Source of the DNA: a virus
IMG/VR virus record: IMGVR_UViG_3300039098_000037
Location: 2,479 to 48,277 of that record
Strand: one strand, 5' to 3'
Length of the DNA: 45,799 nucleotides
The position numbers and the translations under genes were made by a program. Numbering within the stretch: position 1 is the stretch's first letter; each line of letters starts with the position of its first letter. The notes under the pieces were generated by a model. The model was given only the letters and a program-made list of their open reading frames with translations, did no database searches and was not told the DNA's origin. This document shows, piece by piece, positions 1 to 45,799 of the stretch.

Positions 1-1
1 A

Positions 2-763
2 GTCAATGATACGTTCTTTAATTATGGTAATACAACAGCCTTTGAAGATAAAGTTATGAAGAGAATGTTTCCTTATTGGACATTCTTTAGTAAGAACATG
101 GGATATTGGGCAGACAATATAGTAAACAATGCAGGCAGAACTAGGCAACTAGTTAGAACATCTTCATTATTAGGAGCTAAGCCCAGCAAGAACCAACGCA
201 AAGAGATACCAGACTATCTATTAGAAAGAGGAGCAAGGTTATCTAGAGGTGGAAAAGTATTAACAGTGCCTAATATATCTATCTTTGATTTCATGAATAC
301 ATTACCATCTAATATAAGAGGAACAACATTAGATAGAGCACACCCAGTATTGAAGTTAGCCAAGAATCTAATACAAGAGACTGATGATTTCGGTAATGAA
401 TTATTTCCTAGCAAAACTAAGTCTGGGAGATCAAGAGTATTTGGATCAGCACTTAAGTACGAACCATTTACAAGTGCTATATATAGAGATCCTAAGACTA
501 AGAAAGCATATACAGATAGTGATATGTTTCAACTATTCAATCAAGTTCAGCAAGCGTTGTTGCCTGTTCCTTTAATAGATACAGGAGTTAGAATAGCAGA
601 AGATGTTAGAGTTAAAGATTCTATAGATTCAATCGTTAATGCTGTATCACCTGTTAAAGTCAAGACGTTATCTAAAGAAGATAGGCTAAAAGCTAGAAGA
701 GCTAGACAGTCAGAAGAGAAACGCATGATAAGGAATCTTATAAGAAATGCTAGATCTAGATAG
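2..763 (+). CDS. C-terminal end of a large virion/ejection protein (5' partial)
   Basis: The frame is open from the left edge (VNDTFFNYGNTTAFEDKVMK...) through the first internal ATG at 56 to a TAG, so this is the last ~253 residues of a longer gene. The segment with FNYGNTTAFEDKVMKRMFPY followed by WTFFSKNMGYW resembles the conserved 'FxxYxxxTxFExxVMKRxFPFxTFxxKN' stretch near the end of very large podovirus ejection/internal virion proteins (polyvalent-protein LPD38-like region); this is family recognition from memory. The tail is highly basic (RLKARRARQSEEKRMIRNL), consistent with DNA or membrane contact. It is on the same strand as the ejection-protein genes at the right end of the window, so in a circular or permuted map it would close the virion gene cluster. 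No start codon is assigned. Confidence 0.6.
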   Translation, partial: VNDTFFNYGNTTAFEDKVMKRMFPYWTFFSKNMGYWADNIVNNAGRTRQLVRTSSLLGAKPSKNQRKEIPDYLLERGARLSRGGKVLTVPNISIFDFMNTLPSNIRGTTLDRAHPVLKLAKNLIQETDDFGNELFPSKTKSGRSRVFGSALKYEPFTSAIYRDPKTKKAYTDSDMFQLFNQVQQALLPVPLIDTGVRIAEDVRVKDSIDSIVNAVSPVKVKTLSKEDRLKARRARQSEEKRMIRNLIRNARSR

Positions 764-864
764 TTAGTAACTGTTATAGGCTATTAGTTATCTTATCCTT
801 GTTGTTTTTCCTGTTATTGTTTTATAGGTTACTAGGTAAGTAAGTTACTAGGCTAGGTAAATTT

Positions 865-905
865 TACTAGTCTGCATATTACATTTCATGTAATACTTGC
901 TAGTA
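865..905. repeat. Nested inverted repeat
   Basis: The outer arms TACTAG (865-870) and CTAGTA (900-905) enclose a perfect 7-bp hairpin ATTACAT-TTC-ATGTAAT (878-894). No U-tract follows on either side, so a protein site or transcript-end structure is as likely as an intrinsic terminator. It lies between a rightward gene end and a leftward promoter. Confidence 0.5.
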
Positions 906-977
906 TATATATCAATATTTCATATTGTTATATAGTTATGGAGGAGATGCGTCAGCATGTCATTCAAAAGTAGGTCA

Positions 978-1005
978 ATTATATCCAGATGTCACGAAAA
1001 GTCAA
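978..1005 (-). promoter_or_regulatory. Leftward sigma-70-like promoter
   Basis: On the - strand: TTGACT (1005-1000), a 16-nt spacer and a perfect TATAAT (983-978). The surrounding word CTTGACTTTTCGTG is identical to that of the rightward promoter at 19427. It points away from the tRNAs into a gene-free stretch and the 3' end of the virion gene, so it would make a small RNA or an antisense transcript. Confidence 0.55.
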
Positions 1006-1165
1006 GGATTATTTTTCAACCTAGCTCACAAAAATCCAGAATCCAAATGATCTCACAGACTTCCTGCGCTGCGTCACAACCTAGGCGTAAAAAGGCAGAC
1101 GATAGAAGTTGTATCCCCTCCAATTAAGCCTACCCATAGGCATCGTCCATGATTAATATAATAAA

Positions 1166-1241
1166 TGGTCCGAGGGGTGGGACTTGAACCCACATTACCA
1201 GATTCACAATCTAGCGTCCTAACCGATTGAACGACCCAAGG
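1166..1241 (-). tRNA. tRNA-His (anticodon GTG)
   Basis: A 76-nt cloverleaf read on the - strand: acceptor CCTTGGG/CCCTCGG with mismatches at 3-70 and 4-69, D stem GTTC/GGAC, anticodon stem CTAGA/TCTGG with loop TTGTGAA (anticodon GTG), T stem GTGGG/CCCAC with loop TTCAAGT, encoded CCA. The discriminator is A, and no templated G(-1) is seen where bacterial tRNA-His normally has one (the base before position 1 is C). The gene is first of four in a compact cluster downstream of the leftward helicase operon and is probably co-transcribed with it. Identity rests on the anticodon; acceptor identity elements are atypical. Confidence 0.8.
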
Positions 1242-1247
1242 GATAAA

Positions 1248-1321
1248 TGGCAGGAGCATTAGGACTTGAACCTAAACTGACACAGTCAAAGTGTGCTGTG
1301 CTACCATTACACTATGCTCCA
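1248..1321 (-). tRNA. tRNA-Gln (anticodon TTG)
   Basis: A 74-nt cloverleaf on -: acceptor TGGAGCA/TGCTCCT (only the U1-U72 pair open), D stem GTGT/GCAC, anticodon stem GCACA/TGTGT with loop CTTTGAC (anticodon TTG), T stem TTAGG/CCTAA, then G and encoded CCA. An open or weak 1-72 pair and G73 are known glutamine identity features, which supports the call. It is 6 nt from tRNA-His and 4 nt from tRNA-Pro. Confidence 0.9.
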
Positions 1322-1325
1322 ACAA

Positions 1326-1402
1326 TGGTCTCTGTGGGATGATTTGAACACCCGACTTCACCGCCCCAAACGGCGCACTCTACCAGACTGAGCTACACAG
1401 AG
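1326..1402 (-). tRNA. tRNA-Pro (anticodon TGG)
   Basis: A 77-nt cloverleaf on -: perfect acceptor CTCTGTG/CACAGAG, D stem GCTC/GAGT, anticodon stem CGCCG/CGGTG with loop TTTGGGG (anticodon TGG), T stem GGGTG/CATCC with loop TTCAAAT, A73 and encoded CCA. This is the best-formed tRNA of the cluster. Confidence 0.92.
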
Positions 1403-1413
1403 ATAATTATAAA

Positions 1414-1481
1414 TGTAGTAAGAGGCAGGATTCGAACCTGCATCTCCCTGCCGGGGCTTTCTCCAGTTAAGCTACTCCCAC
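1414..1481 (-). pseudogene. tRNA-like gene with deleted/collapsed anticodon arm
   Basis: On the - strand the acceptor GTGGGAG/CTCTTAC (with two G-U pairs), D arm GCTT...AAGC and a perfect T arm GCAGG-TTCGAAT-CCTGC are all present. Only 14 nt lie between the D and T arms, where a normal tRNA has about 22. No 5-bp anticodon stem with a 7-nt loop and no U33 can be drawn; the best is a 3-bp CCC/GGG hairpin. The 3' end is ACA rather than CCA. It looks like a tRNA (U73 with G1-C72 hints at a glycine ancestor) that lost about 8 nt of its anticodon arm, or a tRNA-shaped decoy or processing signal. It lies immediately upstream of tRNA-Pro in the transcript. Confidence 0.6.
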
Positions 1482-1487
1482 ACAAAA

Positions 1488-1549
1488 CATCGACACACAT
1501 TAAAACTATATACACACTACTGTTAATAATACAAGATTATGTGTCGATG
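1488..1549. repeat. Inverted repeat between 64-aa gene and tRNA cluster
   Basis: CATCGACACA (1488-1497) and TGTGTCGATG (1540-1549) are perfect 10-bp inverted arms 42 nt apart. The right arm overlaps the last codons and stop of the small leftward gene. It could fold in the transcript between mRNA and tRNAs, for example as a processing site. Confidence 0.45.
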
Positions 1550-1731
1550 CTTCTATACCTTAACACTCCATTTCTTAGAGTGTCAACAAATTTTAATTCT
1601 ATATCTTCAATTATTATTCTCAAAGGTATTATTCCACTAGCAGGGTATCCGCCGAGGCTAATGTATCCACCTTCATATATTACTTGTGATAGGTTCCTTA
1701 TGTCTAATACTGCTATTGGTTTCCTGCTCAT
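1537..1731 (-). CDS. Small hypothetical protein (64 aa)
   Basis: Not recognised. It is the last protein gene of the leftward array. Its ATG lies just beyond the helicase stop (TGA), and the helicase 3' end supplies a Shine-Dalgarno (AAAGGAAA) 4-5 nt upstream, which indicates translational coupling. The product alternates beta-strand-like segments (PIAVLDIRNL, QVIYEGGYISLGGYP, GIIPLRIIIEDIELKFVD) and ends in basic residues. It has no membrane segment and no cysteines. Being between the helicase and the tRNA cluster gives no functional hint. Confidence 0.65.
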   Translation of the reverse strand: MSRKPIAVLDIRNLSQVIYEGGYISLGGYPASGIIPLRIIIEDIELKFVDTLRNGVLRYRSIDT

Positions 1732-1732
1732 A

Positions 1733-4321
1733 TCATTTTCCTTTAAAGAACTTAGCTAGCTCTTCGTTATAGTATTTACCTTTCTTCTTAACCATTGCCC
1801 TGTATGCATGTGGTACATCATTTGCTTCCTTGCCCTTGTACATGCCAGTTGGAACTATTCTCTTAGGCTTAACTGTCCAGCCTTCCTTGGCGGCAATAGC
1901 GTCTATTGTTATCCCTGCTTCTGTCTTAGTTAATGTGGTAGCATCAAAGCCTCTCTCTGCTATCAGTTCTTTCTGCTTCTTAGTTGCTTCTTTCTTAGTC
2001 TTAACCTTGGTAGTTGTGTCGACAGCAACCAGATGATCTAGGAACTCTTGAGGGAACGATCTCTCGCCAACCATCTCGGCTAGGTTCTTCATACCTTCAC
2101 GCCTGAACTTAGCTTGTACATTCTTTATCTCTATTGTATATACATCCTCTGGCTCAGAAGCTACTGGTTCTATGTCGTCAAAGTCTAGCTCATCTAGTAC
2201 TTCGTCCTGTAGTTCAGGCTTGTCTTTAGCTCCAGCTTCAAGAGCTTTCTTCTGTATTCTTTCCCATTTCCCTTGTTCTATAATCGGATCAGATCCACCA
2301 ATATATATGTCACAGTGTGTCTTCCCGGGGAATGTCCTAAGTCCTCTACCTATTCGCTGCAAGTATTGTGATACAGAGTTTGTACCATATGGCATATAGA
2401 TAGCCTTAACCGCAGGCGCATCGAACCCAACAGATAATACATCAACAGTAACAAGAACCTGATGTGAGTCAGTATGGTTGTTAGTGAATGCTATTAATGT
2501 CTTATCTCTTAAGTCCTGTGGTGTTCGCGATGTTATCGATGCTGCATTGATTCCCATCTCTTTCAGTGCAGTTGTCATTATCTCTGCATCATTTATCGAT
2601 TTCATAAATACTATAGACTTATCTCTGTTATGGGTTATAGCTATTGAGCTTATTATCTTCTCCATAACTTCTTCAAGATTCTTTTTGTCTATTGTCATCC
2701 CATGTATAACAGGTCTTACCAGAAGACCAATGCTGATAACTTCCTGCAATGATATTGAGAATGATACCTTCTCATACAGGTGAGTCATGTCCTTGTTGTC
2801 CTTAAACGGTGAGCCTGTGAATGATACAACCTTTGCATCAGGGAAGAAGTCCTCTAATATTCTATCAACTTGCGCAACGCCAGAGTTCCTGTGACCCTCA
2901 TCAACAAGTATCAGGCCCACCTTTATCCCATGTGGTAGCTTGGCGTACCATCTATCTATCTTGGATTTAACTGATGACGATTGAACTGTAGATAATACAC
3001 ATCTACTATTCTTCCTAGGTATCCTAGGTCCTTGTAATACATCAGTATTTATAGACCAGAACTTCTTGAACGAGTTGCCTGACTGAGTAATCAATAGACC
3101 TAGGTGAGAGATTATAAGAACAATTTCATTAGGCATCTTGCTCATATAGTGCTTGGCTATTCCGCCCATGATTGTAGTGTTATGCGTAACAGAGAAGTCG
3201 CCAAGTAAATACCTTCTGTCTCCATCAATAACGAACCCACAATAATCACCAACACCTTCAGACCTCAAAGAAAATCCAGTATTAAGTACAGACTTTATCT
3301 GCGCTCTTGCTGTCGACTTCCTTCTCTCTAGCTTAAATGGGACATGCGACAAGTCTCCGCTTATGCTAACTCTATAGTATAAGCCAGAGAAGTTTCGTTC
3401 CTTTATAGTCGCCATCTTCTTTGAAACATAAGCAGCAAGTCCTAGGCTTCTACATAAGTATACTATATCGTCAGCAAGCCTTTTATGCTTAGACACTATT
3501 TCATAACAGTTGTTTGCTGCATTATAACCATCACCATCTAACAGCCCTGCTAATAATCTTAGCCTGTTTTTTGTATCATTTATCTTATATCTATCTGGTA
3601 TGTGACGCTCGTGATTACTGCAAAGCTCTAACCTTAGTGAGCCAATATCGCCAGCAGTACCAAACTTTCTGCCATCACTCTTCAAGAACATAGTTATGCC
3701 GCCAACACCGTTGGTTCGCATCACGTTAAAGTTACCTGATATGTAATCTCTTATCTCTTTGTCTGGATTAGTTATGGAGTTATTGCCTGCGGTTCCTTCT
3801 GCTAGGTAGATGCCAACAAAGTATGGATCATATTCTACTGGAGTATTTATAAAATCAACACCAACTCTAGTCCATTTGAGCCTATGCTTCTGTGTATTAG
3901 ACGCTTTCAGGTAGTCATTTATAGATATATCTAGTATCTCTTGGTCGTCTATTTTAAGACCATTATACTCCATGCGTCCACCAGACACTCTTAGCGATAG
4001 TATGTGACTTCTATTAAACGAATAAGAGACACCCTTAACAGGTGTCATCTTAAACATTTCTTCTCTTCCTCTTACTGTGGACATTACATTTCGTGGCGCA
4101 GAGTCAGGCCCCATTAGTCTATCTCCAGCCACAACCTGATCTGCTCTTTTAATAGACCCATCATACATAAGTATTGGAGTGTCTGGACTCTGGCACTTGC
4201 CTAGTCCAGTAGGAGCTATAAGTATTGTAGTCTTTGTTCCGCTATTGAAGTCATCAAAGATACAGTCCATAGCTTCTTGCTGCACTTGTCTAAGTGGTAG
4301 GTTGCATTTATAATCTCTCAC
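1733..4321 (-). CDS. SF2 DEAD/DEAH-type DNA helicase precursor with intein
   Basis: After removal of a 339-aa intein (residues 43-381) the 523-aa product is a superfamily 2 helicase. It has a Q-motif-like start, Walker A APTGLGK-TTIMGG (36-42 joined to 382 onward), motif II VDEGH, motif III FTGSP, and helicase C motifs ending in SQYLQRIGRGLRT (motif VI). This is closest in style to phage UvsW/RadD-like helicases that remodel branched DNA and restart replication. The start is a GTG with AAAGGA about 7 nt upstream. The C-terminal ~150 residues are acidic and then lysine-rich, possibly for protein contacts. It overlaps or abuts the nuclease gene upstream and the 64-aa gene downstream, inside the replication block. 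The host extein is inactive until splicing restores GKTT. Confidence 0.92.
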   Translation of the reverse strand: MRDYKCNLPLRQVQQEAMDCIFDDFNSGTKTTILIAPTGLGKCQSPDTPILMYDGSIKRADQVVAGDRLMGPDSAPRNVMSTVRGREEMFKMTPVKGVSYSFNRSHILSLRVSGGRMEYNGLKIDDQEILDISINDYLKASNTQKHRLKWTRVGVDFINTPVEYDPYFVGIYLAEGTAGNNSITNPDKEIRDYISGNFNVMRTNGVGGITMFLKSDGRKFGTAGDIGSLRLELCSNHERHIPDRYKINDTKNRLRLLAGLLDGDGYNAANNCYEIVSKHKRLADDIVYLCRSLGLAAYVSKKMATIKERNFSGLYYRVSISGDLSHVPFKLERRKSTARAQIKSVLNTGFSLRSEGVGDYCGFVIDGDRRYLLGDFSVTHNTTIMGGIAKHYMSKMPNEIVLIISHLGLLITQSGNSFKKFWSINTDVLQGPRIPRKNSRCVLSTVQSSSVKSKIDRWYAKLPHGIKVGLILVDEGHRNSGVAQVDRILEDFFPDAKVVSFTGSPFKDNKDMTHLYEKVSFSISLQEVISIGLLVRPVIHGMTIDKKNLEEVMEKIISSIAITHNRDKSIVFMKSINDAEIMTTALKEMGINAASITSRTPQDLRDKTLIAFTNNHTDSHQVLVTVDVLSVGFDAPAVKAIYMPYGTNSVSQYLQRIGRGLRTFPGKTHCDIYIGGSDPIIEQGKWERIQKKALEAGAKDKPELQDEVLDELDFDDIEPVASEPEDVYTIEIKNVQAKFRREGMKNLAEMVGERSFPQEFLDHLVAVDTTTKVKTKKEATKKQKELIAERGFDATTLTKTEAGITIDAIAAKEGWTVKPKRIVPTGMYKGKEANDVPHAYRAMVKKKGKYYNEELAKFFKGK
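3179..4195 (-). mobile_element. LAGLIDADG intein inserted in the helicase Walker A motif
   Basis: The intein begins with Cys (CQSPDTPILM, block A) directly after GLGK and ends with LLGDFSVTHN (blocks F/G, His-Asn); the +1 extein residue is Thr. NRSH near intein residue 61 is a block-B-like site. A homing-endonuclease motif RLLAGLLDGDGY (intein residues ~213-224) and a second helix region (SLGLAAYVSKK) indicate a LAGLIDADG domain, so the element is full length (339 aa) and probably still mobile. Insertion between the Lys and Thr of GKT is a classic site, since it targets the most conserved codons of P-loop ATPases. Confidence 0.92.
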
Positions 4322-4324
4322 TGA

Positions 4325-4720
4325 TTATCCTTTAAGGCGCGCCGCCTGCGTAATAAGTTTATCTACATCTTTAAGAGTCATTGGTAATTCTTTTTGGCGC
4401 AAGAACTTCAGCTCTGCCATCATTTTAAATAGGTCGTCATAAGCTATTACTGCCATGATAGGCTGCCTGTCTTCCTTGCTTATCAATACTCTTACCCTGT
4501 CTGGCTTGATTGGTATCTCGTTGATCGTATTGATTGATGCGTGCTTCTTTTTGCACTTAAGCTGGAAGTCATACTCATCTGTATTGGCTAGGTCTATCCC
4601 CAAGCCTGCTTGATATTCTAATTGTCTAATGCACTCAGGAAATATAGGTCTAAAATCTCTGGCTATTCTGCGCTCAAATGAATGCCCCTTATCTCTTGCT
4701 GCTTTTCCTTTGCTAACCAT
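4325..4720 (-). CDS. PD-(D/E)XK nuclease / Holliday-junction resolvase-like
   Basis: A 131-aa protein starting KGKAARDKGHSFERRIARDF: an N-terminal basic stretch plus the conserved Glu (FER) typical of Hjc/VRR-NUC-like nucleases. This is followed by GIDLANTDEYDFQLKCKKK, which fits the D-x(n)-(E/Q)-x-K catalytic core. The family cuts branched DNA or processes ends during recombination and packaging. Length (about 130 aa) matches phage resolvase-like enzymes. The start is supported by AAAGGAG 6 nt upstream, and the gene overlaps its upstream neighbour by 8 nt. It sits immediately upstream of the SF2 helicase, a sensible pairing for junction processing. The exact substrate (junction resolution or flap/linear DNA) cannot be told from sequence alone. 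Confidence 0.65.
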   Translation of the reverse strand: MVSKGKAARDKGHSFERRIARDFRPIFPECIRQLEYQAGLGIDLANTDEYDFQLKCKKKHASINTINEIPIKPDRVRVLISKEDRQPIMAVIAYDDLFKMMAELKFLRQKELPMTLKDVDKLITQAARLKG

Positions 4721-5006
4721 TGGTAACTCCTTTCTGTTTGGCTATTACTCTATCTGCCTTTATCTCTATTACTCTAGTCCTTACCTTCTTAACTAGCTCC
4801 TTAACCTGCTTGCCTATAGTCTTATCAAAAGCCATCTTGGTTAGAGATACATACAATCTATCAAGATCATCCTTGTGAAACTTCTTAAGCTCAAGCTTTG
4901 TCCAGTTGTCTATGTACTCATACTTATTCATTGGAGTAAATCCTACAAATCTGAACTGAGTATTAAGTAGGTTGAACCTATCAATTGTCTTCTTGGTTAA
5001 TGCCAT
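4713..5006 (-). CDS. Hypothetical basic protein (97 aa)
   Basis: Not recognised. It is lysine/arginine-rich throughout and helical in appearance, with a central LKKFHKDDLDRLYVSLTKMA and a basic C-terminus ending KADRVIAKQKGVTNG. The ATG has GGAG 5 nt upstream and overlaps the primase 3' end by 26 nt, while its own stop overlaps the nuclease start, so the three genes are tightly coupled. A DNA-binding accessory to the primase or nuclease would fit the position and charge, but this is inference only. Confidence 0.75.
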   Translation of the reverse strand: MALTKKTIDRFNLLNTQFRFVGFTPMNKYEYIDNWTKLELKKFHKDDLDRLYVSLTKMAFDKTIGKQVKELVKKVRTRVIEIKADRVIAKQKGVTNG

Positions 5007-5976
5007 ATACGCTCCAGTCTATCTCTCCAAAAAATGGGCAGATAGTATCGTCACAATAATGCTGCATGGCGTCTGCTGATATACCATTAAGACAGCCTAT
5101 TGCTGTGTTACCATTTCTATATACAGATCTTATTATCTTTACATAAGAGTATCTAGTATATCCTCCCTCGCTAATGTCGCCCCAAAACTCATGTGCATCC
5201 ATGATATCTATAGCATCATCTTCCTCAATGTTAGATGCAAGCAAGTGCTTTGCAATTGTGTAAAGGATTGTATGCCATAGATCTCTAGGTGGGTCTAAGT
5301 CCTTGAGCATCTTATACAAACAAGGAATAAATATATCTCCCTTCGCCTCAACAGACTTCTTAGACCTAACGATAGTACGTATTTCCTTTGTGAATACATC
5401 AGCTCTACAGCCAGTGTAATCAAAGGCCAGCTTAGATGGACACCTATTTTTTGCTAGATCAAGCATGGATTCTAAGGAATTGCTGGTGTCAATAGCTGTC
5501 TTAAACATACCAGTCTTGTGGTTGATGCTTCCAACAGCCCTGATAGTACCATGATCTCTGTATATCTTGGTGTCTACTCCATCATAGTTAAAGTTTTCCT
5601 TAACAACTTGCCTACATATCTCATGGCTATTAGCCCCAAGTATTAATGAATTGGTTTCAACATGGAAGCCCTTGCTGCCAGAGAAGTAAGTCTTAAAAGA
5701 TATCCTATTGTCTCTAAGCTTAGACTCTATATATTTGGTAACGTGTAGGGCTTTAGGTATGTCACCTTCAAAGTCAATATCTAGAACTAGCTGAGAACAA
5801 ACTGGAATCTCGCCAATGAATCCTTGCATTGATATGTGATGCTCATAATTTGGATTGATATACATAAGCTCAGCTATTTGAGAGGGGGACAATATCTCAT
5901 GCCCCCCGTATCCAAAAGGATTTCTCCTAGCATAGAGCCTATTAAAATACGCCGTCTGCACCAGTGTCACTTGCAA
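4981..5976 (-). CDS. Archaeo-eukaryotic-type primase (PriS-like core plus 4-Cys PriL-like C-terminus)
   Basis: The core has the AEP signature: LVLDIDFEGD with the metal-binding D66 and D68, FSGSKGFHVE (residues 98-107, the sxGxxGxH motif), and RDHGTIRAVGSINHKTG with the conserved Arg and Ser/Asn-Lys. These define a nucleotidyltransferase that makes primers. The C-terminal ~115 residues carry Cys219 (IPCLYKML), Cys295, Cys308 and Cys313 (YCDDTICPF), arranged like the iron-sulphur domain of the PriL large subunit, so small- and large-subunit functions appear fused. The start is uncertain: the longest frame opens with TTG at 5976, overlapping the SSB-like gene by 35 nt, and no ATG lies before the conserved region. 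It acts with the helicase, SSB and Sak4-like neighbours. Confidence 0.85.
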   Translation of the reverse strand: MQVTLVQTAYFNRLYARRNPFGYGGHEILSPSQIAELMYINPNYEHHISMQGFIGEIPVCSQLVLDIDFEGDIPKALHVTKYIESKLRDNRISFKTYFSGSKGFHVETNSLILGANSHEICRQVVKENFNYDGVDTKIYRDHGTIRAVGSINHKTGMFKTAIDTSNSLESMLDLAKNRCPSKLAFDYTGCRADVFTKEIRTIVRSKKSVEAKGDIFIPCLYKMLKDLDPPRDLWHTILYTIAKHLLASNIEEDDAIDIMDAHEFWGDISEGGYTRYSYVKIIRSVYRNGNTAIGCLNGISADAMQHYCDDTICPFFGEIDWSVYGINQEDN

Positions 5977-6412
5977 GAGCTTCTTGCGCAGCTTCTACGC
6001 CTTTGTCGGCAGCATCTTGAATCTCATCAACTTCAACAATCTCGTCAGGAACATCAGAGATAAGCGTGTAGCTCTTAAGGTTGATATACTTACCATTCTC
6101 ATATGCTACAGCAGAGAACTTCTTAGCAATCATAGCAGAAGCACTTGCTTCTTTGTTAGCTAGCTGTGCCTCTGTAAATAGAGCAGTAAGCAATTTAACC
6201 CAAGCTATTCTTCCATTAGGTGTGAAGTAGATGTTATGCTTCTTGTCTTTATGTTTACCTTCTATAAACTTACAAACTACACTAGTATCTTTCTTCTCTT
6301 TACCTTGTCCTGTCTTAACAGCCTCAATAATTAGCTTGATTTCCTCGCCATCCTCAAGTTTTACGCCTGCGATTTCGTTAATTTCATCCTTGGTAACTGT
6401 AAATAAATCCAT
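5942..6412 (-). CDS. Single-stranded DNA-binding-like protein
   Basis: A 156-aa protein with an OB-fold-like beta-rich core (EIKLIIEAVKTGQGKEKKDT, SVVCKFIEGKHKDKKHNIYF) and an acidic C-terminal tail ending GADGVF, the kind of acidic tip with terminal Phe used by SSBs to recruit partners. It resembles phage DUF669/SSB-like proteins that sit next to Sak4-type annealases/ATPases. The start has AGGAG 8 nt upstream. Its position between Sak4-like ATPase and primase supports a role in coating single strands during replication and recombination. The OB fold is inferred from pattern, not verified. Confidence 0.7.
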   Translation of the reverse strand: MDLFTVTKDEINEIAGVKLEDGEEIKLIIEAVKTGQGKEKKDTSVVCKFIEGKHKDKKHNIYFTPNGRIAWVKLLTALFTEAQLANKEASASAMIAKKFSAVAYENGKYINLKSYTLISDVPDEIVEVDEIQDAADKGVEAAQEALASDTGADGVF

Positions 6413-6433
6413 TATTTCTCCTAGTAAGTGTCG

Positions 6434-7108
6434 TTAATTCGACTTGTAAATTTTATAATTAGCTGCAACATTGGTCTTCCCTTTCAGTCCAACCAGTCTA
6501 GTTCTGCCATCACACTCAGCGTCAGCAGATATCTGGTGCCAATACTTGGCATTACCTGCTTCATCCTTGCCACTCTTGGCGATAGCAACAACATCAAAGT
6601 ATGAATTGATATAGCTACCAAGTTGTCCAATAGTCAAGGCAGTTATCTTAGTCTCACCAGTGTTCTTATTAGTTTGCTTATCTGCAAGAGCAGTAACAAT
6701 AACAGTAACAGGAACCGACTTGGTTAAAGAGTTGATAACTTTAATCCCAGAAGCTAATAGTATTCTATAGTCATCAAAGTCTAGCTTCTCGGTTTCGTTC
6801 TTGAGATCCATAGAGTGTAATAGGTTAAGCCTAGTGATAGAATCAATCCCTAAGGCGGTGAACTTCTTAGCCTTATAGTTAGCCATGAACCACTTAAGTG
6901 CATCAATAAACTCAGCCCAACTGTTAACCTCTGTGAAGTCAAACTTCTTGTCCGCTATAGACTTAAGCCCACGCTCGGCAGAGATAATGAATAGCTTCTC
7001 TACATCTGCAACAGTGCCTAAGAAGTGAGTCTTTCCTTTCCCGCTAGGCGCAAGAACAAGGATATCAGACTTCCCGCCTTTCAATTCTTCTGAGCTACTT
7101 ATTTTCAT
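6434..7108 (-). CDS. Sak4-like RecA-fold ATPase (AAA_24 type)
   Basis: A 224-aa P-loop protein: Walker A LAPSGKGKTHF (19-29), Walker B-like FTALGIDSITR (83-93), and a conserved SVPVTVIVTALADKQ strand with sensor-like residues. Size and motifs fit phage Sak4/'nucleotide-binding protein' recombinases, which work with a cognate SSB in single-strand annealing or strand exchange and in replication. The gene overlaps the exonuclease upstream by 14 nt and precedes the SSB-like gene, the usual Sak4 arrangement. A DnaB-type helicase role is excluded by its short length. Confidence 0.85.
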   Translation of the reverse strand: MKISSSEELKGGKSDILVLAPSGKGKTHFLGTVADVEKLFIISAERGLKSIADKKFDFTEVNSWAEFIDALKWFMANYKAKKFTALGIDSITRLNLLHSMDLKNETEKLDFDDYRILLASGIKVINSLTKSVPVTVIVTALADKQTNKNTGETKITALTIGQLGSYINSYFDVVAIAKSGKDEAGNAKYWHQISADAECDGRTRLVGLKGKTNVAANYKIYKSN

Positions 7109-7826
7109 CTTTAAGCCCCACGAATCTGCCTAATATCCTAGCAGTCTTGATAGTATCATCAATATTATATTCCTTAATGGAAGTCATAATCTCTACATAC
7201 CTAGCAGTATTGCCTTCAGCCTGCGCAACCAATGCTTCTTTGCATAGAGTTGGAACATAGCTACCCTTCATAATCTTAGCCTTAATTCCTAGACCAAACA
7301 GGTACTTGTTAAGAGAAGCATCTTGGTTATCCATTCCTCTAGTAGCAAATATCTTATCGACATCTAGTAAGTTATTCTTATTGGTAAACTGTTGTGGCAT
7401 CGGTAAACTGTTAGCCATGATTCTACCTATAAGAAATGGGAAGTCAAAGCCACATGAGTTCTTGCCGCATAGCACAAACACACCTTCTGTATTCATTACC
7501 TTAATCAGTTCCTCAAGAATAGCCTTCTCGTTAAGCCCAGCCCATGCAAGTACTTTCTTCTTGCTAGTTTTCTTCATGCCGTCTTCTACTCTAATCAATG
7601 CGATAGAAGCTACAGCACCAGTGATCCAGTGTACTGCATTCTTTTCTCTGGCCTCAGCCTTCTTCTTAGCAATGTCTGCTTCAATCTTAGCAGGGTCAAC
7701 TAGATTAGCTTTTGCCTTGATCTTCTTATCCGTGAATTCCTTATGAAATTCTTCAGCTCTAGCATTGTCCCTAGTTTCAATGTCAATTACCCATGTTGTT
7801 CTTGGGTCAATGTTTGTGAAGTACAT
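7095..7826 (-). CDS. DnaQ-like 3'-5' exonuclease
   Basis: The three Exo motifs are visible: Exo I VIDIETRD (D15, E17), Exo II CGKNSCGFDFPFL (Asn/Asp around residue 128) and Exo III Y220NIDD (Y-x3-D). Together they bind two metals for removing 3' nucleotides. It resembles the stand-alone 'PolB-like 3'-5' exonuclease' family of phages, about 240 aa. The 50-residue charged insertion after Exo I (KKIKAKANLVDPAKI...) is typical for that group. It probably proofreads or trims ends for a polymerase not encoded in this window. The ATG follows GAAAGGTAA, and the start overlaps the upstream small gene. Confidence 0.85.
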   Translation of the reverse strand: MYFTNIDPRTTWVIDIETRDNARAEEFHKEFTDKKIKAKANLVDPAKIEADIAKKKAEAREKNAVHWITGAVASIALIRVEDGMKKTSKKKVLAWAGLNEKAILEELIKVMNTEGVFVLCGKNSCGFDFPFLIGRIMANSLPMPQQFTNKNNLLDVDKIFATRGMDNQDASLNKYLFGLGIKAKIMKGSYVPTLCKEALVAQAEGNTARYVEIMTSIKEYNIDDTIKTARILGRFVGLKDENK

Positions 7827-8068
7827 TTACCTTTCTCCCTTCGGTGTTTAGCGTTAGCAATAGTCTTCAATGTATCAGTATCCCACGATGGAACACGACC
7901 AACAAATGATCCTACCTCCGTTCTAGTGAAGCACAATGCTCCAGTAGTATCTATAAAATAAACTAAGCCTGCTTCTGCAACGTGCAGCGATCCACCACAA
8001 TCTTCCTTAATAAACTTAGCTAATGGTTTGTCATAGACATAAGTTCTGTGATCTTCTGCTTCCTTCAT
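7787..8068 (-). CDS. Hypothetical protein (93 aa)
   Basis: Not recognised by family. It contains AEAGLVYFIDTTGALCFTRT, closely similar in pattern to SEGFYYFLDADGDLCMYTA in the 90-aa gene at 9889-10161, which suggests two diverged small paralogues with a beta-hairpin carrying 'YF-D--G-LC'. The start has GGAGG 5 nt upstream. The 3' end overlaps the exonuclease by 40 nt, so its C-terminus (EKGKCTSQTLTQEQHG) is constrained by the next gene. It lies between lipase and exonuclease. Confidence 0.7.
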   Translation of the reverse strand: MKEAEDHRTYVYDKPLAKFIKEDCGGSLHVAEAGLVYFIDTTGALCFTRTEVGSFVGRVPSWDTDTLKTIANAKHRREKGKCTSQTLTQEQHG

Positions 8069-8076
8069 GTGTCCTC

Positions 8077-8733
8077 CTACTGAAGATATTTATTTAGGTT
8101 TGGTATATATCCTACTTCGATACTGTGGTTCTTCTTTCCTCTAAGCTGCCACCAACGCCTCTTCCCAACAAGCAGTCTTTCAGAACTAGAGTCTCTATAT
8201 CCATAGATGTATCTAGTAAGCTTTGGCACGATGTCCCTTCTGTGTTCAATTGCAACATGAGTTGTTCCTCGCTTAAGACCAGCAGCAAACTTACCATTCC
8301 CTGCGTCCGTAGCGGCTATTGTTAATAAAGGTTCTTCATAATGGTATGCTAATAGCTGAGCAGTACCACCACCTCTAGAGTAGCCAACAAACATTATCTT
8401 GTCACCATTTTTCTTTACTCTTTTTATTAGGTCATCCATTACGTCACGCACAATAGCGAACTCCGACTTAAACCCTCTATGTACTTTGCAATCATATGTA
8501 CCAAACTTAACCTTATGAAACTTAGCGTTTGATATCCAGTCGCTACGCTCAACACTACCTTGGACAGCAATATATAGAACGCCTTCTACATTCTGATAGG
8601 CAAAGGTAGCAACAAGCCCATTCTTATGGATAGTTCTTTCTACGTATCCAGCCGGCACAGCAGCCCTTCCCTGTATAACATACTGTACTCTAACAGCATT
8701 ACTCTCTTCTCTGGTTAGCTTTCGCATTTTCAT
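8077..8733 (-). CDS. Class-3 (Lipase_3) alpha/beta hydrolase
   Basis: A 218-aa protein with the lipase class 3 layout: LYIAVQGSVERSDWISN (oxyanion region, like 'F-RGT----DW--N'), VHRGF, then the nucleophile elbow FVGYSRGGG with Ser119. RRDIVPKL supplies the acid Asp167 and NHSIEVGY supplies His203. The whole triad is present, so an active esterase/lipase is likely. There is no signal peptide or membrane helix, so it would act in the cytoplasm, unless released at lysis. The start AUG follows AGGAG by about 5 nt. Its place in a replication/modification operon, far from lysis and tail genes, is unusual. Substrate unknown: candidates are membrane lipids or ester-linked protein/metabolite adducts. 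Confidence 0.88.
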   Translation of the reverse strand: MKMRKLTREESNAVRVQYVIQGRAAVPAGYVERTIHKNGLVATFAYQNVEGVLYIAVQGSVERSDWISNAKFHKVKFGTYDCKVHRGFKSEFAIVRDVMDDLIKRVKKNGDKIMFVGYSRGGGTAQLLAYHYEEPLLTIAATDAGNGKFAAGLKRGTTHVAIEHRRDIVPKLTRYIYGYRDSSSERLLVGKRRWWQLRGKKNHSIEVGYIPNLNKYLQ

Positions 8734-8775
8734 TCTATCTCCTCTATTTCTTACCCATTATTGAGCATCTTATAT

Positions 8776-9102
8776 CTATTCTGTCTCGTAGAATAGCATG
8801 TCTGATGTTGCTCTCGCGTCTACCCATTTTAGAGAGTGGCTATTCTTAACTAAAAGCTTTCCTTTTTTGTTGAGCTTAAACACACAGGCATCATATTCGT
8901 ATACCTTGCCTGTTTCTAGCTCGAATACGGTTCGGTATTTAGTTTTAATTACTGCCCTAGCCACAACTTTAGGTGATAGAGGTGGTCTGATATCTTCAAA
9001 GAGACGAAAATTGTCCCCGTATCCACACTTCATCAAGCATCTACTGCCATCGCTATTATTTGCATGGCTATTCTTGCAGTATTTACACTTACTACTTGTC
9101 AT
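8776..9102 (-). CDS. Small zinc-finger protein (108 aa)
   Basis: The N-terminus SKCKYCKNSHANNSDGSRCL has CxxC followed by Cys-x3-Cys (CLMKC) within 20 residues, which predicts a zinc-binding knuckle. It is followed by a beta-rich domain (KTKYRTVFELETGKVYEYD). I chose the ATG at 9102 because GAGGAGAGAGAG precedes it by a few bases; a longer frame to 9213 has an implausible hydrophobic leader encoded on top of the neighbouring zinc-ribbon gene. The start overlaps that neighbour by 11 nt. Function unknown; a nucleic-acid or partner-binding adaptor fits. Confidence 0.7.
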   Translation of the reverse strand: MTSSKCKYCKNSHANNSDGSRCLMKCGYGDNFRLFEDIRPPLSPKVVARAVIKTKYRTVFELETGKVYEYDACVFKLNKKGKLLVKNSHSLKWVDARATSDMLFYETE

Positions 9103-9265
9103 TCTCTCTCTCCTCGTGGCAACTGATACATTCAATGCCAATTTCAAAGTTACCCCATCCAGTTGTATGATACATCTCAACACCAGCAGGGATATCACGA
9201 TCACATATATCACAGCGAGTCATTCGGTAATTAGTTTTTGCTACTGTTTCATATTCCTCTGCCAT
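9092..9265 (-). CDS. Tiny zinc-ribbon protein (57 aa)
   Basis: A 57-codon frame with TRCDICDRDIPAGVEMYHTT and IECISCHEERE: two CxxC pairs about 25 residues apart, the second followed by His. This is a typical treble-clef/zinc-ribbon. AAGGTGG lies 6 nt before the ATG. It fits exactly between the 97-aa gene (ends 9275) and the 108-aa zinc-finger gene (starts 9102), with an 11-nt overlap, so it is a genuine operon member despite its size. Partners unknown. Confidence 0.75.
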   Translation of the reverse strand: MAEEYETVAKTNYRMTRCDICDRDIPAGVEMYHTTGWGNFEIGIECISCHEERENDK

Positions 9266-9274
9266 ATGCCCACC

Positions 9275-9568
9275 TTATTCCTTTATGAAAGCTAATGAAG
9301 AAGCTAAAAAGCTTTTTATTCTTAGATTGTCTTCTGAATTTCCACCAATTATATCTTCGCACAGAAAGCCTTTACTTTTTCTTTCCCATAAATGGAATGG
9401 AATAAATTGGTGTGTTAGTTGTCCATTTGCACTTACCGCAGCACACTTATTGAAGCTAACTTTGAATCCCTTGCGTCTATATTCATCTAAGCTACACCTG
9501 ATACTTGCCAAGGCAGACGTATGGCCATCAGGATATACCTTGTGTAGTATGACAACTCCATTAGCCAT
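9275..9568 (-). CDS. Hypothetical protein (97 aa)
   Basis: Not recognised. It starts MANGVVILHKVYPDGHTSAL; I chose this ATG because GGAGG sits 5 nt upstream, inside the 3' end of the previous gene, while the in-frame ATG 12 nt earlier has no ribosome site. Beta-rich N-terminus, two cysteines, serine-rich end (KSFLASSLAFIKE). A longer opposite-strand frame covers the same DNA, but the continuous leftward operon with overlapping starts supports this strand. Confidence 0.7.
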   Translation of the reverse strand: MANGVVILHKVYPDGHTSALASIRCSLDEYRRKGFKVSFNKCAAVSANGQLTHQFIPFHLWERKSKGFLCEDIIGGNSEDNLRIKSFLASSLAFIKE

Positions 9569-9935
9569 CAGTTCCTCCATTTATAAAATCGTTAATACAC
9601 TTGTCAGTAAGAACATAGACTGGAACTTCACTCTTGTTCCTAATAAGCCAGTCTCTACATGAATACACTAGATTCCTGTACTGTTTAACTATCATGCTCC
9701 TCTTTTCCTTGCTTATATCTTTCCCATCTCTTATATCTTTAATAGCAAGTCTAGCTACTCTTGATACATTGTCATTGCAATCCTCTAATACAGTTCTAAA
9801 CGGACAGTCACATATCTTAGCAGATGCGTCTAGGAAAACATCACAAGATGCTATGTCTACTGATGGTATGAGGCATTTTATTGCGCTTCTATACTGCCCT
9901 AGCTGTAATAGTATTGCTTGCTCTTGAATGTTCAA
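9561..9935 (-). CDS. Hypothetical cysteine-containing protein (124 aa)
   Basis: Not recognised. A helical N-terminus (QEQAILLQLGQYRSAIKCLI) is followed by cysteines at SCDVF, KICDC, LEDC, YSC and KCIND, six or seven in all, without the CxxC pairing of a zinc finger. The start has AGGAAAG about 5 nt upstream and the gene overlaps the upstream 90-aa gene by 47 nt. It is cytoplasmic by appearance. Confidence 0.7.
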   Translation of the reverse strand: MNIQEQAILLQLGQYRSAIKCLIPSVDIASCDVFLDASAKICDCPFRTVLEDCNDNVSRVARLAIKDIRDGKDISKEKRSMIVKQYRNLVYSCRDWLIRNKSEVPVYVLTDKCINDFINGGTDG

Positions 9936-10161
9936 CTTTCCTCCTAATCTTGTCCATTATTGCAGACAAGCCCTCTTCTGGATCATCATCAATTATTGAA
10001 GCTGCTATGTTTAAATGGTCAAGTAGCACTAGCTTGTGAATGCCACCAGTAAGGGCAGTATACATACACAAGTCACCATCTGCGTCTAGGAAATAATAAA
10101 ACCCTTCACTCAGTACTGCCTCCCCATCTGCTAATGCCTTAAATATTTTAACTGCTTTCAT
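9889..10161 (-). CDS. Hypothetical protein (90 aa), directly downstream of E1-like gene
   Basis: Starts MKAVKIFKALADGEAVLSEG; the ATG at 10161 has GAGGA 5 nt upstream within the E1-like gene's end (TTCGACGAGGATTAA). The segment SEGFYYFLDADGDLCMYTA matches the pattern in the 93-aa gene at 7787-8068. The acidic middle (IIDDDPEEGLS) precedes a basic C-terminus. Close coupling to the E1-like gene makes it a possible accessory of that cassette, though no known domain is seen. Confidence 0.72.
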   Translation of the reverse strand: MKAVKIFKALADGEAVLSEGFYYFLDADGDLCMYTALTGGIHKLVLLDHLNIAASIIDDDPEEGLSAIMDKIRRKVEHSRASNTITARAV

Positions 10162-10162
10162 A

Positions 10163-10831
10163 TTAATCCTCGTCAAAGAACACGCAATCATTATCAGCAA
10201 TGTTATATATCACTGTGTGAAAGGTCTTCTTGCCTACTGAAATGTCCTTAACTGCCTTGCATACTAGACCGCTAATCAAGCCAGAGGTATACATTACGGA
10301 TTTGTTTGTACACCTTTCTGGCTTTGATTCGCTCTTATCATGCAAAGTTTTCTTATATCTGTCTACACTTTTCTGGTTCTCCTTATCAACAACATAGACA
10401 AGACCATACTCTATAGACATTCTAGTATCTATTAAATATCTACATGCAGGCGAAGCTATATAAGATTTGAATATATCTTTCCTAACGTCTATACAATCTA
10501 CAGGGGTAATAACAATATCAGACATCAACACCATGTCAGAGGTAAACTTTTCGTCTACTGTAAAGATCTTGCTTCCAGAGTAGTCCAATACTGTCTCATA
10601 TAGAGCATCAACTTTCTTCTTGCCTATATCTGACAGCCTATACATCTGGCAGTTCATATTAACTTCATCAATAACGTCATAATCAAACACTAGCTGAGTA
10701 GCAAAACCCATCTTAGCTAGGAATACAGAGGCAACACTACCAACTGCACCAGCTCCAATCATTGTTATCTTTGTCTTAGTAGCCTCTATTGGTAATAGAT
10801 CAGCTTGTCTTATTAAATGTTCTAGTTTCAT
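10163..10831 (-). CDS. E1/ThiF-like ubiquitin-activating-type adenylyltransferase
   Basis: A 222-aa Rossmann-type protein of the E1/ThiF/MoeB superfamily: ITMIGAGAVGSVAS (GxGxxG, residues 22-35), FDYDVIDEVNMNCQMY (the D-x-D-x-I-x-x-x-N-x-x-Q ATP/Mg stretch, about 49-64), DIGKKKVDAL (Lys contact), and a candidate catalytic Cys174 in ERCTNKSVMYTSG, the 'CT' position seen in PRTRC-type ThiF proteins. It would adenylate the C-terminus of a ubiquitin-like protein and pass it to a cysteine. It lacks CxxC zinc pairs, like minimal bacterial E1s. Its TAA/ATG overlap with the JAB gene and order after Ubl, E2-like and JAB genes make a complete conjugation operon. Confidence 0.88.
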   Translation of the reverse strand: MKLEHLIRQADLLPIEATKTKITMIGAGAVGSVASVFLAKMGFATQLVFDYDVIDEVNMNCQMYRLSDIGKKKVDALYETVLDYSGSKIFTVDEKFTSDMVLMSDIVITPVDCIDVRKDIFKSYIASPACRYLIDTRMSIEYGLVYVVDKENQKSVDRYKKTLHDKSESKPERCTNKSVMYTSGLISGLVCKAVKDISVGKKTFHTVIYNIADNDCVFFDED

Positions 10832-11592
10832 TATCGTCTACCTTTACCTTTGTTGCGTCTGTTATTCTTAGACTGGTTGTGATAATAGTCCTCGTTAGTT
10901 GGACCTGCTGGAGTGTCACTGTTATACATGTCCATTTGTGAGAGTGCATTGTTGTATTGCTCCTCTGTTAAGCCGCTAAACTTATCAGTAAGATCTTTGT
11001 TAATGTTCTCATTCATCCCTAATGCTCTTCCTCTAGGTCCATTATTTATTATGTTGTGCTTTGGAGGAACATAAACAGGTGGTGATATTTTCTTTTTAAC
11101 TTCTTCCACTAGTTTCTTTATTGAAAAGCTAGGAGTATCAACAATAACAAGCTCCATTTTCTCTTCTATCTTATACTCGCCGCCAAAGTCATCGTGCAAA
11201 CCAAATCCAATTCTAACGCTGAACTCTCCCTTGTTATTGACAATCATGGAGATACATCTCCCATGCATAGAGTTCTCCTCAAACACCTCGTCGTCGTGGC
11301 TGCTAGGTCTAGTCGCCATAGTTACATGGCTATGCCATAGCATATATAGATCTCTTTCGCCCTTGCTCTCAGCAGCAACTCTCCTATCAAGCTTCATAAC
11401 TTCCATATCATCTAGCTTAAAGTTACCTTGTGTTACTTCTTGCTTAACAATATGGACAGCGTGAACAGCGTAGTTCTTCTTGCCAACATGCTGAACCTCG
11501 CATAGACCACCTATTTCATATGGCGTACTAGCTTTCCCATACCCAACCATCTTAAGGAAGTTATCCCTGCTAATCTTTAATTTAAATCCCAT
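10831..11592 (-). CDS. JAB/MPN (JAMM) isopeptidase-like protein
   Basis: The JAMM zinc motif is complete: Glu in EIGGL, then WHSHVTMATRPSSHDDE, giving H-x-H-x7-S-x2-D. This signature marks metalloproteases that cleave ubiquitin-like proteins from their precursors or targets. The first ~150 residues form the JAB domain. A low-complexity, basic, Asn-rich tail (about 185-253, ending KNNRRNKGKGRR) may bind nucleic acid or a substrate. The upstream GGAGG is 5 nt from this ATG; an ATG one codon earlier (11595) overlaps the upstream stop as ATGA and is also possible. It resembles PRTRC protein A/other bacterial JABs found with E1 and E2 genes. Confidence 0.9.
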   Translation of the reverse strand: MGFKLKISRDNFLKMVGYGKASTPYEIGGLCEVQHVGKKNYAVHAVHIVKQEVTQGNFKLDDMEVMKLDRRVAAESKGERDLYMLWHSHVTMATRPSSHDDEVFEENSMHGRCISMIVNNKGEFSVRIGFGLHDDFGGEYKIEEKMELVIVDTPSFSIKKLVEEVKKKISPPVYVPPKHNIINNGPRGRALGMNENINKDLTDKFSGLTEEQYNNALSQMDMYNSDTPAGPTNEDYYHNQSKNNRRNKGKGRR

Positions 11593-13211
11593 CATTTCCT
11601 CCAAGTGATACGGTTAACAACTTTCGTAGCGGTAGATTCTTTTATCTTTCCGTCATCACTAATAGTTAAAAGTTTATATTTAGCATCGATCTCATCATCC
11701 TCGATAGCTATTGTTATAGAAGTCTTAAGCACCTTCGTTATGTGACATATTCCATCAATTGGGCAGCCACCAGAAGTATCTGTTAACAATACATCATAGA
11801 GGCTTAGCCCTGCTAGGTGTGGCATGTCGCCCATATTAATAGATATATTGTCATCCTCTGCTCCTGCCGAAATACTTATTGTTGGCTTCCCGTCCTTGTA
11901 TAGAACAACCCCACCATCAAACCACATTAGGCCGCTTGTATCATCCTTTATCTCTATAGGCTTTACTATGTCTTCAGGCTTACAATACTTTATGGTAGTG
12001 TTGCCAATGTGGATTTTCCCAGAAGCATCTTTAAATATCTTGCCTTTAGTTAGAATAAAGCTATTGTCCTCGACCATATGCCCGCCGAAGACCAGAATGC
12101 TTTTCTCCTTGCCGTCTTTAACGGAGAATATATCAATGTCAGTAGTGGTAGATCTTTCTAATGGAGGAACTAGTGATGGATATATTTTTCTAAAGTCACT
12201 AGCAATATCGTACATTCCATCCTGTTTGGTAAGTTTTGTTGGGATCATGTCAGCTATTGTGTTTTCAACATGCTTTTTGCTGATAAATTCACATTGCTCT
12301 TTGGTGGCATAATAGGCTCTCTTCCCCTCCTTGCTTGCTTTTACCATGTCTGGTATGCTTCCGTAGTGATTGAAGTCCTCGTTAAAGTTCCTTAATACGC
12401 CATCAACACAGGCTAAATACTCAGCCACATCGCCCTTAGTCCTTGCTCTTATTGCTCGGTCATTCTGTTTGCCAAAGCATATCTCTCCACCGCCATGTAC
12501 ATGTATATGATGGCAATAGTCTTTACCGTTAGCTCCTTGCCTCCATGCAGCACAGAGCGCACCATATAGAGCATATACTCTAGGCTTGCAATTGTCGATA
12601 TAGGAGCCAATTGAGCCATTATTAAGTACAGTTAGCTTTGCAGAAAAGTATCCTAGATCTAATCTATACGGATCTCCTGCATACTCTCCAAATACAACAC
12701 TCGGCTGCGACTGTATGAATGTAAACTCAACACCTCCAGACACTGGCTTAGAGCTAAACAGCCTAAAGGAAGTCTTCTCTTCAACCTTTACAAGATCAAA
12801 TACTGACACATCTTTTGTTGATATATCGTTTAAAGCTATGTCTCTTTCTTTTAGCTTAGTGACCAAGCTGTCCTCTAGCTCTTTGGCCTCTGCTGATAGA
12901 TCGGTAACTCTACTTAAAGCATCTTGCATCTTGCCTGCAATGACACCCTCTTCAGCATCAGTCAAAGCAGCAGCATTAGACTTAAGCTCAGAAACTTCTT
13001 TCCCAACAATAATCTTAAATAGCTCATCGGAATCGGATATAAACTTGCCATCCTTAACAAACTCACTAACTAGCGTGTCGTTTGGAGACTTATCAGAGGT
13101 AATTAGCATCTTATACACTAATCCCAATGCTTTAATCTCATCAATAGAACCAAGACCTATACCACCAAGCGTTACCGCCTCAGTAATAGTCTTCTCATGA
13201 AAACTGTTCAT
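11592..13211 (-). CDS. Multidomain E2/UBC-like protein (539 aa)
   Basis: The central region has AALCAAWRQ followed by HHIHVHGGGEICFGKQN. The H-x-HV--GG-IC-G pattern matches the active-site loop of bacterial E2-like (UBC-fold) proteins, with Cys245 as the predicted thioester cysteine. The N-terminal ~130 residues include a coiled-coil-like stretch (ALSRVTDLSAEAKELEDSLV). The C-terminal ~230 residues are beta-rich and unassigned. I chose the ATG at 13211 because AAAGGAG precedes it; the longer frame (to 13325) has no ribosome site and overlaps the Ubl gene. It is directly between the Ubl and JAB genes. PRTRC protein B is the nearest analogue I know, but this protein is longer. The E2 assignment rests on one motif plus context. 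Confidence 0.6.
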   Translation of the reverse strand: MNSFHEKTITEAVTLGGIGLGSIDEIKALGLVYKMLITSDKSPNDTLVSEFVKDGKFISDSDELFKIIVGKEVSELKSNAAALTDAEEGVIAGKMQDALSRVTDLSAEAKELEDSLVTKLKERDIALNDISTKDVSVFDLVKVEEKTSFRLFSSKPVSGGVEFTFIQSQPSVVFGEYAGDPYRLDLGYFSAKLTVLNNGSIGSYIDNCKPRVYALYGALCAAWRQGANGKDYCHHIHVHGGGEICFGKQNDRAIRARTKGDVAEYLACVDGVLRNFNEDFNHYGSIPDMVKASKEGKRAYYATKEQCEFISKKHVENTIADMIPTKLTKQDGMYDIASDFRKIYPSLVPPLERSTTTDIDIFSVKDGKEKSILVFGGHMVEDNSFILTKGKIFKDASGKIHIGNTTIKYCKPEDIVKPIEIKDDTSGLMWFDGGVVLYKDGKPTISISAGAEDDNISINMGDMPHLAGLSLYDVLLTDTSGGCPIDGICHITKVLKTSITIAIEDDEIDAKYKLLTISDDGKIKESTATKVVNRITWRK

Positions 13212-13293
13212 CGTAACTCCTTTGTTCCTACAGTTAATCATACAACTTATATTTATTTGATTAACCATAGGCACACTAAGTGCCCACAGTATT

Positions 13294-13647
13294 CTAAAGC
13301 TTAATTGGAGAGTAACCTTCTGCATCTAAGTAAGCGTTGATTAGCTTAAGAAACTTAGCAGGTGTAACTTCAACACCATTGATGATGTATTTATTCCCTT
13401 CTTTAGTAATAGCAAGCTCGCCATCATTAATCTTGAAGATAACTTCACCAGAACCTTCTGTTTTTGTGTTAGCCATGAAATACTCGCCACCTTTAAACGT
13501 AACGTCTGCGCCAATAACCTCAGCAGTCTTAGCACAACAAATAGCTGTGTCACTACCAAGGTTAAGAGCTTTTCTAATATCAGCAACGTTGTTAGCTGAG
13601 ATTTCTTTCTGCTTCTGTCCTACTAGTTTAACAAATACCTTTTTCAT
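13294..13647 (-). CDS. Ubiquitin-like beta-grasp protein with C-terminal extension
   Basis: Residues 1-66 read as a beta-grasp Ubl: VFVKLVGQ, KQKEISANN, helix VADIRKALNLG, DTAICCAK, GADVTFKGGEYFMANTKT, then EGSG. This is close to the ThiS/MoaD pattern ending in Gly-Gly, with a Gly-Ser-Gly here. After EGSG comes a ~48-residue extension (VIFKINDGELAITKEGNKYI, INGVEVTPAKF...) which must be removed if the glycine is to be activated; the JAB protein two genes downstream is a natural candidate. The extension's KYIINGVEVT echoes the ILLNGVDIS tails of the five upstream paralogues. RBS GGAGG 4 nt upstream. Ubl identity is by pattern and operon context. Confidence 0.65.
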   Translation of the reverse strand: MKKVFVKLVGQKQKEISANNVADIRKALNLGSDTAICCAKTAEVIGADVTFKGGEYFMANTKTEGSGEVIFKINDGELAITKEGNKYIINGVEVTPAKFLKLINAYLDAEGYSPIKL

Positions 13648-13689
13648 AATTCCTCCGAAGAATTTACTGCATGATCGCAGTATATGTTA

Positions 13690-14352
13690 TTAAAATGGGA
13701 CTTCATCCCATATGTCATGTATTATAGTCTTATCTGCTGCATCGGCTAGTGCTTTAACAACATCAGTGTTATATGGTCTTGGTTCAATAAACATAGGCTC
13801 TGTAGGGGTGCTAGCAATCACAATCTTCCCATTATCTGGCAGAATAGGTGCTTTGAGTGCCAGAAATTCATCAATCAAAGGCTTGCACTCGTCACTAATT
13901 ATAGCCCCTTCAAAACCATCCTTTTTCTTTGGAGTAGCAGCAACCTCCTTCTTCTGTGTTGATATGTCCACTCCGTTTAATAGTATTCTCTTCTTTTTTC
14001 CTGTAATAACAGTTGCGCCAAAGTATTTAAAAGCAGCAAGCAGTCGGTTGTATACCACCTTGGACATTACATCGTTGTGCGCTTTATCAGTTCGAGGGAT
14101 TCTGCCACATTTAATATATAGACGGGAACTTTCCAACCTAGAGTCTCCATATGACCTAATTATGTCACGCCCATCATGTCTGAAGTATAGTCTATCCCTT
14201 TCCTTGATCGTCTTTGTCATTAAGCTCTCGTCATGTTCAAGCACTTCGAATTCCACATGAACCTTGTCGGGTCTAAGAATCGAAGGCTTAGATTTAAATA
14301 TAACCTTAAGCTTTCCTTTCATGTAATCTTTTTCAGTTATTATCTTTGCCAT
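13690..14352 (-). CDS. Tandem-paralogue family member 5 (220 aa) with C-terminal extension
   Basis: Part of a five-gene tandem family. It starts KGKLKVIFKSK (like TGKLTLKIVK in the sisters), has an arginine-rich middle (RLYFRHDGRDIIRSYGD, YIKCGRIPR), and the family tail FGATVITGKKKRILLNGVDIS at residues ~112-133. Unlike its sisters, it continues for ~90 residues (KKEVAATPKKKDGFEGAIIS...), ending IHDIWDEVPF, so it looks like the family domain fused to an extra proline/acid-rich tail. RBS GGAG 6 nt upstream; the gene overlaps the upstream paralogue by 20 nt and is followed by the Ubl gene. Function unknown. Confidence 0.75.
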   Translation of the reverse strand: MAKIITEKDYMKGKLKVIFKSKPSILRPDKVHVEFEVLEHDESLMTKTIKERDRLYFRHDGRDIIRSYGDSRLESSRLYIKCGRIPRTDKAHNDVMSKVVYNRLLAAFKYFGATVITGKKKRILLNGVDISTQKKEVAATPKKKDGFEGAIISDECKPLIDEFLALKAPILPDNGKIVIASTPTEPMFIEPRPYNTDVVKALADAADKTIIHDIWDEVPF

Positions 14353-14761
14353 ATTCTACTCCATTTAATAGTATCTTTTTCTTTGTATTTATGTTTAAAT
14401 TCAATATCTTAGCTCCTAGTATAGTCAATGCTTCTTTCATTGCCTTATAGTAATTTTCATAATCTGAACTCTTGCTAATAGTCAGAAGTAGACGAGACTT
14501 TGAAGACAGTATGAACGCATTAGCTACCTGCAAGCATGGGCTATTTCCGTCATTTGCTATGTTTATAAAGTCGCGATGGTATCCGTCAAGCCTATAGCCC
14601 TTATCGAAATAAACACGGTGTTTAAAAACCTTTTCATGTATAGATCTGTCAGCTCTAATGACTATAAGCTGTACTCTTTTAGAGGCAAAGTCGCCTACAA
14701 TCTCTAGCTTTACATCTAGCAACCCTTTAAATATGCCTCTTACATTTTTATTCTTGTCCAT
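14333..14761 (-). CDS. Tandem-paralogue family member 4 (142 aa)
   Basis: Ends with LGAKILNLNINTKKKILLNG followed by VEYGKDNN, a slightly expanded version of the family tail 'G-KV-TGKK-I-INGVEY'. The N-terminal part LLDVKLEIVGDFASKRVQLI corresponds to the first strands of the sister proteins. I prefer ATG 14761 (MDKNKNVRG) over a GTG three codons upstream; both lie inside the previous gene's 3' end. No membrane segment and no known domain. Stop/start overlaps on both sides show co-translation with the other family members. Confidence 0.72.
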   Translation of the reverse strand: MDKNKNVRGIFKGLLDVKLEIVGDFASKRVQLIVIRADRSIHEKVFKHRVYFDKGYRLDGYHRDFINIANDGNSPCLQVANAFILSSKSRLLLTISKSSDYENYYKAMKEALTILGAKILNLNINTKKKILLNGVEYGKDNN

Positions 14762-15143
14762 TATATTCACATCCGTTTATTGTTATAGTCCTTTTCTTAT
14801 TTAGATCAATTACCTTCACTCCATTATCTCTAGCTGCTTGTAGTGCTGCTAATAGAGTTCCTAGCAGTGGATATCCCTGTCTGTAAGATCCATTATAACA
14901 AGGCATGTATATTATAGCCGAGCCACAGTGGTCGCTTGACGATCCCATTCCTTTTCTGTGCGAGAAACTAATCTTATGCATAAAGTTATCGCCTATAAGA
15001 TCAAGATTCCTTCCATTAATACCGCTAATACTATAGTCAACACAGCAAAAGTGATTCTCTTTCCCTTCGTAAACAGTACCGAAGTTTGCCTTAGCACTCA
15101 TCTCAGTTATCTTATACTTTATAGTTATCCCTTCACCCTTCAT
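14748..15143 (-). CDS. Tandem-paralogue family member 3 (131 aa)
   Basis: Ends ARDNGVKVIDLNKKRTITIN followed by GCEYNGQE, the family tail with Cys in place of Val. The middle is rich in Ser, His and Cys (HFCCVDYSISGINGRN, SSSDHCGSAIIYMPC). The start MKGEGITIKYK at 15143 uses the GGAG encoded by the Asn-Gly-Val codons of the preceding gene's tail, 6 nt away; an ATG 12 nt upstream has no ribosome site. Function unknown. Confidence 0.72.
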   Translation of the reverse strand: MKGEGITIKYKITEMSAKANFGTVYEGKENHFCCVDYSISGINGRNLDLIGDNFMHKISFSHRKGMGSSSDHCGSAIIYMPCYNGSYRQGYPLLGTLLAALQAARDNGVKVIDLNKKRTITINGCEYNGQE

Positions 15144-15507
15144 ATTTAACTCCATTAACTAATATATCTTTCTTGCCTGTCAGTACTTTAACTCCATATT
15201 TACGTAGCGTATTTAGTATTATTCGCATGTAATCTGGTGCGCAATTAAATATTATCTTGTCATCATTGTCGGCATATTCGTCACCTCTTAGCCATATAGT
15301 ACTGTAACGAGGCCTAAAGCCTATAACTATAGCAGGATTAGCACAAGAAGCCATATATATATAGTCTCCAGTCTCGCCAGAGATATATAGTCTTGCGGAG
15401 CAGCCCTCTAGGTCCTCGTTCTGCTTAATAACAGAATACTCATATCTGCCTATCTTATTAGGAACCTTAACTATCTTCAATGTAAGCTTTCCAGTAAAGT
15501 CTTTCAT
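15133..15507 (-). CDS. Tandem-paralogue family member 2 (124 aa)
   Basis: Starts MKDFTGKLTLKIVKVPNKIG, nearly the same as the sister at 15507-15893 (DFTGKLTVKIVED). It continues with YEYSVIKQ (YLFSVVKQ in the sister), STIWLRGDEYA (IDIYIRGRATH), and ends RKYGVKVLTGKKDILVNG then VKYEG. This is the clearest evidence that the genes arose by tandem duplication. The start overlaps the upstream stop (TAATG) with GAGGAAG as ribosome site. Predicted all-beta with a short C-terminal helix and hairpin. Function unknown. Confidence 0.8.
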   Translation of the reverse strand: MKDFTGKLTLKIVKVPNKIGRYEYSVIKQNEDLEGCSARLYISGETGDYIYMASCANPAIVIGFRPRYSTIWLRGDEYADNDDKIIFNCAPDYMRIILNTLRKYGVKVLTGKKDILVNGVKYEG

Positions 15508-15893
15508 TACTTCCTCTCAATTCCATTTATTATAATTTTCTTCTTGCCAGTTATTACTTTAATGCCTGCTTTTCTTAGCCTAGATATTAGATCCCTTAAT
15601 GGCTTTTCCTTTGCATAAAAACCTTGCGCGACCAAGTCTGAATGTGTGGCTCTGCCCCTTATGTATATATCTATACTTGAAAGACAACATTCTATGTCCT
15701 GTATTGCTGGACATGATATTGACATAATCTTAATAGTTGGAGATTTACCATACAGGTAGTGGTCAAATTTTCCCTTTTTCATGCTATCGCACTGCTTTAC
15801 AACAGAAAATAGATACCTTCTATAGTCTTTATCTTTTAATTTCTTTAATTTATCCTCAACTATCTTAACAGTTAATTTTCCTGTAAAATCCAC
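15507..15893 (-). CDS. Tandem-paralogue family member 1 (128 aa)
   Basis: First gene of the tandem family. I choose a GTG start at 15893 with GGAGG 4 nt upstream, giving MDFTGKLTVKIVED, which aligns with the N-terminus of the next paralogue; the longer frame to 15911 has no ribosome site. It ends RKAGIKVITGKKKIIINGIE. The middle has KQCDSMKKGKFD and IDIYIRGRATHSD. Transcription probably starts upstream, past the inverted repeat at 15984-16038. Function unknown. Confidence 0.77.
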   Translation of the reverse strand: MDFTGKLTVKIVEDKLKKLKDKDYRRYLFSVVKQCDSMKKGKFDHYLYGKSPTIKIMSISCPAIQDIECCLSSIDIYIRGRATHSDLVAQGFYAKEKPLRDLISRLRKAGIKVITGKKKIIINGIERK

Positions 15894-15983
15894 AATTCCT
15901 CCAAAACGCACTGGCGTCAGTCTGTATAATATTCATCATATCTTATCTATATATAAAACACTTTATATCATTAGCAGGTGATA

Positions 15984-16044
15984 GTAATACCGAGTAGTTA
16001 GCTAATTACCCCTAACCATGTATAACTACTCGGATTACTGTCAA
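15984..16044 (-). promoter_or_regulatory. Large inverted repeat with adjacent TTGACA, upstream of the paralogue/Ubl cassette
   Basis: GTAATACCGAGTAGTTA (15984-16000) and TAACTACTCGGATTAC (16023-16038) form a 16-bp stem with one bulged base and a 22-nt loop. On the - strand TTGACA (16044-16039) directly abuts the arm. TATACA begins 14 nt further and no good -10 sits at 16-18 nt, so this could be an operator-controlled promoter or an attenuator-like leader. No U-tract follows. It is the only notable structure in the 15894-16047 gap. Confidence 0.5.
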
Positions 16045-16047
16045 CAA

Positions 16048-16335
16048 CTAAGCATATAAGAATGATAGTTCTTGTCTCAAATGCTTCTTATATTGTGGTA
16101 AATTGTCTGCTATAACTTGGTTAACATCAACCTCATAACACTTATTACCTTGTTCTATTAGCTTGAAATAGTCTTTATTGCTTTGTTGGTGTTTTCCTAT
16201 TTCTTCTAACTCATTCTGTAAGATTTCTATATCAGCTTGATACCTTTCTTTGCTTAATATCTTTGCTATATATAAACCCCTTGCATCTTTAATTCTTTGT
16301 TGTATTAACTTCTTTTGTTCGTGTACATTTACCAT
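16048..16335 (-). CDS. Hypothetical coiled-coil protein (95 aa)
   Basis: Starts MVNVHEQKKLIQQRIKDARG; this ATG has CAGGGA about 9 nt upstream, whereas the frame's earlier ATG (16374) lies in a poor context. Heptad-like KERYQADIEILQNELEEIGK predicts a coiled coil. Ends QYKKHLRQELSFLYA. No membrane segment. It is a member of the small-gene leader of the leftward array. Function unknown. Confidence 0.65.
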   Translation of the reverse strand: MVNVHEQKKLIQQRIKDARGLYIAKILSKERYQADIEILQNELEEIGKHQQSNKDYFKLIEQGNKCYEVDVNQVIADNLPQYKKHLRQELSFLYA

Positions 16336-16415
16336 TTTAACTATCCCTGTAATAATTAGACTATAATAGGGCAACTCCTTGTTACCCTACACTATAAATA
16401 ATTTAATCTAATTAG

Positions 16416-16736
16416 TTACTGATTCTTTAAAAATGATAAGTCCATCTCAATAGCGGGTGTTTGGCTTAACACAATGCCACCCATTTTAGGTATTACTAAA
16501 TCAGGTACTTTGCATGCTATAAAATCGACATGTGCGTTATCGGTGCACCATTGTGCCCAGTCTTGAGTAAAAGTAGCTCTTCCCTTTGTAGGATCTTTAG
16601 TAGTGTACTTGAATTTCTTTTTACAGAATTCTAGTAGCTTGTCCCCTTTCTCCTCGATAGGCTTAAAGGTTAATCCCACGTTGTTCATGTAAGAACTGAT
16701 CCCTACTTCTACCTGTATTGATATTCTACCGTCCAT
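16416..16736 (-). CDS. Hypothetical protein (106 aa)
   Basis: Not recognised. MDGRISIQVEVGISSYMNNV is followed by a lysine-rich helix (LLEFCKKKFKYTTKDPTKGR) and WAQWCTDNAHVDFIACKVPD, with three cysteines not arranged as a zinc site. AAAGGAG stands 6 nt before the ATG. It lies downstream of a 367-nt gene-free stretch, so it may have its own promoter there, although none is convincing. Confidence 0.72.
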   Translation of the reverse strand: MDGRISIQVEVGISSYMNNVGLTFKPIEEKGDKLLEFCKKKFKYTTKDPTKGRATFTQDWAQWCTDNAHVDFIACKVPDLVIPKMGGIVLSQTPAIEMDLSFLKNQ

Positions 16737-17103
16737 TTTTAACTCCTTTGTTAAACGGTTTATATAATAAGTATGTTTATGTGTATATTTATATTATATA
16801 CTAGGAACATACTTGGTTTACTTTTCGCTTGGAATTTTTGACTCCATTCTTGTCTCTCTTTTTTCACGCTTTGTCAAAATCTTTTTGCTTGCTATCTTCA
16901 TTTTCCCCATAATCACAAGGTGTTAGATCTGAAATTAACGCTTGCCTCAAACTTCCATCATTTTCAAGCTAGGCAATCATTTCCACCAAGCTTATCCAAA
17001 ATATCTCATGAGAAGCCAAATTTTAGCCCAATTTTCATTCAAAACTACCTAGTCCGTATCTTTTCACCTGACAAAAACCAGATAGCTTAGAATCAAAATT
17101 ACC
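16737..17103. other. Gene-free stretch with atypical composition
   Basis: No convincing gene in 367 nt. The first ~70 nt are TA-rich. From about 16830 the + strand becomes C/T/A-rich and G-poor, unlike the flanking phage DNA. The - strand carries a purine-rich 30-codon frame (about 16826-16918) without clear support. A perfect palindrome TCTCATGAGA sits at 17004-17013. Two word pairs here (16961-16972 and 16994-17008) recur in order at 1013-1055. Its role could be a structured RNA, an untranslated leader for the 106-aa gene or a remnant. Confidence 0.5.
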
Positions 17104-17283
17104 CTATCTTAAAATCATAATCCATAAAATCAATCCAAGAGATACCACAAACGATAAGCTAGTGGCAAAAACCACCAAAGCCATATCAAGTGGAGAAGCA
17201 AACAGGCTGACCATTACAAGTAACAATACTAATAATACTGCGGTTGATATTAGTAATCTTTTAGTGGTTGTATCTTCTAGCAT
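17104..17283 (-). CDS. Small two-helix membrane protein (59 aa)
   Basis: The frame MLEDTTTKRLLISTAVLLVL... has two hydrophobic segments, residues ~10-29 and ~34-57, separated by a short ASPLD turn. The charged N-terminus and terminal Arg are consistent with a hairpin in the inner membrane. AAGGTG lies 7-8 nt before the ATG, and the start overlaps the preceding stop by 7 nt, so it belongs to the leftward operon. Small two-helix proteins of this kind are often holins or membrane-acting early proteins, but lysis genes are elsewhere in the window. Confidence 0.72.
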   Translation of the reverse strand: MLEDTTTKRLLISTAVLLVLLLVMVSLFASPLDMALVVFATSLSFVVSLGLILWIMILR

Positions 17284-17738
17284 GTTAAGTCACCTTTTAT
17301 CTTCTTTATTCTTAGACCATGTATCATACTCATTTCTTCAGGCAAAGGCTTAATTCCTACGCATTTACTAGCATCTTTTATAAACTCTCTAAGTTCAGCG
17401 GTTGACATTATCCTAGTCTCTTTATTTGCTTCCATTAAAGGCTTAAGGAAACTATCAGCACTCTTTAGCTTGCCAATTGCTAGCTCTGATAATGCCTTGA
17501 CTGCATATGTCCTTTGTTTCAATTGAGTCATGATATTATCTATCTCACACAACGTGGTAGATATGAATACGTCATCGTCCCCAATAGCTCTTAGGTCTTT
17601 TACATATGATTCCATATGGTTAGATGTCTTTACTAGTGTTAGCAGCTCTTTTATTTGTTTGGATATAATAGCGTTATCCTCGACAAGTAAGTTTGCTATC
17701 TTAGTACTGTTTACTATTATTCGTTGTGCTTCACTCAT
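17277..17738 (-). CDS. Hypothetical helical protein (153 aa)
   Basis: Not recognised. Almost wholly alpha-helical by pattern (IIVNSTKIANLLVEDNAIIS, CEIDNIMTQLKQRTYAVKAL), with a basic end KIKKIKGDLTC. RBS GGAGTTAATC before ATG. It is expressed early if the promoter at 18391 is used, because it is fourth in that transcript. No enzyme motif visible. Confidence 0.72.
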   Translation of the reverse strand: MSEAQRIIVNSTKIANLLVEDNAIISKQIKELLTLVKTSNHMESYVKDLRAIGDDDVFISTTLCEIDNIMTQLKQRTYAVKALSELAIGKLKSADSFLKPLMEANKETRIMSTAELREFIKDASKCVGIKPLPEEMSMIHGLRIKKIKGDLTC

Positions 17739-17747
17739 GATTAACTC

Positions 17748-17948
17748 CTATAGCCTTTCAAGCTGTTTTTTAAGTTCTTCTTCCAATTCAATAAATAGTG
17801 CGGCAATCTTAGCTAATAGAGTGCGAGGCTTGCCCTTTGCTAGTGTGGCGTAATTGACCATATCATAGCCTACCTTTTCCCTAATGGTCTTAACCTCTTG
17901 TAATGTTTCATTGATGTTGGCCGCTTGGTTAAATGTTTTCTTGTCCAT
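17748..17948 (-). CDS. Hypothetical small helical protein (66 aa)
   Basis: MDKKTFNQAANINETLQEVK... is two predicted helices ending in a leucine/glutamate/lysine-rich amphipathic segment (ALFIELEEELKKQLERL) likely to self-associate. AAAGGAG precedes the ATG by 6 nt. Third gene from the leftward promoter. Function unknown. Confidence 0.7.
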   Translation of the reverse strand: MDKKTFNQAANINETLQEVKTIREKVGYDMVNYATLAKGKPRTLLAKIAALFIELEEELKKQLERL

Positions 17949-17997
17949 TTTTTACTCCTTTATTAGTTATTAATGGATAATAGCAGTATCTAGCTGC

Positions 17998-18174
17998 TTA
18001 ATTGTTTTTTACTGGTAGTGTCTTTATCTTAGTATCAATTATTACTATAGCTTCGTCTAATTTTTTATGGATCTCATCTATCATCTTGATAGTTACTTTT
18101 GATGTAATCATTTGATGCTCTAGATTAACTAGAATTACCTTGATGGTAGATAGTTTACTGATAGCTTGTTTCAT
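17998..18174 (-). CDS. Hypothetical small protein (58 aa)
   Basis: MKQAISKLSTIKVILVNLEH... is an amphipathic helical protein with basic character, ending KIKTLPVKNN. AAAGGGAAAT lies upstream of the ATG. It shares the style of its neighbours at 17748 and 18197: short, helical and heptad-like, possibly a set of small early host-interaction proteins. Function unknown. Confidence 0.65.
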   Translation of the reverse strand: MKQAISKLSTIKVILVNLEHQMITSKVTIKMIDEIHKKLDEAIVIIDTKIKTLPVKNN

Positions 18175-18196
18175 AGTATTTCCCTTTGTTGTATTG

Positions 18197-18355
18197 TTAG
18201 TATTTCTCTATATATTTATCCGTTCTTACTCTTGACTTGAAGTGTCCCTCTTGTATTACGCATGACGATAGCTTAGTTATTTCCTTGTTGACCTGTATTA
18301 GGTTGCTATTGATTGACCTTAATAGTGTTAGTAGCTCTTTAAAGTATTTAAACAT
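18197..18355 (-). CDS. First gene of the leftward operon, small protein (52 aa)
   Basis: MFKYFKELLTLLRSINSNLI... is an amphipathic helical peptide with a basic end (SRVRTDKYIEKY). AAGGACA lies 7 nt before the ATG, and the gene begins about 30 nt downstream of the predicted start of the promoter at 18391-18419, so it should be the first product of the leftward transcript. Function unknown. Confidence 0.68.
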   Translation of the reverse strand: MFKYFKELLTLLRSINSNLIQVNKEITKLSSCVIQEGHFKSRVRTDKYIEKY

Positions 18356-18390
18356 TTTAATGTCCTTGTTATATTGTTAATAGTATGTAG

Positions 18391-18419
18391 GTAATATATG
18401 CCTAGTATATTGTTGTCAA
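18391..18419 (-). promoter_or_regulatory. Leftward sigma-70-like promoter for the replication/Ubl array
   Basis: On the - strand: TTGACA (18419-18414), 17-nt spacer, TATTAC (18396-18391), predicted start near 18384, then AAGGACA and the ATG at 18355. Perfect -35 and ideal spacing; the -10 matches 4 of 6. It is well placed to drive the genes down to the tRNA cluster. Confidence 0.72.
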
Positions 18420-18710
18420 GTATTAATTATAGGTTAGTAATATATATTGTATTAATTACATGGTTGATAGTTATGGTAAGTATACGTTATCATTGCTAGT
18501 TTATGTCAGTATATAATAGTTAGATAGTATGTATCTAATAGTTGCATGTAAGGTTAGTAGGGTAGATTTATATATAATATTGCCTAGGTACGTTATTGTT
18601 GGATAATTCATCAGAAAAATGCCTACTTTATATATGTATATATTATGCGTGTATTATCATTGTAGTAGGCATATAGATGAGGATATATATAGATAGGTTA
18701 AGTGTGTGTG

Positions 18711-18778
18711 TAATAGGATGCATAAGGTTAATAGGTCAATAGGTAGTAGGCTAATAGGTTAATGAGCTAATAGGGTTA
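18711..18778. repeat. Cluster of TAATAGG-type short repeats
   Basis: The word AATAGG (with TAATAGGA, TTAATAGGTC, CAATAGGTA, CTAATAGGTT and CTAATAGGG variants) occurs at least five times, mostly at 10-20 nt spacing, in the gene-free region. This could be a binding-site cluster or slippage-derived sequence. Confidence 0.55.
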
Positions 18779-18875
18779 TATATAGTAGTATGGGTGTTGT
18801 GATAATAGCAATGATAGCAATGTTATATATATACTGTCCCTATCTCCCTCTCTCCCATTACATACTGTACCATTA

Positions 18876-18911
18876 TAATACTATATATAATACTATATAT
18901 AATACTATATA
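18876..18911. repeat. Three tandem copies of TAATACTATATA
   Basis: Perfect 12-bp direct repeats at 18876-18887, 18888-18899 and 18900-18911. Entirely A/T except one C per unit, close to one helical turn per repeat, suited to duplex unwinding or repeated protein contacts. Confidence 0.85.
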
Positions 18912-18922
18912 TTGTCCTAATA

Positions 18923-19044
18923 AGTCCTGTTATAGTACTAGTTAGCCTGTTATGTCCTATTATAGTACTATATGTCCCTTTATATTCTAGTATCTTAGAT
19001 GATGATTACCTGTGTTATTACTGTTAAGTCCTGATATAGTACTA
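18923..19044. repeat. Three 18-bp iteron-like repeats
   Basis: AGTCCTGTTATAGTACTA (18923-18940), TGTCCTATTATAGTACTA (18953-18970) and AGTCCTGATATAGTACTA (19027-19044): same orientation, differing at one to three positions. The core TATAGTACTA contains a self-complementary TAGTACTA. Same-strand spaced repeats of this length resemble replication iterons. Confidence 0.8.
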
Positions 19045-19426
19045 TATGTATATGTCTGTACATTATATAGTAGTAATCATTGCTATCTAGTTACTGGATA
19101 GTATTGTTATAATAGTCACAGGGGACATTATTTCTAGTAATAGGGGGGGTGGGGGTAAGAGTGATTATTGATCATACAAGAATGTACTATACCTACATAG
19201 AAAAATAATTAGTCAATCAATAATCAATAATCTAATAGTGGAAAAAATAATTGGAATTGATATATACCTAATGCCTATAAACATAATCACTTGAGTCCTT
19301 ATCATTATACCTAATAATCTAAGTTAGTAGCAACCGAATATAGGCAACTCTACACCTATCTACACTGCTATGAGTCATCCACTATAGCTAGTTAATACCT
19401 ATACTAAATTACCTGTAATATTTTAC

Positions 19427-19454
19427 TTGACTTTTCGTGCTAGAATAGTAAAAT
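19427..19454 (+). promoter_or_regulatory. Rightward promoter with shared CTTGACTTTTCGTG element
   Basis: TTGACT (19427-19432), 16-nt spacer, TAAAAT (19449-19454). The word CTTGACTTTTCGTG also occurs in the leftward promoter at 978-1005. The -10 is inside one arm of the 14-bp inverted repeat 19442-19455/19545-19558, so binding there would block it. It would add a ~240-nt structured leader ahead of the gene at 19705. Confidence 0.6.
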
Positions 19455-19558
19455 GATATAGCAGCCTGAGAGCTGTACTAACCTAGGACAGTGAACAGGA
19501 AGTAACAAGCTAGGGTTGTTAGTAACTGGCTAAGGTTGTTGTAACATTTTACTATTCT
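19442..19558. repeat. 14-bp inverted repeat enclosing a direct-repeat leader
   Basis: AGAATAGTAAAATG (19442-19455) and CATTTTACTATTCT (19545-19558) are perfect inverted arms. Between them are two similar direct repeats, GCTAGGGTTGTTAGTAAC (19509-19526) and GCTAAGGTTGTTGTAAC (19529-19545). This may be an operator pair for looping repression or a folded 5' leader. Confidence 0.7.
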
Positions 19559-19650
19559 CTTTACCCTTTCCATTCTTACCTTCCTAGGTTACCTGTCTGG
19601 CTTAAGGATAGCTCCCTTTAATCTTTGTTCAAATTAATCTAATATTTTCA

Positions 19651-19679
19651 TTGACACATTATTTCCTAGTAGTTATAGT
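19651..19679 (+). promoter_or_regulatory. Strong rightward sigma-70-like promoter
   Basis: TTGACA (19651-19656), 17-nt spacer, TATAGT (19674-19679); predicted start near 19686, followed by GAGGAGG and the ATG at 19705. Near-consensus, so the PP-loop gene and following small genes are probably expressed early and strongly. Confidence 0.8.
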
Positions 19680-19704
19680 TGATACATAACTTGAGGAGGT
19701 TATT

Positions 19705-20469
19705 ATGGAAATGGCAGAGGTAGTTTATCAACCCGGAATGACGGCACTTGGCATAGTTAGCTTTAGTGGAGGCAAAACTTCTGGATATATGTCAAAGCTA
19801 ATAAAGGACGCTGATCCATCATGCAGGGTCGTGTTTATGAATACTGGCATGGAGCATGAGAAGACGCTTGAGTTTGTTGATAGATGCGACAAAGAATTTG
19901 GGCTGAATGTGGAATGGATTGAAGCAAAGGTTCACCATGGAGAAAGAAAGTCCACATCATTTACAAGCACTACATTTCGCGAAGCAGAGAGAGGGATATC
20001 TCTTGCTAGAGAGGTCGTTCAAAAGTATGGTTTATTTGGCATGGGTTTTCTTCATTGCACCAGAGAGCTTAAATTAAATCCGTTCAAGGCATGGAAAAAG
20101 GAAAATGGCTTAATGGAGGCAAAGGTTGCCATAGGGATAAGAGCTGACGAAATAGACAGGGTCAATCCAAGGTATAAAGATGAGCAGCTATATTATCCGC
20201 TCATTGATTTGAAAGTTACGAAAGAAGATGTAAATAATTTTTGGAGCGAACAGGCTTTTGACCTTGGAATCCCAGACAGGCTTGGAAATTGTGTTTTTTG
20301 CTGGAAGAAGTCTGACAAGAAGCTAGTGGCGAATGCAAAAGAGTACCCAGATGAGCTAAAATTGATAACAGAGCTAGAGAATATAGGGACAAAGGGCAGC
20401 GACAAAATGTTTAGGGGCAAAAAGTCCTCTGCTGATTTTGGCTGCAAAGAGTCTTGTGAATTATTTTAA
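19705..20469 (+). CDS. PP-loop ATPase of the PAPS-reductase-like family
   Basis: A 254-aa protein with the SFSGGKTSGYM PP-loop (residues 19-29) that binds ATP or adenylated substrate, a conserved MGFLHCTRELKLNPF stretch, GIRADEIDR (the 'G-R--E--R' signature) and NCVFCWKKS with further Cys near the end (FGCKESCELF). These mark the phosphoadenosine phosphosulfate reductase/adenine nucleotide alpha hydrolase superfamily. Phage members are often annotated as PAPS reductases, but relatives include DndC-like sulphur-transfer and base-modification enzymes. The CxxC and CxxxC pairs suggest a metal or iron-sulphur site. First gene behind a near-consensus promoter, RBS GAGGAGG 5 nt from ATG. Substrate unknown: sulphate metabolism or nucleic-acid modification are both possible. 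Confidence 0.82.
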   Translation: MEMAEVVYQPGMTALGIVSFSGGKTSGYMSKLIKDADPSCRVVFMNTGMEHEKTLEFVDRCDKEFGLNVEWIEAKVHHGERKSTSFTSTTFREAERGISLAREVVQKYGLFGMGFLHCTRELKLNPFKAWKKENGLMEAKVAIGIRADEIDRVNPRYKDEQLYYPLIDLKVTKEDVNNFWSEQAFDLGIPDRLGNCVFCWKKSDKKLVANAKEYPDELKLITELENIGTKGSDKMFRGKKSSADFGCKESCELF

Positions 20470-20482
20470 TAGGATATTAACA

Positions 20483-20701
20483 ATGAACAATATGACCTTG
20501 ATCTCTCCAATAGTCCTTGCACATTCAAAGGCTCAGGCATTAAGAATCATACAAAATGGCTTAGAGAATAAAGCATTAACTGCAATACTTTACATTGTTG
20601 CTCTTACAGTACTATTCACTACATTGTTTAATGAGCTACTTGATATTACTGATTTCAAGGATGCTAAGGCTTGCACGCAAAACATTAAAGGAGGATTGTA
20701 A
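20483..20701 (+). CDS. Small single-pass membrane protein (72 aa)
   Basis: Starts MNNMTLISPIVLAHSKAQAL, chosen because AGGA lies 8-9 nt upstream and the longer frame runs back into the preceding gene. ALTAILYIVALTVLFTTLFN is one transmembrane helix near residues 37-56, followed by an acidic then basic tail. Stop overlaps the next start (TAATG). Function unknown. Confidence 0.7.
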   Translation: MNNMTLISPIVLAHSKAQALRIIQNGLENKALTAILYIVALTVLFTTLFNELLDITDFKDAKACTQNIKGGL

Positions 20702-20946
20702 TGGAAAAGAGAACTAGACTAGACAGGGCTAAGATTAGATTAGCTATCAATGGACTTAAGGCTACTGGTGGATTTGCTGGTAAAGCTGCTGAGTGGGTAG
20801 GAGTTACGCCTAGAGGAATGAGAGTATGGGCTAGTAAGTACCCTGAGATAGTTGCCCACTATAATGGTGAAGCTAGACTTAAGAGAGAAGGACAGCTAGC
20901 TATAAGGAAGAATAGATTAAAATTACCAGAACATCTGAGGAAGTAG
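20701..20946 (+). CDS. Small HTH-like DNA-binding protein (81 aa)
   Basis: Strongly basic, with a helix-turn-helix-like segment: GGFAGKAAEWVGVTPRGMRV followed by WASKYPEI, which has the spacing of a homeodomain-like or resolvase/transposase-type HTH. N- and C-terminal arms are arginine/lysine-rich (RTRLDRAKIRL, RLKREGQLAIRKNRLK). Likely a small regulator, possibly of the repeat-rich control region upstream. RBS AAGGAGG 4 nt from ATG. Confidence 0.65.
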   Translation: MEKRTRLDRAKIRLAINGLKATGGFAGKAAEWVGVTPRGMRVWASKYPEIVAHYNGEARLKREGQLAIRKNRLKLPEHLRK

Positions 20947-20949
20947 GCT

Positions 20950-21168
20950 ATGAGTGAGATAAATCCATTCCAGTTATATTTCAACATGAGCTACAAGCAG
21001 ATAAAGGCATTAGTTGACAGAAACGATAACTATATCCCACTGTTTAATCGCTTGCATGGTAAGTCATTTGTGTTCAATGTTATTAACAATAGGCTTACGG
21101 TAGAGCAAATAAAGAAGGAATACGACAAGATGATAAAGAGAAACCTAGGAGGGTTAAGATGGCATTAG
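20950..21168 (+). CDS. Hypothetical protein (72 aa)
   Basis: Not recognised. MSEINPFQLYFNMSYKQIKA with FNRLHGKSFVFNVINNRLTV and a lysine-rich helix at the end. RBS GAGGAAGTAGGCT before ATG. Overlaps the next gene by 10 nt. Confidence 0.68.
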   Translation: MSEINPFQLYFNMSYKQIKALVDRNDNYIPLFNRLHGKSFVFNVINNRLTVEQIKKEYDKMIKRNLGGLRWH

Positions 21169-21512
21169 AAACATTGAAAGGAAGAAAGACTATAATGGGT
21201 GAGCCTGTTAGACATGTATCAATAGAGAACAATGAGGTTATTAACGGCGACGCCAATATAGTAGCCGACCACAACTTTGGTGAACTTATATTCAAACTGC
21301 AAAGAGGCCCAGTAGAAGAGGTTGGCAAGAATGGTTGCCAAGTTGACCATATCATAGCTACTGCTAGGGAGATCATAGCTAGGTTTAATGTTGAGAACCC
21401 ATGCTGCTATAATGATTCGGCTACTAATGCGTTAGATGAAGCACTTGGGCATTTGGCAATTAGGACAGCAGAGAGAGAAGAAAGAGGCGTAGAAGGAACA
21501 TCAAAGGAGTAA
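21159..21512 (+). CDS. Acb2/Tad1-domain-like protein, candidate cyclic-nucleotide sponge
   Basis: The layout fits a widespread phage family with an N-terminal beta part 'I-FQ-GPV-E-G-NG', then paired helices, and the end 'RT--RE-RGVEGT'. Here that reads LIFKLQRGPVEEVGKNGCQ, then ATNALDEALGHLAIRTAERE followed by ERGVEGTSKE. Members are annotated as Acb2/Tad1 hairpin-domain proteins; Acb2 and Tad1 bind cyclic nucleotides made by CBASS or Thoeris and so block those defences. The match is to the family pattern from memory; binding residues cannot be checked here. About 117 aa, early operon, RBS GGAGGG. A structural or unrelated role remains possible. Confidence 0.6.
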   Translation: MALETLKGRKTIMGEPVRHVSIENNEVINGDANIVADHNFGELIFKLQRGPVEEVGKNGCQVDHIIATAREIIARFNVENPCCYNDSATNALDEALGHLAIRTAEREERGVEGTSKE

Positions 21513-21515
21513 ATG

Positions 21516-21833
21516 ATGACATATATGAATACACTAGAGGAAGAGACTAAGAACATATTTAACAGTAAAGACGTTAACACTTATATAGACCACAAGCCTG
21601 ACGGAAAAAGATTCGTTAGAGCTGTGATGCATATTGATATCAGTGATCGTCACACTCCAGATGCTATATTCAGCAAGGTAATTGATATGCTTGAGAACAC
21701 TAAGCCATACAAGACACTAAAGGGCATCGTAGACAATGAGAATTCTGCCATGAAGAGAAAGGTTGCAGAGATGCAGAAGTACAAAGACTACTGCATTATG
21801 CAGTCAACTATTAATGGTGGACGAACAGTATGA
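21516..21833 (+). CDS. Hypothetical protein (105 aa)
   Basis: Not recognised. MTYMNTLEEETKNIFNSKDV, with a beta-rich centre (KRFVRAVMHIDISDRHTPDA) and helical end (AMKRKVAEMQKYKDYCIMQS). AAAGGAG gives spacing 6 to this ATG; the ATG one codon earlier (21513) directly follows the previous stop and is also possible. Confidence 0.68.
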   Translation: MTYMNTLEEETKNIFNSKDVNTYIDHKPDGKRFVRAVMHIDISDRHTPDAIFSKVIDMLENTKPYKTLKGIVDNENSAMKRKVAEMQKYKDYCIMQSTINGGRTV

Positions 21834-21913
21834 TGGACATAGTAGGGGTTGCAATCTGCCTAATCATATTATATTATGTACTGAAGAATAAAGATCCAGA
21901 AGTATTTGTATAG
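21830..21913 (+). CDS. Tiny membrane peptide (27 aa)
   Basis: ATGATGGAC... encodes MMDIVGVAICLIILYYVLKN followed by KDPEVFV: one hydrophobic helix with a short acidic/basic tail. The start overlaps the preceding stop (ATGA) and GGTGGA lies about 8 nt upstream. It fills an otherwise empty gap in a tightly packed operon. Expression is plausible but unproven. Confidence 0.5.
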   Translation: MMDIVGVAICLIILYYVLKNKDPEVFV

Positions 21914-21922
21914 GAGAATTAC

Positions 21923-22153
21923 ATGGCTACAGATAAACCAACACCTAAGAAGAAAGCAAAGATCAAGCCTATTCATGAGATCCTAAGGGATAATGCTAAG
22001 CTTGAAGTTAAAAAGATTGCCAAGGGCAGAGTTGCTGCTAGGGTTATTGCATGCAAGAATGACGTGCTACAAAACGCAGTTAACTTAAAACAGATCAATA
22101 AAACAAGAGAACTATTTAAGAATCTAGAAGAAGAGCTAAACGCTTTATTCTAA
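21923..22153 (+). CDS. Small basic protein (76 aa)
   Basis: MATDKPTPKKKAKIKPIHEI, lysine-rich N-terminus and helical body ending FKNLEEELNALF. RBS AGGAG 7 nt from ATG. Last gene before the terminator at 22184, so it closes the early rightward operon. A nucleic-acid-binding role fits the charge only. Confidence 0.68.
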   Translation: MATDKPTPKKKAKIKPIHEILRDNAKLEVKKIAKGRVAARVIACKNDVLQNAVNLKQINKTRELFKNLEEELNALF

Positions 22154-22183
22154 TTTTTTCATTGGCACCTCCTTTGCATTATG

Positions 22184-22210
22184 AGCCTCTATTCATTTAG
22201 GGGCTTTTTT
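22184..22210 (+). terminator. Intrinsic terminator after early operon
   Basis: AGCCTC-(10 nt)-GGGGCT 6-bp stem followed by TTTTTT. Confidence 0.75.
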
Positions 22211-22213
22211 ATG

Positions 22214-22241
22214 TTGACTATGTGTTGGCAGATGCTAATAT
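22214..22241 (+). promoter_or_regulatory. Promoter with extended -10 upstream of 167-aa gene
   Basis: TTGACT (22214-22219), 16 nt, TGCTAATAT: an extended -10 (TGn) with TAATAT at 22236-22241. Immediately follows a terminator; AGGAGG and ATG follow. Confidence 0.6.
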
Positions 22242-22264
22242 AGTATATTATCTTAGGAGGATAT

Positions 22265-22768
22265 ATGGCTAAAAAAAACAGTAATAGTAGGAATAAACGA
22301 AGACTAGCTAAGAAGACTGAGGGTAAGATTAAGGCTGCTGTAGGGCAGACCATCTCACAGAAGGTTAAAGAGCTAAGAGCAGAAGCAGATAAAGAGCTAG
22401 CAATCAAGAATGATGAGCTAAAGAAGACTATTAGAGATGATATGGTTAACCATGTTGTTGGGCAGAAGGAGATTGTTACTCCTAAGTTGCCACTTCTTGA
22501 GCGTATCTCGTTCAAACTATACATGATTAGAAAGCTATTCAGTAAGATGATTAACTTAGGCAAGCTTAAAGTTGGTGTTGGATCTGCTACTCCTGATAGT
22601 GTTGGAGTTGGATTTAATGCTGAGACAGGGGACATTGCCTTAAGAGTTGTTATGGCTAATGGTGATGAGCACGTTATTAAGATGGGTCATAAGGGAGCAG
22701 AATCTATTAGAGATGATATTAGTAGATGCTTAACTATGATTAATGCTGTTGACAAAGAAACAAAGTAG
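22265..22768 (+). CDS. Hypothetical protein with basic N-terminus (167 aa)
   Basis: Not recognised. MAKKNSNSRNKRRLAKKTEG is strongly basic, followed by a helical charged segment (VKELRAEADKELAIKNDELK). A C-terminal beta/alpha domain VGVGFNAETGDIALRVVMAN then GDEHVIKMGHKGAESIRDDI completes it. It forms its own transcription unit, with a promoter at 22214 and terminator at 22806, which suggests separate control, perhaps for high-level late or early expression. RBS AGGAGGATAT. Could be a DNA-binding or virion-associated protein. Confidence 0.72.
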   Translation: MAKKNSNSRNKRRLAKKTEGKIKAAVGQTISQKVKELRAEADKELAIKNDELKKTIRDDMVNHVVGQKEIVTPKLPLLERISFKLYMIRKLFSKMINLGKLKVGVGSATPDSVGVGFNAETGDIALRVVMANGDEHVIKMGHKGAESIRDDISRCLTMINAVDKETK

Positions 22769-22805
22769 TGTAAATATATAATTACTCATTATAAAACGTC
22801 CTTAT

Positions 22806-22850
22806 TGGCTGGTGATTTTGGATTAACCTCCTTGCACTGGCCATTTTTTT
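22806..22850 (+). terminator. Intrinsic terminator after 167-aa gene
   Basis: TGGCTGGTG (22806-22814) pairs with CACTGGCCA (22835-22843), 9 bp with two G-U pairs, followed by TTTTTTT. Confidence 0.7.
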
Positions 22851-22860
22851 ATTATATACT
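22832..22860 (+). promoter_or_regulatory. Promoter overlapping the terminator, upstream of packaging/virion genes
   Basis: TTGCAC (22832-22837), 17 nt, TATACT (22855-22860). The -35 lies in the terminator stem. Followed by TAGGAG and ATG at 22882. Confidence 0.5.
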
Positions 22861-22881
22861 CTTAGTGTATAGGAGTTATAT

Positions 22882-23466
22882 ATGGCAGAAAGAGACCTAT
22901 TAAAAGAATTAGTTTTATATGCTGGCGGCGGAGTACCTGCTGTTAGTGGTCCAAGAGCGGTCCAGCCTGTTGGCGCAAGAGGTGTTGTTCCTAGAGGAAG
23001 ATCTGCTGTTTCAAGAATAGATGACATTGTTGATGTTCCATTCAGAGAGGGTGGGCTTAGAAATATTACTGGAAAAGTTAAGGGTAGTGGAGTTAAGGCT
23101 CTACCTTCAGCAGTTGGCACTATAGATGATATTGCTAAATCTGGCAGTAAGCTAAGTAAGTTCAAGAATCTTGGCAAGTATGGTAAGCTAGCTGGAGCAG
23201 TTGGTGGACTAGCATTACTTGGACACCTTATGGGTGGAGATGAAGATCAAGAAGAGGCACAGCCAGTACAAAGGCAGCCACAAGCACCTGTTCCTCAAAG
23301 AAGAACTCCTACAGTCAGTCCAAATGTAAGTGCTGTACTAGAGGCTTTAGGAAGATCTGGGGCAACATCATTACAAGATGCTACTAGACTTAGAAGAGAA
23401 TCAGATACAAGAGCAAAGAATATTGACGAGATTACCAATAGACTAATGAGATCAGGGGGCTTCTAA
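22882..23466 (+). CDS. Hypothetical virion-associated-like protein (194 aa)
   Basis: Gly/Ala/Pro/Arg-rich with a glycine-zipper-like hydrophobic segment KLAGAVGGLALLGHLMGG (about residues 108-125), then a Q/P-rich linker (PVQRQPQAPVPQRRTPTV). Such membrane-active, low-complexity proteins occur among phage ejection or minor virion proteins. First gene after the promoter at 22832, ahead of the terminase genes. Stop overlaps the next start. Specific function unknown. Confidence 0.68.
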   Translation: MAERDLLKELVLYAGGGVPAVSGPRAVQPVGARGVVPRGRSAVSRIDDIVDVPFREGGLRNITGKVKGSGVKALPSAVGTIDDIAKSGSKLSKFKNLGKYGKLAGAVGGLALLGHLMGGDEDQEEAQPVQRQPQAPVPQRRTPTVSPNVSAVLEALGRSGATSLQDATRLRRESDTRAKNIDEITNRLMRSGGF

Positions 23467-23684
23467 TGCAAGATAAGATCAAAGCGATGATAAGTGATAT
23501 GGAGCATCAAAAGAAGATGAGTGATCTAGACTATCAGATCAAGTTGTCTCAAGCTAAGAAGATGGAGCATGTAGCTGGAATGGCTGAGAAGCAACAAGCT
23601 GGTGGAATGATGAACTATCTAAGTACGCCTAATGATCCTAGCAATCCATATAACCATCCGTTAATAGGACAAAACCAAAGATAA
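23466..23684 (+). CDS. Hypothetical protein (72 aa)
   Basis: Helical, Met/Lys/Gln-rich N-terminus (MQDKIKAMISDMEHQKKMSD, KLSQAKKMEHVAGMAEKQQ), then a short Pro/Asn-rich end (STPNDPSNPYNHPLIGQNQR). ATG overlaps the previous stop (TAATG). Likely a small virion or assembly component by context. Confidence 0.65.
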   Translation: MQDKIKAMISDMEHQKKMSDLDYQIKLSQAKKMEHVAGMAEKQQAGGMMNYLSTPNDPSNPYNHPLIGQNQR

Positions 23685-23696
23685 TTAAAATAATTG

Positions 23697-23725
23697 TTGC
23701 ATTGTAATAGTGGTCACTATATAGT
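23697..23725 (+). promoter_or_regulatory. Promoter giving a nearly leaderless packaging transcript
   Basis: TTGCAT (23697-23702), 17 nt containing the inverted TAGTG-GT-CACTA, TATAGT (23720-23725). The predicted start falls about at the ATG (23732), and no Shine-Dalgarno precedes that ATG. Confidence 0.55.
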
Positions 23726-23731
23726 TTTTAT

Positions 23732-24454
23732 ATGGAAGAAACAGGCACAGAGGTAATAGAAACATCAGAGATAATAACAGCAAAGGCATTCTCGCCAGCT
23801 ATCGTTAAGGCATTCAATGCTATTGATGAGAAGCTTAAGTATATGACTGAGAGCGAACTCAGGAATAAGTTCAGCTACACAACAACAGACGAAAGAATAA
23901 AGCAGAGACTATGGACGCTAATAGCCAATCATCTTAAAGATGGGAAGCCCATTGTTAGCAAGAGAATATATGCTGGCGTATGTAGTGATAACTATTTCTA
24001 TAATAGGTTATTGGTTATGCCTCATAAGCTTGCGTTCCTAACCCACCCAGTAGAAGAGTATGAAGTCAAAGCTAGTGCGCTACTTAACATGGCAGTATCT
24101 AGATATGAAGAGATATTGAGCATGGATATTAAGTCAATGAAGAAATTCCCCACAACCAAAGGGGAAGATGGCAAGATGCAATATGAGTACAGAGAAGAGA
24201 TAGACGTTGCCAAGGCCAAGCTATTGCTAGAAACTATCGCAAACATTGAGAACAGAGTAAAGGGAACCAGTGTTAGTAAGGTAGTTAGTGTACATGAGAC
24301 AGCACCAAAGGGAGCCAAGGTAGAAGAATTTGATATAAAGAAAATTAATGAAAGAATACTTGAATTAGAGCATGGGCTATCTGCAACTAATATAGATGAT
24401 GGCAGCATATCTATCGAGGCTGACTATGTGGAGGTAGAAAATGGTGGGGCTTAG
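23732..24454 (+). CDS. Putative terminase small subunit (240 aa)
   Basis: Located two short genes before the terminase large subunit, of suitable size. The N-terminal region is helical with KFSYTTTDERIKQRLWTLIA and SKRIYAGVCSDNYFYNRLLV, which looks like a DNA-recognition helix bundle and linker. The C-terminal third is acidic (EELEHG..., EADYVEVENGGA), the usual place for large-subunit contact. No SD precedes the ATG; the upstream promoter would make a leaderless mRNA. The small-subunit role is inferred mainly from position. Confidence 0.5.
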   Translation: MEETGTEVIETSEIITAKAFSPAIVKAFNAIDEKLKYMTESELRNKFSYTTTDERIKQRLWTLIANHLKDGKPIVSKRIYAGVCSDNYFYNRLLVMPHKLAFLTHPVEEYEVKASALLNMAVSRYEEILSMDIKSMKKFPTTKGEDGKMQYEYREEIDVAKAKLLLETIANIENRVKGTSVSKVVSVHETAPKGAKVEEFDIKKINERILELEHGLSATNIDDGSISIEADYVEVENGGA

Positions 24455-24680
24455 TGAAGAAGTAATAGAAAGTATAAGAGAGACTGACCGATTCGAGGAT
24501 ATGTTAGTTGAAATGAAGCCAAGGATAGAGAAGAGAATAGCATCACTTAGTAAGAGGTTGCTTGAGATGCCACTTGCTCCATTCAGAAAGATAGAGCACT
24601 ATAAGGCAATGCTTAGAATTAACTATATAATGTTAGACACATGTATAAAAATAAAACGCTGGAGAGAAATAAATGGCTAA
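24441..24680 (+). CDS. Hypothetical helical protein (79 aa)
   Basis: MVGLSEEVIESIRETDRFED, charged and alpha-helical, ending KIKRWREING. GGAGGTAGAAA before ATG, 14-nt overlap with the previous gene and 8-nt overlap with the next. In the packaging cluster; function unknown. Confidence 0.68.
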   Translation: MVGLSEEVIESIRETDRFEDMLVEMKPRIEKRIASLSKRLLEMPLAPFRKIEHYKAMLRINYIMLDTCIKIKRWREING

Positions 24681-24978
24681 GAAAATTGTAGAGAAGAAAG
24701 TAGAGACAGTTACCACTGATCTTGGGTTTGACGTAGAGAAAGCTGTTGTAGCAGAAGAGAAGTTCCCACATGTATATGTCGATGGAGTTAGGATAGACGT
24801 TGATTATGACAAGTACGACTATGAGTTTCCTATGGTTAATGATGTTGTTGCTAGAGGCGAAGCATTCAGAAAACGTATTAGTGCTACAAAGGCAGAGTTT
24901 GACGGAGAGATGATCATGGAATCATACAGAGTTACTGCATGCCTTTGCTGGTCAGCAGTGTATCGCTGGGAAAAGTAA
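24673..24978 (+). CDS. Hypothetical protein (101 aa)
   Basis: MAKKIVEKKVETVTTDLGFD, then tyrosine/aspartate-rich VYVDGVRIDVDYDKYDYEFP and a helix ending CLCWSAVYRWEK. GGAGAG precedes the ATG. Its stop (24976-24978) directly precedes the terminase large TTG start, so the two are translationally coupled. Function unknown. Confidence 0.68.
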   Translation: MAKKIVEKKVETVTTDLGFDVEKAVVAEEKFPHVYVDGVRIDVDYDKYDYEFPMVNDVVARGEAFRKRISATKAEFDGEMIMESYRVTACLCWSAVYRWEK

Positions 24979-26541
24979 TTGTCGAATGACTTAGAAGTAG
25001 CTACATTAAAAGAAAAGATACTACACCTAGAGAGGAAGGCTGAGCTACAAAATGGCTTGCCTTTCCTTTATGGATATAAGATGTATACATGGCAGCACAG
25101 AATCTTCCACTCTCTTAATAAGCGTATCTTTAACTGCTCTGCTAACCAGATCGGCAAGAGTAGTAGTATGATAAGAAAGTGTCTAAACATAGGCACAAAC
25201 AAAGATCTATGGAAGAGGATGTTTCCAGTTCAGTCTAAGGATGAGATGTTCAGACCTGTAATATGGTATCTGTATCCAGACAAAGACACTGTTACTAGAG
25301 AGTTTTCAGAGAAGTGGGTAAGAGAGTTCCTTCCAAGAGGAGCATATGAGAAGCATCCTTGGTATGGATGGAAGAAGATAATAAGGAATAAAGAGCTTAA
25401 GGGCTTCAAGTTCAACTGTGGAACCATACTAAACTTTATGACTTATAGCCAGAACGTTCATAACCTACAGTCTGGTACTGTTAATATCATTGTATGTGAT
25501 GAGGAGCTTCCAGAAGCATTGTATCCAGAACTTAATGCTAGATTGTTTGCTAGTGATGGGTACTTCTATATGGCATTCACTGCTACTAGAGGGCAGGAGT
25601 TCTGGAGAAAAGTAATAGAGCCTAAGTCTAACGAAGATGAGCCAATGCCTGATGCACTCAAGATACAGGTATCTATGTATGACTGCCTAGAGTATGTTGA
25701 TGGGTCAAAGTCTCATTGGACTAAGGAAAGAATCAATAGCATTATATCCTCATGCAGGAACGCAAACGAAGTAAAGAGAAGAGTGTTTGGTAGATTCATT
25801 AGATCTGACGGTCTAAAGTACCATGCCTTTAATAAAGAAAGACACTATGTTCCATATCCAACTAAGGGTGGAGTTCCGTTTAAGGGAGTGCCATTAGGAT
25901 GGGAATGTTATAGCGGTGTAGATATAGGCTCTGGTGGTGAGGAGAATCATCCATCTGCCATGTGCTTTGTTGCACTTAATAAAGATAGAACTAAGATTCG
26001 TGTATTTAAAGGCTTAAGAATGGATGGTATCCAGACTACTGCTGGAGATACATATAGAAGATATAAGTATGAGAAAGGAAAGATGCAGATAGTCAGACAA
26101 TTCTATGACTGGGCATCCAAGGACTTTCATACGATATCGTCTAGAGCAAGAGATCATTTCTTTAAAGCAGAGAAGGGTCACGATATAGGCGAGGAAATAC
26201 TTAATACTTGCTTCAAGTTGAACATACTTAAGATATATAAGTGTGCTGAGCATGATAAGTTAGTAACTGAACTTGAGTCGCTAGACAACGTTACTGATAA
26301 ACGTAAGGCCAAAGATGACTTTATTGATGCTATGAGATATGCTATTGTTTCTATTCCTATAGACTGGGAGAAGATCTTTAAGAATATTATCGATGGTGTA
26401 GTAAAGATAGAAGATAGGGCTGATGAAAGATCATTAAGACCTAGAGACTTTATAAATGAAGACGAACAAGATAACAACTTAGGAGAATTATTAGATGACG
26501 GCTGTGAAGAAGAAATCAATTACTGGTCCGAGCAATACTGA
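24979..26541 (+). CDS. terL: Terminase large subunit
   Basis: A 520-aa packaging motor. ATPase: Walker A SANQIGKSSS (54-63), Walker B NIIVCDEELPEA (169-180), coupling-like MAFTATRG (198-205). Nuclease: SGVDIGSGGEE with Asp315 and KDDFIDAMRYA with acidic residues near 446-450. Together these power and cut concatemeric DNA during head filling. The start is a TTG directly after the preceding stop; no ATG lies before the conserved helix. Length is normal for podovirus TerL. Its C-terminus is acidic. Confidence 0.93.
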   Translation: MSNDLEVATLKEKILHLERKAELQNGLPFLYGYKMYTWQHRIFHSLNKRIFNCSANQIGKSSSMIRKCLNIGTNKDLWKRMFPVQSKDEMFRPVIWYLYPDKDTVTREFSEKWVREFLPRGAYEKHPWYGWKKIIRNKELKGFKFNCGTILNFMTYSQNVHNLQSGTVNIIVCDEELPEALYPELNARLFASDGYFYMAFTATRGQEFWRKVIEPKSNEDEPMPDALKIQVSMYDCLEYVDGSKSHWTKERINSIISSCRNANEVKRRVFGRFIRSDGLKYHAFNKERHYVPYPTKGGVPFKGVPLGWECYSGVDIGSGGEENHPSAMCFVALNKDRTKIRVFKGLRMDGIQTTAGDTYRRYKYEKGKMQIVRQFYDWASKDFHTISSRARDHFFKAEKGHDIGEEILNTCFKLNILKIYKCAEHDKLVTELESLDNVTDKRKAKDDFIDAMRYAIVSIPIDWEKIFKNIIDGVVKIEDRADERSLRPRDFINEDEQDNNLGELLDDGCEEEINYWSEQY

Positions 26542-26884
26542 CTTTGATGGTCTATGTAGACTTGTAGAAGTATGTGGGAATAGTTCAGTAACAGGTATTG
26601 TTATTGGAGATATTCAAATAGACTTTCATGTGGAAGGACATGTTGAGTATGTTGAGCCTAGTGAAGTGGGACTTCCAGAGGATGTGAGACCTTGTCCAGA
26701 CATCGACCCAGTTGACACTGAGAATAATAATGTTAGTATAGAAGATGAAGACTTCTTGGCCACTGCTAAAGATGCTATCGAAGCAGCTACAGAAGACTTG
26801 GAGACCCTAATGATCTCAGACCCAGAGAAGTATGAAGAGGTTATCGCGTCATTACAGAACACAACAGGAAGCTCGGATAAATAA
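26495..26884 (+). CDS. Hypothetical acidic protein (129 aa)
   Basis: Begins inside the terminase 3' end (47-nt overlap) with AGGAG about 10 nt upstream. A short beta-rich N-terminus (NSSVTGIVIGDIQIDFHVEG) is followed by a very acidic tail (PVDTENNNVSIEDEDFLATA, KDAIEAATEDLETLM). Stop overlaps the portal start. It may be a packaging or portal accessory by position. Confidence 0.68.
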   Translation: MTAVKKKSITGPSNTDFDGLCRLVEVCGNSSVTGIVIGDIQIDFHVEGHVEYVEPSEVGLPEDVRPCPDIDPVDTENNNVSIEDEDFLATAKDAIEAATEDLETLMISDPEKYEEVIASLQNTTGSSDK

Positions 26885-28941
26885 TGATTAATATTAATAG
26901 CATAGAATCAATCAGAACATTATACGAAGAATCTAAGCAGTGCGATAGCGCCATATTCGCAGAGATGAGAACTAACGTCTTGTTAAGAAATGGCAAGCAC
27001 TACAGCAACAATACTAGAAAAGTCATAGACAACCTTAGGAATAAGGGAGTCGTTGATAACAAACAAAAGATAAGAATAACCAAGAACCATATGCATAGGA
27101 TAACTAATGATTATACCAACTCTATCCTATCGAAGAATCCTTCAGTTGCATGTAAGCCTTTTAACGAGTCGGACATGGCTGATATTAAGGATGCTCAGCT
27201 AAGTAATGCTGTAGTTCAGAATATCAGAATAAAGAATAACTGGAAGAAGAAGAGAAGGAGCTTTGTTTCTGACATGACTTCTATTGGTGAAGCATATGCT
27301 ATATTAAGGTTTGATTATGACAAGGGTACAACTGTAACAGATCCTCTAACTGGGATGCCAAAGTCTCTTGGGGAATTTGTTATAGAGAAATGCTTTGGTT
27401 TTGATCTTAAGAGAGATGCAATGGCAACATCATGGGATGATTGCAGATTTGTATTCAGAGATAAGCTAGTTGACACCAAAGAGGCTGAGGCAATTGTTGG
27501 GAAACTAAGTCCTGAGAATGTTAAGGCTATTACAGAAAATAACTATGAAAGTTCTATGGTCACATCGTTTGATATGAACAACTGCTCGTACTCTTCTGAG
27601 GCCGGTAAGGTTCATTTCATAGAGACATTTGTCAGACCATGCACAGAGTATGGGGAAGGGAAGTATGTATTATCTACAAAGGATTTTATCATTTTCCAGA
27701 TGGACTTACCTATAGGAATATTCCCAGTATATCAGCTTGGGTTTGATGAGGTTGCAACTAGTCCTAGATGTACTTCTATTATCAATGTAGCCAGACCATA
27801 TCAGGCTGAGATCAACAGAGCATCTAGCAAGCAAGCAGAGCACCAGATAACTTTAGGTGACGATAAGCTAATTACAAAGAATACATCTAAGATTGCCAAT
27901 GGCGGAAAGCTACATGGCGTTAGGATGATAAAGGTAGATGGAGAAGATCCAAAGATAATGCCTGGGCGTACTGGAGAGCAGTATGTTAATTATATTCAAG
28001 GTGAGATCAGACAGATGTATGAAGCTGTTAATCTTCCTCACTTGCTTAGCGATGCAAAACAAAGTGAAGCAGGAGACCCATATGCTCTATTACATAAAAC
28101 TATGAGCCAAAAGGGCATATATGTTAATTACTCTGAGCAGTATGAGGACTTCGAGAAAGCTATATTCACAGATGCTATCAAGCTAGCAAAAGTATACTAC
28201 ACTGATGAGCATATTATTAAGGTAGTAGGCAAGAAAGAACAAGTAAACATAGAAGAGTTTAAGAGATCTGATGACGCAGGCTTTGACATTGTTGTAGAAG
28301 AAAGCAATGGAGACCTAGAGACTAGATACGGTAAGCTACTTACTATTACAAACGTATTACAATATGCAGGAAGCAGATTAACTCCAGAGCAATTAGGGCA
28401 GTTGATAAAAGAACTTCCATATGCAAACAAAGAAAGAATATTTAATTCATTAACAAGCAATATAGACTTAGTTGAAAACATCATCTTGGCACTAGACAGG
28501 GGCGAAACCCCTACGCTACCTAAGTATGGTAATCTTGATGTTATACTCTCCGCGCTTACTAACAGAACTGTTCAGGCTGATTTCCAATTTCTACCTCAAC
28601 AGACTCAGCAAGCGTATCAGCAGTATATCAAGCAAGTTGAGATGACTAAGGCTAATCAGCAACTACAAGCACAACAAGCCCAGCAAGGCTTGATACCAGC
28701 AGGTGGATTTCTGACAACAGTTAATGCTTCAGTTAAGAACCCAGAAACAGGAAAGGTCGAACGTATTAAATTACCCTCTGACGCTGTCTCTTGGTTGTAT
28801 GGCAAGTTAAGCCAACAAGGAGCATATGTAAATCAGATGAACGAGCATGGTGGTGCAGTACAAGCTGACATGGCACAATTCACGCAGCCGCAAGCTGCCA
28901 CAGCAGGGGCGCAACCCCAAGGAGCACAATATGCCATTTGA
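26884..28941 (+). CDS. Portal protein (P22-like)
   Basis: A 685-aa protein following TerL. It contains NRITNDYTNSILSKNP-type wing/crown residues, RRSFVSDMTSIGEAYAILRF, and RPYQAEINRASSKQAEHQIT, patterns typical of large P22/podovirus portals that form the dodecameric DNA channel. The C-terminus is Gln/Ala-rich (QLQAQQAQQGLIP..., TQPQAATAGAQPQGAQYAI), reminiscent of the portal barrel that protrudes into the head. Overlaps the scaffold start by 11 nt. Confidence 0.87.
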   Translation: MININSIESIRTLYEESKQCDSAIFAEMRTNVLLRNGKHYSNNTRKVIDNLRNKGVVDNKQKIRITKNHMHRITNDYTNSILSKNPSVACKPFNESDMADIKDAQLSNAVVQNIRIKNNWKKKRRSFVSDMTSIGEAYAILRFDYDKGTTVTDPLTGMPKSLGEFVIEKCFGFDLKRDAMATSWDDCRFVFRDKLVDTKEAEAIVGKLSPENVKAITENNYESSMVTSFDMNNCSYSSEAGKVHFIETFVRPCTEYGEGKYVLSTKDFIIFQMDLPIGIFPVYQLGFDEVATSPRCTSIINVARPYQAEINRASSKQAEHQITLGDDKLITKNTSKIANGGKLHGVRMIKVDGEDPKIMPGRTGEQYVNYIQGEIRQMYEAVNLPHLLSDAKQSEAGDPYALLHKTMSQKGIYVNYSEQYEDFEKAIFTDAIKLAKVYYTDEHIIKVVGKKEQVNIEEFKRSDDAGFDIVVEESNGDLETRYGKLLTITNVLQYAGSRLTPEQLGQLIKELPYANKERIFNSLTSNIDLVENIILALDRGETPTLPKYGNLDVILSALTNRTVQADFQFLPQQTQQAYQQYIKQVEMTKANQQLQAQQAQQGLIPAGGFLTTVNASVKNPETGKVERIKLPSDAVSWLYGKLSQQGAYVNQMNEHGGAVQADMAQFTQPQAATAGAQPQGAQYAI

Positions 28942-30070
28942 TTTTAATTCACTTGATGACGCAAAAACAGTACTAGACAAGTTAGAATCTGGAGAAGACC
29001 TAGAGTCAACACCAGCACCAGCACCAGCAGAATTACCTCAGGACCCAGAGCCTACTATTACTAGAGTCGAAAGCCCTAGTGTAGATAGTTTCGTGCCTGC
29101 GCCAAGTATTGAGGAAGTTCCACCGAAAGAGGAGCCAACTCCAGTTGATGCGCCTGCTATGTTTACACCTGAAGCATTGAGTGACGAACAAAAAGCAACA
29201 ATGCAGTATGCACCAAACTTTGGTTACGAAGTTAAGGGCGAGAAGAAAGAGTTTGATGATAGACTTAAATCTATTATTAAGACGGAAGAGGACGAAGATT
29301 TCGTAAGACAGTTAATGACTAAGTCTGATGGGATTGATGGACTCAAGACAAAGCTTGACGAAGCTAATGCTAACGTTAAAACTTTCCAAGATCAGTTTGC
29401 AGCATCTACAGAGGAAGTAGGAACCATGAAAGAGTTCTTCACTTCAATCATCTCTGACAGAGAAGCAAAAGATCTAAGAAGCGTATCTAAGAAACTAAAC
29501 ATCGCTGATGATGATATTCTTAAGTATGCTATGGAAATTGCTAGCGAGAGACAGCTTCCGGTAGAGCAGAGAATGGCCATTGAAGGACAGCGTAAGATGA
29601 ATGAGCAAATGTTAGCTCAGACAGCCCAAGCTAATCAAGTCCAAGCAGTAGCTAGTAATGAAGCGTTGATGCTTCAGAATCAAAAAGCGCAGATGCAAGA
29701 GCAGATGCTTGATTTCTCTATAGCTCAAGGGCACAAGCAGTTAAGTGATATGATGGCTCAGCATGGCGTTGATCTTAAGCAAGAAGTAATAAACAATGGT
29801 AGATTACTTAATGCTCAAAGAATTGCTAATGGACTTGCCGAAGTATCAGTACCAGAAGCTCTTTCTGAAACAGTAAAGAAGTTTGGAATTTATAACCAAG
29901 CAGTTAAGCCAGTAGCTCCGCAAGTAATTGCTCAGCCACAAGCAAGACCTGCTGCTATCCCAACTATTAATGGTGGGGTAAAGACCGCTGTGCAGAAGAC
30001 ACCTTCTACTATTGAAGATCTACGTACAGCATTTGATACACTAAATAAAAACGAAAGATCAGGGCATTAG
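28931..30070 (+). CDS. Scaffold protein
   Basis: A 379-aa, acidic, Pro/Gln-rich and helical protein between portal and capsid genes, the standard scaffold position. N-terminus MPFDFNSLDDAKTVLDKLES, acidic/proline linker (STPAPAPAELPQDPEPTIT), long coiled-coil-like Q-rich centre (MNEQMLAQTAQANQVQAVAS), C-terminal helix DLRTAFDTLNKNERSGH, which is the expected capsid-binding end. The ATG at 28931 with AAGGAG is preferred over an upstream start inside the portal gene. Confidence 0.82.
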   Translation: MPFDFNSLDDAKTVLDKLESGEDLESTPAPAPAELPQDPEPTITRVESPSVDSFVPAPSIEEVPPKEEPTPVDAPAMFTPEALSDEQKATMQYAPNFGYEVKGEKKEFDDRLKSIIKTEEDEDFVRQLMTKSDGIDGLKTKLDEANANVKTFQDQFAASTEEVGTMKEFFTSIISDREAKDLRSVSKKLNIADDDILKYAMEIASERQLPVEQRMAIEGQRKMNEQMLAQTAQANQVQAVASNEALMLQNQKAQMQEQMLDFSIAQGHKQLSDMMAQHGVDLKQEVINNGRLLNAQRIANGLAEVSVPEALSETVKKFGIYNQAVKPVAPQVIAQPQARPAAIPTINGGVKTAVQKTPSTIEDLRTAFDTLNKNERSGH

Positions 30071-30096
30071 CCTAGACTATTTTAAGGAGAAATAAA

Positions 30097-31416
30097 ATGG
30101 CATTCGGAACTTACACAGAATCGACTACTCTCTCAACGTCTACAGAAACTCGTTCAGATCTTAACTCTATGCTTAAAAGATATAATCCATACAATATCTT
30201 GAAAGAGGAGCTTAAGAAAAGAACTTATATTATCGACAAGCTTACAAAGAAGTCTGATTATATGGGTGGAGTAATGGACGTTCCTTTTCAAGCTGCTAAA
30301 GCTTCATCTTATAGATGGGGTAAATTAGTTGCTGCTGCTGACATCACATCATCAAAGTATGTGAAAGGTCTAGTAGAAGGATACAAAGAGATTTGGGGAG
30401 CACTTAAATTTTACGACCACGACCTACAGAGACATAAGACTCTAGAGGCATCATTTGTAGCTAAGCTACTTGACGAGATTCCTGACTTCACTCAGGGGCT
30501 TAAAGAGAAAGTTTCTCTAGCTCTATTATGTGGACCATCATATCTTATCGCTACTAACGTGGATGATGCTGCTGATGGCAAGATAATTGTTAACAGACCT
30601 GAGTATCTAGAGATTGGTGAATACGTTGAGATTGGACTTACCGCCGCTAACAAGACGGGGTATGTTGCTACAATCGATATGAATACTAATGAGATCTTAG
30701 TTGTTACGGCTATGACTGACGTAGATGCAGGAACAAATCCAGTGGACTTGTCTGTAGCAACAGCAGTAGCGGTTGGTGACTCACTAAGAATGAAAGATGG
30801 ATTTGACACATCTCTTCAATTCATTGATATGCCTAGACAGCTTTTATCTGCTGCTAATGGTGGAGATGCAACTTTATTCGGAAAGTCTAAAGTTAAGTAC
30901 CCATTCTTACAAGCATACAATAAAGATGGCGCAGCTATTGCTGACAAAGACATCTTAGAAACAATCTTCAAAGCTTACAATGATACAAAGCGTATTGGTA
31001 AACTAAGTAATGTTACTGAAGTTATCATGAGCGAGAAGAACCTTGCTAGAGCAATGGCAGAATTAGAGCTTGTTGCTGCTGACAAGAATGTTGGAGCTGG
31101 TAGACAGTTCACAGCAGGCGATACTAAAGTTAATGCTTATGGTTGGACTACTATCACTGTAAAAGGTGTTGAGGGTGGACTAACTCTAGTTGGTATTAAT
31201 GAGATGAGAGATGATCTTATCTTTGGTATTGACTGGGCAGGAGTACAACTTTACTCAAACGGAATGTTTGAAATGAGAAAGTCTCCTAAGACAGGTGATT
31301 ACTTCTATGAGGAAAGAACTGAGGATGGATATGTTTACATTGTAGACATTAGATTCTTTGGAGAGCTTGTAGTAAGTAGACCTTCTTACCAATTTGTTAT
31401 CCATAACATTTCATAA
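30097..31416 (+). CDS. Major capsid protein (HK97 fold expected)
   Basis: 439 aa, directly after the scaffold and with the strongest RBS (AAGGAG). Features: DVPFQAAKASSYRWGKLVAA, FYDHDLQRHKT, VIMSEKNLARAMAEL, TVKGVEGGLTLVGINEMRDD and a final GELVVSRPSYQFVIH strand. These match podovirus coat proteins of the HK97 type, where the A-domain is near the middle and the P-domain strands are C-terminal. A terminator follows at once, as expected for a very highly expressed gene. Confidence 0.88.
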   Translation: MAFGTYTESTTLSTSTETRSDLNSMLKRYNPYNILKEELKKRTYIIDKLTKKSDYMGGVMDVPFQAAKASSYRWGKLVAAADITSSKYVKGLVEGYKEIWGALKFYDHDLQRHKTLEASFVAKLLDEIPDFTQGLKEKVSLALLCGPSYLIATNVDDAADGKIIVNRPEYLEIGEYVEIGLTAANKTGYVATIDMNTNEILVVTAMTDVDAGTNPVDLSVATAVAVGDSLRMKDGFDTSLQFIDMPRQLLSAANGGDATLFGKSKVKYPFLQAYNKDGAAIADKDILETIFKAYNDTKRIGKLSNVTEVIMSEKNLARAMAELELVAADKNVGAGRQFTAGDTKVNAYGWTTITVKGVEGGLTLVGINEMRDDLIFGIDWAGVQLYSNGMFEMRKSPKTGDYFYEERTEDGYVYIVDIRFFGELVVSRPSYQFVIHNIS

Positions 31417-31421
31417 TGGCG

Positions 31422-31446
31422 AGGGGGCTAGTCCCCCTTTCCTTTT
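31422..31446 (+). terminator. Intrinsic terminator after the capsid gene
   Basis: AGGGGG-CTAGT-CCCCCT stem-loop followed by TTCCTTTTT; a strong GC stem in AT-rich DNA. Confidence 0.8.
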
Positions 31447-31462
31447 TAATCATAGGTGAACC

Positions 31463-31897
31463 ATGAGCACAGTTATAGTTAAAGAAATTACAGACAAGAA
31501 AGTAGAGTTAAAAGGAAACGTAACTCTGACTGATGCTTGGCAACCACTAGAGTATGCCATTGGGGTATCTAAGATATCAGTTAAGAATAGAAAGAATATT
31601 GCATTATGGATAAAAGGATTGCTTAATGACTCTAACGCAGTTCAAGTAAGACTTAAATGTTATCCAGAGCAAGACAGTACAGATTATTATTTTACACAGA
31701 TACAGACTATAGGATCTTCTGAAGTTACACTTGACGCAGAAGTATTCTCGACGGCTGAAGAAAATATTGCGCTAGTAGTTCCATTAGGAATAACTGACCT
31801 TGTTCCATTCATAGAAATAGAGGCTAAAGTTGGAACAGTCGGAGCTACGGCGGCAGTGCTAGAAACAATTCTAGTAACACTAGAGGGGATAGACTAA
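31463..31897 (+). CDS. Hypothetical structural protein (144 aa)
   Basis: Beta-rich: MSTVIVKEITDKKVELKGNV, IALWIKGLLNDSNAVQVRLK, with regular strands and few charged clusters, like a head-decoration or tail-tip beta-sandwich. It follows the capsid gene. AGGTGAACC before ATG. Stop overlaps the next start. Assignment as virion protein is by context. Confidence 0.62.
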   Translation: MSTVIVKEITDKKVELKGNVTLTDAWQPLEYAIGVSKISVKNRKNIALWIKGLLNDSNAVQVRLKCYPEQDSTDYYFTQIQTIGSSEVTLDAEVFSTAEENIALVVPLGITDLVPFIEIEAKVGTVGATAAVLETILVTLEGID

Positions 31898-32559
31898 TGG
31901 GTGCAACATTAGGATCAGAAACATTAGAGCTAGAAGTAGTAGTTGACAAGGTTGACCAATCATTTACGCTAGATGGAATCTCAACAAAAGTAATAGAAGT
32001 TACAGCAACTCCTGCTTTAAATATTCCACTACCAGTAAAATCATTAGATGATACTGGACTAAATATAGCAAACAGATTGCCTTCAGCATTAGGGCAGTTA
32101 GCCAGAGCATTGTCTCTTGGAGTTACGCTATCAACAGAGGACATAACATTATTAACAAGCATATTAAGTGCATTCACAAATGGACAACTAGCTAGAGCAG
32201 GAGCTTTAGGCGTTACATTATCTCCTGAAGATGTAGCTATATTAAATGCCATCAAGACAGCTACAGAAGCTAAGGGTAAGCTTGGGTATGTGGATGCTAA
32301 ACTAGTAAAGGCTGGCACAACGCCAATAACTGTTGCTGGTCTTGACCTTGGAGCAATAGCTGCTGCAACCTATAAGACACAGATTCAGAATCAAACGGCC
32401 AATATAAGAGTAGAAGTAGGCGGAGTTGTTCTTGGCTATGCGCTTGCAGGTGCAGAATTTGATATAGATTGTGATGGACTTACTGGTGATATTATAGTAT
32501 ATTCAGAAACAGGTAGCGACATTGGCTCTGGACAATTAGCACTTAACTTCTTGGGGTAA
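31897..32559 (+). CDS. Structural protein with internal repeat (220 aa)
   Basis: Contains two tandem copies of a ~30-residue unit: LGQLARALSLGVTLSTEDIT and NGQLARAGALGVTLSPEDVA (about residues 65-105). The flanks are beta-rich and alanine/glycine-rich, ending in a predicted jelly-roll-like DIIVYSETGSDIGSGQLALN. Between capsid and the large fibre gene, so a head-fibre or tail-fibre base is likely. Confidence 0.62.
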   Translation: MGATLGSETLELEVVVDKVDQSFTLDGISTKVIEVTATPALNIPLPVKSLDDTGLNIANRLPSALGQLARALSLGVTLSTEDITLLTSILSAFTNGQLARAGALGVTLSPEDVAILNAIKTATEAKGKLGYVDAKLVKAGTTPITVAGLDLGAIAAATYKTQIQNQTANIRVEVGGVVLGYALAGAEFDIDCDGLTGDIIVYSETGSDIGSGQLALNFLG

Positions 32560-32561
32560 GA

Positions 32562-35500
32562 ATGAAAAACATTATATTATTAATAGCATTATTATGTATA
32601 ACAGATATAGCATTTGGTGCAGCATCATGGCCTGACGGTAGTAACTTAAAGACTCTTAGTTCTATTGACTCTTTAAAGTTATCTAAAACTGGACAAAGAT
32701 ATATTACAGGAGCTTTAAATCCTGTGATAGTTCCAACAGATGGAATAGCTGGTGATGTGTATACATCTAGTTCTACTGGGGATATGTATATAAAGCAAGA
32801 TTCTGGAGTTACGGTTAATTGGGAACCAGTATTAGATGGTATTCTAGATAACTTTGCAAGGCTGTCAACTGCTACAACAACTTCAATAGTTGATGGTTGC
32901 GACTTTAATGTTAGCTCAGTTGGGACCGGAAACTTAACAGTCGATGAGTGTGTTCTAAGATTTACAGATTCTTGGACAGACCCGCTAAACCCGACTACAG
33001 AGGTTGTGACAATAGCTAGTCAGACTGTACCTGTTCCAAGCATTGCACTATACGATCAGTCGCATGTATCTATAAATAAAGCCGGAGTATTGGCATTTAC
33101 ATTTGCCGGAGTGCCAGCAGTTAGCACAATGAGAGACAATATCTATCTTGGAGCTTTAACGCATTTTGGCTCTACTATTGACATTCTTCTAGAGACAGTC
33201 GCAGTTGCAAGCGCAGACCCGTTAATGATATTGGCAGAATGGTCTGAGATTCACGGAACGTCTAACTATGAAGGAAATCTTTGTACTGCAAATGGTCTGG
33301 GATACGATAAGACAATCGGGAATATTTGGAGACCGGGAAGCAATCTAAAGGCAGACAAAAAGAATCAAAGTTATAGGGATGTTTCTGCATGTACAGCATG
33401 TTCGTTTATATTGACTCGTACAGGAGCAACTGAATACATAAATCTTTTCAATCAAACTGATATGGATTATGCCAACTACGATTCTGGTGGGGGCACTCTT
33501 ACAGCAGTAGGGATCAATAGATACTCTATAAGATATTTGTATCTTGCAGGTACTTTGCAGGTACTTCAATATGGTAGACAAAGATATGGTACATATGCAT
33601 CGGCTGAGGCAGCAATGCGCGACGGAGAGGTTGACTATGTAGTTAATCCTGCCGTGGCAAAATCTACTTTGCTGGGATGGTTTATTCTTAGAGGTAATGG
33701 CTCTACTGCTGCAACTGATTGGGTTTTCTTTTCGAATAGACCTAGCACTAATAATGCAACATCGACAAGTGTATCGATTGGCGATCCATTTCAGGTTATA
33801 GAGGTTGATGACACTACTAATCCAAATATAATTTTACAGTGTGATGCACTGATACTGGCAGATGCTTCTGGTGGAGCTGTTACAGTAACTCTTCCAGATG
33901 TCGAGGCATCAGTTGATGAGTGCGTAAATCAAATGTACCTTGCAGACAATACTAATGATCTTACGATTACAACTGTTGGAGGCACACAGGATATTGGTTC
34001 TGCTACAACTCAGACGATAGATGTTCAAGATCAGGCAATTACTACTGTAGCTAATTTTTCGAGATTGAAATATTTAATAAAACAAGATTCAAGAATTAAT
34101 CCTGATCTGGTTACAACTGATAACACAACAATTAAAGAAAATTTCATTGCAGTGTTTGATGATGCTGCAAAGAAGATTAAAGTTAGTCTTATTGAGATAA
34201 CACCTGCTGGAATCTTAAAATCATTAGGAATAAAGGGAATAAATTCTCAGCCAGCAAGCTGGGACTATGCCCATGGAAACGAAATAGACAACTCCGGTGG
34301 ATCAACTTCTACATCTGGTGACAGGGGTACTTTTACTAGTGATGCCTCAACTACTTCATACATGTATTATCCTCTTGTGGCATTGCCAGCAGACCAAGCA
34401 AGCAATCAAATCCAATCTGTTACATTCAATGCAATAGTAAGTGGAACTACAGAAGATAGCTTTAGGTGTTCAATTTGGAATAACGACACTACACCTATTA
34501 GAGTATCACCTGAAAGAATATTAGATGGTGGCTTCAAAGGTGAAGTGACTTTTGTTCATACATGGGACGATTCACTTTCTAAGCATGTTAGATGTTATGT
34601 TCAAGATGCTCTTAACGGTGCAACACTAGACACTGATTATGCTTTTTGGTCTTGGGATATTCCTAGTAGTGCGGTTGGGATGTTGTTTGGCGAAAATACT
34701 TTTTCTGCTAGAATTGACAATAATGGAACGGCTACAATCACAAGTCAATCTAGTCCGGACAATCCAGCAATTGCGAGCGTCAATAGAACTGGAGCAGGCG
34801 TTGTCGTGGTTACGTTTACGGATGGACATTTTACAGTTCCACCTTCTGTTAATACAACGCAAAATCTTAGTGCTGGCTATTTTATTGAAACTGGTTCTAT
34901 AGCAACGACAGGCTTTACCGCCTACACTTTCCTACACTCCGGTGCTGCTGCTGACAAAGACTTTTCGCTTATAGTGCAGAGACAAGGAACAGACTACATA
35001 GACAGCTCCCCAATAGCAGGCACAATCTCAAGCACTAAGGTTGATAAGAGTGTGTTTCAGTATACAGAGTATGATCTAGCCACATCTACGGTAACAGCTG
35101 CAAACTGGACTAGTACAGAGGTAAGAGCAAGACCATACAAAGATAATGATGACAACTGGAGAATGACATTCAATGTTGCCGGTAGCTTCTCAACAACAAG
35201 TGGTGCTGTTGGCGTTATTATGACGTTTAACGGTGCAACCTTTGCAAGCAATCAATCTATATCAGTATATGACCAAGACTTAGATATTAGAACTTCGGAT
35301 CAAATGTCAAAAGCAAGAGTTACGGGCGGTGGCAGCACTTTTCTTTTAAGAAAGTCTAGCACCTTTGACGACTCAAATATTTGGCTATTCTCTGGAGATG
35401 TTGCACTATCATCCGAGCCAACATTCACTGAGGCAGAAACAATAAACATACCAGTATATGCGCCTACTGCGGTTATATATCCGACAGAGACTAAGATTTT

Positions 35501-36203
35501 GAGTGCTGACGCTACAGGCAATGCAGACATTGCGGAATTTACTTATACTGATTTGGTTGTTGGGGTGGAGTATCATGTCACAGGGCAAATGCGTACCGAC
35601 ACAAATGCTGGAGCTGGAAATCTTGTTGGTATTAGGGTCTACTCTGGGGCTGGGTCCACAGGCACACAATATGCGGAAATCTATTCGACAACGCAGGTCG
35701 CAGTGTCGAAGAGCGATGCTAGACAAATAGCTTTTAAATTCACAGCAACAGATACAGGACTTTATTTTAGATCGGCGTTAGATACTGGAGGTGCTGTTCG
35801 TGGTAATGGAACTAAATCCGAAACTTATATCCAACTAACCAGAGGCATAGGCACAGGACACATAGCCGAGGCGAAAGAGAATATTTATAAGTATGCCAAA
35901 AAGAAAGACGGCACCGAGAGAATAATTGGCGAGTGGTTTGGTGATACGCTTTATCAGAAGTGTTATGAGTGGACAGGGGCAGCTACGTCTGATGCAACAG
36001 TCGGGAATATCGGCTCTGGGAATTTAGCAAAGAGCATTGACGGTGTCGCTAGTCTAGGTGGAACTTCTTTGTTTGAAATCGGATTTTCGGATGCTGGAGG
36101 AACTCTTGGTGCCTATGCTGCAATCAACGGAGACATACACGTGACCACAACCACATACACAACAACGGCTTCTGACGTCTGCGCAGAATACACTAAACCT
36201 TAA
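32562..36203 (+). CDS. Large tail-fibre-like protein with N-terminal signal-like segment (1213 aa)
   Basis: The N-terminus MKNIILLIALLCITDIAFGA is a textbook Sec signal (basic start, 15-residue hydrophobic core, small residue at -1), unusual for a virion protein. The body is Thr/Ser/Gly-rich beta structure. Near the C-terminus ERIIGEWFGDTLYQKCYEWT corresponds to the 'W-DGKPLY-K' domain common at tail-fibre ends; the same module occurs in the 154-aa gene at 42561. Probably a receptor-binding fibre or spike, or a surface-exported protein. GGGGTAAGA before ATG. Confidence 0.68.
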   Translation: MKNIILLIALLCITDIAFGAASWPDGSNLKTLSSIDSLKLSKTGQRYITGALNPVIVPTDGIAGDVYTSSSTGDMYIKQDSGVTVNWEPVLDGILDNFARLSTATTTSIVDGCDFNVSSVGTGNLTVDECVLRFTDSWTDPLNPTTEVVTIASQTVPVPSIALYDQSHVSINKAGVLAFTFAGVPAVSTMRDNIYLGALTHFGSTIDILLETVAVASADPLMILAEWSEIHGTSNYEGNLCTANGLGYDKTIGNIWRPGSNLKADKKNQSYRDVSACTACSFILTRTGATEYINLFNQTDMDYANYDSGGGTLTAVGINRYSIRYLYLAGTLQVLQYGRQRYGTYASAEAAMRDGEVDYVVNPAVAKSTLLGWFILRGNGSTAATDWVFFSNRPSTNNATSTSVSIGDPFQVIEVDDTTNPNIILQCDALILADASGGAVTVTLPDVEASVDECVNQMYLADNTNDLTITTVGGTQDIGSATTQTIDVQDQAITTVANFSRLKYLIKQDSRINPDLVTTDNTTIKENFIAVFDDAAKKIKVSLIEITPAGILKSLGIKGINSQPASWDYAHGNEIDNSGGSTSTSGDRGTFTSDASTTSYMYYPLVALPADQASNQIQSVTFNAIVSGTTEDSFRCSIWNNDTTPIRVSPERILDGGFKGEVTFVHTWDDSLSKHVRCYVQDALNGATLDTDYAFWSWDIPSSAVGMLFGENTFSARIDNNGTATITSQSSPDNPAIASVNRTGAGVVVVTFTDGHFTVPPSVNTTQNLSAGYFIETGSIATTGFTAYTFLHSGAAADKDFSLIVQRQGTDYIDSSPIAGTISSTKVDKSVFQYTEYDLATSTVTAANWTSTEVRARPYKDNDDNWRMTFNVAGSFSTTSGAVGVIMTFNGATFASNQSISVYDQDLDIRTSDQMSKARVTGGGSTFLLRKSSTFDDSNIWLFSGDVALSSEPTFTEAETINIPVYAPTAVIYPTETKILSADATGNADIAEFTYTDLVVGVEYHVTGQMRTDTNAGAGNLVGIRVYSGAGSTGTQYAEIYSTTQVAVSKSDARQIAFKFTATDTGLYFRSALDTGGAVRGNGTKSETYIQLTRGIGTGHIAEAKENIYKYAKKKDGTERIIGEWFGDTLYQKCYEWTGAATSDATVGNIGSGNLAKSIDGVASLGGTSLFEIGFSDAGGTLGAYAAINGDIHVTTTTYTTTASDVCAEYTKP

Positions 36204-36212
36204 GGAGGACAC

Positions 36213-36845
36213 ATGAAATATTTAATTTTAATTGCTACATTACTTTTTACAATAACAGCTCAAGCAACTGTTTCAGATTACATTAATTTTGATCTATTGC
36301 CAGAAGAGGAAAATGAAGCTCAAGACGAAATGATTTTAATCAAGAGCGATACATTTACAAAAGACGAAGTGGCAATAAAAGCACTAGACAAAGACAAGCA
36401 AAAACAAATCACTGCATTAGCTAATAAAAGAAAAGCTTTAAGTGAAAGTGCAATAAGACTAGCAAAAAAGAAAGTTGCTTTTACTGAAAGGGAAGTCCCT
36501 AAGATCAAGACTAAACTTAATACAGAGAAAGAAGCTATTGCTGCTTACACATACGAGACTCAGTATAGCCTAGCTACCTCTCAGTACGTTTCAGAGAATC
36601 AACCTGAGTATCACATTAGATATAATCAGGACGCAGCAGACTTCAACCTAGACCCTTACAATGGGATTGAGTGTTATACGCTATCTGAAACAGTCGCTGT
36701 AGATGAGAGAGCAACCGAAACGCTAGTCACATGCCCTAAGAAGAATGATCTTGAAAAAGCATTGGCTGATTATGTTAAAGTTGAGACAGACAAGAAAGCT
36801 GATAAGATTAAGTATTACGATGATACTTATGGGACAACAAACTAG
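36213..36845 (+). CDS. Exported coiled-coil protein next to the fibre gene (210 aa)
   Basis: N-terminal MKYLILIATLLFTITAQATV is a clear signal peptide with cleavage expected near AQA. The mature part is lysine/glutamate-rich helix (KALSESAIRLAKKKVAFTER, PKIKTKLNTEKEAIAAY) with two cysteines (GIECYTL, VTCPKK) that could form a disulfide in the periplasm. AAGGAGGACAC gives strong translation. It precedes the lysis genes, so a spanin-like or cell-envelope role is possible; a fibre chaperone is an alternative. Confidence 0.65.
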   Translation: MKYLILIATLLFTITAQATVSDYINFDLLPEEENEAQDEMILIKSDTFTKDEVAIKALDKDKQKQITALANKRKALSESAIRLAKKKVAFTEREVPKIKTKLNTEKEAIAAYTYETQYSLATSQYVSENQPEYHIRYNQDAADFNLDPYNGIECYTLSETVAVDERATETLVTCPKKNDLEKALADYVKVETDKKADKIKYYDDTYGTTN

Positions 36846-36854
36846 GGGTTTTTG

Positions 36855-37022
36855 GTGAAGATCTTGAAAATCATAAGCACAATTATAGTAGCCCTTTTAA
36901 TAGCCTCTGTTTGTGCAGGGGCTACAGCTATTGTTCGCACATATGTTAACGAGGCTAATATAGATAACATCTATAAGGCACTAGTTAGAATAGAAAAGAA
37001 GCTAGATACAGCAATTAAGTAA
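36855..37022 (+). CDS. Small membrane protein, holin-like candidate (55 aa)
   Basis: A GTG-started frame MKILKIISTIIVALLIASVC followed by AGATAIVRTYVNEANIDNIY. One N-terminal transmembrane or signal-anchor helix with a Cys, then a charged helical tail (KALVRIEKKLDTAIK). It sits 18 nt before the endolysin, a usual holin or spanin position. The Cys context (ASVC) is a weak lipobox, so a lipoprotein is possible but not favoured. Confidence 0.58.
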   Translation: MKILKIISTIIVALLIASVCAGATAIVRTYVNEANIDNIYKALVRIEKKLDTAIK

Positions 37023-37040
37023 TAGTTATTGGAGGCTTAA

Positions 37041-37535
37041 ATGAAGAAGTTTTTTGGAATGATATTTGGAGTATTTAGCAAGAAAAAGAAGAAAAAGAAG
37101 CCAGCATTGAACGTATCAGGGAGACATATCAACGAGATAGTTGTTCACTGCTCTGCTAGCGACTATGCTCATCATGACAACATAGAGTCATTAAGATCAT
37201 GGCATCTAGAGAGAGGCTGGAGCGATATTGGATACCACTCTGTTCTGACTAAGGATGGAAAGAAACATAATGGTAGAGATGAAAGTATCATGGGTGCTGG
37301 AGTCAAGGGCAATAATAGAAATACTATACATATATGCTTGACAGGTAATAACCATTTCTCAGCAGCACAATTCAAAGCACTTAGGACTGAACTCAAGAGG
37401 TTATGCAAGAAGTACAGTATCAAGTATGAATATAACAATGGCATATCACCACATAACAGATACGCTAACAAGGCATGTCCTAACTTTAACTTAAAAAAGA
37501 TGTTGACAAATACAGGAACGTATACTAGCATATAA
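37041..37535 (+). CDS. Endolysin: T7-lysozyme-type N-acetylmuramoyl-L-alanine amidase
   Basis: Zinc-amidase (PGRP/amidase_2) with ligands His36 (IVVHCSAS), His138 (SPHNRYAN) and Cys146 (KACPNFN). Tyr65 (GYHSV) and Lys144 occupy the positions of the T7 lysozyme catalytic Tyr and Lys, and the spacings (29 and 8 residues) match T7. It cuts the amide between muramic acid and L-Ala. Unusually, the N-terminus MKKFFGMIFGVFSKKKKKKK is hydrophobic then polylysine, a likely membrane or envelope-targeting patch. RBS GGAGG 6 nt upstream. Confidence 0.93.
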   Translation: MKKFFGMIFGVFSKKKKKKKPALNVSGRHINEIVVHCSASDYAHHDNIESLRSWHLERGWSDIGYHSVLTKDGKKHNGRDESIMGAGVKGNNRNTIHICLTGNNHFSAAQFKALRTELKRLCKKYSIKYEYNNGISPHNRYANKACPNFNLKKMLTNTGTYTSI

Positions 37536-37564
37536 TAACAATAGCGATATCGGCGAATTAAACA

Positions 37565-37603
37565 GTTGAAGATCACATCATGGACGATCAAAAAAGCTTC
37601 AAC
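37565..37603. repeat. Inverted repeat downstream of the endolysin gene
   Basis: GTTGAAG (37565-37571) and CTTCAAC (37597-37603), 25-nt loop. No U-tract; may be a weak terminator or regulatory hairpin before the next tail gene. Confidence 0.45.
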
Positions 37604-37635
37604 ATATGATAAAATTATATTGCTATCCTTATAAT

Positions 37636-37657
37636 GGGAGCTACGGCTCCCTTTCTT
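37636..37657 (+). terminator. Intrinsic terminator upstream of tail genes
   Basis: GGGAGC-TACG-GCTCCC, perfect 6-bp stem with a stable UACG tetraloop, then TTTCTT. Confidence 0.82.
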
Positions 37658-37670
37658 ATTGGAGATGTAT

Positions 37671-38690
37671 ATGGGAATGGAAGGTAGAAAAGCTACTAAG
37701 CATACGAAGGTAAGCGTAAATGCTATGTTCAATGATGCAATTGCAGGATATATAGATTCTAAAGTCTCCAAAGCACTTGAAAGATTAACAGACAGAACAG
37801 TCTCACTTGATGACCCAAGAATCAGAGCAATATTTGTTGATGATAATGGCATAACTAATCTTGATAATGTATCCATCAATAGTGCTACAATAAAATCAGT
37901 TGATATTAAAAATACCATAGGCAATACAACCTGCTTCGATGCTATAGGAGCAAACGCAGTTCAGGCTGGTACAGTTGAGGCTAGCAATGTTTTTGCCAAA
38001 GCTATGGTTACAGGCAATATAGAATCAAAGACCGCTACAATAGGTATGTTTACAGAGCATGTTATCTTCGCCAAGAACATAGTAGCTAAAGGATACTCTG
38101 CATTCAAGTCCATAGTAGCTGACTCGGTTAACTCAAGCATGATTGAAGGTGCTAGGGCTGTCATATTAAATCTTAGATCTGAAGCAATAGAGGCAAAAAG
38201 GGTAGATGTTGTTGACCTATACTCTGACTACAGTAGCTCAAAGAATGCTCATGCGGCAAGACTTGAAGTAGGCAAGATAAACGGCAAGGACTTTACTGAG
38301 ATGCACAAGGATCTAGAGAAGTGCAAGGCAACTATAGCTACACTAGAGAAGACTATTATTAATCTAGCAAATGAAGCATACAATAAAGCTGTTCTTATCG
38401 ATAAACTTGTTGACACTGTTTCTGCTATTAGTGGGAAGCTTGACGACTCAATGATGGATATATCTAAACTTCCATCTAGAGGATATGTTGACTCAGAGAT
38501 ATTAAAAGTAGAAGAAAGAATCATGTTAAGCAAGACAATGTTCGATAGTATTAACCTTAAGAGAACAAGCATGTCTCAAATAGAGCTAGAGTCAAGAGAT
38601 AAGATGCCAAGGCTGTACCTTGATAAGTCAAATAGATTGATATATACTAGTAATGGACGAATACACATCGTCAAATCTATTGGAGTTTAA
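37671..38690 (+). CDS. Trimeric fibre/spike-like protein (339 aa)
   Basis: The middle shows a regular 'A-x-x-V/I' beta-helix-like series: NLDNVSINSATIKSVDIKNT, NAVQAGTVEASNVFAKAMVT, typical of trimeric tail fibres. A coiled coil follows (MHKDLEKCKATIATLEKTII), then a short C-terminal domain ending KSNRLIYTSNGRIHIVKSIG. ATG 37671 has GGAG 6 nt upstream; the TTG at 37659 is less likely. Likely part of the adsorption apparatus. Confidence 0.7.
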   Translation: MGMEGRKATKHTKVSVNAMFNDAIAGYIDSKVSKALERLTDRTVSLDDPRIRAIFVDDNGITNLDNVSINSATIKSVDIKNTIGNTTCFDAIGANAVQAGTVEASNVFAKAMVTGNIESKTATIGMFTEHVIFAKNIVAKGYSAFKSIVADSVNSSMIEGARAVILNLRSEAIEAKRVDVVDLYSDYSSSKNAHAARLEVGKINGKDFTEMHKDLEKCKATIATLEKTIINLANEAYNKAVLIDKLVDTVSAISGKLDDSMMDISKLPSRGYVDSEILKVEERIMLSKTMFDSINLKRTSMSQIELESRDKMPRLYLDKSNRLIYTSNGRIHIVKSIGV

Positions 38691-38692
38691 CT

Positions 38693-39559
38693 ATGGAAAT
38701 ACAGGGCGAAGGCAAGGGACTAATAGTCGAAAGAAAGACTGGAGACTCTGAGCTTGATGATGCTCAAGCTGGACGAATCATATTCGATGAGACAGCAAAT
38801 AGACTGAAATATAAAGGTAACGTAGCTAAGAATACAATTCCTACGCTTGATGATATCGCAGCATTAAGAGACTTGATGTATGCAGTTGGTGATTTTAAGA
38901 CTACCAACATGGGGAAAACAAAGTTCTTCCAGAATTATTCTGATACAAAATGGATAGCACTTGATGGCTATGGCCTATATGACGCTGCTGAAGAACCATA
39001 TCTTGCTGCTGATTTCACAGAAATTCTAGCATTAGGTTTTGGATATACTGATACTGTCGATCTTGGTTGGGGATCTAAGGAATATGTTTTCTTCCCAGAC
39101 ATGAAACATTGCGCTCTTGTAGGTGCAGACTTTGATGGTGGCACTGTTGAAGGCAATAAGGGTAGTGGAACTCCTAGAGCTGGTGGTCCTTCTGAGTTAG
39201 AATTTCTGGTATCATCTTCAATGAGATCAACAATAGATCTTGGTGGTGGAACTATAGCATATGACAAGATTAGTATAGGAAATACACATAAGCCTTACTT
39301 GCCATATATGGATACGTATGCTCCTGGCGAAAAGGCTACATCCGATGGGAAACAACCAACCATAGGTGGAGTAGGTCCTCTATACAGACTTCTAGACGAT
39401 CCTGCTGGAGCTGCTGAGTCTAACCTATGCGTTACTGCACCGACAGAGATACTTCCTCTTCCAGTCAACCATCCAGAGAATGAAGTAGTTAGAATTAAAA
39501 GAAATGTAATGATGCCACAATCAGTTGGTGCTTATATATATTTAAAAGTGAGAGAATAG
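38693..39559 (+). CDS. Tail fibre/collar-like structural protein (288 aa)
   Basis: Starts with a repeat-like base domain (GRIIFDETANRLKYKGNVAK). The remainder is aromatic, glycine-rich and beta-structured (LDGYGLYDAAEEPYLAADFT, GAGKEYVFFP..., LPYMDTYAPGEKA), ending VGAYIYLKVRE. This composition and the neighbours indicate a fibre or collar protein; phage tail-collar domains share 'LDG-----Y--L' phrases. GGAG about 8 nt upstream. Exact role not shown. Confidence 0.66.
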   Translation: MEIQGEGKGLIVERKTGDSELDDAQAGRIIFDETANRLKYKGNVAKNTIPTLDDIAALRDLMYAVGDFKTTNMGKTKFFQNYSDTKWIALDGYGLYDAAEEPYLAADFTEILALGFGYTDTVDLGWGSKEYVFFPDMKHCALVGADFDGGTVEGNKGSGTPRAGGPSELEFLVSSSMRSTIDLGGGTIAYDKISIGNTHKPYLPYMDTYAPGEKATSDGKQPTIGGVGPLYRLLDDPAGAAESNLCVTAPTEILPLPVNHPENEVVRIKRNVMMPQSVGAYIYLKVRE

Positions 39560-39560
39560 C

Positions 39561-39998
39561 ATGGCTGGATTTAATAAAGATAATGGTATTGCAATCGAAG
39601 GCACTGAAGACTTTCTTGGTGGACCTATATATAGACCTACTGGATCATCTAATGGAAATATGTTCTCAAATCTAGTGAATGAGTTCATGAATAGAATTGC
39701 AGTTCACGATCACTCGGGCGAAAGTAGCAAGCAACTAATTCAACCAGTTGGGAAATCATATATTGTATCAGAAGCATTTGTTGCTGACGACGATCTATTT
39801 AAAGTTACTACTACATTACTAGGGATAACCTCAGCTAATAAGGTTCTTATGTTCTCATACAGGCTGGATGCAGATCCAGAGGTTGAGTCATCATGGAAGA
39901 AATTCTATCCAGAATACTATGTAGATGATGTAGATCCACAAGAACTAACAATACATGGTCTAATTAGGGACGATATGGAAATAAGGATTACAGCATAG
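39561..39998 (+). CDS. Structural protein with HxHxG motif (145 aa)
   Basis: NRIAVHDHSGESSKQLIQPV includes H-D-H-S-G, a potential metal-binding turn of the kind found in trimeric fibre tips. The rest is beta-rich with acidic loops (YYVDDVDPQELTIHGL). Its TAG overlaps the GTG of the following large tail gene. Likely a small fibre or nozzle-linked protein. Confidence 0.64.
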   Translation: MAGFNKDNGIAIEGTEDFLGGPIYRPTGSSNGNMFSNLVNEFMNRIAVHDHSGESSKQLIQPVGKSYIVSEAFVADDDLFKVTTTLLGITSANKVLMFSYRLDADPEVESSWKKFYPEYYVDDVDPQELTIHGLIRDDMEIRITA

Positions 39999-42568
39999 TG
40001 AGACAGTTTTCTGAGCTTCCAATAGCTAATCTAAGCGGAGGCCTAACAGATGAATACAAGAGTGATGGGATTAAGTTTAACGAATACCTTAACTTTATTC
40101 CTACGTCTTCAGATGGTGCTAAGCTGAGAAATGGACTAGTCCCTTTTGATAAGATACCACTATCTCCTGCTCCTGTAACAGTTGAGCCATGTAGAAGCTT
40201 AAGTAAACTTAGCTCCACAAATGGTGAGGCTATAATAGTACAGTATGACGACAAGCTATATAAGAAGATTAGAACTGAGTTTAGCGAGATAAGCACTCCG
40301 TCAGCTACTCCTAATCTAGCATTTCCACTGATAGCTACAGAAGACAATGTATCAGTATCTAGCTGGAGATCATCTCTTATAATTAATCCTACATCAAACG
40401 ATAAAGCATATAGAGTAGTATCTTATTCGGATGGCAGCATAAAGGCTCAGACTGCATCAATGCCAGAGGTTACTGCGGTAGCTCCAAACGGAGATACTGA
40501 CGGTGATAGGCTATTTGCTATATGCATAATTAGAAAATATACTGACTCTAACGGATATTCTTATAGGGAGTATTCACCAGAATATCTAGGGCAATTTACA
40601 ACATCAATAGCGATAACTAGTGTAACGCCAACTCTTGCCTCGCTGTCCGCTGAGTACATTCAGGCAGAGCTTTCGTATGCTCTATTTGTTACTGTTGAGA
40701 ACGGCACAGCATTATACTTGGCAGATGAAAGCATAAGTCCTAATACATTAGCATATACTGGAAGTGCAGCAAACGATAGAGAACTACAAAAGAATGAGCG
40801 TGGATTCTTTCTGTCTGAAGAGGCTAAGAGAGAAGCACCTATATGCAAGTATATGACAATAGTAAATGACACAGCATACTACTGCAATATAACTGAAGAC
40901 TCAGGAGATGAGTTGCCATTTAGATTGTTTCAATCTGTTTCTGGTATGCCAACATCTGTTCTTGCATCTGGATATCACGATATTAAGGGAGATATATACG
41001 GAATAGGAGAGGTTAATGGCCTACCTATTGTCTTGTCTGACCTTGAGATATATAGAATAGATGGGCTGCTTGGAGTTGATGGTTCTGGGTCTATTAGGTC
41101 TGAGAAGATAAATGGTTCCAATGGTGGCATATCGCACAGGTCTATTGTTACAACTGACACTGCAATGTATTACGCTGGAACAGATGGCTTCTATAGGACA
41201 GATGGGTACACAGCTGTAAACATTTCTGGAGCTGAGCTATATAAAACATACGTAGAACTAACAAAGAACAAAGATAATTGGGCATATATCCAAGGTGAAT
41301 TCGATAGAGATAACAACTTAATATACTGGAACATAGATGGTGAGACTGTTTACTGTTACAGCATAGATAAGAACTCATTCTCAAGACTTAACTACCCAGA
41401 GACAGGATCGGGTGGAATCAGAACTATATCTATATTTAGCGATACTAATGCTGCAAGACTATCAGAAGCAGCAGATGTAAGCGGAGCTATAGTAGAAAGT
41501 GGGTCCTATAAGTATGTAACACTAGAAATAGATTCAATGAGGCAACTTGTTGTAGACTTACCTGTTACATTAAGCACACAATCTGGCGACTATGTTGGTA
41601 CAATAGAGTCTACTGACGACACGTCAAATGTTCCAGACGAGTACTGCACAATAAAGTTTCCTTCTACATATGACTTTTCAGCTACGGTATTCACAGACTC
41701 AACTATATATGCCAGATACGAAGACAGGATAGTTAGATCATATATGGCGATGAATACTCCTCTTGTAAAGTATTCAGATACAACACTTAACTATGATTCA
41801 GATGACATAGAGTCAATAACAGATTACACAAGAACATCTATAGACTATGACATGATAACATCTGGGATAGGATATGGGGCAATAGCTAAGAAGAAATTTG
41901 TTAAATCTTTCACTGTCAATATAGATGCTAAAACTGGTATCTCTATGGAGCCATACGTTGTAGTTAATGACAGCGGCAATGACAAGTCGATGGCACCAAT
42001 AGTAAATAGAAATCAATTCAGAGCATTCTATGACGGAGAGATATGGGATAGAGAATCAGCAAACTGGTTCCCAGATACAGTCATAAGAGATACAAGACAT
42101 CTTCCAAAGGGGTTCACGATGTGCTGGCACAATCAGTTAGGCGTAAGGTCTGCGGAGACTGGGCTGTTTATGTCTAATGATTACAACATAGTAACCCTTA
42201 ACGATATCATCGAAGACGGAGGGAATAAGTACTTTGAGTTTGTGCTTGATGTTGTTGGAGACTTGATACCAAGGTTCCCTAAAGATGTAGAGGGAATGAA
42301 GATAATAGTTAAAGATATTAACTCAGAGGAATTTTCAACAAGACTTAAGATATTAGAACTATACGGAACAAGGACAGGGATCAAGTGCTCATCTGATTCT
42401 AAGCTGCTTTCATCGGCTGAGATAGGTGATAAGTTTGATTGGATAATATATGGAAAGCCAGTAGAGCAATCGTTTGAGTTGCTGACAATGGGTATTAATT
42501 TTTCTGTAGTTTCAGACAAAGGTGCTGGAGCTAGCAGGAAAGAATCACTGAGCCAGTCATATGAATAG
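39998..42568 (+). CDS. Large beta-propeller-like tail hub/nozzle protein (856 aa)
   Basis: GTG start overlapping the previous stop. The N-terminal RQFSELPIANLSGGLTDEYK resembles the beginning of podovirus tail hub/stabilisation proteins (P22 gp10-like). The body has repeated four-stranded blade-like phrases (AIIVQYDDKLYKKIR, LPIVLSDLEIYRIDG, TAMYYAGTDGFYRTDGYTAV, LIYWNIDGETVYCYSIDK), indicative of a beta-propeller. It probably forms part of the short tail tube that plugs the portal; identification rests on pattern and size. Confidence 0.68.
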   Translation: MRQFSELPIANLSGGLTDEYKSDGIKFNEYLNFIPTSSDGAKLRNGLVPFDKIPLSPAPVTVEPCRSLSKLSSTNGEAIIVQYDDKLYKKIRTEFSEISTPSATPNLAFPLIATEDNVSVSSWRSSLIINPTSNDKAYRVVSYSDGSIKAQTASMPEVTAVAPNGDTDGDRLFAICIIRKYTDSNGYSYREYSPEYLGQFTTSIAITSVTPTLASLSAEYIQAELSYALFVTVENGTALYLADESISPNTLAYTGSAANDRELQKNERGFFLSEEAKREAPICKYMTIVNDTAYYCNITEDSGDELPFRLFQSVSGMPTSVLASGYHDIKGDIYGIGEVNGLPIVLSDLEIYRIDGLLGVDGSGSIRSEKINGSNGGISHRSIVTTDTAMYYAGTDGFYRTDGYTAVNISGAELYKTYVELTKNKDNWAYIQGEFDRDNNLIYWNIDGETVYCYSIDKNSFSRLNYPETGSGGIRTISIFSDTNAARLSEAADVSGAIVESGSYKYVTLEIDSMRQLVVDLPVTLSTQSGDYVGTIESTDDTSNVPDEYCTIKFPSTYDFSATVFTDSTIYARYEDRIVRSYMAMNTPLVKYSDTTLNYDSDDIESITDYTRTSIDYDMITSGIGYGAIAKKKFVKSFTVNIDAKTGISMEPYVVVNDSGNDKSMAPIVNRNQFRAFYDGEIWDRESANWFPDTVIRDTRHLPKGFTMCWHNQLGVRSAETGLFMSNDYNIVTLNDIIEDGGNKYFEFVLDVVGDLIPRFPKDVEGMKIIVKDINSEEFSTRLKILELYGTRTGIKCSSDSKLLSSAEIGDKFDWIIYGKPVEQSFELLTMGINFSVVSDKGAGASRKESLSQSYE

Positions 42569-43025
42569 AGTAACAAAAGTAAGTACAGATACGAAGCCAA
42601 TAAAGATGAGGCCTATGCCAGATATGACTGATCCTGCTCAGTTGAATGTTAAGAATTTATTTGATAGACTTGGTAATGTAGACAATGTGCTTAAGCGGCT
42701 TGGAAACTATGACCCAGTACAGGGCGCAGCCATAGCATATGACGGCACAGAGATAGATACTGGAGACACTTGGTTCGGGAAGAAAGTTTATAGCAAGGGA
42801 TACGACTGGTCTGGCACAGCAACAACAACATTCCAGATCGATGCTATTAACAATATAACTCCTATCGACATGAGGTGTGTATGGAACGGGAACTACCAAA
42901 CTCCATACTCTGTCAATACGGTTGTGATATCAATGATATACAATCCCGGGCTAGGCGTTAGAATTACTGTTACTGGCACAACTGTAAATACAATAGCTGC
43001 AATAATACTGTATACTAAAAATTAG
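42561..43025 (+). CDS. Tail-fibre-tip-domain protein (154 aa)
   Basis: The C-terminal ~85 residues, from TEIDTGDTWFGKKVYSKGYD onward, form the same 'W-G--VY-K-Y-W-G' module as the end of the 1213-aa protein, attached to a short basic N-terminus (MNRVTKVSTDTKPIKMRPMP). It overlaps the preceding gene by 8 nt. It could be a tail-tip appendage or an exchangeable receptor-binding tip. Confidence 0.66.
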   Translation: MNRVTKVSTDTKPIKMRPMPDMTDPAQLNVKNLFDRLGNVDNVLKRLGNYDPVQGAAIAYDGTEIDTGDTWFGKKVYSKGYDWSGTATTTFQIDAINNITPIDMRCVWNGNYQTPYSVNTVVISMIYNPGLGVRITVTGTTVNTIAAIILYTKN

Positions 43026-43032
43026 GAAGAAT

Positions 43033-43776
43033 ATGAGTGAAACACTTAAAGACATTAGAAACCAAGTAAAGGACGACCTAGGACTAGGGCAGGCAGACTG
43101 GGTAGACAATGACGTACTAGATGTTTATATCAGACGAGCAGTCAGGAAAGCTCACAGAGAAATCATGAAGACCTATGAGGACTACTTCTTATCTACTAGT
43201 CCAGTGGAATTGTTAGGTGCAACTACTCATCTAGAATATCCCGGTGACTGCTATGCAAATAAGATTAGAACTATTATATTTACCAATGCTCCAATAGGGG
43301 CTAGTGGTACATATGTCATAGAGATAAAGAAGTTTAAAAGTATATCGTCTACTGTTGTTGGGAACATATTCAACATAGACAATAACCAATCATACAAGAC
43401 AAGATGGATTCCTATCACATCAACTGAAGATATCAGTGATGGTGCAGGCGGAACATACAAAAGCCCAGTTAATAGAATGGAGCTTATGCCTAGTGCTACT
43501 ACAGATGATGGGCATGTTGAGATTAGATATATAAGAAAGCCAATTGATCTAGTTAAGGACGAAGACGTCTGCGACATACCTGAATTCACTGACTATGTCG
43601 TTGCTAAAACAAAAGCATTGTACTATGCAGATGATGGAGATCAGAACTATATTATTGCAGATAAAGAAGCTAAAGAGATTTGGAAAGATATGGTCGATAC
43701 GTTGTCTAACATGGTATTGGACGAAGATACAGAAATATTATTAGATACAGGATTTTACGAAGATTCAATAGCATAG
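43033..43776 (+). CDS. Head-tail adaptor (P22 gp4-like)
   Basis: MSETLKDIRNQVKDDLGLGQ ... NDVLDVYIRRAVRKAHREIM is the N-terminal helix bundle typical of 'phage adaptor protein' families that dock on the portal. The C-terminal KTKALYYADDGDQNYIIADK helix with ALYYADDG is also typical. 247 aa. AGGAAG precedes ATG. It closes the connector between portal and tail hub. Confidence 0.78.
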   Translation: MSETLKDIRNQVKDDLGLGQADWVDNDVLDVYIRRAVRKAHREIMKTYEDYFLSTSPVELLGATTHLEYPGDCYANKIRTIIFTNAPIGASGTYVIEIKKFKSISSTVVGNIFNIDNNQSYKTRWIPITSTEDISDGAGGTYKSPVNRMELMPSATTDDGHVEIRYIRKPIDLVKDEDVCDIPEFTDYVVAKTKALYYADDGDQNYIIADKEAKEIWKDMVDTLSNMVLDEDTEILLDTGFYEDSIA

Positions 43777-43785
43777 GAGATATAT

Positions 43786-44391
43786 ATGGCTTTTTTAGGT
43801 GGATTATTTGGTGGAGGCGGCGGAGATGATTTCAATATCTCTGACAGCCCATATATGCAGAGCTATGGTTCTGATGTTGCCAATATAAGAAGTAGGGCCA
43901 CTGATCCTATCACTGGTCTTGATGTTGGCGGACAAGCTGCTAGCGATCTTGCTAGTACAGTATACGGAAATCAGTTAGACCAATTCCAAAGACAGGCTGG
44001 GTCAAACCTAGCTACTGGCGCAGCAAACGTTGGAAGATATGGTGGAGATGCAGGCTCAATGGAGAGAATGCAGAACCAAGCCAATAGGCAGAACCTAATT
44101 GGGCAGCAAGGACTTGGGCAAACTAACATGCAAAACCAAGCCAACATAGGCGCACAGAATATAGCGCAGCAACAAGGGTTTCAGAACACAGCACTGATGG
44201 CATTGCCTCAGATGTCTATGGCTCCAGCAGAAATGGATCTAAGGGCACAAGCTGCTAATCAACAGGCGAATGAAGCTCAGCAGCAAGGTCTGTTTGGACT
44301 AATAGGTACTGGTGTTGGAGCAGGTTTTGGCGGACCTTTAGGTGCTAGTATTGGCGGAGCTGGTGGACAAGCATTAGCTGGATTATTTTAG
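43786..44391 (+). CDS. Gly/Gln-rich ejection (internal virion) protein (201 aa)
   Basis: MAFLGGLFGGGGGDDFNISD at the start and GTGVGAGFGGPLGASIGGAG at the end are glycine-zipper membrane-active segments. The centre is Gln/Asn-rich helix (NMQNQANIGAQNIAQQQGFQ). Such proteins are packed in podovirus heads and form the trans-envelope conduit on injection. AGGAG 8 nt before ATG. Confidence 0.72.
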   Translation: MAFLGGLFGGGGGDDFNISDSPYMQSYGSDVANIRSRATDPITGLDVGGQAASDLASTVYGNQLDQFQRQAGSNLATGAANVGRYGGDAGSMERMQNQANRQNLIGQQGLGQTNMQNQANIGAQNIAQQQGFQNTALMALPQMSMAPAEMDLRAQAANQQANEAQQQGLFGLIGTGVGAGFGGPLGASIGGAGGQALAGLF

Positions 44392-44399
44392 GAGATATC

Positions 44400-44795
44400 A
44401 TGGGATTATTTAGTGACAATTTACAATATGGCAACCTGCAAGACGACCCAAATATTAAGGGCGGAAGAGGGAATCTTGCCACAGATGCACTGGCATCAGA
44501 CATAGGCTCTATTGCTAATCAATTTGGCAAGATGAGACTTGGAGCATTAGATGCTAGGTACTCTCCGTTCTCGGGGAATAAGGTGCAGCAGTCAATGTTC
44601 ACACCTACCACTACACTTATAGATTCTATGAGAAATAGACAGGCAGGATTAGACAAGCAAACAGAACTAGACAGAGCAAGCAAGGCTGCTAAGGCAAAAG
44701 GCTTTGACCAAGAGCTAGTTGATTCATTTAGAAATGTATTAAATCAGAGTGCCCAGCTAGGACAGCGTAGTGGCGGCTCAGGATTGTGGAGATAA
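44400..44795 (+). CDS. Ejection-module protein (131 aa)
   Basis: MGLFSDNLQYGNLQDDPNIK, Gly/Asp/Gln-rich, helical and basic in the middle (RNRQAGLDKQTELDRASKAA). Its position between two Q/G-rich virion proteins, and like them starting with a hydrophobic GLF motif, suggests a partner in the same DNA-ejection complex. AGGAG precedes ATG. Confidence 0.66.
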   Translation: MGLFSDNLQYGNLQDDPNIKGGRGNLATDALASDIGSIANQFGKMRLGALDARYSPFSGNKVQQSMFTPTTTLIDSMRNRQAGLDKQTELDRASKAAKAKGFDQELVDSFRNVLNQSAQLGQRSGGSGLWR

Positions 44796-44796
44796 T

Positions 44797-45609
44797 ATGC
44801 CAGACAATAATGCAGCAATGCTACAACTATTACAAAATGCAGTTAGCGGACAGACAGGTATCCCATATAGAGGGGCTAAAAACAATATATTAGATATTGC
44901 AGGCGTACCCCCTCAAGCACAATTACCACAATCTCAGGGCCAGCCACAACAGGTTACAGACCTTGGCGAGCAAGAGGTTATTAATATACCTGCTGACTTC
45001 AATCAGCAAAGACAAGAAGAACAATATTCACAACCACAAATTAATTACTATAACCCAACACCAGATATGATGGTTAATGTTGGTGAGCCTGCCAATATAG
45101 ATGGCGATCAAGGTCAGCCGCAGCAGCAACCACAAGGCGATGAGTCTCCATACGCTCGTGATATGAGTGGGTATGGTATGTTCTTAGATGCTTTGAATAG
45201 ATCTAGTGCTGAGTCACAAGGTAATCAGTATCAAGATAGAATGGCTAGACAACTAGCTGGCGACTCTCCCCAAGCTATAAGAGAAGGTGAGAGAAGAAGA
45301 ATGCTAGACGAAGTTGGAGTACGTGGCGGAGGAGCTAGAACTTTTCTAGGTCAGCAGAACCAAGCCAACCAGTTGGCTAGAGCACTTCAATCAGATGCTA
45401 GCTCATCACAAAGAGACTATGGCAACATGCTGTCTCAGTTGCTTGGCGCATATACTGGTCAAGATGTTAGAGAAGACAAGCTTAATGTTCCACCTAAAGG
45501 GAATAGTGATCTTGATCTCATGAAGATATATAATCAATACCAGAAGAACCAGATCGATGCAACACCAGAAGATTTTAGAGAAGAGATGTTTAGAGTATTA
45601 GGCAGGTAA
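44797..45609 (+). CDS. Gln/Pro-rich ejection protein (270 aa)
   Basis: Starts MPDNNAAMLQLLQNAVSGQT; GGAG 6 nt upstream selects this ATG over an earlier frame start at 44770. Low-complexity Q/P/N linker (QLPQSQGQPQQVTDLGEQEV, GDQGQPQQQPQGDESPYARD) followed by a charged helical domain (QRDYGNMLSQLLGAYTGQDV). Likely head-internal and unfolded for passage through the portal. Function by composition and context. Confidence 0.68.
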   Translation: MPDNNAAMLQLLQNAVSGQTGIPYRGAKNNILDIAGVPPQAQLPQSQGQPQQVTDLGEQEVINIPADFNQQRQEEQYSQPQINYYNPTPDMMVNVGEPANIDGDQGQPQQQPQGDESPYARDMSGYGMFLDALNRSSAESQGNQYQDRMARQLAGDSPQAIREGERRRMLDEVGVRGGGARTFLGQQNQANQLARALQSDASSSQRDYGNMLSQLLGAYTGQDVREDKLNVPPKGNSDLDLMKIYNQYQKNQIDATPEDFREEMFRVLGR

Positions 45610-45612
45610 TAA

Positions 45613-45799
45613 ATGGCTAGAGATAAATCAACCATAGACAGTATCATGGAAACAGTAAAAGAATATACTGGCAAAGATACTGTTATTAGTGACGTAGTCA
45701 ATGCAATGCAAAAGCCACAAGGCTTAAGCATGGTGGGTAGTGCTAACTTAATTGAGGCTCTTGGCGGAGATGTTAAGGCGGAAATACCTACAGTAAAAC
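45613..45799 (+). CDS. N-terminal fragment of a further virion protein (3' partial)
   Basis: ATGGCTAGAGATAAATCAAC... gives MARDKSTIDSIMETVKEYTG and remains open to the end of the window (62 codons). It may belong to the large ejection protein whose end is at 2-763, or to another virion gene. Weak SD (GGCAGG). Confidence 0.65.
   Translation, partial: MARDKSTIDSIMETVKEYTGKDTVISDVVNAMQKPQGLSMVGSANLIEALGGDVKAEIPTVK

Follow-up and report, generated by a model that had tools for sequence, protein, structure and literature searches.

Four genes of a phage (positions 10163-13647, minus strand) likely form a self-contained, reversible ubiquitin-like (Ubl) conjugation system within the early/replication gene block, with conjugation being inferred in the absence of any biochemistry. 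In transcription order, they encode a Ubl, an E2-like protein, a JAB/JAMM peptidase, and a stand-alone ThiF/E1 enzyme. The window, i.e. the whole 45,799-nucleotide stretch of DNA that we analyzed, comes from a source record that is itself a 48-kb linear fragment.

A compact four-gene locus

The initial annotation, which was made from the sequence alone, had proposed a complete Ubl/E2/JAB/E1 set at this locus, and all four open reading frames (ORFs) were found on the minus strand where it had placed them. The Ubl and E2-like genes are separated by 82 nt, while the E2-like and JAB genes overlap by 13 nt and the JAB and E1 genes by 1 nt; GGAGGAATT lies directly upstream of the Ubl ATG. When HMMs built from relatives only were run against the 368 ORFs of the window, exactly these four ORFs were retrieved, with E-values of 6e-75 for the E1, 3e-17 for the JAB, 3.5e-10 for the E2-like protein (runner-up 0.36), and 2e-5 for the Ubl (runner-up 0.5).

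The JAB and E1 enzymes retain their catalytic residues

The JAB/JAMM metallopeptidase (10831..11604, minus strand, 257 aa, TTG start) matched Prok-JAB (PF14464) at E=4e-8, and the stand-alone E1/ThiF-like adenylating enzyme (10163..10831, minus strand, 222 aa) matched ThiF (PF00899) at E=1e-18, both above the curated Pfam cut-offs. The zinc site of the JAB reads E30, H91-S-H93-x7-S101-x2-D104, and its metal ligands are invariant in 11 sequences, consistent with the perfect JAMM motif originally described. The JAB family profile matched archaeal Rpn11-like proteins (4.8e-8) and JAMM1 (1.1e-6).

The E1 has the features of the E1/ThiF/MoeB superfamily, namely a Rossmann ATP-binding core, an Asp pair, and a catalytic-type Cys. 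Its key residues (GAGAVG, D50-x-D52, N58, K73, D112, and C174) are invariant in 11-12 sequences, and Cys174, previously only a candidate, does not vary across an alignment of 12 sequences that includes PRTRC. The E1 family profile matched the solved E1s UBA3 and UBA5 (about 4e-13) as well as ThiF (2e-10). An ordinary thiamine or molybdopterin gene was excluded, since the E1 scores far under the cut-offs for those families.

The E2-like protein has an invariant cysteine in an E2-type motif

Neither the E2-like nor the Ubl ORF had a family match in Pfam, PHROG, NCBIfam, or PADLOC, so the assignment of an E2-type active-site phrase around Cys245 from its motif needed independent proof. The E2-like protein (11592..13211, minus strand, 539 aa) comprises a long helix (about residues 85-128), a UBC-like domain (about 130-302), and a C-terminal region of undetermined fold. 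In locus L111, the E2 is more compact, with 301 aa, and stops shortly after the UBC-like domain. Its motif is H235-I-H-V-x5-I-C245-F-G247, plus Y283, and G187, H235, C245, G247, and Y283 are invariant across 11 sequences. Eukaryotic E2s carry an HPN-x7-C motif with an H-to-C distance of 10, and the spacing is exactly 10 in 9 of the 11 E2-like sequences, the window's included. This Cys is conserved without exception in the window clade (11/11), the gut clade (29/29), the crAss clade (8/8), and PRTRC-B (13/13).

The pattern H-x-[HYNF]-hydrophobic-x5-[ILV]-C-x-G is matched a single time when the window is translated in all six frames, namely at C245, and among ~1.08 million residues of fetched ORFs it was restricted to ORFs at the E2 position, which excludes a chance occurrence of the motif. 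The cysteine's invariance in relatives and the uniqueness of the pattern within the window thus bear out the original assignment.

The E2 fold is inferred from a low-confidence model together with the motif and its conservation. The predicted topology is a helix, 4 strands, a Cys loop, and helices, with a mean pLDDT of 45 (60-79 in the core). Plain Foldseek gave no significant match with this model; in a second look with VIA-align, the top 12 PDB matches were all UBC, UEV, or RWD proteins, but at Z 5-6 and from a low-confidence model. The eukaryotic UQ_con model matched the active-site region of the E2 ORF in two relatives and did not match the window's own E2, while the Prok-E2_B model (PF14461) gave no match. 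In profile-profile comparisons, the E2 of the window clade matched that of the gut clade at 94% (controls, <=0.2%) and more weakly that of PRTRC-B (10-17%) and the crAss clade (1-4%), with the best local alignment in these weak comparisons still falling on the same motif. An hhalign comparison of the crAss families with the E2 or Ubl of the window alone was unsuccessful.

The Ubl combines a beta-grasp domain with a C-terminal extension

The 117-aa product of the first gene (13294..13647, minus strand) had been proposed to be a beta-grasp Ubl, which holds for residues 1-66 and not for the remainder, which is an extension. In the AlphaFold2 (AF2) model (pLDDT 64), residues 1-66 matched TtuB, MoaD, ISG15, and ubiquitin, with TtuB being the best single fold match (Z 7.7, rmsd 1.6, 59 aligned residues) and the matches listed being beta-grasp/ubiquitin-like proteins throughout. 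The top sequence matches of the Ubl family profile were SAMP2 (2.3e-5) and PF1061; the ThiS model (PF02597) gave no match.

At the Gly-Gly site, the window Ubl has T-E-G-S-G (residues 63-67), followed by a 50-residue C-terminal extension (68-117). In an alignment of 10 relatives, the Ubls span 63-87 aa and end in VKGG or VKAG with 0-22 additional residues, and most close relatives of the window have a Lys-Gly-Gly C-terminus. Judged by its sequence, the window Ubl appears to lack a clean Gly-Gly, which we count against the conjugation reading.

The cassette is conserved across distinct phage clades

All four genes were present in identical order at about 54 loci from three phage clades: that of the window, a gut/rumen clade, and a clade of Crassvirales Steigviridae and Flavobacterium Fpv-type phages. 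The cassette is thus not peculiar to the window phage, being shared by crAss-like and Flavobacterium phages. The initial annotation had set beforehand that relatives keeping only the ThiF and JAB genes, with unrelated genes between, would refute it; instead, the order was kept at these ~54 loci. Most gut-clade Ubls end in -D-N-A.

Relatives came to light with a degenerate DNA pattern matching the E1 motif and then with the pair formed by the window and locus L093; the distant-E1 alignment was too variable to serve as a search query. Scanning viral contigs with the E2, E1, or terminase protein alone returned no relatives, and a hit from a genome-collection scan (L121) proved to be a false relative, an ordinary MoeB/HesA-type gene. 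Across the dozens of other phages with the set, among them crAss-like phages of the human gut, "thiamine biosynthesis" and "hypothetical" are the usual labels of these genes. The literature that we searched contained no description of a full phage cassette, which is weak evidence given its thin coverage of subscription papers and preprints.

Taken together, the completeness of the set rests on the homology of close relatives and the catalytic residues conserved in them, the Ubl fold, the E2 topology and fold matches, and the gene order; observed are the genes with their catalytic residues, the fold of the Ubl, and the conservation of set and order across distinct phage clades.

The cassette resembles PRTRC and other known systems without belonging to PRTRC

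The PRTRC plasmid cassette (type 6d operons; Iyer et al. 2006, PMC1779556) shares with the window the order Ubl (C) - E2 (B) - JAB (A) - E1 (ThiF), the E2 motif H-x-N/H-hydrophobic-x5-I-C-x-G, and the E1 Cys. However, the window-clade E1 (support 96) is well separated from the PRTRC E1 clade (support 100), the window ThiF scores 43.9 bits against a cut-off of 144.75 for PRTRC_ThiF (TIGR03736), and the 539-aa E2-like protein is about twice as long as PRTRC-B. The PRTRC-B E2 domain (PF14460, Prok-E2_D) had no match in the window or its relatives, while a true PRTRC locus (L080) matched it at 1e-41. The E1 clade, the sub-cut-off ThiF score, and the absent PF14460 match exclude PRTRC membership. 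The previously drawn PRTRC analogy therefore holds for gene order and E2 motif and fails for formal membership by family models and E1 clade: the window cassette would be PRTRC-like in its working, yet is not a PRTRC member. No ParB gene was found in the fragment that makes up the window record; one lies on the contig in 2 of 10 clade relatives.

Crassvirales Steigviridae (e.g. crAss001 gp79-gp76) and Flavobacterium phage Fpv1 have syntenic Ubl-like, E2-like, JAB, and ThiF genes, annotated as thiamine biosynthesis or metalloprotease. Their cassettes differ from that of the window in having a separate E1 clade, a Ubl that forms the N-terminal domain of a ~225-aa protein with a K-S-G site, and a longer E2 loop from H-x-H to Cys.

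Type II CBASS Cap2/Cap3, BIL, and Bub share the E1, E2, and JAB chemistry, and the E1 profile matched Cap2 and BubCD at 1e-6 to 1e-7. In contrast with these systems, the window set is phage-encoded and has a stand-alone E1 rather than an E1-E2 fusion; neither a CD-NTase nor another defence-type effector was seen with the window cassette. The archaeal SAMP2/JAMM1/UbaA system is linked to the cassette by the SAMP2 and JAMM1 profile matches given above. The SAMP system is not known to include an E2, whereas the phage cassette always includes an E2-like gene.

A proposed conjugation cycle and its alternatives

Every chemical step, conjugation itself, the targets, and the biological role are inferred. 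The JAB would cleave the C-terminal extension from the Ubl precursor near G65/G67. With ATP, the E1 would then adenylate the exposed glycine and carry the Ubl on Cys174, from which it would be handed to Cys245 in the UBC-like domain of the E2-like protein. This 539-aa protein would join the Ubl to lysines of target proteins, with other parts of the protein probably choosing the substrate, and the JAB may also take the Ubl off its targets again. The most likely role, by inference, is modification of phage replication or host-takeover proteins during infection; what the cassette modifies, and whether it acts against host Ubl defences, is speculation.

The same cassette could instead act on virion or assembly proteins, given that JAB and Ubl-like genes are known from lambda-type tail clusters (PMC1779556) and that a PHROG tail family is a weak match of the JAB. 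We consider this unlikely, since the genes that accompany the set are not structural ones: in the window they are those for helicase, primase, and Sak4, and in crAss-like and Fpv phages those for primase, UDG, and exonuclease.

TtuB as best fold match, SAMP2 and PF1061 as top sequence matches, and the tRNA genes and PAPS-reductase-like gene in the window would also suit a sulfur carrier of the TtuB/MoaD kind that the E1 charges and the JAB matures for tRNA thiolation or a cofactor, with the 539-aa protein otherwise employed. However, every complete locus has a UBC-like protein with an invariant Cys encoded between its Ubl and JAB genes, and the PAPS-reductase-like gene is found in only 2 of 8 window-clade records. 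Conjugation is favoured over plain sulfur transfer because E2 and JAB are both present, leaving the sulfur carrier improbable. It is more doubtful still that, along the lines suggested in the initial annotation, the JAB strips, or the Ubl/E1/E2 poison or mimic, host BIL, Bub, or type II CBASS. Host Ubl systems do work against phages (PMC10097602) and the E1 weakly matches PADLOC E1-E2 models (over the ThiF core only), but a decoy would not require a full, constantly ordered set in which the active sites of E1, E2, and JAB are conserved.

Implications for phage biology

We put at about even the chances that several separate phage clades, including gut crAss-like phages, conserve complete Ubl conjugation as part of how they infect, with one large clade having replaced Gly-Gly by -Asp-Asn-Ala, in some cases as a fusion to a ~130-residue partner. 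Bacteriophages are usually viewed as being on the receiving end of bacterial ubiquitin-like systems; here, the whole set for tagging, activation, transfer, and removal is phage-encoded, in several clades. Since Bacteroides phage crAss001 and Flavobacterium psychrophilum phage Fpv1 are culturable carriers, the cassette is testable now. Because the Ubl ends in Lys-Gly-Gly in most close relatives, trypsin would leave a ubiquitin-like Gly-Gly remnant on lysine, so standard diGly proteomics could directly list the substrates of these Ubls; the equivalent remnants inferred from the sequences are S-G for crAss-type and A-D-N-A for gut-clade Ubls. The cassette is also relevant to the pre-eukaryote origin of E1-E2-Ubl cascades.

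Organization of the cassette and its genomic surroundings

The initial annotation had proposed a complete conjugation cassette at 10163-13647, and all four of the open reading frames on which this proposal was built proved to be genuine and correctly placed. They lie on the minus strand in the transcription order Ubl (ubiquitin-like protein, 13294-13647), E2-like protein (11592-13211), JAB peptidase (10831-11604) and ThiF-like E1 (10163-10831), with 82 nt between Ubl and E2 and overlaps of 13 nt (E2/JAB) and 1 nt (JAB/E1). Pfam recognized the E1 as ThiF (1e-18) and the JAB (4e-8). Since neither the Ubl nor the E2-like ORF gave anything significant in Pfam, PHROGs, NCBIfam or PADLOC, half of the cassette proposal had rested on motif reading. 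In a leave-one-out test over the 368 window ORFs, HMMs built from relatives only selected precisely the four proposed ORFs: Ubl at 2.1e-5 (next best ORF, 0.5), E2 at 3.5e-10 (next best, 0.36), JAB at 3.4e-17 (next best, 0.029) and E1 at 6.4e-75.

The source is a linear virus record of 48,277 bases whose terminase distantly resembles that of certain Escherichia podophages. Other window genes encode a portal like that of P22 and, on the same strand as the cassette, a helicase, a primase and a Sak4-like recombinase. Immediately upstream of Ubl, five neighbouring genes (13690-15911, minus strand) appear to be diverged tandem paralogues (best pair, 1e-14) with a common C-terminal 'kkILxNGVxY' signature, of which the Ubl extension carries a faint echo (YIINGVEV, E 0.04). 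Elsewhere on the minus strand are three tRNA genes (His, Gln and Pro; 1166-1402), an early-block gene for a class 3 lipase or alpha-beta hydrolase (8077-8733; 8.6e-15), and an SNF2/ResIII-type helicase (1733-4321) with an intein-like insert towards its N terminus (residues about 45-323), identified from Hom_end_hint and LAGLIDADG matches. A PAPS-reductase-like gene on the plus strand (19705-20469) is present in only two of the eight records of the window clade.

Complete cassettes in three phage clades

Scanning IMG/VR with a degenerate E1-motif pattern recovered 96 stretches, and HMMs identified true E1 homologues in nearly all of these; the closest relative among them (L093) had 39% identity to the window. 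A profile of these two sequences yielded ten loci (L111-L120, L117 being L093 over again), all of them with a small Ubl followed by E2-like, JAB and E1 ORFs in that order. This is the opposite of what would have refuted the proposal, namely relatives keeping only ThiF and JAB with unrelated genes between them. Overall, HMMs found all four genes on one strand and in one order in about 54 loci: 11 in the window clade, about 34 in the gut/rumen clade and about 9 in the crAss/Fpv clade. This figure is a hand count from a table, one per locus, in which only obvious copies among near-identical contigs were dropped, and the counted loci had served in part as training data for the HMMs; "gut/rumen" is a working label not based on checked sample sources. 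Loci lacking one of the genes were mostly truncated upstream.

The ThiF-like proteins of Flavobacterium and crAss-like phages are 22-30% identical to the window E1 and sit in a block of primase, Ubl-like, E2-like, JAB, ThiF, one further gene and uracil-DNA glycosylase; Flavobacterium phage Fpv1 has a similar block with shuffled neighbours. In public annotation, the genes of Fpv1 and crAss001 (gp76-gp79) bear the labels thiamine biosynthesis, metalloprotease or hypothetical, but they look like a Ubl-conjugation cassette. In Fpv1 (5704-7996 of locus L001), the JAB gene is apparently split into an N-terminal part (gp56) and an H-x-H part (gp54) around an opposite-strand endonuclease gene (gp55), possibly a mobile intron. 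In MT835544, a reverse-transcriptase-like ORF with a YADD motif lies immediately downstream of the cassette (6954-8291 of L009, plus strand). The window-clade contigs L112 and L116 carry a ParB-like gene, ParB being the partner that names PRTRC systems.

Like the plasmid PRTRC cassette, the window cassette has the same gene order and E2 motif; unlike it, it fails the PRTRC family cut-offs and falls outside the PRTRC clade. It is thus a cassette that works like PRTRC but does not belong to it. In the E1 tree, made by a quick method and with an uncertain root, the window, gut and crAss clades and PRTRC each formed one branch (support 96-100). Iyer et al. (2006, PMC1779556) have already reported such operons in bacteria, and also Ubl and JAB genes paired within tail clusters of the lambda type. 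Ubiquitin, ThiF and JAB are absent from the main text of a crAss-like phage paper (Yutin et al. 2021, PMC7886860), and we found no published description of a complete phage cassette in the literature accessible to our search.

Fold and active-site evidence for the four proteins

The eukaryotic E2 signature is HPN-x7-C, and H235-I-H-x7-C245 of the window has equal spacing. G187, H235, C245, G247 and Y283 are the invariant columns in an 11-sequence alignment, and the Cys is likewise conserved in all 29 gut-clade sequences, all 8 of the crAss clade and all 13 of the PRTRC E2, PRTRC-B. The eukaryotic UQ_con model matched the E2 ORFs of L119 (HPHVSSSGTLC, 2e-4) and L112 (HPHVDSNGIVC, 3e-3) at the H-x-H...C site, positions being converted manually from contig to locus coordinates, and did not match the window's own E2. 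Profile-profile comparison of window-clade with gut-clade E2s gave 94% (controls, 0.2% or less), and a weak link centred on the active-site motif joined the window clade to PRTRC-B and crAss E2s. The AF2 model was poor overall (pLDDT 45; core 60-79), its core running helix, four strands, Cys loop, helices, which is the UBC order. The twelve best VIA-align matches were UbcH10, Ubc12, Ube2T, TSG101-UEV and RWD domains (Z 5.1-5.9), and plain Foldseek with this model returned nothing significant. A UBC fold is therefore likely, though not proven.

The window-clade Ubl profile matched archaeal SAMP2 (2.3e-5) and PF1061 (6e-5), and residues 1-66 of the window model (pLDDT 64) matched TtuB (Z 7.7, rmsd 1.6 over 59 residues) as well as MoaD, ISG15 and ubiquitin. 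The Ubls of relatives (63-87 aa) end in VKGG or VKAG (or TKGG) followed by 0-22 residues. Past residue 62, the K-G-G of relatives is replaced in the window Ubl by T-E-G-S-G, which is followed by an extension of 50 residues. The window Ubl would therefore have to be trimmed, to an exact end that sequence alone does not define. Gut-clade Ubls mostly end in ..KADNA or similar, a few in ..DGG or ..NGG; six or more loci (L073, L108, L067, L059, L032 and L038, and L026 as well) have the -D-N-A end of the Ubl joined to a ~130-aa protein encoded by a separate upstream gene in other loci. In crAss-type phages, the Ubl-like part, judged by eye without fold prediction, is the N-terminal domain of a ~225-aa protein with a conserved K-S-G.

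All five JAB motif residues (E30, H91, H93, S101 and D104) are invariant, and the window-clade profile matched archaeal Rpn11-like proteins (5e-8) and JAMM1 (1e-6). E1 Cys174 is invariant in two alignments (12 and 11 sequences), and the E1 profile matched UBA3 and UBA5 (4e-13) and ThiF (2e-10).

Proposed mode of action

The JAB peptidase would mature the Ubl; the E1 would adenylate it and then carry it on C174; C245 of the E2 would hand it to a lysine, and the JAB could take it off again. The cassette probably acts in this way: the residues and gene set are observed, and the chemistry, substrates and role are inferred. The weakest step concerns the substrates. Because the cassette lies near replication genes in the window, crAss-like and Fpv phages, its position suggests that the Ubl is attached to replication or takeover proteins.
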